NCBI GenBank assembly: GCA_947446925.1
Contig: CANFHU010000008.1
Span: 52,220 to 116,219 of the forward strand
Reading direction: 5' to 3'
From: Flavobacteriia bacterium
GTDB taxonomy: Bacteria > Bacteroidota > Bacteroidia > Flavobacteriales_D > Crocinitomicaceae
Length of the DNA: 64,000 bases
The notes beneath the pieces are model-generated. The model searched no databases, had not been told where the DNA came from, and saw only the letters and a list, made by a program, of their open reading frames with translations. Below are positions 1 through 64,000 of this stretch, one piece after another (position 1 is the stretch's first letter; each line of letters begins with the position of its first letter). The position numbers were made by a program, and so were the translations under genes.

Positions 1-68
1 AAAATAAATTTAATTTGTAATTATTTTTTTTAAGCTTCATTTTGCAATCATTAATTTCGCTATGAATT

Positions 69-731
69 TTAATCAAAATTATGAGCGACAAATGATTTAG
101 ACATTAAAAAGAATCTTTCACGCCAAATTTTACTTTTTGGAAATAATTTTTTAAAATCGTTATATGAAGGCAATAATATTTCATCAATGTATTGTCGAGC
201 GAATTCTTTATCCCATTTTTTACCTCTACTTAATATTGTCTTAGTAAGAATGAAAAATTGAATGTTTTTTGGTAGGAGATTTATTATAGGCAACAAATAA
301 TGAGGTTCTATAAAAAAAAATTTATTTGGTACCTGAACATAATAATTACATCCAACTCTTTGAACTTCTTTAGCCATTTTCACTTGATTTTCTCGAGTTG
401 TCAAATGTTCAATTACTGAATTCGAAAAAGTAATATCAAATTCATTATCAGAAAATTCAGAAAGGTCTACTGCATTTCCAATGATTGAAATGATATTTGT
501 GCTCGTAACATTAAATTTTTCTAAATTTAACACAGTAATTTCATAGTCTGGATTGGATGCTAATGTTGAGTTTTTCCAAAAATGTTCGTTTCCTCCTATA
601 TCTAGAATACGAATTGGTTTAGGTAAATTTTTTATTTTCTCCTTAAAAAAAATCATTCGTTTTTGCCGAAACTGATTACCTAAAGATTGATTTGATGTAG
701 AATCACCAAAAAGAAAAGATTTCAAATTCAT
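69..731 (-). CDS. class I SAM-dependent methyltransferase
   Basis: ORF with IRILDIGGNEHFW motif and DITFSNSVIEHL; start trimmed to the internal Met (MNLKSFLFG). Confidence 0.75.
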   Translation of the reverse strand: MNLKSFLFGDSTSNQSLGNQFRQKRMIFFKEKIKNLPKPIRILDIGGNEHFWKNSTLASNPDYEITVLNLEKFNVTSTNIISIIGNAVDLSEFSDNEFDITFSNSVIEHLTTRENQVKMAKEVQRVGCNYYVQVPNKFFFIEPHYLLPIINLLPKNIQFFILTKTILSRGKKWDKEFARQYIDEILLPSYNDFKKLFPKSKIWRERFFLMSKSFVAHNFD

Positions 732-939
732 ATCTATTATTTTAGTGCAAAGATATAATTTATTCAATTTTAAATATTTAATACCAAAGTTAAATTCGTT
801 TTTCTTTTATTTGAAATTATTATATACACAGGTTTTAGTATTTTGAATATTAACTTGTTAGTTTTGAATCAAAAATTTTATTATTAAAAAAAAATTAAAT
901 TTACATAACCGAGAATTTTTCTACAATTCAAGCACTATG

Positions 940-1202
940 GTTTTTTTACAACATTACAGTTGGTGGTTTTGTATTATTAGCTGAAAGGTTTAAAAATCTT
1001 ATACCAATATTATTTACTTCTTTGGGATATTCATCTTATTCTTTATAAGTGTTTCACTCTTTTTAATTCCTTATAAAACAACTCTCTTTTTAAAGTTAGG
1101 TTTTTAAATTAAATGGTTTGTACTATTGCCTCATGTTTATTAAGTTTGATAGATAGTTATTTAATTTATAAGTATTTTGAAAAACCTATTGTTAATTTTT
1201 AA
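940..1202 (+). pseudogene. C-terminal remnant of an acyltransferase_3 (OafA-like) gene
   Basis: Two frames encode FYNITVGGFVLLAERFKNLIPILFTSLGYSSYSL* and MVCTIASCLLSLIDSYLIYKYFEKPIVNF*, resembling the LGxxSYSLYL and YxxFEKP C-terminal motifs. Confidence 0.5.
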
Positions 1203-1383
1203 GAATTAAATTGATTTGGTAAACACACAACTCTTAATTATTTCATTTTTATAGTTAGAGTCACCTTGTAGTTTTCTAAAAAGATTTAAATTTTGTTTTC
1301 AGGTTCAAATTTAGAACATATAATTAGATATCATCTTTTTAGTATATTTGCTAAACATTTCAATAATATTTATTTTCATTAAA

Positions 1384-2283
1384 ATGATCAAAAAAGTAAT
1401 AAAAAAAATTGTTCCTACACGTGTAATTCTATTTTTACAAAGTTTCCAATACAAACCATTAAATATTTTTCCATCAGGTCATTTTTACTCTCCTGTAGTT
1501 TCCAAAAATGAATTTTTAGAGTTTGAACAACAAATTTCGAATGAAAAACAAAATAACAGCATATTAGGTGTTAATTTGAATTCAGATTTTCAAAAAGAAT
1601 TGTTGAAAGAATTTGATAAATTTTATAATGAATTACCTTTTGAATTTAATTCAAATAGTAAAACGAGGTATTATTTTAATAATACTTCTTATGGCTATAC
1701 AGATAGTATTATACTTTATTCATTTATCCGTTATTTTAATCCAAAAAGAATAACAGAAATTGGTTCGGGTTATACATCTGCTTTAATGTTAGATACTAAA
1801 GAAATATTCAATTTAAACACTGAATTAACTTTTATTGAGCCTTATCCAAAATTGCTATATAGCTTACTTAATGAAAATGATAAAAAGGATTGTAAAGTTA
1901 TTAATTCTAAAGTTCAGAATGTTCCGTTAGAAGAATTTAAACTTTTGGAAAAAAATGATATTCTTTTTATCGATAGTAGTCATGTTTCTAAAACTGTAAG
2001 TGATGTCAATTTTGAAATTTTTAACATTTTACCTGTATTAAAATCTGGTGTTATAATTCATATTCATGATGTATTTTACCCATTTGAGTATCCAAAAGAA
2101 TGGATATTACAGGGGCGTAATTGGAATGAAGATTATTTATTGAGAGCTTTTTTAATGTATAATAATGATTTTGAAATATTATTCTTTTCAGATTACATGA
2201 AATTACATTTTGCTTCTATCTTTGAAAATATGCCTCTTACAAAAAATGATAATGGTGCAAATTTATGGTTGAGAAAGAAATGA
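1384..2283 (+). CDS. class I SAM-dependent methyltransferase
   Basis: ITEIGSGYTSALML, LFIDSSHVSK; start trimmed to MIKKVIKK. Confidence 0.65.
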   Translation: MIKKVIKKIVPTRVILFLQSFQYKPLNIFPSGHFYSPVVSKNEFLEFEQQISNEKQNNSILGVNLNSDFQKELLKEFDKFYNELPFEFNSNSKTRYYFNNTSYGYTDSIILYSFIRYFNPKRITEIGSGYTSALMLDTKEIFNLNTELTFIEPYPKLLYSLLNENDKKDCKVINSKVQNVPLEEFKLLEKNDILFIDSSHVSKTVSDVNFEIFNILPVLKSGVIIHIHDVFYPFEYPKEWILQGRNWNEDYLLRAFLMYNNDFEILFFSDYMKLHFASIFENMPLTKNDNGANLWLRKK

Positions 2284-2288
2284 TATTA

Positions 2289-3110
2289 TTAATTATATCG
2301 TCTTTTTTTTCTTATTAATATTCTATATAAGTCAATCAAATTATTTATATTCTTTGTATTAAATAATTTTAAAGATAGGTTTATTATTTTTGCTTTAAAA
2401 AATTGTTTAGCAAATTGATGTTTTAAATTGTATTTTTTCATAATAAAATGCCACTCAATTATCATTTTTTCTCTATTTGAAATAGTTGAACTAGTTCCAC
2501 CAAATTGAAATTTAGCTATTTTTGCATAGAAAAAATGTGGTTTTTGTTGCATTCCTACTCTAAGTATCATTTCAAAATCTCCAGCTATTTTATAATTTGT
2601 ATCAAATAATCCAAATTCTTCAAATGATTTTTTTCGTTGAAAAGTTGCTTGATGCGGAAACATGCACAATTTAGAGATTTTACTCATGTATTCATCCCAT
2701 GGTATACCAGCTGCTCCAATCACTTGATTATTTTCTCCAATTATATCTATTTGACCATATGCAATTTTAATTTTTTGAGATAATTGCTCTAGTTCTTTAG
2801 CTGAATTTTCAAGTACGTTATCATTGTAAAATACATCTCCAGCTCCCATGAAAATTATCCATTCACCTTGTGCAATTGGTAATACTTTGTTCCAAGCATC
2901 ATAAATTCCATTATCGTTTTGTATTATATGTTTAATTGGAAAATGGTTATTATTTATAAATTGAATAGGATTATCTTCTGAATTACAATCCGCTATTATT
3001 AATTCAAAATTTTTATATGTTTGTTTTGAATAATTTTCAATACTAGTTTTAAGATCTTCACCTACATTTCGTATCGCTAAAATAATTGTAAAAAATGTAT
3101 TATTATCCAA
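2289..3110 (-). CDS. glycosyltransferase family 2
   Basis: FFTIILAIRNVGEDLKTSIENYSKQTYKNFELIIADCNS, NGIYDAWNKV. Confidence 0.88.
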   Translation of the reverse strand: MDNNTFFTIILAIRNVGEDLKTSIENYSKQTYKNFELIIADCNSEDNPIQFINNNHFPIKHIIQNDNGIYDAWNKVLPIAQGEWIIFMGAGDVFYNDNVLENSAKELEQLSQKIKIAYGQIDIIGENNQVIGAAGIPWDEYMSKISKLCMFPHQATFQRKKSFEEFGLFDTNYKIAGDFEMILRVGMQQKPHFFYAKIAKFQFGGTSSTISNREKMIIEWHFIMKKYNLKHQFAKQFFKAKIINLSLKLFNTKNINNLIDLYRILIRKKRRYN

Positions 3111-3120
3111 AATATAAGAA

Positions 3121-3894
3121 TTAGTTATTTTTATGTAGAAAATCGTTTATTGACATTCTTTCAAATATTTCGAGTTTACCACCTTCGGTACAATTATAAA
3201 TTTTTTTACCTTTCAATTCAAACATTTTTTTTGCAAGTGAGTATGCTTGTTCACTACCTTCCAAATCTGCAAGTTGCCATTGTATCCCATTACTAAAATA
3301 TCGAGGGTCAAAATGATTACTATCTGGACCTTTTGAAATTTGAAGTTCATTAGGGGTACCAGTTTGGTTAAAATTATGATCTGCACCTACAATTGCTATT
3401 CGATTGAATCCCATATGATATGCAATTTGTAAAGCTGTGTATGTAACTGTCCATCCTTCATAAATAATTAATCCTGGATTTAACGAAAAATCTAAATTAT
3501 AACCTGAGAAACTATTTAAAAGTGAAATGTTTATTTTATTATTTAATTCTTTTGAATTTATATCTGCAATATATAATGGGATTTCTGTATTGTTATAAAA
3601 ATCTACATTTTGTTCAATAACATATTTGTTTATTGCAACAATCATATTTGGTCGAAAGTCAGTTCTTTCAAATAAAAGATTTATTTTGTTTAATCCAATT
3701 ACAAAAGTATTTTCTAATTGATCAAAATTAACTTTATTAAGACTTGGTCCATTGCATAAAATTATTGCATCTTTTCCTTTATAACTATCTTTAAGGCTGT
3801 TAAAATTTGAAATTGTTTTTTGTCCATTTTCTGAATTTTTCCATTTAAATTTTGATAAATTTCGTCTAATATTTTTCTTTAATGTTGTTAACAT
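3121..3894 (-). CDS. DUF115/MAF-like glycan biosynthesis protein
   Basis: KDAIILCNGPSLNKV ... IAIVGADHNF pattern. Confidence 0.55.
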   Translation of the reverse strand: MLTTLKKNIRRNLSKFKWKNSENGQKTISNFNSLKDSYKGKDAIILCNGPSLNKVNFDQLENTFVIGLNKINLLFERTDFRPNMIVAINKYVIEQNVDFYNNTEIPLYIADINSKELNNKINISLLNSFSGYNLDFSLNPGLIIYEGWTVTYTALQIAYHMGFNRIAIVGADHNFNQTGTPNELQISKGPDSNHFDPRYFSNGIQWQLADLEGSEQAYSLAKKMFELKGKKIYNCTEGGKLEIFERMSINDFLHKNN

Positions 3895-3914
3895 ATTTTT
3901 ATAATTTGTTAAAA

Positions 3915-5039
3915 TTAATTGTTGTTAAGAAGATTCGTATAAAATTCTTTTGTGGTTTTACCAATATTTATCCAATCAAATTTAGAGCTAATAAGAGCAT
4001 TTGCATTTTCTGTTACGCTTGATAATTTATTTTTTTCTATAATGTCTATAATTTTTTTTGCTAAATCAATTTCGTTTTCCGACTGAAATAAAAATCCATT
4101 TTCATTATCAATTATTATTTCTTTAAAAGGATCTAAATCTGAACAAATTACTGGTTTCCCATAACTCATAGATAATAATAATACACCACTTTGATATATC
4201 TTAGTATAAGGTAATACAATTAAATCAGCTGAATTAAAATAATTTGAAACTTCTGAATCAGGTATATAACTAAAATTAGTTTTAACTATTTCACTAATAT
4301 TTAATTTTGAAATCAATTCAGTATATACATTTAAATCACTTTTCCAGGCCTTTCCTGCAATAACAAGTTCAATTTTTTGGTCTGCATCTTTTAAAATTTT
4401 CATTGCTTCTAATAACGTTTTAAGACCTTTTACTTTTTTTATCTGACCAAAAAATAAAAGTTTCAATTTATCGTCGTTTTTTAGTGATTTAAATTTTGTT
4501 TTATCTAAGAATGGTAAATAATTACCATGTGGAATAATTTTAATTGATGATTTTAATTTTTGTTTTTTGTTAAGAGAATTTAAAGAACTTTGATTATGTA
4601 CTATTATACCATCCAAAAAATTGATACATTTTTTTTCGACCAGTTTATTAGCTTTTTTATCAAATGCATTTATATCATGTAGAGTACCTATCACGATTAA
4701 TCCATGAAATTTGGCTAGTTTGATAATAAATAAATCAATTAATCTAAGTTTAAAAAAATGTAAATGTAAAATTTTTATATCTCTTTTTTTTAGGTCTTTT
4801 ATAGCAAAATAATGTCCAAATAAATATTTTAAAACTTTAATTATAAAGTTACTTTTCCACATATTATTGAAGAAAAGTTTAGTTGTAACATTTTGGTAAT
4901 TTCGAATTTTAGTCTCGTTCGATGTATATAAAACTACATTAACGTTGTTTTCACTAAGACCTAAAGCTAATCCATAGTCATAATAATCCATTCCTCCGTG
5001 ACCTCCAACTGGTTCGATTATACCTACTGAAAATTTCAT
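3915..5039 (-). CDS. glycosyltransferase family 4
   Basis: GGHGGMDYYDYGLALGL, LLFFGQIKKVKGLKTLLEAM, SYGKPVICSDL. Confidence 0.9.
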   Translation of the reverse strand: MKFSVGIIEPVGGHGGMDYYDYGLALGLSENNVNVVLYTSNETKIRNYQNVTTKLFFNNMWKSNFIIKVLKYLFGHYFAIKDLKKRDIKILHLHFFKLRLIDLFIIKLAKFHGLIVIGTLHDINAFDKKANKLVEKKCINFLDGIIVHNQSSLNSLNKKQKLKSSIKIIPHGNYLPFLDKTKFKSLKNDDKLKLLFFGQIKKVKGLKTLLEAMKILKDADQKIELVIAGKAWKSDLNVYTELISKLNISEIVKTNFSYIPDSEVSNYFNSADLIVLPYTKIYQSGVLLLSMSYGKPVICSDLDPFKEIIIDNENGFLFQSENEIDLAKKIIDIIEKNKLSSVTENANALISSKFDWINIGKTTKEFYTNLLNNN

Positions 5040-5047
5040 ATAATAAA

Positions 5048-6379
5048 TTAGGATTTAATTCCTTCGGTTTGGAATAATTGATGATTTGTACTCATTTTTT
5101 TATTCAAATAAATTATTATTACAAAAGTAAATATAAACATCCAAAATGTTGCATTATGATAGTTTAATGACTCTGTCCCACCAACGAAAGCAAAATAAAA
5201 AATAAAATTTTGAAGAACAAGAAGATTTCTATTTTTAGTTGTAATATACATTTTTCTTATTGTTCTTGAAGCTACTATAATTAAAGTATAATAAACAAAT
5301 AAACCAATATAACCTATATCTAGAATTAATTGAAGTAATATATTGTGAGTACTCACATATTCAGAATTTGAAAAAATTGAAAAGTCTTTTGCCCATAGAC
5401 TTGATACTTTGGAGCCTACCTGTCCAAATTCTCCAAAACCTATAAGATGATTCATTTTAAATGATATCAATTCATTCAAACTCAAAGCCCATAATATATT
5501 TCTGTTATTTCCGGTTGCTAAATCTTCACTATTTCGAGACAAAAAATCAAGGTATTGACTGTTAGTGACTAAAAAACTGGTCAAGACAAGTAGTATTGGT
5601 AAAAAACTAATAAATGATATAAATAAACCAGTTATTTTTAAATGATTAAGGTCTTTAAGAAATCGATTACATATTACAATAAATATTATTGCAAGTAATG
5701 ATGATCTCATATCTAAGATCAATAGACCAAAAATTGATAATATAAAGAAAATTAAAGAATATTTTTTAAATTTTTTAATTTTAGTTGTAGAATAAAATGT
5801 AACGCTAATAATCGCTGATGCGCCCAAAAATGAACCATAATTATTTACACCAGAGGTTAACGGTAGTGGTAATCTTTGTATTTCTAATCCAAATAAAGAA
5901 CGTAACATTTCTGAAAAACCAATTTGCGGATAATTTTTTTTATAGTCAAATATATCAATAGAAAGAAGTTCAAAAATATAATTCGATACTATAAAAGTTA
6001 TTGGAATAGTTATAAAAAAAAAAAATAATTTTTCATCATCAACATTCTTTTTATCATCTTGCTTAACTAATTCAAAAATAACAGATAGAGTTGCAAAAAT
6101 CATGATAATTATAATTATTATTTTGTAATAAGAATAAGTTACACTCGATGAATCTATATTTGATCTTAAATAAGAAATAAATAATAATATCAAAAATATA
6201 ATAAATAATTTGGATAGAATTGTCTGTTTTTGAAATGAGTATAATTCAATTTTTTTCCAGTTTGTAAACGATATTAAAATTAACCCAAATAAGACAGTTA
6301 TATTAATTATATTGGTATATTCTGATACTTTGTAATCTGAGAATAATATCGTAATTAGTAATATATATAAATATTTCAA
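5048..6379 (-). CDS. O-antigen ligase/polymerase-like membrane protein (Wzy-like)
   Basis: Multi-TM ORF, NNRNILWALSLNEL, STHNILLQLILDIGYIGL. Confidence 0.7.
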   Translation of the reverse strand: MKYLYILLITILFSDYKVSEYTNIINITVLFGLILISFTNWKKIELYSFQKQTILSKLFIIFLILLFISYLRSNIDSSSVTYSYYKIIIIIIMIFATLSVIFELVKQDDKKNVDDEKLFFFFITIPITFIVSNYIFELLSIDIFDYKKNYPQIGFSEMLRSLFGLEIQRLPLPLTSGVNNYGSFLGASAIISVTFYSTTKIKKFKKYSLIFFILSIFGLLILDMRSSLLAIIFIVICNRFLKDLNHLKITGLFISFISFLPILLVLTSFLVTNSQYLDFLSRNSEDLATGNNRNILWALSLNELISFKMNHLIGFGEFGQVGSKVSSLWAKDFSIFSNSEYVSTHNILLQLILDIGYIGLFVYYTLIIVASRTIRKMYITTKNRNLLVLQNFIFYFAFVGGTESLNYHNATFWMFIFTFVIIIYLNKKMSTNHQLFQTEGIKS

Positions 6380-6406
6380 ATTCTGTAATTTTTTGGTTGA
6401 TTTATT

Positions 6407-7834
6407 TTATAAATTAAATATTAATAAAATGTATAATAATAAAACTAATAGGGGTACAAAGGTAATTTTCTTTTCAAATTTCATAAATTTTAAATTGAGT
6501 AATTTATAAGATTTTTTTGCTGCATACCAAGAGTAAAAACTTAAATATGCAACAATCATTGAAATAGGAAATGCATAGAAATTAAATGAAGGTATTGTAA
6601 AAATCAATAGAATTAATAATATTATTCCAGTGATAGAATTTGTAATGTGCCAAATTATATTATTTGAAATTGAGTATAATTGCATGTGCATTGCACCGAA
6701 ACGTTCGATAAAAAATGCAAAGATTAGTAATGCCCATAATTTTGCTTCGATAAATTGAATAGAAGATCCAATTACTTCAAGAGCATAAGGTGCTGTAATA
6801 CCTACTAATATTGTTGATATTACAAACGTGAAATGAGATACAATCATACCTTTTTTTGCAGATTTCAAAAGTTTTTCTCGATCATTAGTTATATAAAGTC
6901 TTGACAATTCAGGAACCTTTGTGTAGAATGGTGCCATTGAAAAATTAATTATGATTTGTAAAATTCTATAACAAAATAGGTAGGAAGATACTTGTTTAGC
7001 GTCATCAGATTGTGCAAAATATAAAGCACTGCTATTAATTATTCCATAGGACATTATTATACCAATTGCACTTCTCCATGAGGTTGACCATAAATCTGTA
7101 ATCAAACTTTTATCTACGTAAATTGTAAATTTTGATTTAATTTTATTATATAAATCATCCTTTTTACAGATTAAATAATTTCGTATGACACTTATAACAT
7201 TCCAAGATTGACTTAATAAAATTAAACCAACAAAATTAATTCCAAGTTGAATTCCAATAGCACAAGAAATAATTGAGCATAAAGAAAATATGGTTTCATA
7301 TCTTCTAAATAAGGTTATTTTATTACTTCCTTGAAGAAATATAGCGAAAATATTACCCCAAAATGAGAATGAAATACCAACTATCATGATAATCCAAGAT
7401 GTCCAACCATCCTTTGGATATGTCATTAACGAGATCGGTTTAGCTATAATATATTGACCGAAAATTACTAGGATTAAAAGAATTAAAATAGTTAATATTG
7501 CATAGACTAATTTTATATTTTGCCATATATTGCCTATAAATAATAAATTTGGTTTTCCATTTCCTTTATTATTATTCATGGATGATGCACCACCTAAACC
7601 ATAAGAAATTGCTCTTATGAAAGATGGACCAAAACCCAATTCAAATATGAAATTAAATCCAGCAATTGTTGCAAATAAATACCATAAACTTATTTCGGCA
7701 GGATTAAATTCTTTTAGAATAAATGGAATTAAGACAATTATATTTAAAGATCTAGATGCAATACTAGCCCAAGTATTAAAAGTTGGTGAATGATAAATTT
7801 TTTTAATTAAAGAGATAATACTGGTTGATGTCAT
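6407..7834 (-). CDS. polysaccharide flippase (Wzx-like)
   Basis: ~12 TM ORF of 475 aa within a glycan locus; EFNPAEISLWYLFATIAGFNFIFELGFGPSF. Confidence 0.75.
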   Translation of the reverse strand: MTSTSIISLIKKIYHSPTFNTWASIASRSLNIIVLIPFILKEFNPAEISLWYLFATIAGFNFIFELGFGPSFIRAISYGLGGASSMNNNKGNGKPNLLFIGNIWQNIKLVYAILTILILLILVIFGQYIIAKPISLMTYPKDGWTSWIIMIVGISFSFWGNIFAIFLQGSNKITLFRRYETIFSLCSIISCAIGIQLGINFVGLILLSQSWNVISVIRNYLICKKDDLYNKIKSKFTIYVDKSLITDLWSTSWRSAIGIIMSYGIINSSALYFAQSDDAKQVSSYLFCYRILQIIINFSMAPFYTKVPELSRLYITNDREKLLKSAKKGMIVSHFTFVISTILVGITAPYALEVIGSSIQFIEAKLWALLIFAFFIERFGAMHMQLYSISNNIIWHITNSITGIILLILLIFTIPSFNFYAFPISMIVAYLSFYSWYAAKKSYKLLNLKFMKFEKKITFVPLLVLLLYILLIFNL

Positions 7835-7899
7835 TTACTTTAACTCGTATTTTAATTTTTTTAAAAATATGTATAAATACTATATTTAATACTTTAGAA

Positions 7900-8721
7900 T
7901 CAGTTATGAATTTTTCTTTTATTTATTTCATTTAAAAAATATTTTTCAAAGTTATCATCTTTATAAGCAACTAAATTACCCCAACCATTCTGTGCTATTT
8001 CACAAGGATATTTTTCAGCTTTATTAAAGTTATGTTCTATTCCATATTTTATTATTGGATGCCATTCACTTACAATAACTTTGTAGTTTTTAGTTTGAAG
8101 ATATTCAATCATATCTTGAACTACATAATTTAATTTTTTTGTTTTATTATCTTCAAATTCACAAAAAATTATTTCCAAGTTTTTTTGATTTAATATGTCT
8201 AACCCTTTTAATACAAACAAATCATATCCTTCTGTATCTATTTTAAGCATTTTGATATTCTTGATTTTATGTTTAAATATCATGTTATCAAGAGTTTCTA
8301 CTTTTACAACTTTAGCAATTTTATGCGTTTCATGAAAATTTAATAAACTTGAAATTCCAGTTGATTCCTGAGATGTATAGAAATTCATTTCACCCACATT
8401 GTCTGAAATTGCACAATCAATTAACGTGTAATTTTTGTTGGTTAAAATTTCAGTAGGTATTATTTTTTTATTGTTGTCATCTGGTTCAAAACCAACTACT
8501 TTCCAATTATTGTTTAAAAATAGTTCACTTGATTCACCATAATGAACTCCTACGTCTAACATCGTACCAACAATTCTTTTTTGTCTGAAATAGTTTGCTA
8601 TTAAGTATAATTCGTCAATTTTGTTTGGAAATTTCACATTGTAGTAGTAATTAATCACAATTCTATCAATAAATTGTTTACCAAAAATCCTAATTAGAAT
8701 TTTTTTGATGTATTTTTTCAT
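7900..8721 (-). CDS. FkbM family methyltransferase
   Basis: TMLDVGVHYGESSELFL, MLKIDTEGYDLFVLKG. Confidence 0.9.
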   Translation of the reverse strand: MKKYIKKILIRIFGKQFIDRIVINYYYNVKFPNKIDELYLIANYFRQKRIVGTMLDVGVHYGESSELFLNNNWKVVGFEPDDNNKKIIPTEILTNKNYTLIDCAISDNVGEMNFYTSQESTGISSLLNFHETHKIAKVVKVETLDNMIFKHKIKNIKMLKIDTEGYDLFVLKGLDILNQKNLEIIFCEFEDNKTKKLNYVVQDMIEYLQTKNYKVIVSEWHPIIKYGIEHNFNKAEKYPCEIAQNGWGNLVAYKDDNFEKYFLNEINKRKIHN

Positions 8722-8741
8722 TTTAAGTTTATTAATTATTT

Positions 8742-9482
8742 TTATAGGTCATGCAAAACGGAACTTATACCACCATCCATTTGAATATTGGCACCATGTA
8801 GAAATGATTTATTTTGTGAAGCTAAGAAAAATACAAGACATGCTATTTCTTCTGGATCACCAATTTTTTTAACCGGGTGTATTTCTCTTAATTTATCGAT
8901 AGCATTTTCCTCATAATTGAATCCTGCTCTAAGCATATCCGTTTCAATTGCCGCAGGACTAATTGCATTTACTCTTACTTTATTTTGTAAATCGACAGCC
9001 ATAGCTTTCGTCATACCAATTAATGCACTTTTAGAAGTTGCATAACTGAGAAAGCGAGGTTTTGTTAATTGTTGATGAATACTTCCAATATTTACTATAC
9101 TTCCATTAACTTGTATGAGTTTATTTAAGAATAGTTGACTTAATAATAATGGCGCTGTTAGATTGACGTTTAAACTCTTTTGCCAATCCGATAGTTTGAG
9201 TTCTTCCAAATGATCTAAAATTTGAACAGCTGCGTTATTAACTAATATATCTAGTGAATTGATAGAGTTTGATAAAACATCTTTCTTTTCTTTTCGATAA
9301 GTTTCATCCGTGCAGAATAAATCTAGGTCAAGTTGAATAAAAGTATCAACTAAATCAGGCTCTTTTGGTTTTTCTATATCTGTACCGATTATATAGAAAT
9401 TATTTTTCTTGAAATAGGAAGCAATACTTTTTCCAATTCCTCCAGATACACCAGTAATTAAAATTGTTTTTTTTAGCTCCAT
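8742..9482 (-). CDS. SDR family oxidoreductase
   Basis: TGVSGGIGKSIA, NNAAVQ, YATSKSALIGMTKA, MDGG. Confidence 0.92.
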   Translation of the reverse strand: MELKKTILITGVSGGIGKSIASYFKKNNFYIIGTDIEKPKEPDLVDTFIQLDLDLFCTDETYRKEKKDVLSNSINSLDILVNNAAVQILDHLEELKLSDWQKSLNVNLTAPLLLSQLFLNKLIQVNGSIVNIGSIHQQLTKPRFLSYATSKSALIGMTKAMAVDLQNKVRVNAISPAAIETDMLRAGFNYEENAIDKLREIHPVKKIGDPEEIACLVFFLASQNKSFLHGANIQMDGGISSVLHDL

Positions 9483-10414
9483 TAGATACTTAAAAAGTTG
9501 AATAAATAATCGATAGCTTGATTACTTGCGCGTTGTACGGCTTCAATGGTGTTTGAGCCATTGTGGGAACCAAGAATACAATTATCCATATGTACAAAAG
9601 GTGATTCTGTATTTAAAGGTTCATTTTCAAATACATCCAAAGCGACAGAATCAATATGTCCTGATTTTAAACCTGCTAAAAGTGATTTTTCATCAATTAT
9701 TCCGCCTCGAGAAACATTGATAATACAAACACCTTTTTTCATTTTTTGGATAGAATCTTGATTAATAATTTGATAAGTAGATGAATTCAATGCACATGTA
9801 GTAATTACATAATCTGCTTTCTCTATATTGTTTGGAAATGTATCAAATGTGAATTTATTTATTTCAGATTCATCCGCTTTTGCAAATGGATCATAAACCG
9901 TTATATGCATGTCAAATGCATGTAGAAATTTTGCTGTAGATTTACCAATATCACCAAACCCAATTAAAGCAACATTTTTATCTTTTAACGATCTGCCCGC
10001 TGGTTTTATCCAATTACCTTTTCTTACTTCTCGATCAATATAAAATGATTGTCTTGCTAGTCCTAACACATAATTTACAGCTAATGTTGCAACTTCCGCT
10101 CCAAACATATTAGGTGTATTAGTTATTGGAATACCTAATTTTTCACATGCCTTAAAATCTACATTATCCACTCCAACACCCCATTTGACAGCGGCTTTTA
10201 AATTACCATTTTTACCAGCGGTGAAAACTTTTTCGGTAGCAGGGTCATCCCCAATTATCCAACCATCTACATCAGGAATAATTTGTAATAATTCATCCTC
10301 TGTTAATGTTTGAACCACATTTGGTAAGATTAGTTCGATTCCTTTTGCTTCAAAAACCGCGGTAAATTCCGAAATTCTTTTTAGCATTGGTGGGCATGTT
10401 ACAAGTATTTTCAT
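9482..10414 (-). CDS. D-2-hydroxyacid dehydrogenase (phosphoglycerate dehydrogenase-like)
   Basis: GFGDIGKSTAKFL, NVSRGGIIDEKSLL; start trimmed to MKILVTCPPM so it abuts the upstream gene. Confidence 0.88.
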   Translation of the reverse strand: MKILVTCPPMLKRISEFTAVFEAKGIELILPNVVQTLTEDELLQIIPDVDGWIIGDDPATEKVFTAGKNGNLKAAVKWGVGVDNVDFKACEKLGIPITNTPNMFGAEVATLAVNYVLGLARQSFYIDREVRKGNWIKPAGRSLKDKNVALIGFGDIGKSTAKFLHAFDMHITVYDPFAKADESEINKFTFDTFPNNIEKADYVITTCALNSSTYQIINQDSIQKMKKGVCIINVSRGGIIDEKSLLAGLKSGHIDSVALDVFENEPLNTESPFVHMDNCILGSHNGSNTIEAVQRASNQAIDYLFNFLSI

Positions 10415-10415
10415 C

Positions 10416-11093
10416 TTATTTTCCAGGATATAATTCTTTAAATAAAAATTCTGCGACTTTAAAATTAAGTTCGACATCAATGTCTTGCGCTTCAATTTCT
10501 TCCATTTCGAATAGAAGTGGTCTATCTCCAATTCTATTCCATTTCTTTTCTAGAGTTTCTTTTGTAAATAAATACATACATGAATTTTCGATATATGTAG
10601 CAGGTAAATCTTGAGTTCTCAATAGAATGGATGGATTGTGGTTTATTGCTCTAGCTAATGGATCCCATAGTCTTTGTTGTAAACGCGTTACAGTAAATAA
10701 ACTATCATGAACAGGATAATTTGCTAAAAATTTATCTAAAGCATCTGAAATAGTTTTAGATGATAATAAGGGATTTGTACTGTGTGTTTGAAGGTAGAAA
10801 TTTGATTCCACCGTATTACAAGTATTAAGAAGTACATTATTCATTGGTATACTACCATCAGTTAAATGTGCTGGTCTTTCTAAAATTAACACTTGTGGGT
10901 AAATTTTTTCACATTGTTCCTTTATAGTAGGACTATCTGTATCTATTATTACTTTGTCTATTTTTGGACAATCAAGTAGAGTGTCGATAACTCTATGAAA
11001 AAGTGGTTTCCCAGCAAAATCTCGGTAGTTTTTACCTTTAACACGTTCGCTTGAATGACGCATTGGAACAATTGAAACTACGTTATATTTCAT
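10416..11093 (-). CDS. acylneuraminate cytidylyltransferase-like (NeuA family)
   Basis: VVSIVPMRHSSERVKGKNYRDFAGKPLFHRVIDTLL. Confidence 0.85.
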   Translation of the reverse strand: MKYNVVSIVPMRHSSERVKGKNYRDFAGKPLFHRVIDTLLDCPKIDKVIIDTDSPTIKEQCEKIYPQVLILERPAHLTDGSIPMNNVLLNTCNTVESNFYLQTHSTNPLLSSKTISDALDKFLANYPVHDSLFTVTRLQQRLWDPLARAINHNPSILLRTQDLPATYIENSCMYLFTKETLEKKWNRIGDRPLLFEMEEIEAQDIDVELNFKVAEFLFKELYPGK

Positions 11094-11104
11094 AATTTAT
11101 TTTT

Positions 11105-11749
11105 TTATATTTTTTGTAAAATTGCTCTTACAGGAACACCTTCAATTCCAAGTATACTTATTGGAAGACATGTTAGTTTATACATTCCTCCACCTACATT
11201 TCTAAGGTCTAAACCTTCTAAAATAATTATATTGTTATTTAATATAATCTGGTGTGTAACAGGAGGATCATAGAATTTTTGAATAGAACAATAGTCAATT
11301 CCAATTAAATCTATTTTTTGTTCCACTAACCATTCAGCAGCATCTGCGGAGATTGCACAGAATTCTACATCGAAGGTTTCATTATCCCATAAATTATTAT
11401 AAGAGTTATAAGTTTTTAATAATAATCTTGTAGTGTTGTTTGGTATGATTAGATTTTCTAAATCAGATCGTTGAACTGTTAATAGGTTTTTAGGTAATTC
11501 TACTATAAAACAATCTCCAATTAATCTATCTAAATTAATTTCATTAGTTGTTTTTCCGTTTTCTATAAAATGTAAAGGTGCATCTATATGGGTTCCGCTA
11601 TGCACATCAATATCGAGTCTTGAAACATTTGCATCACTGTTATTGCCAATAGTAGCGAGAAAAGAAATATTTATACCATAACCATTTGGCCAAACAGGTA
11701 ATTTTTTTGAAAGCGGTATGCTGATATCAATTATTTCGTAATTATTCAT
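11105..11749 (-). CDS. cyclase family protein (kynurenine formamidase-like)
   Basis: DVHSGTHIDAPLHF signature; IDYCSIQ. Confidence 0.88.
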   Translation of the reverse strand: MNNYEIIDISIPLSKKLPVWPNGYGINISFLATIGNNSDANVSRLDIDVHSGTHIDAPLHFIENGKTTNEINLDRLIGDCFIVELPKNLLTVQRSDLENLIIPNNTTRLLLKTYNSYNNLWDNETFDVEFCAISADAAEWLVEQKIDLIGIDYCSIQKFYDPPVTHQIILNNNIIILEGLDLRNVGGGMYKLTCLPISILGIEGVPVRAILQKI

Positions 11750-12677
11750 AATTAATTTTATTAGCTTCTATTTTCAAAGATTTTTGTTTTCGTAGAAAAT
11801 TGTTAGGATAATAAAATCTTGTTCGAATTGTATTATCCATGTTTCCAGAATGGTGATAGCCTTTCCAAGTTCCAAAAAATTGTAATACTCTAAAAACAGG
11901 TATGTCAATAATATTTTTGAAAATAGTAAATTCTTTAATCGCGTAATAATAATCACTTAGAATATTCGTGAAACTTAAGTATACAAAATCAATTAAAGAA
12001 AATTTAGCATATGGACTAATTCGTTTAAATGCAATTGCTTCTCTATAATAACGGTTATATACTTTTTTGGGAGTTTCTTCATGCACATGCACGATTATTG
12101 CTTCTGCTTCATAGATTAAGTGGAAACCTTTTTGTAGAATTTTCTCTGCCCAAGCTAAGTCTTCAAGACCAGTTAATGTTTCGTCATAATGTTGTTCCAA
12201 CCAAAGCGATTTTCTAATTGCTGCATTTGCGTTATTGCAAAATGGGTGTAATTGGTTATAGTTTGAAGTAGGAGGGAACCATTTAATCAATAATCTTTTT
12301 TCTGAGTATTTACTTGCATCGTCTCCAATTTGTCTACCATAAACTAATGCTACATTATCTTTTTTAAAAGGTTCTAGCATTTTTTCTATCCAGTTATTAT
12401 ATACAGGGTAAACATGTGCACTTGCAAACAATAAAATATCTCCACTAGCTTTTTTACAACCAATATTTAAGGCATAACCAAAGGAAAATTCTTCCGGTTT
12501 TATATTTACAACTATAGCGCCTTCATTTTTTGCAATTTCTGCTGTATTATCAGTAGAACCAGAATTAACAAGAATAATTTCAATTTCAGCACTACATATT
12601 TGATTTTTAATACCTTTTATTAGTTTACCGATATGTTTTTCTTCGTTAAAAGCTCTAATGATTATACTACATTTCAT
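11742..12677 (-). CDS. glycosyltransferase family 2
   Basis: CSIIIRAFNEEKHIGKLIKGI, VNSGSTDNTAEIA. Confidence 0.9.
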   Translation of the reverse strand: MKCSIIIRAFNEEKHIGKLIKGIKNQICSAEIEIILVNSGSTDNTAEIAKNEGAIVVNIKPEEFSFGYALNIGCKKASGDILLFASAHVYPVYNNWIEKMLEPFKKDNVALVYGRQIGDDASKYSEKRLLIKWFPPTSNYNQLHPFCNNANAAIRKSLWLEQHYDETLTGLEDLAWAEKILQKGFHLIYEAEAIIVHVHEETPKKVYNRYYREAIAFKRISPYAKFSLIDFVYLSFTNILSDYYYAIKEFTIFKNIIDIPVFRVLQFFGTWKGYHHSGNMDNTIRTRFYYPNNFLRKQKSLKIEANKINYE

Positions 12678-12748
12678 CTTCTACATATTAATATTTACTT
12701 TTATGGTATTGATAGTCAAATTGATAAAAGTATATAATAGTTTTGTTT

Positions 12749-13735
12749 CTAGTTGGAGGAATTAAAATACCCCCAATACCAATCTACAGCCTCTTTTAAA
12801 CCTTCTTGTAAATTGTGTGTTGGTTTATAACCAAGTATTTTTTTTGCCTTTTCGATAGATGCATGGGAGTGGGGGATATCCCCTAAACGTTCAGGTCCAT
12901 GAATAATTTCTACTTGACTAATTTCTTGTTTATATTCGGTTAAATATTTTTTAAGCAAGGATGTCATTTCAAGCAAATTTGCTCTTTCACCTACAGCGGT
13001 ATTGAATACCTCACCGATTGCATCTTTATTTTCAGTTGATGCAGCTAAATGGTTCATTTGGATTACATTATCAATGTAGGTGAAATCCCTGGAGTTTGTA
13101 CCATCTCCGTTGATAGTAGGTGATTCCAATTCCATAAATAATTGTGTGAATTTTGGAATTACTGCAGCGTATGCTCCATTGGGATCTTGTCTTCTTCCGT
13201 ATACATTGAAATAGCGCAAACCTATGGTTTCTAATCCGTATGTTTTATAAAAAACATCCGCATATAATTCATTTACATATTTTGTAATTGCATAAGGCGA
13301 TAGTGGTTTACCAATTACATCTTCCACTTTCGGTAATGCTTTAGAATCCCCATAAGTAGAAGAACTTGCAGCATAAACAAAACGCTTTACTTTCGCATCT
13401 CTTGCAGCTACAAGCATATTTAAAAATCCATTGATATTTACATCATTTGTTGTAATTGGATCATTAATTGATCTAGGTACAGATCCTAAAGCAGCTTGGT
13501 GTAAAATAATATCTACTCCTGATACAGCATCATTACACGTTTCTAAATTTCTTATATCCCCTTCTAAAAAAGTAAAATTTTTATTTGCTAAAAAAGGAAC
13601 AATATTTTCTTTTTTTCCTGTGGATAGATTATCTAAACAACGTACTATGTTATTATTATTTAATAACGATTCACAAAGATTAGATCCTATAAATCCTGCG
13701 CCACCTGTGACTAATACTGTTTTATTAGTAATCAT
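12749..13735 (-). CDS. NAD-dependent epimerase/dehydratase (UDP-sugar 4-epimerase-like)
   Basis: TGGAGFIGSNLCESLL, SPYAITKYVNE, LRYFNVYGRRQDPNGAYAAVIPKF. Confidence 0.9.
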   Translation of the reverse strand: MITNKTVLVTGGAGFIGSNLCESLLNNNNIVRCLDNLSTGKKENIVPFLANKNFTFLEGDIRNLETCNDAVSGVDIILHQAALGSVPRSINDPITTNDVNINGFLNMLVAARDAKVKRFVYAASSSTYGDSKALPKVEDVIGKPLSPYAITKYVNELYADVFYKTYGLETIGLRYFNVYGRRQDPNGAYAAVIPKFTQLFMELESPTINGDGTNSRDFTYIDNVIQMNHLAASTENKDAIGEVFNTAVGERANLLEMTSLLKKYLTEYKQEISQVEIIHGPERLGDIPHSHASIEKAKKILGYKPTHNLQEGLKEAVDWYWGYFNSSN

Positions 13736-13745
13736 GTTGTACTAT

Positions 13746-14696
13746 TTATATTTTGACTTCTTTGAATGAATTTACATTTTCAAGAAACCATGTATATGTT
13801 CGACGAATTCCGTCTTCTAGTTTAATTTTAGCGATCCATCCAGCATTTGACATTTTGGAAACATCCATTAATTTTCTAGGTGTTCCATCTGGTTTTGATG
13901 CATCCCAAATGATTTCTCCTGTGTGTCCAACGGTTTCTTGGATAATTTCTGCTAACTCTTTAATAGACAAATCTACGCCAGTGCCAACATTAAATAAATT
14001 TTCCTCTAATTTGTTTTCAATGGAATATACAACAGCGTCCGCTAAGTCTTCTACATGTAAAAATTCTCTTTTTGGAGTCCCTGATCCCCATAAAGTTACA
14101 GGAGTATGACCATTCAATTTAGCTTCGTGAAATTTACGAATCATGGCGGGCAGAACATGCGAAGTATGCAGATCAAAATTATCGTTACTGCCATATAAAT
14201 TGGTTGGCATTAAACTAAAATAATCTTTATTGAATTGTTTACGTATTGCTTCACATGCTTTTACACCTGTGATTTTGGCAATAGCATACCACTCATTTGT
14301 AGGTTCTAAAGCGTCTGTTAGTAAATATTCTTCCTTTAATGGTTGTGGTGCTAATTTCGGGTAAATACATGAACTACCTAAAAAGATAAATTTTTCTACA
14401 TTTACCTGCAATGAAGCATCCAATAAATTATTTTGGATTTGCATGTTTTCCATCAAAAACTGGTACGGAAAATCATTATTTGCTAAGATACCACCAACAC
14501 GAGCTGCAGCATCTATTACAACATACGGTTTTTCATTTTGAAAGAAATCCCCAACTGCCTGTTGGTTACGTAAATCTAACTCTTTTGATGATTTACCAAT
14601 TAAATTGGTATATCCTTTTGCGGTTAAATTTCTCCAAATCGCGGATCCAACCATTCCGTTATGACCTGCAATGTATATTTTACTACTTTTTTGCAT
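13746..14696 (-). CDS. fcl: GDP-L-fucose synthase
   Basis: IYIAGHNGMVGSAIWR, FLGSSCIYPKLAPQP, adjacent to gmd. Confidence 0.93.
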   Translation of the reverse strand: MQKSSKIYIAGHNGMVGSAIWRNLTAKGYTNLIGKSSKELDLRNQQAVGDFFQNEKPYVVIDAAARVGGILANNDFPYQFLMENMQIQNNLLDASLQVNVEKFIFLGSSCIYPKLAPQPLKEEYLLTDALEPTNEWYAIAKITGVKACEAIRKQFNKDYFSLMPTNLYGSNDNFDLHTSHVLPAMIRKFHEAKLNGHTPVTLWGSGTPKREFLHVEDLADAVVYSIENKLEENLFNVGTGVDLSIKELAEIIQETVGHTGEIIWDASKPDGTPRKLMDVSKMSNAGWIAKIKLEDGIRRTYTWFLENVNSFKEVKI

Positions 14697-14701
14697 AATT
14701 G

Positions 14702-15814
14702 CTATTCAAAATAGTTAAAAGTATTAAAATTACCCTCTTTAAGGTATTGGTCTTTTTGCATTAGTTTGACATCGCTTTGCATCATGTCTTTTACTAGATC
14801 TTTTAAATCGTATTCTGGAACCCACCCTAATTTTTCTCTCGCTTTTGTAGCATCTCCAATTAGTAAGTCTACTTCTGTAGGTCTAAAATATTTTGGATCT
14901 ACCGCTAAAACTTCTTTTCCAATTTCAACTTGGAATTCAGGGTTTGAGCAAGATGCAACATAGGCTTTTTCATCTACTCCGGTACCTTTAAATTCTAATT
15001 CGATACCAACTTCGTTAAAAGACATCCGAACGAATTCACGAACAGGGGTAGTTTTATTGGTTGCAATTACCCAATCTTCCGCTTGATCTGCTTGCAAAAT
15101 CATCCACATCATGCGCACATAATCTTTTGCATGTCCCCAATCACGTTGTGCATCTAGGTTTCCTAAGTAGAATTTATCTTGTAGTCCTAAAGCAATACGC
15201 GATGCAGCACGTGTAATCTTACGTGTCACAAAAGTTTCCCCTCTGATTGGAGATTCGTGGTTAAATAAAATTCCATTACAAGCATACATACCATACGCTT
15301 CACGGTAGTTAACTGTAATCCAGAAAGCATACATTTTTGCTACAGCATATGGGCTTCTTGGGTAGAAAGGTGTTTTTTCAGTTTGTGGAACTTCTTGCAC
15401 TTTTCCATATAATTCGGAAGTAGACGCTTGATAAATTCTAGTCTTTTTTTCCAATCCTAATAATCGAACAGCATCTAAAATTCTTAACGTACCTAGACCA
15501 TCAGCGTTACCAGTATATTCAGGAGTTTCGAAAGAAACAGCTACGTGACTCATTGCTGCTAGATTGTAAATTTCATCGGGTTGAATTTCTTGAATTAAAC
15601 GGATTAGATTGGTACTATCCGTCATATCCCCATAATGTAAAATGAAATTTTTATTTTCTGTATGCGGATCTTGGTATAAATGATCAATTCTATCTGTATT
15701 GAATAATGAAGATCTTCTTTTTAACCCATGTACAATGTATCCTTTTTTTAACAAGAACTCACTTAAATAGGCACCATCTTGTCCAGTAACACCAGTAATA
15801 AAGGCTGTTTTCAT
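14702..15814 (-). CDS. gmd: GDP-mannose 4,6-dehydratase
   Basis: [56 protein letters not shown]. Confidence 0.97.
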
Positions 15815-15950
15815 TTAATATGTTTTAATGTTTGATTATTAGTTTGTTATGTTTAAATTTTGTAGTTTAAATTCAAAATTAACAATTTGCTAAATTAATA
15901 AAAAATCTTCAGATTTTAGAAGGTTTATCTTTAAACTCCTAGATTTTACT

Positions 15951-16793
15951 TTATAGAAATCCTAATACGATTAAATGGAACCAGCGATCTTGCGTCAAAA
16001 GAAAGAGGAAGAATAGTCCTTCAATCACAAAAAATGAAAATTTAAACAGGAATATATATGCCGCAGTTAATTCTTTTTTTCTTCGAACAAAGTAAGGGAT
16101 TGCAAAGAAAAGTGCCGTAAATGGATAGGTATTTACTGATGAAAAATCAATGTTATATGTACTTACTTCTAATTTACTCTTATGAAATATTTTTGTCGGA
16201 TTATGAAATATAAAAGAGCTAGAAATATAAATAGTGTCTGAGTATTGTAATTTATTTTCCAAATTTCTTTCCGTGAATATTTTTAAATTTTGATTGGTTT
16301 GAATTAGGAAAACTTCCTCTTGAAATAAACCATTGTATGGGGTTGAAAAATGCGTAACTAATTGTTTTTCAATATGATTTGGAAGCAATGGTTCCACTAT
16401 TAATAAAATACTTACAAATAGTGAAACATAGCTAATTGTACTAAATAGTTTCCATTGAATTCCGGACGTAATTTTTTGATAGGATTCTTTTAGTTTTTTT
16501 TCTTCTAGTATACGTTTTTCGCGCAATCGCTCTTTGGCTTTGCGTATTCTTTCCATCCGTTTTAATTCTTCCGATGGATTTGCTTCTGTTGGTATAAATT
16601 TGGGAGTTGGTTTATCCTCCATTAAGAAATCATATGCTTCTTTGATTAATTGAAAAATTTCTGTCGCATTTTCTGATTTATTTTTATCCGGATGAAACTC
16701 TTTTGCTAATTTTCTAAATTGTTTTCGAATTTCATCTTTGCTAGCATTCAAAGGAAGATTGAGCAATTCTAAATATTTTCTTCTAGTGCTCAT
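15951..16793 (-). CDS. J-domain (DnaJ-like) membrane protein
   Basis: RRKYLELLNLPLNASKDEIRKQFRKLAKEFHPDKNKSENA with C-terminal TM segments. Confidence 0.85.
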   Translation of the reverse strand: MSTRRKYLELLNLPLNASKDEIRKQFRKLAKEFHPDKNKSENATEIFQLIKEAYDFLMEDKPTPKFIPTEANPSEELKRMERIRKAKERLREKRILEEKKLKESYQKITSGIQWKLFSTISYVSLFVSILLIVEPLLPNHIEKQLVTHFSTPYNGLFQEEVFLIQTNQNLKIFTERNLENKLQYSDTIYISSSFIFHNPTKIFHKSKLEVSTYNIDFSSVNTYPFTALFFAIPYFVRRKKELTAAYIFLFKFSFFVIEGLFFLFLLTQDRWFHLIVLGFL

Positions 16794-17802
16794 TTTTCCA
16801 TTTTTGGTACGTTGAAATACGATTTATTTTTCCTGAGTTGGTTTCTTCAAACGGAAAATAAAAATATATATTTTTTGGAATCTCATGTTTTTCCAAATTG
16901 TTATTTAGCAACTCAAAAATTTCATTGTTTCGTTCAAATGAATATATATTTTCAATGAAAAGAACTATTCTTTCTCCTAGTTTTTCATCGTATGCTTTTG
17001 AAATAAAAAATCGATCCTTCAATTGATTTTCTATTTTCTTTTCTAGTATTTCAGGATGGAATTTTTTTCCGCCTGAAATGATGACAAAATCTTTTCTACC
17101 TAACCATTTAAATTCAATGGAGCTTATTAATTCAACTTGATCGTTTGTCTCCATAGCTTCAATCCCGAGAAGTGGTGCATGAATAATGAGTGAGTCGTTA
17201 GAAGTGGTAAACGAGATATTTTTTAATGCTCTAAAATTAGGAATGGAATCTTTTAAATTTTTTATTGCTACATGTGACATCGTTTCGGTCATACCATAAC
17301 TTTCATAAAAATTCATCGGATAGTTTTGAATTTTATCCGTGAGCGATTTAGAGACGGGCGCACCACCAAGTAAGATGTTATCAATTAAATATAATTTTTC
17401 CGGAGATTCTATTAGGATGGAAATTAACTGATAGGGAACTAAAGAAACAAACGCGACATGTTCTTGTAAATTAAGTAATGGATTTTTAACTACATCACTA
17501 ACAATTAATTGCATCTTAAATTCTAAAGCACGAATAATAAGCATTTTACCTCCAATCGTATCTGCTGAAAGCGATAATAAAATGTTTTGTCCTTCTTTAA
17601 ACTTAAAATATTCACCTGTCATTTGAGCAGACGCTTTTAGGTGTTTCTTAAGTAGTTTAATGGTTTTAGGTTTACCTGTAGAACCAGAAGTTTGAGATGT
17701 AATATAGTTTTTGTTAGAATTCCATTCATCGATAAACCCAAGAACTTTTGTTTTAAGTTCTTGGTTATCTGTTATAAATTTTATATTGATTTCAGGTTGC
17801 AT
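16783..17802 (-). CDS. menE: AMP-binding enzyme, o-succinylbenzoate-CoA ligase-like
   Basis: TSQTSGSTGKPKTIKL, ESYGMTETMSHVA. Confidence 0.75.
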   Translation of the reverse strand: MQPEINIKFITDNQELKTKVLGFIDEWNSNKNYITSQTSGSTGKPKTIKLLKKHLKASAQMTGEYFKFKEGQNILLSLSADTIGGKMLIIRALEFKMQLIVSDVVKNPLLNLQEHVAFVSLVPYQLISILIESPEKLYLIDNILLGGAPVSKSLTDKIQNYPMNFYESYGMTETMSHVAIKNLKDSIPNFRALKNISFTTSNDSLIIHAPLLGIEAMETNDQVELISSIEFKWLGRKDFVIISGGKKFHPEILEKKIENQLKDRFFISKAYDEKLGERIVLFIENIYSFERNNEIFELLNNNLEKHEIPKNIYFYFPFEETNSGKINRISTYQKWKNEH

Positions 17803-18413
17803 TAATCTAGTATACCTAAACCCTGTCTAATAATTTCTGGTGCTCCTGATGTACAATCTACTACCGTTGTCCCATCTAATTTTCCAAAACCACCATCGAT
17901 AATTAAATCCACTTTGTCGTTATAATGTTCTACGATTTCAGCAGGATCATTGTGGTATTCGAAAATCGAAGAATCGTCTTTCAAAGAAGTAGTTGCAATA
18001 GGATTTCCTAATTTTTCGGCAATTGCAATAATAATCGGGTTGTTTGGAATTCGAATTCCGATATCTTTTCGATTAGAATCAAATAACTTAGGAATTTCAC
18101 TTGTTGCAGGTAATATGTAGGTAAAAGGACCTGGAAGTGTTGTGTTTAATAATTTGAAAATTGGTCGATCAATTTGTTTGACGTATTTGGATAAGTCGCT
18201 CATTCCCGTACATATAATTGAAAAATTTGCTTTGTTCAATTTAATATCTTTCAGTTTTGCTAATTTTTCAAGCGCTTTTTTATGGTATAAATCGCAGCCG
18301 ATTGCGTATACACTATCCGTAGGAAAAATTACTAATCCGCCTTTTTTCAATACATCCACTACTTGATTTATTGCTCTGATATCTATGTTGTCTGGGTTAA
18401 TCTCTACTATCAT
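17802..18413 (-). CDS. L-threonylcarbamoyladenylate synthase (Sua5/YciO)
   Basis: GGLVIFPTDSVYAIGCD, PGPFTYILPA, IRIPNNP. Confidence 0.92.
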   Translation of the reverse strand: MIVEINPDNIDIRAINQVVDVLKKGGLVIFPTDSVYAIGCDLYHKKALEKLAKLKDIKLNKANFSIICTGMSDLSKYVKQIDRPIFKLLNTTLPGPFTYILPATSEIPKLFDSNRKDIGIRIPNNPIIIAIAEKLGNPIATTSLKDDSSIFEYHNDPAEIVEHYNDKVDLIIDGGFGKLDGTTVVDCTSGAPEIIRQGLGILD

Positions 18414-18422
18414 ATTCTTTTT

Positions 18423-19553
18423 TTATTTCCAAATTTTACAAGTGATTGCTCTATGGTCTGAATAGACTTCTTGCTGAATTTCAAAATTACCAGAGTGCAG
18501 ATTTTTTGTGTGAAAAATGTAATCAATTCTACCTGCTGGAACTTTTCCAGCGTATGTAACACCTAAACCACTCGAAGCGTTACGAAAAGCATCTGTATAC
18601 AAACCATTAAAAATATTGTAGGTATAGGACATTGGTGTATCATTAAAGTCTCCACAAATAATAATTGGAAATGGTGATTGTTGCATGTGTTCTACTACCA
18701 AACGCGCTTGTTCTGCTCGTTTTGGATATGCAATCCGTAATTTCTCCAATAATAATTGAGCAGTTGATTTTTTTTCTTTGATTTTATGTACTGAATCGCT
18801 AAATACTTGGTATTCATCTTTCTTGAATTTAATCGATTGTAGATGAACGTTATAAATTCTAAAAGTGTCTTTTCCTTTCACAATATCTGCAAAGATACAA
18901 TAGTTATTATCTATGTTTAATGGATCTTCAAAAACAATATCTCCACGAGAAATCATCGGGTATTTAGAAAGCATTGCGATTCCAAAATTTTGCCGTCCTT
19001 CTAATTTGTGGCTATATTTTTCATGGCAGTATGGTGTCTGCAGTAATCCTTTAAGGGTATCTCTTGTGGGAAATTTGGTTGGTCTATCTTGATGGTAAAA
19101 TTCTTGAAAACAGATAATATCCGAATTTTGTTCTTGTAAATATTTAAAAATCAAATTACGGTTAACATATTTTCCTGCATCGCTCCATTCGTATAAATCA
19201 AATAACCGAACGTTATAACTGGTTATTTGTATTGCTGGAATTGTGTCATTTTGTACATATTCCTCAGTACCGAACGGCATGGATACAGTTCTAAAATGCA
19301 GTTTACCTCCAAAAAAAAGTACGAGTGCAATGAGGATTGCCATTCTAGATTTCATGAAAATCCAGTAAACAAGAAATAATAAGGTAAATAATAGTATAAC
19401 TGGATATGCTAAACCAAAAAAAGGAATGATCCATAAATCGGATGGGTGAACAAAAGGGCAGAGGTAGGCTAGTAACATACATCCTAAACAGATGAATGTT
19501 AGAACCTTCATGAATGAAGATAAGCGAATTATATAGGAAATTAGTTTACCCAT
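18423..19553 (-). CDS. endonuclease/exonuclease/phosphatase family membrane protein
   Basis: SYNVRLFD, ICFQEFY, ICGDFNDTP, IDYIFHT, SDHRAI. Confidence 0.9.
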   Translation of the reverse strand: MGKLISYIIRLSSFMKVLTFICLGCMLLAYLCPFVHPSDLWIIPFFGLAYPVILLFTLLFLVYWIFMKSRMAILIALVLFFGGKLHFRTVSMPFGTEEYVQNDTIPAIQITSYNVRLFDLYEWSDAGKYVNRNLIFKYLQEQNSDIICFQEFYHQDRPTKFPTRDTLKGLLQTPYCHEKYSHKLEGRQNFGIAMLSKYPMISRGDIVFEDPLNIDNNYCIFADIVKGKDTFRIYNVHLQSIKFKKDEYQVFSDSVHKIKEKKSTAQLLLEKLRIAYPKRAEQARLVVEHMQQSPFPIIICGDFNDTPMSYTYNIFNGLYTDAFRNASSGLGVTYAGKVPAGRIDYIFHTKNLHSGNFEIQQEVYSDHRAITCKIWK

Positions 19554-20466
19554 TTTTATTACTTTGTTTGAATAAAAATTCTTTTTCTTTGGAAGATAAA
19601 GATTCGTATCCAGACTTTGAAATTTTATCTAAAATTGCATCAATTTTTGCTTGGTTTTCTTTTTTACGTGCTATAAATTCTTCATCCGTTAATGGTCTAC
19701 CACCACGTTCTACTTTAAAATTGTTTTTCTTTCTGAAAAAATCGCGTGAAAAAAGCATAAAAACTTTGTCTGTAAATCTGGTAAATCGCGTAAGTATGTT
19801 GTTGGGTTTATCCATCGTTCTTACGGATATAATTCCAATGATTCCACCTCCAATATGTGCAAAATGTGCTGTTCCATCTGGCATTCCAAGGCTCAATAAG
19901 TCATAGATAAAGTAAATACCTGCTAAAACAATTATTCGTATTGGTAAAATACCAAAAAGCATGATTTTTGTATTTGGTCGATACATTGCTGCTGCAATAA
20001 ATATCGCCATAATGGAACCCGAAGCACCAACTACAATCGATTGAGCATTAGATAAAGCAGGGAATAATTCATGCGCAACAATTTCTAAAATTCCTCCAGC
20101 GATTCCACCAAGTATATAGATGTTTAACAGTTTCTTTCCGCCAAATAATTGTTCATAGAGTTGTCCAGCAAAAAACAAGAAAAGCATGTTGAATAAAAAA
20201 TGCATAAACTCAAAATGCGAGAATATACTCGTTATTAACCCCCAAGGCTTTGTAATTAATCCTAGAAAGTCAGCCTGTAAAGCAAATATATCGTGTAAAA
20301 ATATAGCAGTACTTTGTTGAAATTCTACATTTCCAAGGAGGCGAGTGAAAACATGTAAAAAACCGATTAATATAAATACGATTGCATTTACAAAAAGAAG
20401 TTTGACATGCATTCCACCGAATTGGAATCGGTATTTTAGGTCTTGAAAAATATTTTTATCTTCCAT
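19546..20466 (-). CDS. rhomboid family intramembrane serine protease
   Basis: FLFNMLFLFFAGQLYEQLFG, VVGASGSIMAIF, AHFAHIGGGIIG. Confidence 0.92.
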   Translation of the reverse strand: MEDKNIFQDLKYRFQFGGMHVKLLFVNAIVFILIGFLHVFTRLLGNVEFQQSTAIFLHDIFALQADFLGLITKPWGLITSIFSHFEFMHFLFNMLFLFFAGQLYEQLFGGKKLLNIYILGGIAGGILEIVAHELFPALSNAQSIVVGASGSIMAIFIAAAMYRPNTKIMLFGILPIRIIVLAGIYFIYDLLSLGMPDGTAHFAHIGGGIIGIISVRTMDKPNNILTRFTRFTDKVFMLFSRDFFRKKNNFKVERGGRPLTDEEFIARKKENQAKIDAILDKISKSGYESLSSKEKEFLFKQSNKNG

Positions 20467-21246
20467 TTAATAGAAATTTTTTCTGTTTTTATTCCAAACA
20501 AAAACGAGTATAAATCCAGTAATTGCACCACCAACATGTGCAAGATGTGCTACATTGTCACCTGGTGCATGGTAACTACTATATACTTCATACAAGAAAT
20601 AAACAGAGATTAAATATTTTGCTTTGACCGGAATTGGAGGAAATAAAAGCATTAATTCTGTATTTGGGAATAAAAATGCATAAGCAGCCATAATTCCAAA
20701 AATTGCACCTGATGCACCTACCATTGGAGTATAAGAGTTCATAATATAATCCCCTAATTGCTCAACATTTAAAGCTGTATCGTTCGGTAGTTGACTCAAA
20801 TAATTTGTCAATCGTAGATGTAAGTCTGCACTTGAATTACTATCTTTTAAAATGTTATTAATTGTTTCGATATCAATAGAACTTGCTAGGGCATTTTTCA
20901 GTTGATTTATTTCGTAGACACCAATAATATTGTACAATGCAAAAGCGCCTATTGCTGAAGCGATGTAAAAGATAAAAAAACGTTTTGGTCCCCAAATTCG
21001 TTCTAAATGTGATCCGAACATGACTAAGAGTAACATGTTAAATACGATATGCAAAAAATCCGTATTGGAATGCATAAAAAAGTAGGTGATAATTTGGTAT
21101 GGTTTGAAAAGTGGAGAATTAACATAGTGTGCACCTAATAGTGAAATAAGATCAATCCCTTGATTATGAAGTACAAAAGTTGCTAGAAAGAAAAGTCCAT
21201 TCAGGATTAGGATATTTTTGGTTACGGGTGGGATATTTGAAAACAT
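20467..21246 (-). CDS. rhomboid family intramembrane serine protease
   Basis: FLHIVFNMLLLVMFG, MVGASGAIFGIMAAYA, NVAHLAHVGGAITG. Confidence 0.92.
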   Translation of the reverse strand: MFSNIPPVTKNILILNGLFFLATFVLHNQGIDLISLLGAHYVNSPLFKPYQIITYFFMHSNTDFLHIVFNMLLLVMFGSHLERIWGPKRFFIFYIASAIGAFALYNIIGVYEINQLKNALASSIDIETINNILKDSNSSADLHLRLTNYLSQLPNDTALNVEQLGDYIMNSYTPMVGASGAIFGIMAAYAFLFPNTELMLLFPPIPVKAKYLISVYFLYEVYSSYHAPGDNVAHLAHVGGAITGFILVFVWNKNRKNFY

Positions 21247-21247
21247 A

Positions 21248-23080
21248 TTAAAAGTTTTTTAAAATTTCTTCAGTTGTTAGGGTATATAAAATTCGTTTTC
21301 CTTGTGGTGTAAATTGATGTTCGGTACATTGGAAAAGTGTATCAAAAAGATTGTTTGCTGTTTCTTTGTTCCAAGTTACTTTTTTGGTTGCATTTGCAAC
21401 TGCTATTCCTACAGCGATTTCGTGTGCAATTTCAGATTTATCGATTGTTTCCATCGCTAATTTTTCGGAAATTACTTGAACTGTGTAAAGGATGGAGTCA
21501 TCGTTTAATTCGGCAGGTGCCCCCGTTATTTCTAAACCATCTTCATTCAATGTCCAATTATACCCCATTCGTTCAAGGGTAGTTTTATTTTCTTCCCAAA
21601 GTAGTTTAGCGGAAGCATTGCAATCCACTTGCATAGGAAATAATAATTGTTGTGAATTTAATGCTTTAATGACAAAAGTTTGCATTATTTCATCGTAAAG
21701 GATACGTTCTTGTGCTCGGTTCGTATGTACTACTAAAAATCCACTTTTTGTAGGGAAAAGCATTAGATTACCTTTGACGATAAAGTCTTTTTTAACTTCT
21801 TCGACTTCAATGTCAAGTGTAGGAAATTCTTCTTTGTTTTCCTTAATTTCTTCGATGTTGTAAAAGTTATCCCAGTCTTCTGTTTTGTAATTTGAGGCAC
21901 CAAATCCATTGTTTTTAATCGCATTACTCATTCCTGATGAAACCGATTTTGTACTTGGAGCACTGGAAGTCGTGTTGAATGGATTATAATTTGGATTAAT
22001 AGTGATTTTAGGTTCAATAACAGGTCTGTCGATCATGTCGTAAGGGATATCAAATCCCATTTCTTGTTCAAAATCTAAACTTGGTGCGATATTATATTTT
22101 CCAAGTGCTTGTTTGACAGAACTTTTAAGAATGGCATAAATTTCTTTGTCTTCTTCAAACTTAATTTCTGTTTTTGTTGGGTGCACATTGACATCTATGG
22201 AAGATGGATCCACATCAAAAAATAAAAAATAGGAAGCGAAAGTTTTAGGAGCTAACAAATTTTCAAATGCTTGTGTAATCGCATGATTAAAGTAAAAGTC
22301 TTTGAAAAATCGGTTGTTCACAAAGAAATATTGTTCCCCTCGTGTTTTTTTTGCAGCCTCAGGTTTTCCTATAAATCCAGAAATTTTTACAATTCCTGTT
22401 GTTTCATCTACAGGTACTAATTTATCATTAAACGATTTTCCAAAAATATCCACGATTCGTTTGCGTAGATTTCCTTCTGGTAAAATATAGCAAATTGCAT
22501 CGTTATGGTGTAATGTAAAACGTATTTCAGGATGCGCCATAGCAACTCGAATAAATTCCTCCTCAATGTGTTTGAATTCGATTGCATCCGACTTTAGAAA
22601 ATTTCTTCGTGCAGGTACGTTAAAGAATAAGTTTTTAATCGCGAAGGATGATCCTGTTTTACAGGTAGTTTGTGTATGATTAACTAATTTACTTCCTTCT
22701 ATCTCAAGCGCAATTCCAATTTCGTTTTCTGTTTTTCTGGTTTTTAATTCCACATGAGCAATTGCAGCAATGGAGGCAAGTGCTTCGCCACGAAATCCTT
22801 TTGTTTTAAGTGCAAATAAATCATCAATAACGCTTACTTTACTCGTTGCATGACGTTCAAAAGCCATTCGTGCATCTTGTTCTGACATTCCAGAACCGTT
22901 ATCAATTACTTGAATTAAGGTTCTACCAGCATGTTTAATATATACTTCAATCGAAGTTGCTTTCGCGTCTATTGCATTTTCTACCAATTCCTTGATAACA
23001 GAAGCAGGACGTTGAATTACTTCACCTGCAGCAATCTGATTTGCAATGTGATCAGGTAATAATCGAATTATATCACTCAT
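21248..23080 (-). CDS. mutL: DNA mismatch repair protein MutL
   Basis: IIRLLPDHIANQIAAGEVIQRPASVIKELVENAIDA, GFRGEALASIAAI. Confidence 0.97.
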   Translation of the reverse strand: MSDIIRLLPDHIANQIAAGEVIQRPASVIKELVENAIDAKATSIEVYIKHAGRTLIQVIDNGSGMSEQDARMAFERHATSKVSVIDDLFALKTKGFRGEALASIAAIAHVELKTRKTENEIGIALEIEGSKLVNHTQTTCKTGSSFAIKNLFFNVPARRNFLKSDAIEFKHIEEEFIRVAMAHPEIRFTLHHNDAICYILPEGNLRKRIVDIFGKSFNDKLVPVDETTGIVKISGFIGKPEAAKKTRGEQYFFVNNRFFKDFYFNHAITQAFENLLAPKTFASYFLFFDVDPSSIDVNVHPTKTEIKFEEDKEIYAILKSSVKQALGKYNIAPSLDFEQEMGFDIPYDMIDRPVIEPKITINPNYNPFNTTSSAPSTKSVSSGMSNAIKNNGFGASNYKTEDWDNFYNIEEIKENKEEFPTLDIEVEEVKKDFIVKGNLMLFPTKSGFLVVHTNRAQERILYDEIMQTFVIKALNSQQLLFPMQVDCNASAKLLWEENKTTLERMGYNWTLNEDGLEITGAPAELNDDSILYTVQVISEKLAMETIDKSEIAHEIAVGIAVANATKKVTWNKETANNLFDTLFQCTEHQFTPQGKRILYTLTTEEILKNF

Positions 23081-23086
23081 TGGATT

Positions 23087-24430
23087 TTAATAACCTTTTA
23101 ATGCAAGCATAAATCGTAAACATTCCGTGTAAGAATATTTATTCTTTTTGAATTTTAATTTACCCTTGATTTTAATTTTAGTTCCTTTTTGTTCTATTTG
23201 AATCGACGTATTTTCGATGGATTTAAAAAAATCTTGACTAGAAGTGAATGCAGGGAATATCATTTCCACAAAAGTAGATATACTTTCGGAGCCACTAATT
23301 TTTAACAAGTCTTCCATATCTCCTTCGATATTCAATAAGTATGGATTTTTTCGTTTTATCAGATTAGAAGCATTTACACCAATGAAATAGGAGGTAGGGG
23401 ATAGTGAGTCTATTGTGTAAGATTGATTACCAATTACTAAGCCTTTTTTATTTGTTTTAATTCCCCATTTATCAAAGTTTTCTGTGTATTGGATGTGTTT
23501 ATTCAAATGAAAAGGTTTTTCGAATTCGATTAACATATCTGTCATTGGCTGTACATAGAATCCAAGGTTGTGTGTTCCGCCTTCTTGAATGTTTAATCCT
23601 TGGTAATTCCAAGAAATTGCTTTGATTTTTGGAAATTGTTCTTTATTTAAAATTGGAAAAACTTGTTCAAAAGCAGCAAGATAATTATCCGGAATCATCG
23701 CACATGAAACATGTAATCCGCTTGGTTTTAAACAGTAGGTAGTATTGTTAGGGATGCCTTTTTTTGCTTGTAGTGTAGATTCAAAAGTAAATGCATTGTT
23801 CTCTTCTGAGATGATTATTGATCCTTTGCCGAATGTGGTATTATTTGCTTTAATTTCTACTAAAGCATTTTCAGAAGTAGCATTCAAGAATGGATTTGTT
23901 GTTTTTTTATGGAGGATAGCATTTGCAATTTTTTGTAAATCAGTATCAGTAAGTATTTCATTTGGGGATAAATACGAAATTAATACTCCTACGTTATCAT
24001 TTTCAGAGATTGCAACAACTGTATTCGTGATTTTTGGTGCGTTTTCTTTAAAATCTTTTGGTGATTTTAGATTCACTAATACCCCAATTATTTTTCCATT
24101 TTTAATTGGTTTTACAAATACCCCAATTTCAGAAAGGAAATCAATTCCAATTTTTTTCACACTTCCATCTTTCGATTCTTGTGTGATGTAATTTATTAAT
24201 TTATCTAAAACTACTTGGTCTTTGGAAGTAAACAGTACATCGTTCGCTACATTTTTTACCAGTTTTTTACCGTCGATGCGCATCGTGATTTCAGCATCGC
24301 TTGGAAAATAGGCTAAATTTGTGTTTATAGAACTTTTTAGAAATAAAGAAGATACATAAAATAACCCCCAAATAAAAAGGAGAGAAATAAGAATCGCTAA
24401 AAGTCCTTTAAAGCGTGATTGTGTTTGCAT
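23087..24430 (-). CDS. conserved hypothetical protein, N-terminal TM anchor
   Basis: 447 aa ORF with one N-terminal hydrophobic helix; no recognised motif. Confidence 0.6.
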   Translation of the reverse strand: MQTQSRFKGLLAILISLLFIWGLFYVSSLFLKSSINTNLAYFPSDAEITMRIDGKKLVKNVANDVLFTSKDQVVLDKLINYITQESKDGSVKKIGIDFLSEIGVFVKPIKNGKIIGVLVNLKSPKDFKENAPKITNTVVAISENDNVGVLISYLSPNEILTDTDLQKIANAILHKKTTNPFLNATSENALVEIKANNTTFGKGSIIISEENNAFTFESTLQAKKGIPNNTTYCLKPSGLHVSCAMIPDNYLAAFEQVFPILNKEQFPKIKAISWNYQGLNIQEGGTHNLGFYVQPMTDMLIEFEKPFHLNKHIQYTENFDKWGIKTNKKGLVIGNQSYTIDSLSPTSYFIGVNASNLIKRKNPYLLNIEGDMEDLLKISGSESISTFVEMIFPAFTSSQDFFKSIENTSIQIEQKGTKIKIKGKLKFKKNKYSYTECLRFMLALKGY

Positions 24431-24469
24431 ACGTAAAGATAGTATCTTTGCAAATAATTATAGAGAAAT

Positions 24470-25012
24470 ATGGGAAAATTTTTGTTTTTTATCGCACGTT
24501 TACTTGGCTGGAAAATTGATGCGAATGCACCAGATGGAATTAAAAAAGCAGTAATTGTGGTTGGACCTCACACTTCCAATTGGGATTTTATCATAGGTAA
24601 AATTGCGTTTATGCAATATGGTATACAAGGACGATTTTTAATCAAAAAAGAATTGTTTTTCTTTCCCTTTGGTTATTTTTTAAAGAAATTAGGTGGTATA
24701 CCTGTGGATCGCAAGAAAAACAATCGTTTTACGGAGCAGGCAGTGGAATTTTTTGATGCAAACGATACGATGTTTATGGTTTTTACACCAGAAGGTACAC
24801 GTAAATACAACCCAAATTGGAAAAAAGGATTTTATTATATTGCACAAAAAGCGAATGTACCGATATACATAGCTTACATAGATTTCGCTACTAAAACTGG
24901 TGGATTTCATTCTCTTTTTCAACCTACCGGGGATGTGGATGCAGATATCAAAGAAATTAAATCGATTTTAGGTCAATACAAAGGTAAATTTCCAGAAAAC
25001 GGAATTTATTAA
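24470..25012 (+). CDS. lysophospholipid acyltransferase-like protein
   Basis: VVGPHTSNWDF, GGIPVDRKKNNRF, FTPEGTRKYNPNWKKGFYYIA. Confidence 0.85.
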   Translation: MGKFLFFIARLLGWKIDANAPDGIKKAVIVVGPHTSNWDFIIGKIAFMQYGIQGRFLIKKELFFFPFGYFLKKLGGIPVDRKKNNRFTEQAVEFFDANDTMFMVFTPEGTRKYNPNWKKGFYYIAQKANVPIYIAYIDFATKTGGFHSLFQPTGDVDADIKEIKSILGQYKGKFPENGIY

Positions 25013-27090
25013 TATCCGCCAAACCATTTTTTAAGAAACCATTCCGTTCCGAGTAATCCTAAAATTACACACAGAATCCAAACATAATCCAATAAATTAT
25101 GCGTGGTTTTTTGTTCATAAGAAACGGATGCTATATCCTCGCGTGCTTCAATCGTTGGAATTAATGCTTCAGCATTTTTTAAACGGAAAAATTTCCCATT
25201 TGAATTAGCGGCAATTTGACGTAGTAATAAGTGATTTGCTTTGGTGTCTAATTGTTCTATTAATTGATTTTCAACAATAAAAGTCCCTTGCTTTTGGTGT
25301 TTTTTACCATTAAATACTGTAGAAGCCTTCCATGGATAAGAACCTGCTTTAAGCATTCCTAATGGTAATGTGTAGAAATTCGAGGTCACTCCAAATTGGT
25401 AATTCGATTTCTTTTTATTTTCATTGGTTAGCTCTAATTGAATACTTGGCGAGGTTATTAATTCCATGGATGGATTATAGAATTCGGCTTTAATACGAAC
25501 TTCTTCTTTCGTAGAAAACTTTTTTGGTAACGTAATGTGAAGTGCAGATTTATTTTGTTTCACCAATAAGTAGGCAAATGCTTTTTGAAATAATTGATCG
25601 ACTACTTTCGTGTCTTTGCTTTTTGAATATTCGTAAAATTTCCATTTCCAGATACCTTCACCATAGAATACACCAAAATTTCCTTCTGTTCTTTTTCCGA
25701 AAAATAAAAGGGGTTCCTTTTTTACAATAGTCCCAAGTTTTTGGTAAAGAAGTACATCTATATCTTTGGTGAAATTCAAATCGCCATATTTAACATACAC
25801 TGGAGGAAAGAAACCAATTTCACGTGTTATATCCGTAGGCATTTCAAAAACATGTACATTTTGTGCAACGGATGCTTGCACTTCTTCTGTTTGTTTGTTG
25901 GAGTTAGAATTGAAACCTAAATTTAATTGATTCAATATATTAGTAGGCGTATTGGGACCTATAAAAAAGAAAATAGGTTTTTTTAATGATTTTAATTTTT
26001 CGAAGGTGTTCAACGAAAAGTCTACGCCAGGTTCATGCCAAATGATTAAGTCCGCACTTGCATATTCGTCTTTCCATTGCGTAGAATTTGCAATTTGAAC
26101 TTGTATATTTTCATCTTTTTCAAGTGTAGTTTTGAGTGCTGTAACATCGGGATGTGGAGCGCCAGCTATAAAAAGTACTTTGTTTCGATTATCGATGATT
26201 TCGATATAAAAGGACGATACATTGTTTTTGTAGGTATATTCTTTATCTAGTGCCGATACCTGAATCGTATACTGTTGAAATCCAATTTTGTTTGCATCCA
26301 CCTCAAAAGTTAGGTGTTTATGATCTATTGCTTTTCCACTATAAGTAACTTTTTTGGATGCGATTACTTTTCCTTTGTGTAACAAACTTACAGTGCTCGA
26401 TTGATTTTGTAATTTAACTGCTTCTACGTCTATTTCTACAGGAAATTTCGCATGAAGAAAAGCGAAATCATTACTAGATACATTTTGAATCGCTTGGTCT
26501 TTTTTGGGTAGTGTATCACCAACGCCAATGGTAAAAATTGGTGCTAAAGGGATGTTTTTTGCAGCGTAGATTGGATTTACCCCTTGGTTATAATTTCCAT
26601 CTGAAATAAATACTACAGCACCTATATTTCTGTTGTAGTATTGATTTGCAATTGCTTCAAAACCAAGTTGTAAATTGCTTTGATTTTCCGTAAATAATTC
26701 ACTGTTTTGTTTTCCGAATTTCTCACCTACCGTTAAGGTGTTTATTGCATATTTATCTGAAAATTTAGTGTTGATTTTTTCTGTTAAATTTTCTATATCC
26801 TTCTTAATTGTTGCGCTATCCTTGTAATTTTTCATCGACGAACTTGTGTCGATTAAGGTTAATAAAATTGGTTTTTCTTCTTGGTAGGAAATTGTTTCTA
26901 ATAGTATTTCTAAAAGAAGTAATAAAATCAAAAGTAAGGAGGTAAATCGCAAACTAATGAGTGCATTTTTAACCCATTTTGGTGTAGCTGTTAACCATTC
27001 AACTTTACGATAGAAGAAAATAGTTATCAAGAAACTGATTAACACGAAAGGGATGAGCCACCAAAAACTATATTCTGAAAAAAGATGCAT
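25009..27090 (-). CDS. VWA-domain-like membrane protein
   Basis: N-terminal TM pair, LLTLIDTSSSMKNYKDS, VVFISDGNYNQG, C-terminal TM. Confidence 0.75.
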   Translation of the reverse strand: MHLFSEYSFWWLIPFVLISFLITIFFYRKVEWLTATPKWVKNALISLRFTSLLLILLLLLEILLETISYQEEKPILLTLIDTSSSMKNYKDSATIKKDIENLTEKINTKFSDKYAINTLTVGEKFGKQNSELFTENQSNLQLGFEAIANQYYNRNIGAVVFISDGNYNQGVNPIYAAKNIPLAPIFTIGVGDTLPKKDQAIQNVSSNDFAFLHAKFPVEIDVEAVKLQNQSSTVSLLHKGKVIASKKVTYSGKAIDHKHLTFEVDANKIGFQQYTIQVSALDKEYTYKNNVSSFYIEIIDNRNKVLFIAGAPHPDVTALKTTLEKDENIQVQIANSTQWKDEYASADLIIWHEPGVDFSLNTFEKLKSLKKPIFFFIGPNTPTNILNQLNLGFNSNSNKQTEEVQASVAQNVHVFEMPTDITREIGFFPPVYVKYGDLNFTKDIDVLLYQKLGTIVKKEPLLFFGKRTEGNFGVFYGEGIWKWKFYEYSKSKDTKVVDQLFQKAFAYLLVKQNKSALHITLPKKFSTKEEVRIKAEFYNPSMELITSPSIQLELTNENKKKSNYQFGVTSNFYTLPLGMLKAGSYPWKASTVFNGKKHQKQGTFIVENQLIEQLDTKANHLLLRQIAANSNGKFFRLKNAEALIPTIEAREDIASVSYEQKTTHNLLDYVWILCVILGLLGTEWFLKKWFGGY

Positions 27091-27228
27091 GAATACGAAT
27101 TTATGAAAAAATATGAGTTTATGTTGGAAAATAGTTGTTAAACGTCCTTTTTGTCCGATGGTTGCCTACAACTCTATACTTTTTTTGAAATTGTTGCGTT
27201 ATTTCCTAATAACCTTAAATTCTTCGCT

Positions 27229-27789
27229 ATGCATACTTTGATTTTATCACCTGCAAACTTACATGTGGAATACCAATGGGTTTTAGAGGCTCAATCAAAT
27301 CCGAAAAAATTTGAACCGATTTATCGAAAATATTACACGAAAATTTTCACCTATATTGATCGTAGAATTCAGAATAAAGATTTAGCTTCAGATATTACAT
27401 CACAAGTTTTTATCCAAGCGATTCAACGCATTCACAGTTATGAAGATAAAGGATATTCTTTTGGTTCTTGGTTATTTAGAATTGCACATAATGCTTTGTG
27501 TCAAGAATTTAGGGATTTAAAAAGAAGTAAGGTTGTTGATTTGGAAATCAATCAATTGCTTATGGTAGATGGTTTGGATGAAAGTGCTGATAAAGAAGAA
27601 CGTCTACAAACATTAGCATTGGCTTTAAAGAAAATGAAAAGGAAACACTTGGAAATAATCGAATTACGTTATTTTGAGAATCTCACATTTAGAGAAATCG
27701 GATTACAATTAGGTATTTCTGAGAATACAGCAAAAGTTCGCTGTTTTAGAGCATTGGATAAATTAAAAGAAGTTTATAAAATGATGTGA
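27229..27789 (+). CDS. RNA polymerase sigma-70 (ECF-like) factor
   Basis: FEPIYRKYYTKIFTYIDRRI, GSWLFRIAHNALCQEFRD, LRYFENLTFREIGLQLGISENTAKVR; start trimmed to MHTLILSPAN. Confidence 0.88.
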   Translation: MHTLILSPANLHVEYQWVLEAQSNPKKFEPIYRKYYTKIFTYIDRRIQNKDLASDITSQVFIQAIQRIHSYEDKGYSFGSWLFRIAHNALCQEFRDLKRSKVVDLEINQLLMVDGLDESADKEERLQTLALALKKMKRKHLEIIELRYFENLTFREIGLQLGISENTAKVRCFRALDKLKEVYKMM

Positions 27790-28445
27790 TTCGGGAGGTA
27801 ACTTATATATTTACAAAAAAAACAGTGGAAGAACATTCATTTTCAATTCAAAAAACCACAAGATATTATACTAGTGGTGATTTATCGAAAGCATCTAAAC
27901 TCTTGGTTGTACTGCATGGATACGGACAATCTGCATCTTTTTTCTTGAAGAAATTTGAATTTTTAGTAGCAAAAGGATATTTTATCGTAGCGCCGGAAGG
28001 AATGCATCGTTTTTATTTAGAAGGAACAAGCGGTAGAGTTGGAGCATCCTGGATGACGCGAGAAGCACGATTGGATGATATTCAGGATAATTTAAACTAT
28101 TTGGAAGGGCTGGTAGGTAAGTTCACCGAACAAAATTCTTTTTTAAGTGTCGATGTATTAGGCTTTTCACAAGGTGCTGCCACCACGACGCGCTGGTTTG
28201 AACATAGTAAATTTTCTTTTCGTTCGTTGGTACTTTGGGCTTCTGTTTTTCCGGAGGATGTTCACTCAGATTTTTCTAGGAATCATGCATCAAAATGCTT
28301 TTTTGTCCTAGGTACAAATGATCCTTATTTTGATATTGAAACCGAAAAAGAAACTTTAAATACGTATGAGAAATTAAAATTTGAGATCATTCGATTTGAA
28401 GGAAAACATGAAATGAATCAAGAAATTTTAGATTCTCTTTTTTAA
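27786..28445 (+). CDS. alpha/beta hydrolase (phospholipase/carboxylesterase-like)
   Basis: LLVVLHGYGQSASFF, VDVLGFSQGAAT, GTNDPYF; start overlaps stop of sigma gene (GTGA). Confidence 0.85.
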   Translation: MIREVTYIFTKKTVEEHSFSIQKTTRYYTSGDLSKASKLLVVLHGYGQSASFFLKKFEFLVAKGYFIVAPEGMHRFYLEGTSGRVGASWMTREARLDDIQDNLNYLEGLVGKFTEQNSFLSVDVLGFSQGAATTTRWFEHSKFSFRSLVLWASVFPEDVHSDFSRNHASKCFFVLGTNDPYFDIETEKETLNTYEKLKFEIIRFEGKHEMNQEILDSLF

Positions 28446-29405
28446 TTATTTACAAATTAGGGTATAATAGGTGGTAGAAAATCCACCAAAATATCCAAGT
28501 GCACCACCAGTAATATTTGTTGGTATGTTGATTGGAATAGAGAATGGGTTGGTTCCATTATTCACCTGCACATATTTTTTTTCAAGAAAATTAAAAGTAG
28601 ACTTATCCAAGCTAGAAAATTTGATAAGAACTGTATCATTCTTCTTGTACAAACCGCGGAATTGTTCTGGTATCGAGGTATCTCGCCAAGTTCTCGGATT
28701 TTCATAAAAGAACTCAAAACTTACGCCATTGATAAATTGATCGTCGAAAACAGGATTTCCAGTTTTATGGAATTTTAAATCCTCCGATTTACCGTCTTTT
28801 CCGATATTAGTTCGTAAAACTTCCCAAAAATAAGCGTTATACTTTTCGATTGGGTCTGTTAAATGCGCATATGCATACCCATACATTTCTGTATTTTTTT
28901 CTGGTTTCCAATATACAGAATCCAAAAAAGTTGGTTCTACAATAGAAGTAGAGGCCGAATATTTTTTACCTTTATATTGAATTTCAATAGAATAGGTTTT
29001 GCCTGTTTGTCCGAAAAATGCAGGATTCGTGGTAGAGTATGCACAAATGTGGTATTTAGACATTAAACTTGGCGGTATTCCAAACAATGCATATCCGATA
29101 TCTTGGAATTCTTTGGGAATTTCATCGGAACAAATAGTTTGTAAAGTATCTGAAATGGTACCATCCGAAATGATAATTAATGCATCTGAAATATAATCTC
29201 CAAATAATGCATCTTGACTATTATTTGAAAAAATATTTTTGGTGGTACTCAAAATAATCAAGGGAGGTAAGCCAGTTTCAATTTTACCATCTACCACTAT
29301 TTTTTCATCATAATTAGGTAATTTGACCGAAACATCTTTTTGACAAGCACTGACCAAACCAATGCTAATTACTAGGATACAATATATAAAGTGGCAGTAT
29401 TTCAT
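28446..29405 (-). CDS. DUF4249-type lipoprotein
   Basis: Signal peptide MKYCHFIYCILVISIGLVSAC, downstream of TonB receptor; start trimmed. Confidence 0.75.
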   Translation of the reverse strand: MKYCHFIYCILVISIGLVSACQKDVSVKLPNYDEKIVVDGKIETGLPPLIILSTTKNIFSNNSQDALFGDYISDALIIISDGTISDTLQTICSDEIPKEFQDIGYALFGIPPSLMSKYHICAYSTTNPAFFGQTGKTYSIEIQYKGKKYSASTSIVEPTFLDSVYWKPEKNTEMYGYAYAHLTDPIEKYNAYFWEVLRTNIGKDGKSEDLKFHKTGNPVFDDQFINGVSFEFFYENPRTWRDTSIPEQFRGLYKKNDTVLIKFSSLDKSTFNFLEKKYVQVNNGTNPFSIPINIPTNITGGALGYFGGFSTTYYTLICK

Positions 29406-29406
29406 A

Positions 29407-31818
29407 TTAAAAAGAAAAATTCCAGGTGACACTTGGGATAATTGGGAAAAGAGAAACTTGTTTTACTTTTAGATTAAAATTGCCTTGAACAATTCTCCCT
29501 AAACCTTGCAGGTACAAAAAGAAAGGGTTGGCATGGTTATACACGTTGTAAATGGAAAAACTCCAATTGCTTCTAAATTGTTTTTTTATTTCTATGAATT
29601 CATCCTTTTCTGAATTATACACTTTTTTTGTTGGCGCATCGAATCGAGTGGCACTAAGATCTAAACGATGGTAAGATGGCATGCGTGTAGAATTTCTTGA
29701 ATTATAATCAAATAATAAGTTTTGATCATGGATATACCAGGAAGAAGGTAGGGTTAAGGTATTTCCTGTCGCAAATACGAATACCGCTCCAAAAGTCCAT
29801 CGATCATTCAATTCGTAGGAACTCACTAGCGATAAATCGTGTCTTCGGTCATATTTTGCTGGGAAGGCAGTTTTTTGAATCTCTGGAAAATAACGTTCCG
29901 TTTTCGCTAAGGTATATCCAATCCAACCGGAGAATTTGCCTACGTTTTTACGAATAAAAAATTCGACACCATAGCTTTTTCCAGTTCCAAAAAGTAATAA
30001 ATTATCAATATTGTCCGTGAGATTATCTTGTGGAAGCGCCCCAGGCTTATATTCAATTAAATTTTTCATTCCTTTATAATAAGCTTCTACAGAAATTTCT
30101 ACTTTATCCTTCCATATATTTTTATAATATCCTAAGGAGACTTGGTAGCCTCTTTGTGGCCTAGCAACTTCGGTACTTGGTAGCCAAATATCCGTTGGTA
30201 AGGATAAGGTACTCAAAGAAGTCAAATGAATATATTGGTAATTGAAGGCATATCCGATTTTGATTGCGCTTTTATCTTTGAATAAAAAACGACTCGAAAT
30301 TCTTGGTTCAAAACCACTATAGGTTTTTATATTTTTCCCATTTTCATATTCTAAACTTGTTGCTTGACCGGGCAATGTATTTTGTAGGTGACGCGTAAAT
30401 GGACCAACAAATTGATACAAAGAGTAGCGTAAGCCAAGATTAACTTTCCATTTATCAGTAATTTCCAATTCATCTTGGAGGAAAAAAGCACTTTCATGGC
30501 TTCGTAGTTTTTGTGCAGAAGGAACATTAAATTGCGTGGTATCTTGTTCTACCGATAAGCTAGATGGCAAAAATGTATGAAAAATGTAATCTAGTCCGTA
30601 TTTGATTTTGTGTTTCGTGAATTTAGTCGAAGTAAATTCAATTTTTTCTCCTAAATCATGTATTTCGGAGTTTAAAACAATTGAAAAAACATCTTGTTTG
30701 GAACCAAATCCAAAGGTGTAATTTGTGGTGTAACTAGTCGCATTTAATGTTAAATTATCGGAAAACGTATGATTCCATCGTATAGCTGCGAGTTTATTTC
30801 CCCAAGGAATTTCCACATTAAAACCTTCTGTTTTATTACTAAAAGTAAATTTATCGATCCCAACATAGGAACTAAAAAATAATTTATCCTTGGAACTTAA
30901 AGTGTAATTTGCTTTAAAATTTAAATCATAAAAAAAATAGGCAGAACCATTGAATGGTGAGGTGGGAGAAATAAAAGGTTTTAGTAAAACATCGATATAG
31001 GTTCTTCGTCCAGCGAGCATAAAAGCCCCCTTTCCTTTATTTATTGGACCATCGATCGTCAAGCGGGAAGAAATTAAACCAATTCCACCTTTTACATTAA
31101 ATTTTTGTTGATCTCCATCGTTGGTTTTAATTTCTAATACAGAGGACATTCTACCGCCATAATTAGCGGGCATTCCTCCTTTGATTAAATTACCACTTTT
31201 AACTGCGTCTGAATTAAATACAGAGAAAAATCCAAATAGGTGAGAGGCGTTATATACAGGGACTTCGTCAACTAACACTAAATTTTGGTCGGGACCACCA
31301 CCACGTACATAAAATCCTTGACCTCCTTCGCTTACAGAGGATACACCTGGTAATAATTGAATAGTTTTTAAAATGTCCACTTCTCCCATAAAAGCAGGTA
31401 AAGTCTTGATTTTTTTCATTTCCAACTCAATTTGTCCCATCGATGGATCATTGAGCTGGTTTTTCTTTTTAGTGTGAACCTCTGCTGCTTTTAATTGTTT
31501 CGTGTTTTCGATTAATTCAATTTCAAGATTACTATTTTGTTGTAAGGAAACAGTTTTACTGATTGATTTGTACCCTTCCGCCTGAATTTCGAGTATATAA
31601 TCACCAGGAGGGAGTGAAAAGAAAAAGTAACCACTTGAATCGGTCAATTCTACATTTTTAGTAGGTTTTGCTAAAATTTTGACTTTTGATAAAGTAGCGT
31701 TTGATTCTTTATCCTGTACGGTTCCTGTAAGCGTGTATGTTAGTTGCGCAATTGAAAAAAGAGGTGTAATAAAGCTAAATAGCAGTGCTAGAAAAGGTAA
31801 AAATATTTTTTTTTGCAT
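29407..31818 (-). CDS. TonB-dependent receptor with carboxypeptidase-like N-terminal domain
   Basis: YTLTGTVQDKESNATLSKVKI, GEVDILKTIQLLPGVSSVSEGGQGFYVRGGGPDQNLVLVDEVPVYN. Confidence 0.95.
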   Translation of the reverse strand: MQKKIFLPFLALLFSFITPLFSIAQLTYTLTGTVQDKESNATLSKVKILAKPTKNVELTDSSGYFFFSLPPGDYILEIQAEGYKSISKTVSLQQNSNLEIELIENTKQLKAAEVHTKKKNQLNDPSMGQIELEMKKIKTLPAFMGEVDILKTIQLLPGVSSVSEGGQGFYVRGGGPDQNLVLVDEVPVYNASHLFGFFSVFNSDAVKSGNLIKGGMPANYGGRMSSVLEIKTNDGDQQKFNVKGGIGLISSRLTIDGPINKGKGAFMLAGRRTYIDVLLKPFISPTSPFNGSAYFFYDLNFKANYTLSSKDKLFFSSYVGIDKFTFSNKTEGFNVEIPWGNKLAAIRWNHTFSDNLTLNATSYTTNYTFGFGSKQDVFSIVLNSEIHDLGEKIEFTSTKFTKHKIKYGLDYIFHTFLPSSLSVEQDTTQFNVPSAQKLRSHESAFFLQDELEITDKWKVNLGLRYSLYQFVGPFTRHLQNTLPGQATSLEYENGKNIKTYSGFEPRISSRFLFKDKSAIKIGYAFNYQYIHLTSLSTLSLPTDIWLPSTEVARPQRGYQVSLGYYKNIWKDKVEISVEAYYKGMKNLIEYKPGALPQDNLTDNIDNLLLFGTGKSYGVEFFIRKNVGKFSGWIGYTLAKTERYFPEIQKTAFPAKYDRRHDLSLVSSYELNDRWTFGAVFVFATGNTLTLPSSWYIHDQNLLFDYNSRNSTRMPSYHRLDLSATRFDAPTKKVYNSEKDEFIEIKKQFRSNWSFSIYNVYNHANPFFLYLQGLGRIVQGNFNLKVKQVSLFPIIPSVTWNFSF

Positions 31819-32478
31819 TTATCGCGAACCGAAAATGGTACTACCCACACGAACCATGGTACTTCCTTCTTCCATGGCTATTTTATAATCACCGCTCATA
31901 CCCATGGATAATTCTTTGAATTCAGGATAGAATTTAAAATAATGACTTTTAATTAGTTGGAAGTAATTGTGTAGCGTTTGAAATTCTTCATGAATTTGAT
32001 TTTCATCTTCTGTGAAAGATGCCATTCCCATAACACCATGTATGGCAACATGTTGTAATTCTACAAATTCGTTGGATTCTAGCATTTCTTGTGCTTCTTC
32101 GAAAGAAAAGCCAAATTTAGTTTCCTCTTGTGCAATATGAAATTGAAGTAGGCAAGGAATAATTCGATTACATTTTACTCCTTCTTTATTGATTTCTTTC
32201 AAAAGTTTGAAACTATCCACCCCATGAATCAAATGAACAAACGGAGCAATATATTTTACTTTGTTGGATTGCAAATGACCGATTAAATGCCATTCTATAT
32301 CTTTTGGTAAAACTTCATATTTCTCTACGAGTTCTTGCACTTTATTTTCTCCAAAAGCACGCTGACCAGCATCGTATAAGGTTTGTATATCACTCGCAGG
32401 TTTAGTTTTGGAAACTGCAATGAGTGAAACATGCTCTATTAAAGAATCTTGGACGTTTAGTAAGTTTTTAACAATCAT
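31819..32478 (-). CDS. YggS/PROSC family PLP homeostasis protein
   Basis: LIAVSKTKPASDIQTLYDAGQRAFGENKVQEL, WHLIGHLQSNKVKYI, SMGMSGDY. Confidence 0.95.
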   Translation of the reverse strand: MIVKNLLNVQDSLIEHVSLIAVSKTKPASDIQTLYDAGQRAFGENKVQELVEKYEVLPKDIEWHLIGHLQSNKVKYIAPFVHLIHGVDSFKLLKEINKEGVKCNRIIPCLLQFHIAQEETKFGFSFEEAQEMLESNEFVELQHVAIHGVMGMASFTEDENQIHEEFQTLHNYFQLIKSHYFKFYPEFKELSMGMSGDYKIAMEEGSTMVRVGSTIFGSR

Positions 32479-33710
32479 TTTTCAATTTCATAAATGGTTA
32501 AACCACTGCGTAATTTCGGTTCTACCCAAGTGGATTTTGGAGGCATAATTAATTGGTGGTCAGCAACTTTTTTAACTTGGTCTATCGTAACTGGAAATAG
32601 TATAAAACCAACTTTTGCTTTTCCTTGTTCAATCGGTGTGGAGATTGCTTCTAAACCAATATTTCCAGGAATAAATTGAATTGCAGAACTAGTTTTTAAG
32701 TCTTCAATCCCTAAAATAGGTGTCAAAATGGTTTGGGTTAAAATCTCCGGATCTAAACATGCAACTGGGTCATTGGTGTTGTATAATTCTGGTTTACAGA
32801 TTAATAAATACCAAGTACCACTTAAATTCATGGTGATATGGTGTTCTTGTTCTGGTTTAGAACCTTTTTCTAAATGCGTTACACTAAAATTTTCTTTTAA
32901 TTTTTCGATAAATGCATGTTCGCTTAAACCATTTAAATTGTCCACCAAACGGTTGAATTCTCGAATATTGAGACGTTTTTCATCCATGAAAAAGGCAAGG
33001 AAATAGTCGCCTGATATATTGTTGAATCCTAGTTGTTTACGACGTTCAGATAAACCTGCACTCGAAGCACTACGATGATGACCATCGGCGATATAAGTCG
33101 CGTCAATTTTTGCAAATTCCGCTTTGACAAATGCTTCTTCTTCAGGTGTTAATACCCAAAGTTCGTGCTTCGTTCTATCGGTGGTTGAAAATTCATATTC
33201 AGGTCGCTCTGCTGCAATTTTTGCGTATTCTTCTTCCAAATTAGTATTACTTGGATAGGAGAGAAGTACAGGTTCTGCATTATAACCTACAATATCTAGA
33301 TAGTCCACAAACATTGCTTCTCTGGAAGTTAATGTTGCTTCGTGTTTTTTGATTTTATCTTGTTGGTATTCTTCCACACTTGCACCACCAATGATCCCTA
33401 AAAATTCATGGGTAGGTGTAGATTGTTTATATAGATATAAATGTGCCTGTGCATCTTGAAAAACGATTCCTTCCGCAATAAATTCCAAGTATTTACTACG
33501 AACTAAATCAAAACGCTCTTTGGAATTTGGATTTGTTTGTGGTACTTGTTTATCAAATTCGGGATGGATGATGCGTATGAAAGAATAGGGATTTGATTCC
33601 AATTTTGCTTTTAAAACAGATTTAGAATACGTAGATACTGGTCGCGTTACAACTAGATGCGCTTTGTCTCTGCTCGGTCTAATTGCACGAAAGGAATGAA
33701 GTGTTGCCAT
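32475..33710 (-). CDS. DUF1015 family protein
   Basis: FRAIRPSRDKAHLVVTRP, YIADGHHRSASS. Confidence 0.85.
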   Translation of the reverse strand: MATLHSFRAIRPSRDKAHLVVTRPVSTYSKSVLKAKLESNPYSFIRIIHPEFDKQVPQTNPNSKERFDLVRSKYLEFIAEGIVFQDAQAHLYLYKQSTPTHEFLGIIGGASVEEYQQDKIKKHEATLTSREAMFVDYLDIVGYNAEPVLLSYPSNTNLEEEYAKIAAERPEYEFSTTDRTKHELWVLTPEEEAFVKAEFAKIDATYIADGHHRSASSAGLSERRKQLGFNNISGDYFLAFFMDEKRLNIREFNRLVDNLNGLSEHAFIEKLKENFSVTHLEKGSKPEQEHHITMNLSGTWYLLICKPELYNTNDPVACLDPEILTQTILTPILGIEDLKTSSAIQFIPGNIGLEAISTPIEQGKAKVGFILFPVTIDQVKKVADHQLIMPPKSTWVEPKLRSGLTIYEIEK

Positions 33711-33915
33711 ATATTAATCTTGTGTTACGAATGTAAGAAAAAAGATTGGAAAATGGTTGTATGAAAATGTTACTATACAATGAAAGCAATTCGAATAAAG
33801 GTGTGTATATTTAAACTTGTTTTTTTTTAAAAATATTCTTAATAATACATTTTTGTAAAAATAAGATGATTTTTTTATGCTTATTTTGTAAATTTGGTTG
33901 AAATAAGATTTTATT

Positions 33916-35373
33916 ATGAAATACAACTATACTATTCCTACAGAAAAACGCATCGAACGATTGCATTATGAAAATCCTTGGTGGAATACTGGAGAAATAC
34001 AATCTACTTATAAAAGTATGAATAAACGTTTGTATTTTGATGTGTTTTATCCTTACGTGAAAGAAACGGAAATAAAAAGAGCATTGGTATTAATGGGGCC
34101 AAGACGTGTAGGGAAAACTGTGATGATGTTTCATGCGATTGAGCAATTGTTAGTTGAAAAGGTATCTAAAAAGCAAATTTTTTTTGTTGGAATTGATAAT
34201 CCAATCTATATGCACTTAAGTTTGGAAGATATTATACTTCTAGCAAAACAAGCAGTTGGTATTTCAAGTTTAGAAGGATGTTTTATTTTTTTAGATGAAA
34301 TTCAATATTTAAAAGATTGGGAGCGACATTTAAAAGTCTTGGTGGACTTATATCCTAGTACTAAGTTTATTGTTTCAGGTTCTGCTGCAGCAGCGTTGAA
34401 ATTACAAAGTTCGGAGAGTGGTGCAGGTAGATTTACAGATTTTATGTTACCTCCGTTGACTTTTCAAGAATATATACACCTTAAAGGATTGAATCATTTA
34501 ATTGATAATCAGACGATAATATACAATGAAAAAGATATTGAGATTAAAGGTACCCACGATATCAAAACCTTAAACAAAGAATTTTTTACATATTTAAATT
34601 TTGGTGGGTATCCCGAAGTTGTTTTTTCGGAAAAAATACAGAGTGATATGGGTCGGTATGTGAAAAGCGATATTGTAGATAAAGTATTATTAAGGGACTT
34701 GCCAAGTTTGTATGGGATAAAAGATGTACAAGAATTAAATAGTTTTTTTAGTTATTTAGCCTATAATTCGGGGAATGAATTTTCGTTTGATAAACTTTCA
34801 AAAGACAGTGGAATTATCAAAGAAATATTGAAAAAATACCTAACCTATTTAGAGGCTGCCTTTTTAATAAAAGTGATTAATAAAGTGGATGATAATGCTA
34901 AGAAATTCAAACGTGTAACAACTTTTAAAGTGTATTTAACCAATCCATCACTTCGTACAGCACTTTTTTCACCTATCCAAGAAATTGATCAAGAGACGGG
35001 TAATTTGGTCGAAACAGCTATTTTTTCGCAGTGGATGCATCGCGAAAAATTGGATTTAAAATATGCGAGTTGGAAAATGGGACGATCGGAAGGTGAAGTT
35101 GATATCGTGTTGATTGATAAAAAGTTATTTAAGCCAAGTTGGTGTGTAGAAGTTAAATGGAGTAATCGTTATTTTGATAAACCTAAAGAGTTGACAAGTC
35201 TTACACATTTTTGCACGCAAAATAAATTGTCTGCTTCTTTAGTTACGACCATAGATAAGCAAGGAAATGCTAGTGTAGGGGATATACATTTAACGTTTCT
35301 ACCAGCTTCCGTTTATGCATATAATATTGGAGTTATCACCTTGATGAAAAAATCTAATTGGATGCAGGATTAG
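33916..35373 (+). CDS. AAA-type ATP-binding protein, DUF4143 family (intact)
   Basis: RALVLMGPRRVGKTVMMFHAI, CFIFLDEIQYLKDWERHLK, FIVSGSAAAAL, wHTH-like middle, VDIVLIDKK...CVEVKWS. Confidence 0.9.
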   Translation: MKYNYTIPTEKRIERLHYENPWWNTGEIQSTYKSMNKRLYFDVFYPYVKETEIKRALVLMGPRRVGKTVMMFHAIEQLLVEKVSKKQIFFVGIDNPIYMHLSLEDIILLAKQAVGISSLEGCFIFLDEIQYLKDWERHLKVLVDLYPSTKFIVSGSAAAALKLQSSESGAGRFTDFMLPPLTFQEYIHLKGLNHLIDNQTIIYNEKDIEIKGTHDIKTLNKEFFTYLNFGGYPEVVFSEKIQSDMGRYVKSDIVDKVLLRDLPSLYGIKDVQELNSFFSYLAYNSGNEFSFDKLSKDSGIIKEILKKYLTYLEAAFLIKVINKVDDNAKKFKRVTTFKVYLTNPSLRTALFSPIQEIDQETGNLVETAIFSQWMHREKLDLKYASWKMGRSEGEVDIVLIDKKLFKPSWCVEVKWSNRYFDKPKELTSLTHFCTQNKLSASLVTTIDKQGNASVGDIHLTFLPASVYAYNIGVITLMKKSNWMQD

Positions 35374-35438
35374 TTTAATATGCTAAATTTGGGTTTGAGA
35401 ATTAAACGGATGAAAAATTAAATCTCATTTATAATAAA

Positions 35439-36056
35439 ATGAACTCAAATAACGCCTTACAAATCTCCCCAGAACTCAAAGCCAAACTTTCTGAATTAGG
35501 TTTTCAAAAAACGTTTGAAGAAAACGAAGTAATTTTACGTGAAAGTTCCTATATCAAAGCGATTCCAATTGTTTTACAAGGTAGTTTACGTGTCATGCGC
35601 ACAGAAGAAGACGGTCGCGAGATTTTACTTTATTACATCAAAGCAGGTGAAAGTTGTATCATGTCTTTTCTGGGTGGAATTCACGATGATACAAGTAAAA
35701 TCAATGCTGTTGCTGAAGAAAAAACGGAATTATTATTGATTCCGATGGATAAAATTTCCTTGTTAGTCAAAGATTTCCCGGAATGGTTAGACTATATTTT
35801 TAAATTGTACCACAAACGTTTTGAAGAATTGCTAGAGGTTGTCGATGCAATTGCGTTTAAAAAATTAGATGAACGAATCTTAGATTTTGTTAAAAATAAA
35901 GCGAAACTTACTAATTCAAAGGTGATTAATCTTACCCATGAACAGATTGCGAATGAGTTAGGTTCTGCGCGTGTTGTAGTTTCCCGTTTATTAAAACAAC
36001 TTGAATCAGAAGGTGTTGTTGAATTAGGTAGAAATAAAATTACCTTGTGTAACTAA
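35439..36056 (+). CDS. Crp/Fnr family transcriptional regulator
   Basis: cNMP-like domain; LTHEQIANELGSARVVVSRLLKQLE. Confidence 0.92.
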   Translation: MNSNNALQISPELKAKLSELGFQKTFEENEVILRESSYIKAIPIVLQGSLRVMRTEEDGREILLYYIKAGESCIMSFLGGIHDDTSKINAVAEEKTELLLIPMDKISLLVKDFPEWLDYIFKLYHKRFEELLEVVDAIAFKKLDERILDFVKNKAKLTNSKVINLTHEQIANELGSARVVVSRLLKQLESEGVVELGRNKITLCN

Positions 36057-36115
36057 CGTTGCTTAACTTCTAGATTTATTACCTCAACTTTGTCCTATAA
36101 TTAAAGCATAGGTTT

Positions 36116-36316
36116 ATGAAAAATATGGGAAAAGCAGACAAAATCGTTCGTGTACTAATTGCAGTACTCTTTACTGTTTTGTTTTTAAATCATGTGGTTA
36201 CAGGAGTAATGGGAGTTATTCTAGTAATATTAGCAGGTGTGTTTTTACTAACGAGCGTTGTTGGAACATGTCCGCTTTATCTACCTTTCAAAATCAATAC
36301 AAATCATAAAAAGTAA
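36116..36316 (+). CDS. DUF2892 membrane protein
   Basis: MGKADKIVRVLIAVLF...TSVVGTCPLYLPFKINT. Confidence 0.88.
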   Translation: MKNMGKADKIVRVLIAVLFTVLFLNHVVTGVMGVILVILAGVFLLTSVVGTCPLYLPFKINTNHKK

Positions 36317-36320
36317 AATC

Positions 36321-36599
36321 ATGGAAATTAAAAATTTGCTAAAAGAAAACAAAGGAACTATCGTAGATGTACGTTCGATAGAAGAGTATCGTGGTGGTCA
36401 TGTAGTAGGATCATTAAATATTCCATTACAAGAAATTCCGGAACGCTTAGAGGAATTAATAGCTTTGGAACAACCATTAATTTTATGCTGTGCTTCAGGA
36501 AATAGAAGTGGTCAAGCAGAACGTTATTTATCTCAATTGGGCATGACTTGCTACAATGGAGGGAGTTGGTTGGATGTTAATTTTCATAAATCAAATTAA
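36321..36599 (+). CDS. rhodanese-like domain protein
   Basis: GTIVDVRSIEEYRGGHVVGSLNIPL, LCCASGNRSGQA; start trimmed to MEIKNLLKEN. Confidence 0.9.
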   Translation: MEIKNLLKENKGTIVDVRSIEEYRGGHVVGSLNIPLQEIPERLEELIALEQPLILCCASGNRSGQAERYLSQLGMTCYNGGSWLDVNFHKSN

Positions 36600-36604
36600 T
36601 CAGC

Positions 36605-36922
36605 ATGTTGAAAGCAATTAAAAATGCACTTGGTTTAGGACCAAAGTTAGACTATAAACAAGCCTTGAAGAATGGAGCAATCATCGTGGATGTTCGCTCA
36701 AAAGGCGAATATGCTGGAGGTCATATTCCAGGTTCTATAAATATTCCAGTTGAAAGTTTAATTGGGAATTTAAACAAGTTGAAAAATAAAAATCAAACCA
36801 TTATTACGTGTTGTGCTTCCGGAATGCGCAGTGGTTCAGCAAAAATGATGTTGAAAGGGAAAGGGTATACCGATGTTCACAACGGAGGTTCTTGGTTTTC
36901 ATTAGGCAAAAAAATCATGTAA
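36605..36922 (+). CDS. rhodanese-like domain protein
   Basis: IIVDVRSKGEYAGGHIPGSINIP, TCCASGMRSGSA. Confidence 0.9.
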   Translation: MLKAIKNALGLGPKLDYKQALKNGAIIVDVRSKGEYAGGHIPGSINIPVESLIGNLNKLKNKNQTIITCCASGMRSGSAKMMLKGKGYTDVHNGGSWFSLGKKIM

Positions 36923-36924
36923 TT

Positions 36925-37632
36925 ATGTTAAAAGTAATTAGTACATTTTTTTTAGCGGGATTCCTGTTAGTGAGTTGTTCGATTGGACAAGGTTCAACAA
37001 AAACCGATTTGAGTCCATCTGAATTTTCAAAACAATTAACAGAAACAGAAAATCCAACGATTTTGGATGTGCGAACGCCTGGTGAATTTGGGGAAGGACA
37101 CATTCAAAACGCTTTGAATTTTGATTGGAATGGTGCAAGTTTCGATGCACAAGTTTCAAAATTAGATAAAAACAAAACTGTTTTTGTGTATTGTTTAAGT
37201 GGAGGAAGAAGTGGTTCAGCAGCAAGTCAATTACGTTCTAATGGATTTAAAAATGTGTTAGAATTAGATGGAGGTATGATGGCTTGGAGAAGTGCTGGTT
37301 TACCTGAAACAACAGATTCGAAAGTAATTAAACGTACAGGGATGACAACTTCGGAATTCGAGAAACTACTTCAAACAGAAAAGGTTGTATTAGTCGATTT
37401 TTATGCTGAGTGGTGTGGACCATGTAAAAAAATGAAACCATCTATTTTGGCTATTGAAAATGAAATGGCTTCCAACGTAAAGGTTATTCGTATTGATGTA
37501 GATAAAAATACGGAACTCGTAAAATCTTTTGGGATTTTGGAGATACCAATACTACGTGTTTACAAACAAGGGAAAATAACCTGGGAACAAAAGGGTTTCG
37601 TGGATAAAGAGGAGATAAAAAAGAATTTATAA
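36925..37632 (+). CDS. rhodanese-thioredoxin fusion lipoprotein
   Basis: FLLVSC lipobox, LDVRTPGEFGEGHI, CLSGGRSGS, then VDFYAEWCGPCKKMKP; true start 36925 rather than 36808. Confidence 0.9.
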   Translation: MLKVISTFFLAGFLLVSCSIGQGSTKTDLSPSEFSKQLTETENPTILDVRTPGEFGEGHIQNALNFDWNGASFDAQVSKLDKNKTVFVYCLSGGRSGSAASQLRSNGFKNVLELDGGMMAWRSAGLPETTDSKVIKRTGMTTSEFEKLLQTEKVVLVDFYAEWCGPCKKMKPSILAIENEMASNVKVIRIDVDKNTELVKSFGILEIPILRVYKQGKITWEQKGFVDKEEIKKNL

Positions 37633-37684
37633 TTTATAAATTGCTCCTAATCCAATAAACAATATTCATTTCAATTTTTAGCGA

Positions 37685-37720
37685 ATCATTAAGCCAAGTT
37701 TTTTGACTTGGCTTAATGAT
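37685..37720. terminator. bidirectional hairpin between convergent genes
   Basis: ATCATTAAGCCAAGT-TTTTTG-ACTTGGCTTAATGAT, perfect 15-bp stem. Confidence 0.7.
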
Positions 37721-37754
37721 TTAAAATCAATTGCGAAACAATGTAATTAATGCG

Positions 37755-38900
37755 TTATTTGGGTTTATATTTTAAGAAAAGGTTCTCGAAAAAATGTTTT
37801 GAGATTGCAGCCAATAGTATTGTAAAAACAAGAACAACAGTATAATATAAAACTTGGTCCCAAGGTGAGTTCATGTGTATAAGATATTTTTTTAGAAAAT
37901 GAATTGTACCAAAAACTACAAGCATGTGGTACATATAAATACCATATGAAATTTCACCAAGATATCCTAAATACTTATTTTTCAATTTAATAATACTGCT
38001 TTCTACGGAGGATATACAAATAATAACATAAAGAAATAGAAAGTCTACTAATAGTGGAGAAAGTATGGGTGATTTGAAAATAGTATTCCAAACAAGGTTA
38101 TCTATATTAGAATGAAAAATTAAATACACAATAAGTGATACAAAAAGAATTATTTGAATTGGTATTTTAAAAAGAAAGTTTCTATTTAACAAATTTCCTT
38201 TTGTGTATAAAAAATATGCTCCAAGACCTCCAATAGCCATTGCTTCAAATTTGAAGATATTAACAATATAATTAAACAATTCATTTTGAATAACTAGAAG
38301 TCCCAAAAGATTTAAAATTATTTTTATGAAAATAATAGATATAAGCAAGTTTAAGATTTTGTTTTTATTCAATTTAAAAAGGGGAGCCCAAATCAAATAA
38401 AACACTTCTTCTACACCTATCGACCAAAGCGGTTCTAAAAAATGGTGACCAAAATAGAATGTTACTAAACATGGTAAAAAAAACACGAAATAATACCATG
38501 TATCTGTAAGATTATAAGGCATTTCGTAGTTTATATGTAAAAGTGAGAAAGCAAACGGCAATCCAATTGTACCGATAATTACCAATAAAAAGTACAAAGG
38601 CCAAATTCTTAGTATTCGTTTGAAATAAAATGTCTTAATATTTATTTTTCCAGTATTATTTTTTTCTTTTAATAGTAAATAAGTAATTAGAAATCCGCTA
38701 AGTACAAAGAAAAAAGTAACTGCATTACCTCCATTTCTAAATAAACTAAGCCATTCTAAATTATTTAGTTCATTTTTACTTTTAATGGTTTCGCTATGGT
38801 GCATGACAACAAATAACGCTGCAATAAATCGGAGTGAATTTAATCCATTAAAAATTGAAATATTTTTAAAGTCTACTATTTTACTTTTTTCAGTCTGCAT
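37755..38900 (-). CDS. acyltransferase family 3 (OafA-like)
   Basis: NSLRFIAALFVVMHH, WSIGVEEVFYLIWAPL, LGEISYGIYMYHMLVV. Confidence 0.92.
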   Translation of the reverse strand: MQTEKSKIVDFKNISIFNGLNSLRFIAALFVVMHHSETIKSKNELNNLEWLSLFRNGGNAVTFFFVLSGFLITYLLLKEKNNTGKINIKTFYFKRILRIWPLYFLLVIIGTIGLPFAFSLLHINYEMPYNLTDTWYYFVFFLPCLVTFYFGHHFLEPLWSIGVEEVFYLIWAPLFKLNKNKILNLLISIIFIKIILNLLGLLVIQNELFNYIVNIFKFEAMAIGGLGAYFLYTKGNLLNRNFLFKIPIQIILFVSLIVYLIFHSNIDNLVWNTIFKSPILSPLLVDFLFLYVIICISSVESSIIKLKNKYLGYLGEISYGIYMYHMLVVFGTIHFLKKYLIHMNSPWDQVLYYTVVLVFTILLAAISKHFFENLFLKYKPK

Positions 38901-39079
38901 TTGCTGGAAGATAATGTTCTATGCAATGATAATGGGCGTCAATGAAAAGTTTTCCCAATTATCTCATGCAAGATTAATTTTCAAATGTAGTAAATATTTG
39001 TTTCCATTACCTTTAATTAGATATACACAGTATTTTCAAATCAAAATGAAACAAAAGAAGTAAATCGAGTTTACATGTT

Positions 39080-39847
39080 TCAAAACTTCTCAATCGCACC
39101 TAAACCAAAAAGTGCATAGTCGTATTTTGCGGGATCTTTTGGGTCAAAACTACGCAAATGACCCATTAATTCTTCTAACGCCTTGCCGTCTGTTTGGGTT
39201 CTGGTAATTAAACCTAACTTTCTGGAAATGTTTGCTGTATGTACGTCTAGTGGTATCGATAATTCACTTGCTGATATTCTATTCCAGATTCCAAAATCTA
39301 CTTTGTTTGCATCTTCTCGGATCATCCAACGTAGATACATTTGAATTCTTTTCGCTGCGGAACCTTTTTCTGGATTCGAAAGGTGTTTTTCCGAACGAGA
39401 TTCGTGTGGTGTTTCTAAAAATCGTTTTCTAAACTGTATAATTCTCCCTGCCGTTCCAAATACGGTGGGATGTTGGGAGAATGCTTTTTCCATCCCTTCG
39501 TTTTGGTAAATGTTTTGAAGTGCGCGAAAGAAAAAATCTAAGTCAATGGTGTTAAATGTTCTGTGCACAAAGCTTATAGTCTCTAATTTATCCGAATTAT
39601 AATTCATTACGAACTCATACGGATCATTTCCCATGATTTGAACGAGTTTTTTTGCGCTGGTGATAATGGATCTCCGATTTCCCCATGCAATGGTAGCTAC
39701 TAAAAAACCAACGATTTCGATATCCTCCTTATTGGTAAATTGATGTACAATTGAAATGGGGTCGTCTGCAATAAAATTAGAAGTGTTGAATTCTTCGACT
39801 TTACGGTCTAAAAATTCTTTTAATTCTTTTGAGTCTAACATCTTCAA
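39080..39847 (-). CDS. TIGR02757 family protein
   Basis: FIADDPISIVHQFTNKEDIEIVGFLVATIAWGNR; KRIQMYLRWMIR. Confidence 0.8.
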   Translation of the reverse strand: MKMLDSKELKEFLDRKVEEFNTSNFIADDPISIVHQFTNKEDIEIVGFLVATIAWGNRRSIITSAKKLVQIMGNDPYEFVMNYNSDKLETISFVHRTFNTIDLDFFFRALQNIYQNEGMEKAFSQHPTVFGTAGRIIQFRKRFLETPHESRSEKHLSNPEKGSAAKRIQMYLRWMIREDANKVDFGIWNRISASELSIPLDVHTANISRKLGLITRTQTDGKALEELMGHLRSFDPKDPAKYDYALFGLGAIEKF

Positions 39848-39867
39848 ATCAACTAATTTTCAAATTT

Positions 39868-40521
39868 TCAAATTGAAAATTGTCCGTCTTTCATTACTAA
39901 CTTTCGATCCGTCATATTCGCTAACAGTTCGTTATGCGTAACAATGACAAACGTTTGATTAAAACGATCACGTAGATCAAAAAATAATCGGTGTAATTCT
40001 TCGGAATTTTTAGAATCTAAATTACCAGATGGTTCATCTGCAAAAATTACTTTCGGTCGGTTTATTAAGGAACGAGCAACAGCAATACGTTGTTGTTCAC
40101 CACCTGAGAGCTCCGAAGGTTTATGTTCTGCTCGGTGTTGAACTCCCAGTAATTCAAAAATTTCTAGTGCGTTTTTTTTTGCTTCAGCAACAGATGTACC
40201 TTTTATAAGGGCAGGTAATATTGTATTTTCTATAGCTGTAAATTCCGGTAATAACTGATGAAACTGAAATATAAATCCAATATGTTGGTTACGAAAAGCG
40301 GCTAACTTCTTTTGTGAAAGTTGAAAAGGATTTATACCGTCAATGGTTAATATTCCATTTTGTGGCGTTTCTAAAGTTCCTAATATCTGTAAAAGCGTGG
40401 TTTTTCCAGCACCAGAGGAACCAACAATCGAAACTATTTCACCTTGTTGTACAGTTAAGTCTACGCCATTTAAAACACGTAAATCACCATAGTGGTGTGA
40501 AATTCCTCGAGCAACTAACAT
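39868..40521 (-). CDS. ABC transporter ATP-binding protein (LolD-like)
   Basis: [52 protein letters not shown]. Confidence 0.93.
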
Positions 40522-41738
40522 TATTTACCACGCATTATTAAGGAATGTCCCATTTTATCGCGTTTTGTACGTAAATAGGATTCGTTATGAATGTTACTTT
40601 CAATTTCAATAGCAACATTTTCAACGATTTCTAAACCATATCCAACTAAGCCAGTTCTTTTTGTTGGGTTATTGGATAGCAAACGCATTTTATTTACCCC
40701 TAATTGACGTAGTATTTGTGCACCGATTCCATAATCACGTTCATCTCCTTTGAAGCCTAATTGTAAATTAGCTTCCACAGTATCTAAACCTTCTTCTTGC
40801 AATTTGTATGCTTTCAATTTATTAATCAAACCGATGCCACGACCTTCTTGATTCATATACACAATGACACCTTTTCCTTCTTTTTCAATTAGTTCCATTG
40901 CTTTTTCTAATTGTGGTCCACAATCACATCGGCAAGAACCGAAAACGTCTCCAGTAATACAGGAAGAGTGAACACGTACAAGAATTGCTTCATCTTCTTT
41001 CCAAGTTCCTTTCACCAAAGCCAAATGTTCTTGTTTGGAGTTTTTTACTTGAAAAGCATGTAGTCTAAAGTCACCAGCTTCGGTAGGCATTTCTACCGAA
41101 ACAACTTCATCGATTAGCGTATCATGTTTTAAACGATACTCGATCAAATCAGCAATAGAAATTATTTTAAGATCAAATTTTTCGGCAATTACAAGTAATT
41201 CAGGCAAACGTGCCATCGTACCATCCTCATTTAAGATTTCGACGATAATTCCAGCAGGTTCAAATCCAGCTAATTTAGCCAGGTCAATCGCTGCTTCGGT
41301 GTGTCCAGCACGACGTAAAACACCTTCTTTTTTAGCACGTAAGGGGAAAATATGTCCAGGTTTACCTAAGTCGTTTGGGTCCAGTTTTGGATCGATTAAA
41401 GCAAGGATTGTTTTTGCTCTATCTTGTGCGGAAATTCCTGTTGTACATCCATGTCCATTTAAATCTACGGATACGGTAAAAGGAGTTTCGTAAGCAGCTG
41501 AATTTGTTTGAACCATTAAGTTTAGACCAATTTCATCACATCGATCTTCTACCAAAGGAGCACAAATTAAACCACGACCATGCGTTGCCATAAAATTTAT
41601 TAACTCCGGAGTGGCGTTACGAGCTGCAGTTAAAAAGTCACCTTCGTTCTCTCTATCTTCATCATCGACAACAATGATTACTTTACCCGCTTTGATATCT
41701 TCAATTGCTTCTTCTATGGTATTCAGTGCTTTAGCCAT
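40521..41738 (-). CDS. ribBA: bifunctional DHBP synthase / GTP cyclohydrolase II
   Basis: [66 protein letters not shown]. Confidence 0.97.
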
Positions 41739-41751
41739 CTTGTATAATTTG

Positions 41752-41832
41752 TGACGTAAATTTACGCAATTTTTTTCTGATTTTTTTTTGTTTTTTTTTG
41801 TGAAATGAAATATTTGATTAAATTTACGTCAA
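41752..41832. promoter_or_regulatory. paired inverted operator-like sites between ribBA and S24/XRE regulator
   Basis: TGACGTAAATTT (41752-41763) and AAATTTACGTCA (41821-41832) are exact reverse complements. Confidence 0.5.
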
Positions 41833-41853
41833 TAACGTTTAAATAATAATCAA

Positions 41854-42654
41854 ATGATCGGTCATAATATCAAAATGCTTCGTAAAAGAAAAGGGAAATC
41901 ACAAGAAGAAGTATCGGGAGAACTTGGTTTAACTCGTTCAAGTTATAGTGGTTATGAAAATGGAGTGGCTGAACCAAGTGTGGAAACATTGATTTTGGTT
42001 TGTGACTATTTTATGATAAGTCTGGATGTTTTATTACGAAAAGATTTCAGTAAATTGACGGAACGTGAATGGGAGGAAATTGACAAAGGAATTACAAAAG
42101 ATATAAAAGGTACTAATTTACGTGTATTAACCACAGTGGTAGATTCGGAAGATAACGAATTGATTGAAATGATTCCGATTAAAGCAAGTGCTGGATATAC
42201 CTCTGGTTATGCAGATGCAGATTACCTAAAAGCCTTACCTACATTTAATTTACCGTTTCTATCTAAAGAAAAAAAGTACCGTTCTTTTCCAATCCAAGGG
42301 GATAGTATGCCTCCTGTAAGTGAAGGTTCACATGTGGTCGCTGAGTTTATCCAAAATTGGACTTCCATCAAAAATGGTACTCCTTGTATTATCGTGACAA
42401 AAGATGATGGAATTGTGTTCAAAATCGTTTATAACCATATTAACGACAATCAATCGCTACAATTGTGTTCTACGAATCCATTTTACAAACCGTATTTTAT
42501 TCACGTAAATAAAGTGATTGAAGTATGGAAATTTGTGAATTACATTGCTTCCGATTTGCCAGATTTACGTTTTGATGACAATCAATTACGCAAATCTTTG
42601 GTAGATTTGCAAAAAGAAGTTTCAGAAATCAAAAATGTATTGATGCGAAACTAA
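41854..42654 (+). CDS. XRE-family HTH regulator with S24 (LexA-like) C-terminal domain
   Basis: IGHNIKMLRKRKGKSQEEVSGELGLTRSSYSGYENG; FPIQGDSMPPVSEGS. Confidence 0.88.
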   Translation: MIGHNIKMLRKRKGKSQEEVSGELGLTRSSYSGYENGVAEPSVETLILVCDYFMISLDVLLRKDFSKLTEREWEEIDKGITKDIKGTNLRVLTTVVDSEDNELIEMIPIKASAGYTSGYADADYLKALPTFNLPFLSKEKKYRSFPIQGDSMPPVSEGSHVVAEFIQNWTSIKNGTPCIIVTKDDGIVFKIVYNHINDNQSLQLCSTNPFYKPYFIHVNKVIEVWKFVNYIASDLPDLRFDDNQLRKSLVDLQKEVSEIKNVLMRN

Positions 42655-42667
42655 TAAACCCTATTCT

Positions 42668-43111
42668 ATGGAAATTGGTAAAGAAATCAATACGACATTT
42701 GCCTCTTCAAACATTAAAGCGCTTGTAAATATTCGGTATACGAACAATTGGATGGCGAGTTTACAAAATAAATACATGGCGCGGCATGATTTAAGTATGC
42801 CACAATTTAATATACTGCGAATTTTACGAGGGGCTAAGAAAAAACTAAACGTAAATACCGTTAAAGATCGTATGATTGAAAAGTCACCCAATACCACGCG
42901 ACTTATGGATAAATTGTGTGATAAAAAATTAATCGAACGTATACGCAACGAAAAAGATAAACGAATTATTGAGGTTGTAATTACCAAGAAAGGACTCGAT
43001 TTATTAGATACCATCGATGTTGATTTCGAAAAAGAATTAATGTTTGTCAATAACCTAACAGAGGAAGAATCGGAATTACTTAGTAATTTATTGGATAAAA
43101 TTAGAAGTTAA
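42668..43111 (+). CDS. MarR family transcriptional regulator
   Basis: winged helix: SMPQFNILRILRGAKKKLNVNTVKDRMIEKSPNTTRLMDKLCDKKLIERIRNEKDKR. Confidence 0.88.
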   Translation: MEIGKEINTTFASSNIKALVNIRYTNNWMASLQNKYMARHDLSMPQFNILRILRGAKKKLNVNTVKDRMIEKSPNTTRLMDKLCDKKLIERIRNEKDKRIIEVVITKKGLDLLDTIDVDFEKELMFVNNLTEEESELLSNLLDKIRS

Positions 43112-43190
43112 TGCAAATTTCATGAAAAATTGAAATTAAGTTTATATTCATTTAAAAAATCAAATTTAATTCAACTTGCATTAAATTAAC

Positions 43191-43252
43191 AGGGGGTGTT
43201 TGAAAAATAAATATTGTTTTTTTTGAAATACCCCCTAAAAAAAATACCTTTG
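43191..43252 (+). promoter_or_regulatory. glnN promoter with embedded inverted repeat
   Basis: -33-like TTG at 43223, -7 TACCTTTG at 43245-43252; AGGGGGTGTTT / AAATACCCCCT arms. Confidence 0.6.
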
Positions 43253-43271
43253 TAGCGAAAAATTTAATTTT

Positions 43272-45461
43272 ATGGCTACAATTAGACAACAGGCGTATCA
43301 AGATGTATTAAACCGTAAGGCGAATCATTCGGATTACAATGGTAAAATCTCTTCTTTATTTGGTGAAAATGTATTTCATTTAGATGTAATGCGTGAATTT
43401 TTACCTGGAGATGCATACAAAAGCATGGTAGATGCAATCAACAGTGGTAATGGGGTACGTTTAGATCGTAAAATGGCGGATCAAGTTGCTTCAGCAATGA
43501 AAGATTGGGCTTTAACGAAAGGTGCTACACATTATACGCACTGGTTTCAACCATTAACTGGTTCTACAGCTGAAAAACATGATGCATTCTTTAAACCTGT
43601 TGGACCTGGAAGAGCGATAGAAAAATTTGATGGTGATTTATTGGTGCAACAAGAGCCAGATGCTTCTTCGTTCCCAAATGGTGGTATTCGTAACACCTTT
43701 GAAGCAAGAGGGTATACTGCTTGGGATCCATCTTCTCCAGCCTTTGTAATCGGTAAAACATTGTGTGTTCCTACGATTTTTATTTCCTACACAGGAGAAT
43801 CCTTAGATTTTAAAATGCCATTAATTAAGGCACTTCATGCTGTAGATGAAGCAGCGGTAGAAGTTTGCCAATATTTTGATAAAAACGTTGTAAAAGTAAA
43901 TGCAACTTTAGGTTGGGAGCAAGAATATTTCCTAATTGACAAAGCGTTCTACAATGCACGTCCAGATATCATGATGACTGGTAGAGCATTGTTCGGGCAT
44001 GCATCTGCGAAAGGTCAACAATTAGAAGACCATTATTTTGGTTCAATTCCAGAAAGAGTAGAGGCATTTATGCGTGACTTCGAACAAGAAGCGGTACGTC
44101 TAGGTATTCCTGTTACTACTCGTCACAATGAGGTAGCACCAAACCAATACGAATGTGCTCCAATTTTTGAAGAATGTAATTTAGCGAATGACCACAACTT
44201 ATTGTTGATGGATTTATTGGAGAAAATTGCAATCAACCACAATTTCCATATTTTATTACATGAAAAACCATTTTCAGGTGTAAACGGTTCTGGTAAACAC
44301 AACAACTGGTCTTTATCTACAAATACAGGGGTTAATTTGTTAGCACCTGGAAAAAATCCAAAATCTAACTTACAATTCTTAACGTTCTTTGTTAATACAA
44401 TTGCAGCAATCCATAATAACGCGGATTTATTGAGAGCATGTATCGTTTCAGCAAGTAATGACCACCGTTTAGGTGCAAACGAAGCGCCACCTGCAATAAT
44501 CTCTACGTTTATTGGTTCGCATTTATCTTCCATGTTAGATGAATTGGAGAAAAATGTGAAGTCTGGGAAAATGACACCGCAAGACAAAACAGAGTTGAAA
44601 CTAAATATTGGTAAAATTCCACAAATCATGTTGGATAATACCGATAGAAATAGAACTTCTCCTTTTGCTTTTACAGGAAATAAATTTGAGTTCAGAGCAG
44701 TAGGTTCATCTGCAAACTGTGCATCTGCAATGATTGTATTAAATACAATTATGGCTGACCAATTGATTCAATTCAAAAAAGATGTGGATGCTAGAATCAA
44801 TGCAGGTGATGCGAAAGATGAAGCAATTTTGAAAGAGTTACAAAAGTTAATTACACACTCTAAGAAAATTCGTTTTGAAGGAAATGGATATGGCGATGAG
44901 TGGGTGAAAGAAGCAGAAAAAAGAGGTTTAAATAACTTTAAAGATACACCACGTGCATTAGGTGTTTGGACAGAAAAGAAAACGATTGAAATGTTTGAGA
45001 AATTAAATGTTTTAACGGAAAGAGAGATTGAAGCGCGTAAAGACATCGATTTTGAAAATTATATACATAAAATTCAAATTGAGGCACGTTTAATAGGGGA
45101 GTTATCGCAAAACCAAATTATTCCAGCGGTAATTGAATACCAAAACAGATTAATTCAAAATGTACAAGGTTTGAATGCAATCCTTGGTTCGGATGCTAAA
45201 GCAGCTACGAAATCGCAAGTAGAATTGATTACAAAAATTTCAACACACTTGAATGCTTTAAAATCCTTGTGTGATACCATGCTGGAAGAAAGAAAGAAAG
45301 TAAACAAAATCGAGAATATCGAAGAAAAAGCAGTTGCTTATTGTGATAAAGTAAAAGTTTATTTTGACGAAATTCGTTACCATGCGGATAAATTAGAATT
45401 ATTAGTAGATGATGAATTATGGCCTTTGGCTAAGTTTAGAGAAATGCTTTTCACGAAGTAA
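43272..45461 (+). CDS. glnN: glutamine synthetase type III
   Basis: 729 aa; ATHYTHWFQPLTGSTAEKHD, GWEQEYFLID, NGSGKHNNWSL, GSSANCASAM. Confidence 0.96.
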   Translation: MATIRQQAYQDVLNRKANHSDYNGKISSLFGENVFHLDVMREFLPGDAYKSMVDAINSGNGVRLDRKMADQVASAMKDWALTKGATHYTHWFQPLTGSTAEKHDAFFKPVGPGRAIEKFDGDLLVQQEPDASSFPNGGIRNTFEARGYTAWDPSSPAFVIGKTLCVPTIFISYTGESLDFKMPLIKALHAVDEAAVEVCQYFDKNVVKVNATLGWEQEYFLIDKAFYNARPDIMMTGRALFGHASAKGQQLEDHYFGSIPERVEAFMRDFEQEAVRLGIPVTTRHNEVAPNQYECAPIFEECNLANDHNLLLMDLLEKIAINHNFHILLHEKPFSGVNGSGKHNNWSLSTNTGVNLLAPGKNPKSNLQFLTFFVNTIAAIHNNADLLRACIVSASNDHRLGANEAPPAIISTFIGSHLSSMLDELEKNVKSGKMTPQDKTELKLNIGKIPQIMLDNTDRNRTSPFAFTGNKFEFRAVGSSANCASAMIVLNTIMADQLIQFKKDVDARINAGDAKDEAILKELQKLITHSKKIRFEGNGYGDEWVKEAEKRGLNNFKDTPRALGVWTEKKTIEMFEKLNVLTEREIEARKDIDFENYIHKIQIEARLIGELSQNQIIPAVIEYQNRLIQNVQGLNAILGSDAKAATKSQVELITKISTHLNALKSLCDTMLEERKKVNKIENIEEKAVAYCDKVKVYFDEIRYHADKLELLVDDELWPLAKFREMLFTK

Positions 45462-45481
45462 TTAATTAATTGCACGAATCA

Positions 45482-45513
45482 AAAACGCGGTAGTATATCT
45501 ATCGCGTTTTTTT
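45482..45513 (+). terminator. intrinsic terminator after glnN
   Basis: AAAACGCGgTAG-tatat-CTAtCGCGTTTTTTT. Confidence 0.75.
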
Positions 45514-45576
45514 GTTAAATTCGATCCTAAATTTTGTGATTTCTAATCACGATGAAGCCATACAAGGCACTATATT

Positions 45577-47142
45577 ATGAGCCAAAAAATACAAATACAA
45601 TTAAAACCTGAAGAAGTTAATTCGGAAGAAATTATTCGTGCTTTAATCTGTAATCATACTGGTTTAGCAGAAGATGCATTTACCTTTTTCTGGAGAAAAC
45701 GTTCGATTGACGCACGTAAGCGTGATATAAAAATTAACGGAACATTTGAGATTTTTGAAAATGGAGAAGAAATCCCAGATCAAGAAATCCATTTTCCGAA
45801 GAACGATGTGTCTAAGGGACAAATTGTTCATATTATTGGTGCTGGTCCAGCTGGATTGTATGCTGCTTTAAAAGCAATTGAATTAGGATTTAAGCCTGTT
45901 ATTTTTGAACGTGGTAAAGATGTAAAATCGCGCAGACGTGATTTAGCCAAATTAAATAAAGAACAAATTGTGAATCCGGAATCGAATTATTGTTTCGGTG
46001 AAGGAGGTGCTGGGACATACTCGGATGGGAAATTATATACGCGTTCCAAAAAACGTGGTGATGTTCAACAAGCGATGGAATGGTTAGTTTTTTTTGGTGC
46101 AGATAAAGATATATTAGTAGATGCACATCCGCATATCGGTACAAACAAATTGCCAAAGTTGATCGAAAATATACGTGAATGTATTAAGTCATGTGGTGGT
46201 GAAGTACATTTTGAATCTAAATTGACCGATATTCAGATTGAAAACAAAAAAATTGTTGGTTTAACAATCAATGAAACGCAACAAGTTGCAGCGGATTATG
46301 TTGTTTTAGCAACTGGTCACTCAGCGCGCGATATTTTTTATTTATTAGATAAGCGTGGTGTGAAAGTGCAAGCGAAACCATTTGCATTAGGTGTTCGTAT
46401 TGAACATACACAAGATTTAATCGATTCTATTCAGTATCATGGAAGATTAAATGATGACTTTGTGCCACCAGCTTCCTATTCTCTAGTGACACAAGTGGAT
46501 GGAAGGGGGGTATACTCATTCTGTATGTGTCCTGGTGGGATTGTAGCTCCATGTGCAACGGAACAAGAAGAGGTAGTTACGAATGGTTGGTCTCCGTCCA
46601 AACGCAATAATCCTTATTCAAATTCTGGTATCGTCGTAAGTATTTCACCAGATGATTTTCCAGGGAAAGAAAACGATCCTTTTGTTTGTTTGGATTTTCA
46701 GAAGTCGGTTGAAAAGGCTTGTTGGGAAGCTGCTGGAAAAACACAACGTGTTCCGGCACAATGTATGAAAGATTTTGTGGAAAATAAATTAACAAAAGAT
46801 TTTCCTAGATCTTCTTATCAGCCCGGTATTGTTTCTGTGAATTTGCATGAAGTATTACCAAAATTTGTAGCCAAACGTTTACAGCAAGCGTTTAAAGATT
46901 TTGGACGTAAAATGCCTGGATATTTGACGAATGATGCAGTTCTTCATGCTCCAGAATCACGCACGAGTTCACCAGTTCAAATTCCACGTGATAAAGAATC
47001 TATGATGCATCCAGATGTTTTTGGTTTGTTTCCTTGTGCTGAAGGTGCTGGTTATGCTGGAGGTATTATCTCAGCTGCCATTGATGGAATGCAGTGTGTT
47101 AGTGCTATTCAAAAACAGCGTATTTCTACGCAATCTTCTTAG
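45577..47142 (+). CDS. FAD-dependent NAD(P) oxidoreductase
   Basis: VHIIGAGPAGLYAALKAIELGFKPVIFERG, NYCFGEGGAGTYSDGKLYTR. Confidence 0.92.
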   Translation: MSQKIQIQLKPEEVNSEEIIRALICNHTGLAEDAFTFFWRKRSIDARKRDIKINGTFEIFENGEEIPDQEIHFPKNDVSKGQIVHIIGAGPAGLYAALKAIELGFKPVIFERGKDVKSRRRDLAKLNKEQIVNPESNYCFGEGGAGTYSDGKLYTRSKKRGDVQQAMEWLVFFGADKDILVDAHPHIGTNKLPKLIENIRECIKSCGGEVHFESKLTDIQIENKKIVGLTINETQQVAADYVVLATGHSARDIFYLLDKRGVKVQAKPFALGVRIEHTQDLIDSIQYHGRLNDDFVPPASYSLVTQVDGRGVYSFCMCPGGIVAPCATEQEEVVTNGWSPSKRNNPYSNSGIVVSISPDDFPGKENDPFVCLDFQKSVEKACWEAAGKTQRVPAQCMKDFVENKLTKDFPRSSYQPGIVSVNLHEVLPKFVAKRLQQAFKDFGRKMPGYLTNDAVLHAPESRTSSPVQIPRDKESMMHPDVFGLFPCAEGAGYAGGIISAAIDGMQCVSAIQKQRISTQSS

Positions 47143-47203
47143 AGACTGATTATTATCATTAAAAATGCACTAATTTTATTTTCCATAAAGGATTAATAAA
47201 ATA

Positions 47204-47659
47204 ATGCATTTACCCTATTACAAATTAACAACAGGAATCTCATCTTCCATTTTTGAATTTACAAGTCAAGGTCCAAAAGGAGAAATACCAAAAATTATCA
47301 TTTTCTCTAAAATGTCAAGGAATGATATGTATAATCTAGCTTTTGGAGACATTGATTTAAAAACAGGTGCATTTAATGATAGAACAGTATCTGGAAATTT
47401 AGATAGTGATAAAGTGTTAGCGACAGTAGTAAATGCACTTTTTTTGTTTTGTGATGAAAATCCAAAAGCACTTATATATGCGAAAGGAAGTACAAAATCT
47501 AGAACTAGACTTTATCGAATGGGTATTTCGAAATACATTAAAGAAATTGCAGATGATTTTCAAGTTTATGGGGAAAGATATGATTTCTGGGAAGAATTTC
47601 AATTAAATATAGATTATGATTCTTTTGTGATTAAAAGAAAATCACTTAAATTTGATTAA
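47204..47659 (+). CDS. DUF6934-like protein
   Basis: FEFTSQGPKGEIPKIIIFS...YNLAFGDID...VLATVVNALFLF...IYAKGSTKSRTRLYRMGI. Confidence 0.75.
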   Translation: MHLPYYKLTTGISSSIFEFTSQGPKGEIPKIIIFSKMSRNDMYNLAFGDIDLKTGAFNDRTVSGNLDSDKVLATVVNALFLFCDENPKALIYAKGSTKSRTRLYRMGISKYIKEIADDFQVYGERYDFWEEFQLNIDYDSFVIKRKSLKFD

Positions 47660-47675
47660 ATAAAGACATTGCACT

Positions 47676-47843
47676 ATGGAACCACAAAAAAAACGTACGC
47701 TTGATGCTTGGAAAGATGTAGTTATAGATCCTACATTAGATCGTTTTCAGACGTTGGATAGTCCAATTATCCAAGAGAAAATGAATAGTTTTGAGAATAC
47801 AATTAAAAATTCAAACTTTTTAGAAGTAGTTGGTAAAAACTAA
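47676..47843 (+). CDS. small partner protein (55 aa), not in the ORF track
   Basis: ATG..TAA reading MEPQKKRTLDAWKDVVIDPTLDRFQTLDSPIIQEKMNSFENTIKNSNFLEVVGKN, 16 bp downstream of the DUF6934 gene. Confidence 0.6.
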   Translation: MEPQKKRTLDAWKDVVIDPTLDRFQTLDSPIIQEKMNSFENTIKNSNFLEVVGKN

Positions 47844-47847
47844 TTTA

Positions 47848-48567
47848 CTACCTGTAAAAAGCACCTAAAATTATTGCTCCAGCGGTTGCAACATTTAAGG
47901 ATTCTGCTTCTCCAAAACGGGGAATAGTAATAGCGTTCTGAATATGTTTTTTAATATCTTCTGAGATACCATTTCCTTCATTACCTAATACGATGATTCC
48001 TTTACGTTCGTAATGCTTCGTGAAAAGATTCTCACCTTCCAATAAAGCGCCATAAATTGGTAATTCTGTATTAGATAGAAAGTCATTTAAATCTACGTAA
48101 TGTACATGAACCCGGAATATTGCACCCATAGTTGCTTGGAGTACTTTTGGATTGTAACAATCCACCGTGTTTTTTGAACAGACAACGTCTTTTATTCCAA
48201 ACCAATCCGCAAGACGTAAAATTGTCCCCATATTTCCAGGGTCTTGAATTCCATCTAAACAGATAATGAGAGAAGAGTCAACACTTTTATTTTCTGGGAT
48301 TTTACAAATTGCTAAGGCTTTATTTGGTGTGGTAAGTGTGGAGATCTCTTTTAATTCTTTCACCGTTATTTCTTCCGGTAGGATCATAGAATGTTGTGAA
48401 CTAATTACAAAATCGGAAGTTGCATAGATGTTTTCAATTAAATCTGGAATCCATTGAACTGCTTCTTGAACCATTTTTTCACCTTCAATGATAAAACGAT
48501 TAGTTTCAATGCGTTGCTTTTTTTGTGAAAGTGCGTTAATAAAACGAATTCTGTTCTTTGAAATCAT
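47848..48567 (-). CDS. TrmH/SpoU family RNA methyltransferase
   Basis: LICLDGIQDPGNMGTILRLADWFGI, VLGNEGNGIS, IPRFGEAESLNVATAGAIIL. Confidence 0.95.
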   Translation of the reverse strand: MISKNRIRFINALSQKKQRIETNRFIIEGEKMVQEAVQWIPDLIENIYATSDFVISSQHSMILPEEITVKELKEISTLTTPNKALAICKIPENKSVDSSLIICLDGIQDPGNMGTILRLADWFGIKDVVCSKNTVDCYNPKVLQATMGAIFRVHVHYVDLNDFLSNTELPIYGALLEGENLFTKHYERKGIIVLGNEGNGISEDIKKHIQNAITIPRFGEAESLNVATAGAIILGAFYR

Positions 48568-48573
48568 CTGTTT

Positions 48574-51291
48574 TTGTTATTTTTGTTATTCAATTTTCTC
48601 TACTTGAACAAAGCCAAACTTACATATTATCTTCCTTTTTACCTACTTTTTCTATTGGCTTCGTGTAGTCAAACGAGATATTTATCCAAAAATGAATATT
48701 TATTGACTAAAAATGAAATTAAAATTATTGGAGATCCATCTAATCGATCTGAAATTGAACGAATAATTAAACAAAAACCAAACAATAAGATTTTGGGTAT
48801 ACCTTTTTCACTTATTGTTTATAATCAAATAGATTCTTCTAAAATTCTATGTGAAGCGCAAGATCATTTAAATAAATTACATCGTATTAATCATCAAAAA
48901 CGCGTAAAACAACAAAGAATTAACCAAAAACGTATCCAGAAAGCAATTCGTAAAGGTAAAAGTGATTATAAAGAAAGAATAGTAGATCTAAGAGATACTG
49001 TAAATCCAAGAAAAACACTAAAAGAGTGGTTGAAATTTAAAATTGGTGCACCACCAAGTATTCTTGATTCATTATATTTCAATAAATCGATGGAACAAAC
49101 TACATTGTTTCTTCGGAAAAAAGGATATTATAATGCTAAAGTAAGAGGAGAACTTGTTTATATTCAGAAGACTAAAAAAGTAAAAGCAATTTACACAATT
49201 GAAACTGGTCCAGTTTTTATGATTGATACCTTCGATATAGATTGTGATAATAAGGAAATTCTTTCTCTGATTCATAAATTTCCAGAAAAACAAGAATTTT
49301 CAAATCAAATTTTTGATACAGATAAATTAGAAGCATACAGAGAATCCTTAAGTCAATATATCAAAAATGAAGGAATGTATGGATTTGGCGTGAGTAACAT
49401 CACCTACATAGCAGATACCTTACAACTTAAAAACAACGTAAATGTTACACTACAAATAGCCGATCGTGTTATAAAAAATATTGGAAATGACTCTTTAGTA
49501 ACTGAACCACATCGCTATACTTATATTTCAAAAGTGTTTTTTCATATTGTAGATACCGTATTTGTTTCTTATCGTTTTGCGAATTCTTTGAGAGATAAGG
49601 GTTTATCCCTAGAGTATAACGGTTTTTTACGTACCATGGATACACTGTATTTTACCAATGATGCACTGATTCAAGGGATTAAATCCACAAATTTGGATTC
49701 GATAAAACGCAAGCACTCTATCATTTTGACCTATAATGGCGGTTTCTCCATTTATCCAGATTTATTAGAACTCAAAAATGTTACAGAAAACACCCGTTTG
49801 TTTAATGAGAATTTAGTAGTTAAAACCCAAAGAAATTTAATTGAATTAGGCCTGTTTAATCTAGTTAAACCTGAAATTGTAGAGATTGAAGATACTAATA
49901 ATGTCGAAATTCATTATTATCTAATATTAAAAAAGAAAAATCAATTCGCTGCGCCGATAAAATTAACTACCTCAGGAACTTTTTTTGGCGCTAGTTTTGC
50001 TCCATCTTTTACAAATGTAAATTTGTTTAAACGTGCCGAAAAATTCACGTTTAATATATCTGGTGGTTTACAAGCAATGCCTAACTTAAAATATCAAACA
50101 ATTAGCGCAAACACGAATACCAATGCTATTGGAAACTTGAAGGAATCTTCTCGTTTTTGGACGTTTCAAATTATTCCATCGTTAAAAATGGAAATTCCAT
50201 ACTTTTTAGGTTTACGTAATGCTGTTTCAAAGCAAAATAGACCTAAAACAACTATTTCTAGTTCATATATGTACCAAATTCGGGATGTATTCACCAAACA
50301 ATCTTTCAATGCAAATGTATTATTCTCTGTTTCTACGGGAGATAATTCGGATTTTTCTTTTGGTTTTCCAGGATTTTCAGCAATCAACCTAGTTAATTTC
50401 ACCCAGATTTCTTCCAGTTTTGTTGATAGTATTCGTAAACGTAATGACTTATATACGCTTAATCAATATACCAGTCAAATCAATTGGTCAGATTTTAAAT
50501 TCGCTTTTCAAGTGTATAATAAGTCTTTCTTAAATGGAATTTATTCCTTTAAATCTTCGTTTGATCTAGCTGGAAATTTATTGTCCATTTTCGGAAGGTT
50601 CGAAAAAGCGAACTTATTGAATCAACGTACAATTTTAGGTATTCCATATTCTCAATTTGCACGAATTGATAATGAATTTATTTATGCACATAATTTTAAT
50701 AAATACACTTCTTTTAATTTTCGTGCATTAGCGGGGGGAGGTCTTCCGTACGGGAATTCCAATTATGCGATGCCATTCGATTACAGTTTTATAGGAGGTG
50801 GTGCGAATGATATTCGTGGTTGGAGGTATGGTTCATTGACACCAGGTACATTTAATTCGTATCTCGTAACTAAAATAAATAAACCTCAAATCGGAGATGT
50901 GCGTATGAATGTTTCTGGAGAATTACGTTTTAAAATGACCACCAAACTAAGAGGAGCTTTATTTGTAGACGCAGGAAATATCTGGACTGTTAAATATGAT
51001 TCTTTACGTCCGGGGAGCCAATTTACCAAAGATTGGTATAAAGAATTAGCGGTTGCTTCTGGATTTGGTGTGCGCTATGACTTAGATTTTGTGGTAATAC
51101 GTTTAGATGTTGGTTTAAAACTTCGTAATCCAGCGCTTCAAGAAGGACATCGTTGGTTTTTTCAGCCTAAAGATGAAGAGGTGTACAAAATTATTTCCGA
51201 ACATCCGGATAATTATTCTAGTCCTTTTTTACCAAGATCTTTTGCAGAGTTTATTAATACCGTTCGACTAGGTATTGGATATCCATTCTAG
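48574..51291 (+). CDS. BamA/TamA-like outer membrane protein (POTRA + surface antigen domain)
   Basis: 905 aa, lipobox-like LLASCSQTRYLSKNEYLLTKN, FIGGGANDIRGWRYGSLTPG, FVDAGNIW. Confidence 0.88.
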   Translation: MLFLLFNFLYLNKAKLTYYLPFYLLFLLASCSQTRYLSKNEYLLTKNEIKIIGDPSNRSEIERIIKQKPNNKILGIPFSLIVYNQIDSSKILCEAQDHLNKLHRINHQKRVKQQRINQKRIQKAIRKGKSDYKERIVDLRDTVNPRKTLKEWLKFKIGAPPSILDSLYFNKSMEQTTLFLRKKGYYNAKVRGELVYIQKTKKVKAIYTIETGPVFMIDTFDIDCDNKEILSLIHKFPEKQEFSNQIFDTDKLEAYRESLSQYIKNEGMYGFGVSNITYIADTLQLKNNVNVTLQIADRVIKNIGNDSLVTEPHRYTYISKVFFHIVDTVFVSYRFANSLRDKGLSLEYNGFLRTMDTLYFTNDALIQGIKSTNLDSIKRKHSIILTYNGGFSIYPDLLELKNVTENTRLFNENLVVKTQRNLIELGLFNLVKPEIVEIEDTNNVEIHYYLILKKKNQFAAPIKLTTSGTFFGASFAPSFTNVNLFKRAEKFTFNISGGLQAMPNLKYQTISANTNTNAIGNLKESSRFWTFQIIPSLKMEIPYFLGLRNAVSKQNRPKTTISSSYMYQIRDVFTKQSFNANVLFSVSTGDNSDFSFGFPGFSAINLVNFTQISSSFVDSIRKRNDLYTLNQYTSQINWSDFKFAFQVYNKSFLNGIYSFKSSFDLAGNLLSIFGRFEKANLLNQRTILGIPYSQFARIDNEFIYAHNFNKYTSFNFRALAGGGLPYGNSNYAMPFDYSFIGGGANDIRGWRYGSLTPGTFNSYLVTKINKPQIGDVRMNVSGELRFKMTTKLRGALFVDAGNIWTVKYDSLRPGSQFTKDWYKELAVASGFGVRYDLDFVVIRLDVGLKLRNPALQEGHRWFFQPKDEEVYKIISEHPDNYSSPFLPRSFAEFINTVRLGIGYPF

Positions 51292-51292
51292 C

Positions 51293-52108
51293 TTAAAATC
51301 TACGTTTAGAAACGTTAAAATCTACTTTCTCTGATATACCTGGTAATTCAATATTATCCGTAAACTGCCAATGTACAATCCGTTTATCGGTTAATGCACG
51401 TGGATCTTTATCATAGGATGCTATCCAAAATTGATAGTCTTTAAATTCATTTTTAAATTTAGTCATATAAAAAGAATAGGAGGTATAGATGATAGGTCTG
51501 AAACCAGATTTCTTTTCTACAAATTCCAACCAATCATACATATTATTTATTAATATTTTATCGGATGTAGCCTCTTTTTCGACATCTAAGACAGGAGGTA
51601 AATCTATTTCTCGGTGCTTCCAAATTGCTAAAAAATGTTTTGCTTGAGGTAAAGCAGCAGCAGTTGGATTTAGAAAATGATAGGCTCCATTACGAATTCC
51701 CAATTGATTTAATTGTGTTCGGTTGGTTTCCCATTGCCTATCAATATGTGTACTTCCTTCTGTTGCCTTACAATACACAAAGTCGATAAGTGTGTCAAAT
51801 GGCGCTTTGTTCACCAATTTGTCCCACTGTATCTCTCCTTGGTGATGGGAGACATCTAAACCAGAACTTTTATATCCTTTGGGTAATTGAATTAGTATTT
51901 CTTCTACAGAGGCTTCTACTTCTTTTTCTTCCTCTTGCGTGTACACAACAATTCCTATTCCAATCAAAAGTAGCGCACCAAGTACAATGAATAGTGCTTT
52001 ATTCGATTTCTTTTTCTTTTTGGATGTCGAACGTTTTGCTGGAGTACGTCTGACAGTCGCAGGTTTACGCTTTACTGCATGCATAGGATTGGATCTGGAT
52101 GTTGCCAC
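51293..52108 (-). CDS. GH25 family lysozyme
   Basis: GLDVSHHQGEIQWDKL, DFVYCKATEGSTHIDRQW, PPVLDVE. Confidence 0.93.
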   Translation of the reverse strand: MATSRSNPMHAVKRKPATVRRTPAKRSTSKKKKKSNKALFIVLGALLLIGIGIVVYTQEEEKEVEASVEEILIQLPKGYKSSGLDVSHHQGEIQWDKLVNKAPFDTLIDFVYCKATEGSTHIDRQWETNRTQLNQLGIRNGAYHFLNPTAAALPQAKHFLAIWKHREIDLPPVLDVEKEATSDKILINNMYDWLEFVEKKSGFRPIIYTSYSFYMTKFKNEFKDYQFWIASYDKDPRALTDKRIVHWQFTDNIELPGISEKVDFNVSKRRF

Positions 52109-52125
52109 AAGAAAGAAATAAGATT

Positions 52126-53016
52126 TTATTTATTAAAACGCTCAGAAACCACTAATTCTTTTGTTCCATGCGACCAAGCATAAAAACCTTCACCAGATTT
52201 CACGCCTAATTTCCCAGCTGTAACCATGTTTACTAATAACGGACATGGAGCGTATTTTGGATTACCAAAACCATCTTGCAATACACGTAATATGGACAAA
52301 CAAACATCTAAACCAATAAAATCTGCTAATTGTAATGGTCCCATTGGATGCGCCATCCCTAATTTCATCACCGTGTCGATTTCGGATACGCCTGCGACAT
52401 CTTCATATAAGGAATAGATTGCTTCATTTATCATTGGCATTAAAATGCGATTCGCAATAAAACCAGGGTAATCATTTACTTCTACAGGAACTTTCTCAAG
52501 TTGTTTCGAAAGGTCTACAATTGTTTTGGTTACCGCATCGGAAGTGGAATACCCACGAATAATTTCCACTAATTTCATTAACGGAACAGGATTCATAAAG
52601 TGCATTCCAATTACTTTATCCGGTTTGGAAGTTACCGAAGCAATTTTGGTAATGGAAATGGAAGAAGTATTACTCGCTAATACAGTTTCAGTCTCGGTAT
52701 ATTTATCTAAATCTCGGAAAATAGCTAATTTTAATTCTAAGTTTTCGGTAGCAGCTTCCACCACTAATGCTACGTTTTTAACCCCTTCTTCAAGCGAAGT
52801 AAAGGTTTTAATATTTGCTAACGTATCTTCTTTTTGTTGTTCCGAAATGGTTTCTTTGGCAACTTGACGATCTAAATTTTTCGTAATTGTACTAATTCCT
52901 TTTTGTAAAGAAGTTTCTGAAATGTCAATTAAATGCACCGAAAACCCATGTAAAGCGAACGTATGAGCAATTCCATTACCCATAGTACCAGAACCAATTA
53001 CAGCAATATTTTTCAT
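52126..53016 (-). CDS. 3-hydroxybutyryl/3-hydroxyacyl-CoA dehydrogenase
   Basis: IAVIGSGTMGNGIAHTFALHGF, GMHFMNPVPLMKLVEIIRG, PGFIANRILMPMINEA. Confidence 0.95.
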   Translation of the reverse strand: MKNIAVIGSGTMGNGIAHTFALHGFSVHLIDISETSLQKGISTITKNLDRQVAKETISEQQKEDTLANIKTFTSLEEGVKNVALVVEAATENLELKLAIFRDLDKYTETETVLASNTSSISITKIASVTSKPDKVIGMHFMNPVPLMKLVEIIRGYSTSDAVTKTIVDLSKQLEKVPVEVNDYPGFIANRILMPMINEAIYSLYEDVAGVSEIDTVMKLGMAHPMGPLQLADFIGLDVCLSILRVLQDGFGNPKYAPCPLLVNMVTAGKLGVKSGEGFYAWSHGTKELVVSERFNK

Positions 53017-53031
53017 GATTTGTATAAATGC

Positions 53032-53059
53032 GAAAAGGAATTATCACTAATTCCTTTTC
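53032..53059 (-). terminator. hairpin downstream of yidC
   Basis: GAAAAGGAATTA-TCAC-TAATTCCTTTTC, perfect 12-bp stem. Confidence 0.65.
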
Positions 53060-53077
53060 AATGTAAATATTAAGTTT

Positions 53078-54937
53078 TTATTTTTTCTTCAATCTTTCTT
53101 GTTGCGATTTTTGCATCTGCTCTAAACGCTCTTGAAAACTTGATTTTTTCTTTGGATTCGTAGATGCCGCCATTTTTTTAGCATTCATTTTTTGTTTCAA
53201 TTTATCTTCATCCACAAAGAATTGTTTGATTGCTAACATGATAATAATCGAAATCAAGGTAGAAATGAAGTAGTAATAACTTAAACCAGAGGAGTAGTTA
53301 TTAAAGAAGAAGATCATCATGAAAGGGAAGATGTACATAATCACTTTCATGTTTGGCATACCTGGTTGTTGCGGCTGCGTAACATTCGAACTATTGATGT
53401 ATGTGTACACCAAGGTAGTTACCGACATTAATAATGTAAACAAAGAAACGTGGTTACCATATAATGGTAGGTAAGTACCAAAATCGTAGATGGAGTCATA
53501 GGAAGATAAATCTTCTGCCCATAAAAATGGTTTTTGACGTAATTCAAATGCTGCAGGGAAGAAACGGAAAATCGCTAATAAAATTGGCATTTGGATTAAC
53601 ATCGGAATACAACCTGCAAGGGGAGAGGCACCGCTTTCTCTGTAAAGCGCCATCATATCCATTTGCTTTTTCATTGCATCTTCTTTGTTTGGATATTTTG
53701 CATTTAATGCATCAATCTCTGGTTTTAGAATCTTCATTTTAGCGGAAGAAACGTACATTTTCCATTGAATTGGCGTTAAGAATAGTTTTAAGATGATCGT
53801 TATTAATAATATAACAATTCCTAAACCAATTCCCCAACCTGCAAACGTATTAAACATCGGTTGAATCGCATAGATGTTTATCCAACGGAATAATCCCCAA
53901 CCATAGTTGATAATGTCTTCATAATTGGAGTCATAGGATTTTAATACTTCGTAATCATTCGGACCAAAATACCAGTTCATACGTGCGCTACCATTACTCG
54001 TATTTGTTAATGCAAGATTTAATGCTGCAGTGTATTTTTTGATGTTTGTATGGTAATTTGGATGACCTTCCTTAAAGTTTGTAATTTTAACTTCCGAATT
54101 TTCTTTACTGAAACCAGTGATTGGTTTTAAAATAGAAGAGAAATAACTTTGTTTGAAAGCAACCCATTCAATGTCTTGTTCCATTTTTTCTTCATCGTCG
54201 GAAACTTCGGAAAGGTAATCGTATTCTTTCCCTTTGTATTTGAAACAAACGGTAGAAACACGACGTTGTTCACTCAATAAACGTTCTGTTTTAGCCAAAG
54301 AAGATGTCCAATCTAACATCACAGAGTTCGCTTGAATTTCATTTCCTTTAAATCCAGAAAAACGAACTTCGAAATCTAAATCAAAATGGTTTGGTAGTAG
54401 GGTATAGATAAATTGAATTGTTTTACCTTCTTCAGGGGAAGTTTCTAATACGATACTTTTCTTTGTTTTAGAAACTACTTCAAAATGTTCGTTTTCGGTA
54501 GCGTATTCTTTTCCGTTTAACTTAAAGTGAAGATTGTTTTTGGAATCATTTTCTTTGAAAAGTGCTAAAGAATTCTTTTTATCCTTCGAAACATATTTTT
54601 GAAAATACGTTTTGAATTCTTTTAAATTCACTTGTGAAACATTCGCACCTTTGGTGTTAATTTCCACTTTTAATTTATCACTCTCTAACGCAATAATTTC
54701 GTCTTTGATGACAGGTGCAGCAACTTTTTTACCAGATTTTTGCGCGATAAGCGTTTTTTGCTTTTCTACTTTCTTTTGGTCAGCTTGTTTTTCTGCTGCT
54801 TTTTGTTCGCGTGCTAACTCTTTTTTATGTTTTGCTTCTTTGGCTTTTAATTCCGCTTCCGAAGGTTTGTTTAAATACATAAACGCAACCAACAATACGC
54901 CTAATAAACTAAATCCAATGACTTGATTTTTATCCAT
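53078..54937 (-). CDS. yidC: membrane protein insertase YidC
   Basis: GWGIGLGIVILLITIILKLFLTPIQWKMYVSSAKMK, GCIPMLIQMPILLAIFRFFP. Confidence 0.96.
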   Translation of the reverse strand: MDKNQVIGFSLLGVLLVAFMYLNKPSEAELKAKEAKHKKELAREQKAAEKQADQKKVEKQKTLIAQKSGKKVAAPVIKDEIIALESDKLKVEINTKGANVSQVNLKEFKTYFQKYVSKDKKNSLALFKENDSKNNLHFKLNGKEYATENEHFEVVSKTKKSIVLETSPEEGKTIQFIYTLLPNHFDLDFEVRFSGFKGNEIQANSVMLDWTSSLAKTERLLSEQRRVSTVCFKYKGKEYDYLSEVSDDEEKMEQDIEWVAFKQSYFSSILKPITGFSKENSEVKITNFKEGHPNYHTNIKKYTAALNLALTNTSNGSARMNWYFGPNDYEVLKSYDSNYEDIINYGWGLFRWINIYAIQPMFNTFAGWGIGLGIVILLITIILKLFLTPIQWKMYVSSAKMKILKPEIDALNAKYPNKEDAMKKQMDMMALYRESGASPLAGCIPMLIQMPILLAIFRFFPAAFELRQKPFLWAEDLSSYDSIYDFGTYLPLYGNHVSLFTLLMSVTTLVYTYINSSNVTQPQQPGMPNMKVIMYIFPFMMIFFFNNYSSGLSYYYFISTLISIIIMLAIKQFFVDEDKLKQKMNAKKMAASTNPKKKSSFQERLEQMQKSQQERLKKK

Positions 54938-54941
54938 GTTC

Positions 54942-56555
<1,614 letters not shown>

Positions 56556-56712
56556 TTAAATTTTGTAACTACGGGGGACAAAGTTAATAGATTCGAAGGA
56601 AGGAACGAGTGAATGTTGGAATATTTTTGAACAAGTTGTTAAAAGAGGGGAAAAGTTCGGAGAAGGAGTTATAAATTATAAATTATGCTTTATGAATTAT
56701 TCTAAGTTCCAT

Positions 56713-56994
56713 CTATTTATTACCATAATGCCCCCAAAAAGAAAGAACCAGTACAATAACTTTATTGTCTTCAATTCTGTATACCAACCTATGTTTGTCA
56801 TTTATTCTTCTTGACCATGTTGGTGTCTCATAATATTTTAATTGCTCTGGTTTTCCTGTACCAGAAGTAGGGTGCTCACGAAGTTCATTCAATAATTTAT
56901 TGATTTTATGAAGTGCTTTTTTATCTCCGGATTTTTTAAAATTTTCTATGTCATTTTCAGCATCAAGTGTTAATTCAATAGCATATTTATAATC
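56713..56994 (-). pseudogene. Txe/YoeB-family toxin reading frame lacking a canonical start codon
   Basis: Open frame DYKYAIELTLDAENDIENFKKSGDKKALHKINKLLNELREHPTSGTGKPEQLKYYETPTWSRRINDKHRLVYRIEDNKVIVLVLSFWGHYGNK*; no ATG/GTG/TTG before the KLLNE segment. Confidence 0.8.
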
Positions 56995-57211
56995 CTAAAA
57001 ACTCTTTTTGATTTTCTTTTGATAATCTTTTTGTTTTACCAGATTCAATTTGTGCTACTGATCTATCAATTTTAGCAAAATACGCTTCTTCATTGAGTAA
57101 AGTTTCTTCATTTGAAGGTGCTATGTCAAATTGTATTTTCATTTCCTCCAATAAAGATTTAAGCAAAGATTTTTGCTTCGCGTTTTTCGGATATACTGTA
57201 ATACTTTCCAT
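56987..57211 (-). CDS. antitoxin partner of YoeB-like toxin (DUF2683-like)
   Basis: MESITVYPKNAKQKSLLKSLLEEMKIQFDIA; overlaps the toxin reading frame. Confidence 0.75.
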   Translation of the reverse strand: MESITVYPKNAKQKSLLKSLLEEMKIQFDIAPSNEETLLNEEAYFAKIDRSVAQIESGKTKRLSKENQKEFLGL

Positions 57212-57290
57212 AACTTTGATTTTATATTTAAAACTAAACTAATTTACAAAATTTTCTTTTATAAATTATATTCAGAATGATATTTAGAGA

Positions 57291-57639
57291 GATTTAAAAT
57301 CATTATTGTCCGATTAATTTTTATGTTCTTTTGGCTTGACCCAAAAGAACCAAAAAGTCAAGCCTGTAAAAACAATTTTCTAAAACTATGGAACATTCTA
57401 GTCATTTACCCAAACTCGCAAACGCAGTTTACTTGCCCCTTTCAGGATGCAAGACTGCTGAGCTCAGACATGGGTACATTTCCTTTCATTTATCCTTGTT
57501 TTAGTAAAATCCTTTTAAGGGCGATTAAAGTTTGTTACAAAAATCAAGTCTATCTTCTTTCTAAAACGCTAAACAACTTATAATCTAAAAGGTTTCATCG
57601 CTGATTTTTAACTTTTATCGGACAGTAGTGATTTAAAAT
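57291..57639. mobile_element. MITE-like non-autonomous element
   Basis: Inverted ends AAATCATTATTGTCCGAT (57297-57314) / ATCGGACAGTAGTGATTT (57617-57634), 16/18 match; identical 10-bp flanks GATTTAAAAT at 57291 and 57630; no transposase. Confidence 0.5.
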
Positions 57640-57669
57640 ACAAAATATAAAAGTTGTTTCTTTGTTAAA

Positions 57670-58383
57670 TTACTTTTTAGATTTCCCTTTAACAGCCACA
57701 TCGGATCCTTCTGCAAGAAATGTGGATCTTGGGGATGTATCATTTAAACATGCGAAATCGGGACCATATACTTTTTGAAAATCAACATGACAGGTGAAGT
57801 CAATGGTAGGATAGACATTCCAAGTAGGGTGGGAGACTTCGTATTCGGAGGTTTTTGTATCTGAAATACGGGTGTAGCCCCAATAATGTTCTGTAATAAA
57901 TTCTTCTTCACTTCCGGTTGAAAAGGCATAGGGTTTTGCATCAGTAGTAATGCTAAAGGAATGCCATTGTTTTTTATAGAAGAATGCGTATTCGATTTGG
58001 AGTGTGGTAACTGTAATTTCCCAATGGTGGTTCATGCGCATGGTATGGTAATGCTCTTGGTATAATGTATTTGCGATGAGAGTAATAGCAGGTTTTGGGA
58101 CAATTTCTTTGATAAATACAACGCCACGTTTCCATTCGCCATTCTCTAATTTTTTCACATAAAATCGTAAGTTGACTTCTTCGAAATTAGCATGGAATGG
58201 GACTTTTATACCTTTTAATTTCGTATGTAAAAACATAAACCCAATTAAGGAAACAATACATTTACCTTCCCAAAGGTCTAGTTCTGTTCCGTATGGGAGG
58301 TATTTTTGGAGAAGATTTGGGTCAATTTCATAATTGGCCATTACTAATTTTTCCCAGCGTGCAGTTAAAAAATTCGTAGCCAT
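57670..58383 (-). CDS. DUF2071 (YqjF) family protein
   Basis: FLTARWEKLVMANYEIDPNLLQKYLPYGTELDLWEGKCIVSLIGFMF. Confidence 0.88.
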   Translation of the reverse strand: MATNFLTARWEKLVMANYEIDPNLLQKYLPYGTELDLWEGKCIVSLIGFMFLHTKLKGIKVPFHANFEEVNLRFYVKKLENGEWKRGVVFIKEIVPKPAITLIANTLYQEHYHTMRMNHHWEITVTTLQIEYAFFYKKQWHSFSITTDAKPYAFSTGSEEEFITEHYWGYTRISDTKTSEYEVSHPTWNVYPTIDFTCHVDFQKVYGPDFACLNDTSPRSTFLAEGSDVAVKGKSKK

Positions 58384-58510
58384 GATTCCAAAAAGATTAG
58401 TGAGGTGAATTGAACTAAATATACGTTATATTTTCAATTAATGGAAGTTAATTTCCAGAATATTTGTGGATTAAACGAAATGGAATTTTGTGTGTTTATT
58501 TCTTTGGTTA

Positions 58511-58607
58511 AAACTGCTAGAAACGTAAAAAAATTAGGCAAGGTATTTCAAGTAGAAATAAGGTTGTAAAAGGAAGTGTATAGGTTAAAAATCCCAAATA
58601 ACTTGGG
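58511..58607. repeat. dispersed hairpin repeat, copy 1 (diverged)
   Basis: AAACTGCTAGAAACGTAAAA...GTAGAAATAAGG...ATAGGTTAAAAATCCC. Confidence 0.6.
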
Positions 58608-58830
58608 GATAAACCTGCATAAATTTCGGGTAGAGTTTTGAAATAAATTTTCTTAAAAGTTACTTAGATAAATTAAGTGTGATAAATAGAAAAATAAAAA
58701 AATAAGTATTTAATTATCAATAATTTAATTTAAAAATGTGCTTTTATTATGGTTCCAAAAAATCTAATATTAAAAATTTTGGAACGATAATAGACAAATA
58801 AAAGTGCTGGATTAACTTAGTTGCTGCGAT

Positions 58831-58890
58831 AAGGTAAAATCCTGTACGGAGCGAAAAAAAGCTCCGGATTACAAATCCAGATGAGCGAGG
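58831..58890. repeat. dispersed hairpin repeat, copy 2
   Basis: AAGGTAAAATCCTGTACGGAGCG then GCTCCGGATTACAAATCCAGATGAGCGAG. Confidence 0.65.
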
Positions 58891-58948
58891 GCTGGAAACT
58901 TTTGTTATATCCTTGATTTTGATAAATACCAGATTTATAATTCTCCAT
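58889..58948 (-). pseudogene. N-terminal relic of a Fic family protein gene
   Basis: ATG-initiated MENYKSGIYQNQGYNKSFQP, then reads straight into the hairpin repeat. Confidence 0.6.
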
Positions 58949-58977
58949 TTTTATTAAAATTTAAATTAAAGATACTT

Positions 58978-59064
58978 CTTATTTTGAAAATAGACCAAAA
59001 ACTATAATAAGAGAGAATCTTATTTTAAAAATAGATTAAAAAATATAATAAGAGTTATTCTTAT
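58978..59064. repeat. 41-bp tandem repeat array (2 full + 1 partial unit) with nested inverted repeats
   Basis: CTTATTTTGAAAATAGACCAAAAACTATAATAAGAGAGAAT / CTTATTTTAAAAATAGATTAAAAAATATAATAAGAGTTATT / CTTAT... Confidence 0.8.
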
Positions 59065-59250
59065 AAAAATGCTTCGGTAGATTTCCGAAGTATGTTACAG
59101 ATTTTACGAATAATTTGCATTTTTAATTGAAAAATCAATAGTATTTGAAATCAAATTTTTCTTTTGTCTTGATATTTCCAAAGTTCAATAAGAACAAAGT
59201 AAACATCCACAGTGGCGGATAAAAACCCTAAATAACTGGATTCTCTTCTC

Positions 59251-59559
59251 CTAAAACTCAATAGAAAGTTTTAGATGACCTCCCAAGCCTTTTTCAATAA
59301 TACGTAATAAGGTCGATAAACGAATATCACTCGCATCATTTTCAATACGCGAAATGTATGCCTTGTTGGTACCACAACGCAATGCTAATTCCTCTTGGGT
59401 GATTTGTTTCTTTTTTCGTTCTTCTTGAATAAGAACACCAAGTTTAAATGTTTCATACTCGGTAGTGAATACATCTCTTGAAGAAGTGCCTTTTTTGCCA
59501 TATCGTTTGTCTAAATGATCATCAAACGTTGTGATGGCTGTTGAATTTGTTGTTTTCAT
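59251..59559 (-). CDS. HigA-like XRE antitoxin
   Basis: FKLGVLIQEERKKKQITQEELALRCGTNKAYISRIENDASDIRLSTLLRIIEKGLGGHLKLSI. Confidence 0.88.
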   Translation of the reverse strand: MKTTNSTAITTFDDHLDKRYGKKGTSSRDVFTTEYETFKLGVLIQEERKKKQITQEELALRCGTNKAYISRIENDASDIRLSTLLRIIEKGLGGHLKLSIEF

Positions 59560-59614
59560 CTTCGTATTCTTTTTTAATTCTTAACGCTCTTTCGATGACT
59601 AATACTCGTTCCAT
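59522..59614 (-). pseudogene. C-terminal relic of a HigB/RelE-like toxin
   Basis: Reads MERVLVIERALRIKKEYEDENNKFNSHHNV*, overlapping the antitoxin start. Confidence 0.6.
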
Positions 59615-59720
59615 TTAATTTATACAAAGTTACCTAATTAGACTACAAAATCCTACAGATTTTTCAGAATTTACATACCCATCGAGAAATAAATTTAGTT
59701 CAATTTTAGTAGTAAAATTA

Positions 59721-59820
59721 AAACTGCTAGAAACGTAAAACAAGGAAGAAAGGCATTTCGCGTAGAAATACGATGGGGAAAAAAGCTCCGGATTATAAAT
59801 CCAGAGGAGTGAGGGGGAAC
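59721..59820. repeat. dispersed hairpin repeat, copy 3 (full)
   Basis: AAACTGCTAGAAACGTAAAACAAG...GGCATTTCGCGTAGAAATACGATGGGG...GCTCCGGATTATAAATCCAGAGGAGTGAG. Confidence 0.8.
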
Positions 59821-59867
59821 TCATTGATGTGTTGCGCTTATAAAAGTAAGGGAATAAAAAAAGGAAA

Positions 59868-59976
59868 TAAGTATCAAATCACCAAATAACACACATATTC
59901 GGTAATTTAAATCACTAAAATATATATATAATTGGTGATTATAATCACTAAAAATATAGTATATTTGGTGATTATG
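59868..59976 (+). promoter_or_regulatory. 33-bp phased inverted-repeat array ending on the start codon of the DUF4143 ATPase
   Basis: Centres at ~59875.5, 59908.5, 59941.5, 59974.5; best unit GGTGATTATAATCACT. Confidence 0.7.
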
Positions 59977-61100
59977 ATTAATAGAGCGTTATTTCAAAAA
60001 CTAATCGAAAAGTTTAATAAAGGCAAAGCGATTGTATTATTAGGTCCGAGACAAGTAGGAAAAACTACGTTAATAAACACATGTTTAGAAGGACAAGATT
60101 TTTTATTTCTAAATGGAGATGATCCAGAAATACGAAATTTATTAGAAAATGCTGGGGTTTCTAAATTACGTTTAATTATCGGGAAAAACACACTCATTTT
60201 CATCGATGAAGCTCAAAGAATAAAAGACATTGGACTTATTGCTAAAATGATTATTGATCAATTTAAAGAAGTACAATTAATAGTAAGTGGCTCTTCTGCA
60301 TTAGAAATCAATCAATCCACCCAAGAACCTTTAACAGGAAGAAAGTTTGAATACCAGTTATTTCCGATCAGTTGGGAAGAATTTGAAAATCATGTAGGAT
60401 ATGTAGAAGCAAACACGCAACTGGAAGAACGCCTCATATACGGAATGTATCCGGATGTGCTAAATAACAGATCGGAGGCAGGTGAAATTTTAAAGCAACT
60501 TACTACAAGTTATTTATATAAAGATGTACTATCCATTACAGGTATCAAAAAACCGGAATTATTGGATAAACTTTTAAAAGCTTTAGCCTTACAAATCGGA
60601 AGTGAAGTATCCTACAATGAATTAGCTAATCTCTTACAGATAGACAAAACGACTGTTTCTAAATACATCGATTTATTGGAGAAAGCTTACATTGTGTTCC
60701 GACTAAACAGTTATAGCAGAAATCAACGCAATGAAATCAAAAACAATCGTAAAATCTATTTTTATGATAACGGGATACGAAATATGATAATCAACAACCT
60801 TAACCCTTTAGAATTGAGAACAGACAAAGGAGCACTCTGGGAAAACTTTTTAATCTCTGAACGGTTAAAACTACAACAATACAATCAACTGTATACTAAC
60901 AATTATTTCTGGCGAACAGTTGAAAACAAGAAGTTGATTTTGTAGAGGAAACAAACGGACAAGTTACTGCTTACGAATTTAAATGGAATAGCAAAGGAAA
61001 AGCTAAAATTCCAGCAGTATTTTTAAATCAGTACAGTGCAAATGGTAAAATTATTGACAAAGAAAATTTTAGAGAGTTTGTAAGAAATGACACCATGTAA
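59974..61100 (+). pseudogene. AAA-type ATP-binding protein, DUF4143 family, frameshifted near C-terminus
   Basis: GKAIVLLGPRQVGKTTLINTCLEG ... ENFLISERLKLQQYNQLYTNNYFWRT; frame lost ~60915-60930 and resumes as QEVDFVEETNGQVTAYEFKWNSKGKAKIPAVFLNQYSANGKIIDKENFREFVRNDTM*. Confidence 0.85.
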
Positions 61101-61355
61101 GTCCGCTCTCTATTTTCATTTTCAACTGTTAAAATTTAAATGTAATCAGCAGTCCAGCAATTCTGGAGGTGTAGGTTCTACTTTATCTCTTTGTGGAGGT
61201 AATTTATCCAACGATAAATAAGGTGCAATTTGTCCCATATATCTAATATAAGTACCAAAAATACAAATAACGGTACGTTTAATAGGTTTTAACTAATTTT
61301 TAGTTTCACAAAATTAAGGTAAAGCTTGAAAAATAAAAAGCGTACAATTAATTTC

Positions 61356-61411
61356 ACGTAGAAATACGATGGGGAAAAAGAAGCTCCGGATTACAAATCC
61401 AGAGGAGCGAG
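61356..61411. repeat. dispersed hairpin repeat, copy 4 (5' truncated)
   Basis: CACGTAGAAATACGATGGGGAAAAAGAAGCTCCGGATTACAAATCCAGAGGAGCGAG. Confidence 0.8.
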
Positions 61412-61987
61412 TTATAGAAACAAAAATGCTACCCCTTGATTCTTTGTTTTTAATTTTGAATAAAAATTTGGCTTATTAATTTTAGCCAATGAATCTTTAA
61501 GTCTGCTTTGTTCCATTGGAGGAATCATTGTAGGTATTAATGCTTCTAATTTAATCCCGAAGATTCGATGAATAATAATCAAATCTTTATTGCTAAATGG
61601 ATGAATACCATTCATTAACTCGGAGATATAGGATTTTGTATGTCCTAACAATACTCCTAAATCTTGTTGGTTTAAATCAAAGTCTTTTAATTTCGTTTTA
61701 ATTAGTTCCTTTCTTTGCTGTAAAAATAAACGTTCTTGTTCCGCTAAAAATTCGGCTGTATCACTTTCGTTAATACGATCTTCCGTGATTTCTGTTTCGT
61801 TGTTCCAATGTTCCTCTTCGTAATTTTGGATTAGTACGCGTAATTGGTTGTAACTTTCCGCTAATTCTGGTCGATTTTCTTTTACTAAACGAAGTTTACG
61901 GTAAAGAATTAACACACGTTCAAATTCTATTTCATCTGAAATAAAGCCTCTACGTAATACATTTTTTATATCCAATTGCGTTTTCAT
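61412..61987 (-). CDS. HTH-containing antitoxin of HigBA-like system
   Basis: C-terminal LKDFDLNQQDLGVLLGHTKSYISELMNGIHPFSNKDLIIIHRIFGI. Confidence 0.8.
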   Translation of the reverse strand: MKTQLDIKNVLRRGFISDEIEFERVLILYRKLRLVKENRPELAESYNQLRVLIQNYEEEHWNNETEITEDRINESDTAEFLAEQERLFLQQRKELIKTKLKDFDLNQQDLGVLLGHTKSYISELMNGIHPFSNKDLIIIHRIFGIKLEALIPTMIPPMEQSRLKDSLAKINKPNFYSKLKTKNQGVAFLFL

Positions 61988-61997
61988 CTTTTCTTGA

Positions 61998-62402
61998 TTA
62001 GTTTATCCAACTGTTACTTTTTAACCATTTACGGATAGTATCTCTATTGTTTTTAAATGTAGATGCATAATCAGCATGCGAACCACACCAAGCAATACTC
62101 GCTTCATCCTCCCTAAAATAAACACCTAATAAAATTCTATGTATATGTATATCAAAAAAGTAAAAAATTTCAACCACACAATCGGCATCTGGACGTACTT
62201 GTAGAAGTTCAAAATGATTTTTCCACGTGGCTTGTTCGATACAGACAATCAAATCATCTATCGCTACTACTAATTTTACATTTCCGATATTTTTCTTTTT
62301 TAACTTTAGTAATTTATGTTTGTGCCTAATCTCCAACTCTTTTACAAATATAAGAATTAAAGTTCTGTTTAATTTAGAACTTTTAAAATAATTATTTCCC
62401 AT
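61998..62402 (-). CDS. HigB-like toxin (RelE/HigB fold candidate)
   Basis: HKLLKLKKKNIGNVKLVVAIDDLIVCIEQATWKNHFELLQVRPDADCV...SIAWCGSHADYASTFKNNRDTIRKWLKSNSWI; directly upstream of HTH antitoxin. The N-terminal extension may be spurious. Confidence 0.7.
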   Translation of the reverse strand: MGNNYFKSSKLNRTLILIFVKELEIRHKHKLLKLKKKNIGNVKLVVAIDDLIVCIEQATWKNHFELLQVRPDADCVVEIFYFFDIHIHRILLGVYFREDEASIAWCGSHADYASTFKNNRDTIRKWLKSNSWIN

Positions 62403-62429
62403 TCATATATCCATTTCTTAAAGCGCAGA

Positions 62430-62454
62430 AATTATTCTCCAGTAGGAAATAATT
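62430..62454. promoter_or_regulatory. imperfect inverted repeat upstream of HigB-like gene (candidate TA operator)
   Basis: AATTATTCTCC-AGTA-GGAAATAATT. Confidence 0.4.
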
Positions 62455-62500
62455 AGTTCTTTTACCAAAAGATTGCATATACTTTCATTAGTTAAAATTA

Positions 62501-62597
62501 TAACCACTAGAAACGTAAAACAAGTAGCAAAGGCATTTCGCGTAGAAATACGGTGGGGGAAAGACAGTTTACAGGTTGAAAATCCTGCACAGCGGGG
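62501..62597. repeat. dispersed hairpin repeat, copy 5
   Basis: CACTAGAAACGTAAAACAAGTAGCAAAGGCATTTCGCGTAGAAATACGGTGGGGG...CAGGTTGAAAATCCTGCACAGCGGGG. Confidence 0.75.
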
Positions 62598-62690
62598 AAT
62601 TCTGTAACAGGTATCTTAAAGTGCAGTTTTATATGAGTATAATAGATGCAATGAATGACAGATTAATAAGAATAGTATTACCTAAAAATC

Positions 62691-62921
62691 CTAATACGTA
62701 GGCCTGCCATCAGGAATAAGATTTTTTACATCCTCTTCTAATGCAGTTGCAATTTTACAAAGAGTTCTAAAAGTTGGAATTGATTTGGCTGACTCAATTC
62801 TCCTTAGATTGGTAGGTTCAATTCCAATTTTAAAAGCAAGTTCATTTTGTTTAATACCCTTATCCTTTCTTATTTTCTTTATATTACTGCAAAGAAGTTC
62901 AAGGTATTCTAGCTCTGTCAT
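62691..62921 (-). CDS. small XRE-family HTH regulator
   Basis: NIKKIRKDKGIKQNELAFKIGIEPTNLRRIESAKSIPTFRTLCKIATALE. Confidence 0.9.
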   Translation of the reverse strand: MTELEYLELLCSNIKKIRKDKGIKQNELAFKIGIEPTNLRRIESAKSIPTFRTLCKIATALEEDVKNLIPDGRPTY

Positions 62922-62991
62922 AGATTGCTAAAATATCTCTAAGCAACCTCTTATAAATAATCAATTTTGATCATTTATTAAAAATAAATAA

Positions 62992-62999
62992 TATATTTG
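62992..62999 (+). promoter_or_regulatory. Bacteroidota-type -7 box (TATATTTG) for beta-barrel gene
   Basis: TAnnTTTG match 22 bp after TTTTG. Confidence 0.45.
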
Positions 63000-63021
63000 A
63001 AGAAACTTTAAATAATTAGAA

Positions 63022-63594
63022 ATGAAAAAAATTATGATTTTAGCTTGTTTGTTGGTTAGTCAACTAACTTTCTCACAAACAAAATTCTCAAAAGGAGACC
63101 AATTTGTATCAGTAAGTTATGGTCTTGGTGCTATTGGTGTAAACTGGACTGATTTGTATTCAAGTTACTCTAATTATTCTTCATTTACATTTGGACCTGT
63201 TGGAGTTTATTATGAAAAGGCAATAACTGATAAAATTGGAATTGGAAAAATAGGTATTGGTGGAAGTATTAACTATTTAAGAAACTCAACAAGTTATGAT
63301 ATTTTGTCATCCAATAACTCTGTAAGTATATCACAACTTGCTGTAGCTTTAAGAGGTGCTTATCACTTTGAGTTAGAAAATAAAAAAATTGACCCATATG
63401 CTGGTGTTGGTTTAGTTTTTAGCCATTTTTCTTACAAAAGTTCTTACTCAAATGATAAGTTTTCTTTTGGTAGTCCACTAGGCACTCAAGCGTTTGTTGG
63501 TAGTAGATATTTTTTTACTGATAATATTGCTGCTTTTGCTGAGCTTGGCTATGGTCTTGCTTATTTAAACATTGGAGGAACTTATAAATTCTAA
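63022..63594 (+). CDS. outer membrane beta-barrel protein
   Basis: Signal peptide MKKIMILACLLVSQLTFSQ; alternating barrel strands; YAGVGLVFSHF, YFFTDNIAAFAELGYGLAYLNIGGTYKF. Confidence 0.85.
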   Translation: MKKIMILACLLVSQLTFSQTKFSKGDQFVSVSYGLGAIGVNWTDLYSSYSNYSSFTFGPVGVYYEKAITDKIGIGKIGIGGSINYLRNSTSYDILSSNNSVSISQLAVALRGAYHFELENKKIDPYAGVGLVFSHFSYKSSYSNDKFSFGSPLGTQAFVGSRYFFTDNIAAFAELGYGLAYLNIGGTYKF

Positions 63595-63616
63595 ATTAAG
63601 AACTCAATATTAAAAT

Positions 63617-63650
63617 AACCCCTTTGCAACAGTTGTAGAGGGGTTTTGTT
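63617..63650 (+). terminator. intrinsic terminator
   Basis: AACCCCT-TTG-CAAC-A-GTTG-TAG-AGGGGTT followed by TTGTTTTG. Confidence 0.75.
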
Positions 63651-63671
63651 TTGAAAAATACTTAAACCCTT

Positions 63672-64000
63672 ATGAAAAAACTACTTCTTACCTCAATAAC
63701 TTTTATTGTTGGAACAATAGCTTTAGGACAAAATTCAGTAAATGCAGTAGGAGGAGATATTTATAATAACACTGGTTCAGTTAGTTTTTCTATTGGGCAA
63801 GTGGCAATTGAAAATACATTAAACACAATTGGTTCCATTAGTCAAGGTGTGCAACAAGCTTTTGAAATAACAACACTTAATTTGAAAGAAAACAAACTAA
63901 ATCTTTCATTATCTGCATATCCTAACCCTGCACAAACTCAACTTATTTTACATATTGGGAACTACAACCAAGAAAAATTACAATACAACATAGTTAGTTC
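63672..64000 (+). CDS. T9SS type A sorting-domain protein (truncated by window end)
   Basis: MKKLLLTSITFIVGTIALGQNSVNAVGGDIYNNTGSVSFSIGQVAIENT...LSLSAYPNPAQTQLILHI. Confidence 0.8.
   Translation, partial: MKKLLLTSITFIVGTIALGQNSVNAVGGDIYNNTGSVSFSIGQVAIENTLNTIGSISQGVQQAFEITTLNLKENKLNLSLSAYPNPAQTQLILHIGNYNQEKLQYNIVS

Follow-up and report, generated by a model that had tools for sequence, protein, structure and literature searches.

The ATPase gene at 59974-60945 of the window (the 64,000-nucleotide stretch of a Flavobacteriia bacterium genome analyzed here) is preceded by a phased array of inverted half-sites, and arrays of nearly the same period and of unlike sequence are found upstream of most of its close homologs, where they are tied to a promoter box and covary with a residue of the predicted recognition helix. 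From these sequence comparisons, we consider it likely that each ATPase binds the array at its own promoter cooperatively and autoregulates, most likely by repression, the array serving as a private operator. The preliminary description of this locus, which had read the leader as a phased multi-site operator, possibly for the DUF4143 ATPase bound through its winged helix-turn-helix (wHTH) segment, is thus supported, whereas its idea of a protein that wraps or oligomerizes on the leader is conjectural.

The letters and coordinates first given for 59868-59976 were confirmed from the sequence. The members of each half-site series are exactly 33 bp apart, as had been described, with AATCAC at 59877, 59910 and 59943 and GGTRATT at 59901, 59934 and 59967, and the array does reach the ATPase start codon, since its last half-site directly adjoins the ATG (59974). 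The features of the locus are as follows.

59877-59973, no strand: putative phased operator array, roughly three units of 33 bp with inverted half-sites AATCACY ... GGTRATT, based on sequence, 33-bp periodicity and uniqueness in the genome
59877-59883, minus strand: half-site AATCACC, first of its series, kept in orthologs L004 and L005 and absent in L003, L208 and L213
59901-59907, plus strand: half-site GGTAATT, with one mismatch to the others
59910-59916, minus strand: half-site AATCACT
59934-59940: half-site GGTGATT, left half of the palindrome
59943-59949: half-site AATCACT, right half of the palindrome
59935-59948, no strand: perfect palindrome GTGATTATAATCAC, formed by the two preceding half-sites
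59960-59967, plus strand: putative Bacteroidota -7 promoter box TATATTTG (TAnnTTTG), based on family-wide enrichment of the box
59967-59973, plus strand: last half-site GGTGATT, which overlaps the -7 box at its end and is conserved in orthologs of other genera
59974-60945, plus strand: AAA_14 and DUF4143 ATPase of the PDC-S01 family, based on Pfam and alignments; the frame ends about 50 residues before those of orthologs
60613-60690, plus strand: predicted helix-turn-helix of the ATPase with recognition helix IDKTTVSKYIDLL, based on a structure model and covariation; Thr at the equivalent of residue 226 of homolog L153

The best self-alignment lag of the array is 33, none of 5000 dinucleotide shuffles reached the periodicity seen in the window, and among the 59 window ORFs tested the leader periodicity is specific to the ATPase gene (0/58 others score as high). 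A chance repeat was rejected on these results together with the rate among unrelated neighboring genes, 22/340 of which score as arrays when an array is called as a periodic upstream region at z of at least 4. Some of these 22 positives share the 32-33 bp period and may belong to neighbors that are read in the opposite direction from the same array. In the 3.15 Mb genome, GTGATTNNAATCAC has a single exact match, which is the palindrome site, and GGTGATT-N26-GGTGATT occurs without mismatch only at the window array; a search for a regulon elsewhere in this genome found no second array with the window sequence.

The perfect palindrome emphasized in the preliminary description is present in the window but is not conserved. 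Orthologs carry GTGATTACAATCAC, GTGATTACATTCTC or GTGATTACATCCTC in its place, the left half being conserved and the right half variable, and the palindrome was therefore rejected as an essential element. Three elements stay constant across orthologs, namely the spacing, the TATATTTG box and the half-sites nearest the promoter; orthologs, including those of other genera, retain CTAAAAATATAGTATATTTGGTGATTATG or a near-identical form. Similarly, the 33-bp spacing is exact in the window while the number of units differs between relatives. Within arrays, half-sites are only slightly above spacers in unit-to-unit identity, a difference too weak to be counted here as evidence of selection on the half-sites.

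Homologs without a periodic leader or with unconserved spacing had been named as evidence that would speak against an operator, and the family gave the opposite outcome. The survey covered 280 distinct family genes, drawn at the level of genus, family and phylum and from named genomes, and the window subfamily was defined by a profile score of at least 400 bits (n = 194 distinct genes). Upstream arrays were called in 143/194 subfamily genes versus 11/184 downstream regions. Of these arrays, 120 have a period of 32 bp and 19 one of 33 bp (139/143 arrays); 51/194 genes had no detectable array. Beyond Bacteroidota, 32-33 bp arrays precede subfamily members of Coxiellaceae, Delongbacteria, Saccharibacteria, Verrucomicrobia, Termititenax and Anaerolineaceae, and arrays were also seen on plasmid pTS1 of Treponema saccharophilum and on a contig classed as viral, with none at a Desulfosarcina plasmid member. 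Unit sequences are unlike between genes, and even paralogs of one genome carry arrays with different letters. Many of the 25 family matches in the window's genome have upstream arrays of other letters. Such strong lineage-specific expansions (genomes G264, G261, G262, G271 and G000) reach 32 matches in a Verrucomicrobia genome and 18 each in Delongbacteria, Termititenax and Scalindua.

More distant subfamilies have array periods of 22-23, 31-34, 38, 40, 42-44 or 52-53 bp, or no array. Other PDC-S01-like subfamilies (L038, L060, L025, L035 and L058) carry upstream arrays of 22-23 bp, i.e. two turns, with unrelated sequences. Periods of 22-23, 31-34, 42-44 and 52-53 bp fit helical phasing and those of 29, 38 and 40 bp do not, so phasing was rejected for the wider family and is claimed here solely for the 32-33 bp subfamily. 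The window contains one more, distant gene of the DUF4143 family (34054-35058, G000:C8:86273-87277; 488 aa), which lacks a convincing array (z 2.5). No array was found in a small clade whose Walker A motif is degenerate (GTRGVQKFE; L033, L055, L065, L024 and L013), and given this clade, the array and ATPase activity may be linked.

TAnnTTTG is the -7 box of Bacteroidota promoters. Among Bacteroidota array genes, 110/137 have this box no more than 75 nt from the start codon, in most cases where the array ends on its 3′ side, compared with 12.5 ± 3.3 in shuffles and 11 in the preceding 75 nt. No clear -33 box was seen at the usual distance from the -7 box of the window. The unit nearest the promoter overlaps the stretch from -33 to -7 in most Bacteroidota genes. 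The arrays thus show two properties of an operator, a spacing close to an integral number of helical turns (139/143) and overlap with the gene's own promoter (110/137), and since the sites extend over the promoter as far as the -7 box, a bound protein would most likely repress. The same binder could have the opposite sign, with the ATPase on its array activating its own transcription in a positive-feedback switch. This reading, which we judge unlikely, draws on the same covariation with residue 226 as evidence of binding, and in Delongbacteria gene L343 the last half-site is located just upstream of a -35-like TTGACA rather than over the core promoter. On the other hand, the position of the promoter-proximal unit in most Bacteroidota genes, and of the window half-site over the -7 box, is what a repressor predicts.

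The variable unit number and the small excess of half-site over spacer identity would also suit an RNA-level element or a neutral minisatellite without function. However, arrays that differ in sequence share the 32-33 bp period, the array covaries with residue 226, and an array located upstream of the -7 box, and hence of the predicted transcription start, should not be transcribed. RNA hairpins were judged unlikely for this reason, and we regard an RNA-level or neutral origin as barely credible.

The window protein matches Pfam AAA_14 (99.4 bits) and DUF4143 (113.6 bits) above the gathering score and has the Walker A motif GxxxxGKT as LLGPRQVGKTTLI. The PADLOC PDC-S01 model PDLC04789 is matched by homolog L153 from Salegentibacter agarivorans (E 4.5e-169) and by L004, a 96%-identical ortholog of the window protein (E 3.5e-165); the window protein, itself shortened, is assigned to PDC-S01 through these two. 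Relative to orthologs, a one-base deletion near 60921 (60919-60945) ends the window frame before the nuclease catalytic motif D...ExK (D322, E335, K337), as judged from alignments, stops in the read-through match and the missing motif, which is conserved in the family and in orthologs. The deletion could be either real pseudogenization or an assembly error. The ATPase domain, helix-turn-helix and operator array of the window copy are intact.

In the AlphaFold model of L153 (mean pLDDT 92.6), an ATPase domain, a helix-turn-helix with helices 194-206, 214-221 and 225-237, and a C-terminal domain are predicted. The wHTH-like segment named previously (SYNELANLLQIDKTTVSKYIDLLEKAY) corresponds to this modeled helix-turn-helix, and the C-terminal domain with its conserved D322, E335 and K337 fits a PD-(D/E)XK nuclease in the model.

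Covariation between array and protein was assessed in 100 non-redundant genes by correlating the similarity of arrays with residue identity in each protein column, overall identity having been removed. Column 226, at the start of the winged-helix recognition helix, was the best of 344 (r 0.262), followed by 318 (0.170), 224 (0.165), 339 and 229, with 225 also high; for the helix-turn-helix window 214-237, none of 2000 permutations matched the observed covariation. In a second scoring based on the base 5′ of a GA[A/T]T core, column 226 ranked first of 311 (z 8.3) and column 225 second. Because every column shares the one phylogeny, the ranking serves as an internal control, though not as a full phylogenetic model. 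Genes with Lys226 have G 5′ of the core in 25/37 cases (GGA[A/T]T) and T in 11/37 (gene-level majority), Asn226 goes with T in 24/28 genes (TGA[A/T]T) and Gln226 with C in 5/11 (CGA[A/T]T). By eye, Ser224-Lys-Asn pairs with TGACG. No clear base preference was seen for Glu226 and several other residues, and the three Thr226 genes scored have no common base; the window combines Thr with TGATT half-sites. Outside Bacteroidota, examples from Coxiellaceae, Delongbacteria, Verrucomicrobia, Saccharibacteria and Termititenax obey the code, with some examples undecided. There is thus a partial code between residue 226 and the half-site, and the earlier proposal of the DUF4143 ATPase itself as the candidate binder gains support from it.

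These data also bear on the possibility that the arrays are bound by another host regulator. An HTH gene is the first upstream neighbor in the window, and we infer binding by the ATPase from sequence. Nevertheless, array letters differ between paralogs of one genome and track the recognition helix of each gene's own product, and orthologs have differing neighbors, which makes another regulator very improbable. The covariation of columns 316-318 and 339 of the nuclease domain (L153 numbering) with the array is nearly as strong as that of the recognition helix, and a second DNA contact through these residues is possible. Together with the PD-(D/E)XK-like domain itself, this covariation could instead mean that the array is chiefly a substrate, either a nuclease target or the ends or recombination sites of a mobile unit, with transcription secondary. 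The gene block lies in a shuffling region, and family members occur on plasmids and on a virus-classed contig, as a mobile unit would allow. Against this stands the finding that arrays lie on one side of the gene only and are tied to the promoter box, and that the block borders in relatives are REP-like elements and not the array, so that we hold a substrate role to be quite improbable.

A REP-like element of approximately 50-60 bp (GTAGAAATACGATGGGGAAAAAAGCTCCGGATTATAAATCCAGAGGAG) is found between small gene blocks of the window at 58508-58564, 58850-58889, 59755-59816, 61351-61411 and 62481-62562. The blocks are in a different order in relatives G003, G001 and G011 (loci L300-L302), which indicates a shuffling, cassette-like region. 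In the flanks of these three relatives it is the REP-like elements that bound the gene block, and transposon ends were rejected as an explanation of the array. The HTH gene (59251-59559) resembles an orphan antitoxin; its counterparts in L300-L302 follow a small HigB/RelE-like gene (e.g. L300:10464-10823, reversed locus) that is missing in the window.

In the mechanism that we propose for autorepression, the ATPase, consisting of AAA+, winged helix-turn-helix and PD-(D/E)XK nuclease domains, would read the half-sites with its own recognition helix, and one dimer would occupy each unit of two inverted half-sites. Because 32-33 bp corresponds to approximately three helical turns, successive dimers would be placed on one face of the DNA and could assemble through their AAA+ domains. 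Repression would keep a potentially harmful ATPase-nuclease scarce until some signal lifts it, and a separate site sequence for each gene would insulate the many paralogs of one genome from each other.

PDC-S01 is a PADLOC phage-defense candidate (bioRxiv 10.1101/2024.01.29.577857, as cited in PMC12988326) in which an ATPase is fused to PD-(D/E)XK, and one survey ranks it as the fourth most common defense across prokaryotes, with validation pending for most candidates of this kind (PMC12988326). In a rumen survey it was the most frequent individual locus (PMC13356809). Close homologs of the window protein match its model and share the ATPase and PD-(D/E)XK domains, whereas the truncated window copy lacks the catalytic motif. 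In the openly licensed literature searched, we found no description of arrays, an operator or autoregulation for DUF4143/PDC-S01, and no DNA target or mechanism for PDC-S01.

A search of solved structures by sequence gave weak hits only. The best structural matches of the model are the archaeal ATPases SSO1545 (2fna, E 3.4e-9) and PABY2304 (2qen, E 4.3e-8), with TM-scores of about 0.5, but identity is 16% and the domain arrangement superposes poorly (rmsd 6.5-7.3); we know of no operator arrays for either protein. RuvB and Orc1/Cdc6 are structurally more distant from the model than 2fna and 2qen. Orc1/Cdc6 initiators are AAA+ winged-helix proteins that bind origin repeats, and iteron-binding Rep proteins, also winged-helix, autoregulate at repeats in their own promoters. 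Both serve as a working analogy of winged-helix proteins on repeated sites, from which the family differs by its nuclease domain. An Orc/Cdc6-like fold does not extend over the whole chain (TM-score 0.28 with 2qby), which ends in a C-terminal nuclease-like domain instead, and with up to 32 unlike copies per genome the arrays would not be origins. Regulators of toxin-antitoxin and defense operons shut a harmful gene via an operator over its own promoter. They provide a second working analogy, with the differences that here effector and repressor are presumably one polypeptide and that the operator is a fixed-period array unlike for each paralog.

A further scenario, which we offer tentatively and consider rather unlikely, is that PDC-S01 is a single-gene switch combining effector, sensor and repressor in one molecule, in which ATP-dependent assembly on the array silences the nuclease, an infection event releases and arms it, and the fast-changing array acts as a "password" that lets dozens of paralogs coexist without cross-talk.

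PDC-S01 is counted among the most abundant candidate defense genes of bacteria and archaea (PMC12988326). A gene-specific operator that tracks the recognition helix would provide a DNA ligand for each protein of this family together with a partial winged-helix recognition code. Proteins and arrays together would also form a large natural collection of protein-operator pairs that are distinct from one another, and each may offer a way to ask whether the ATPase cycle controls assembly on DNA, as well as a reporter for the inducing signal.
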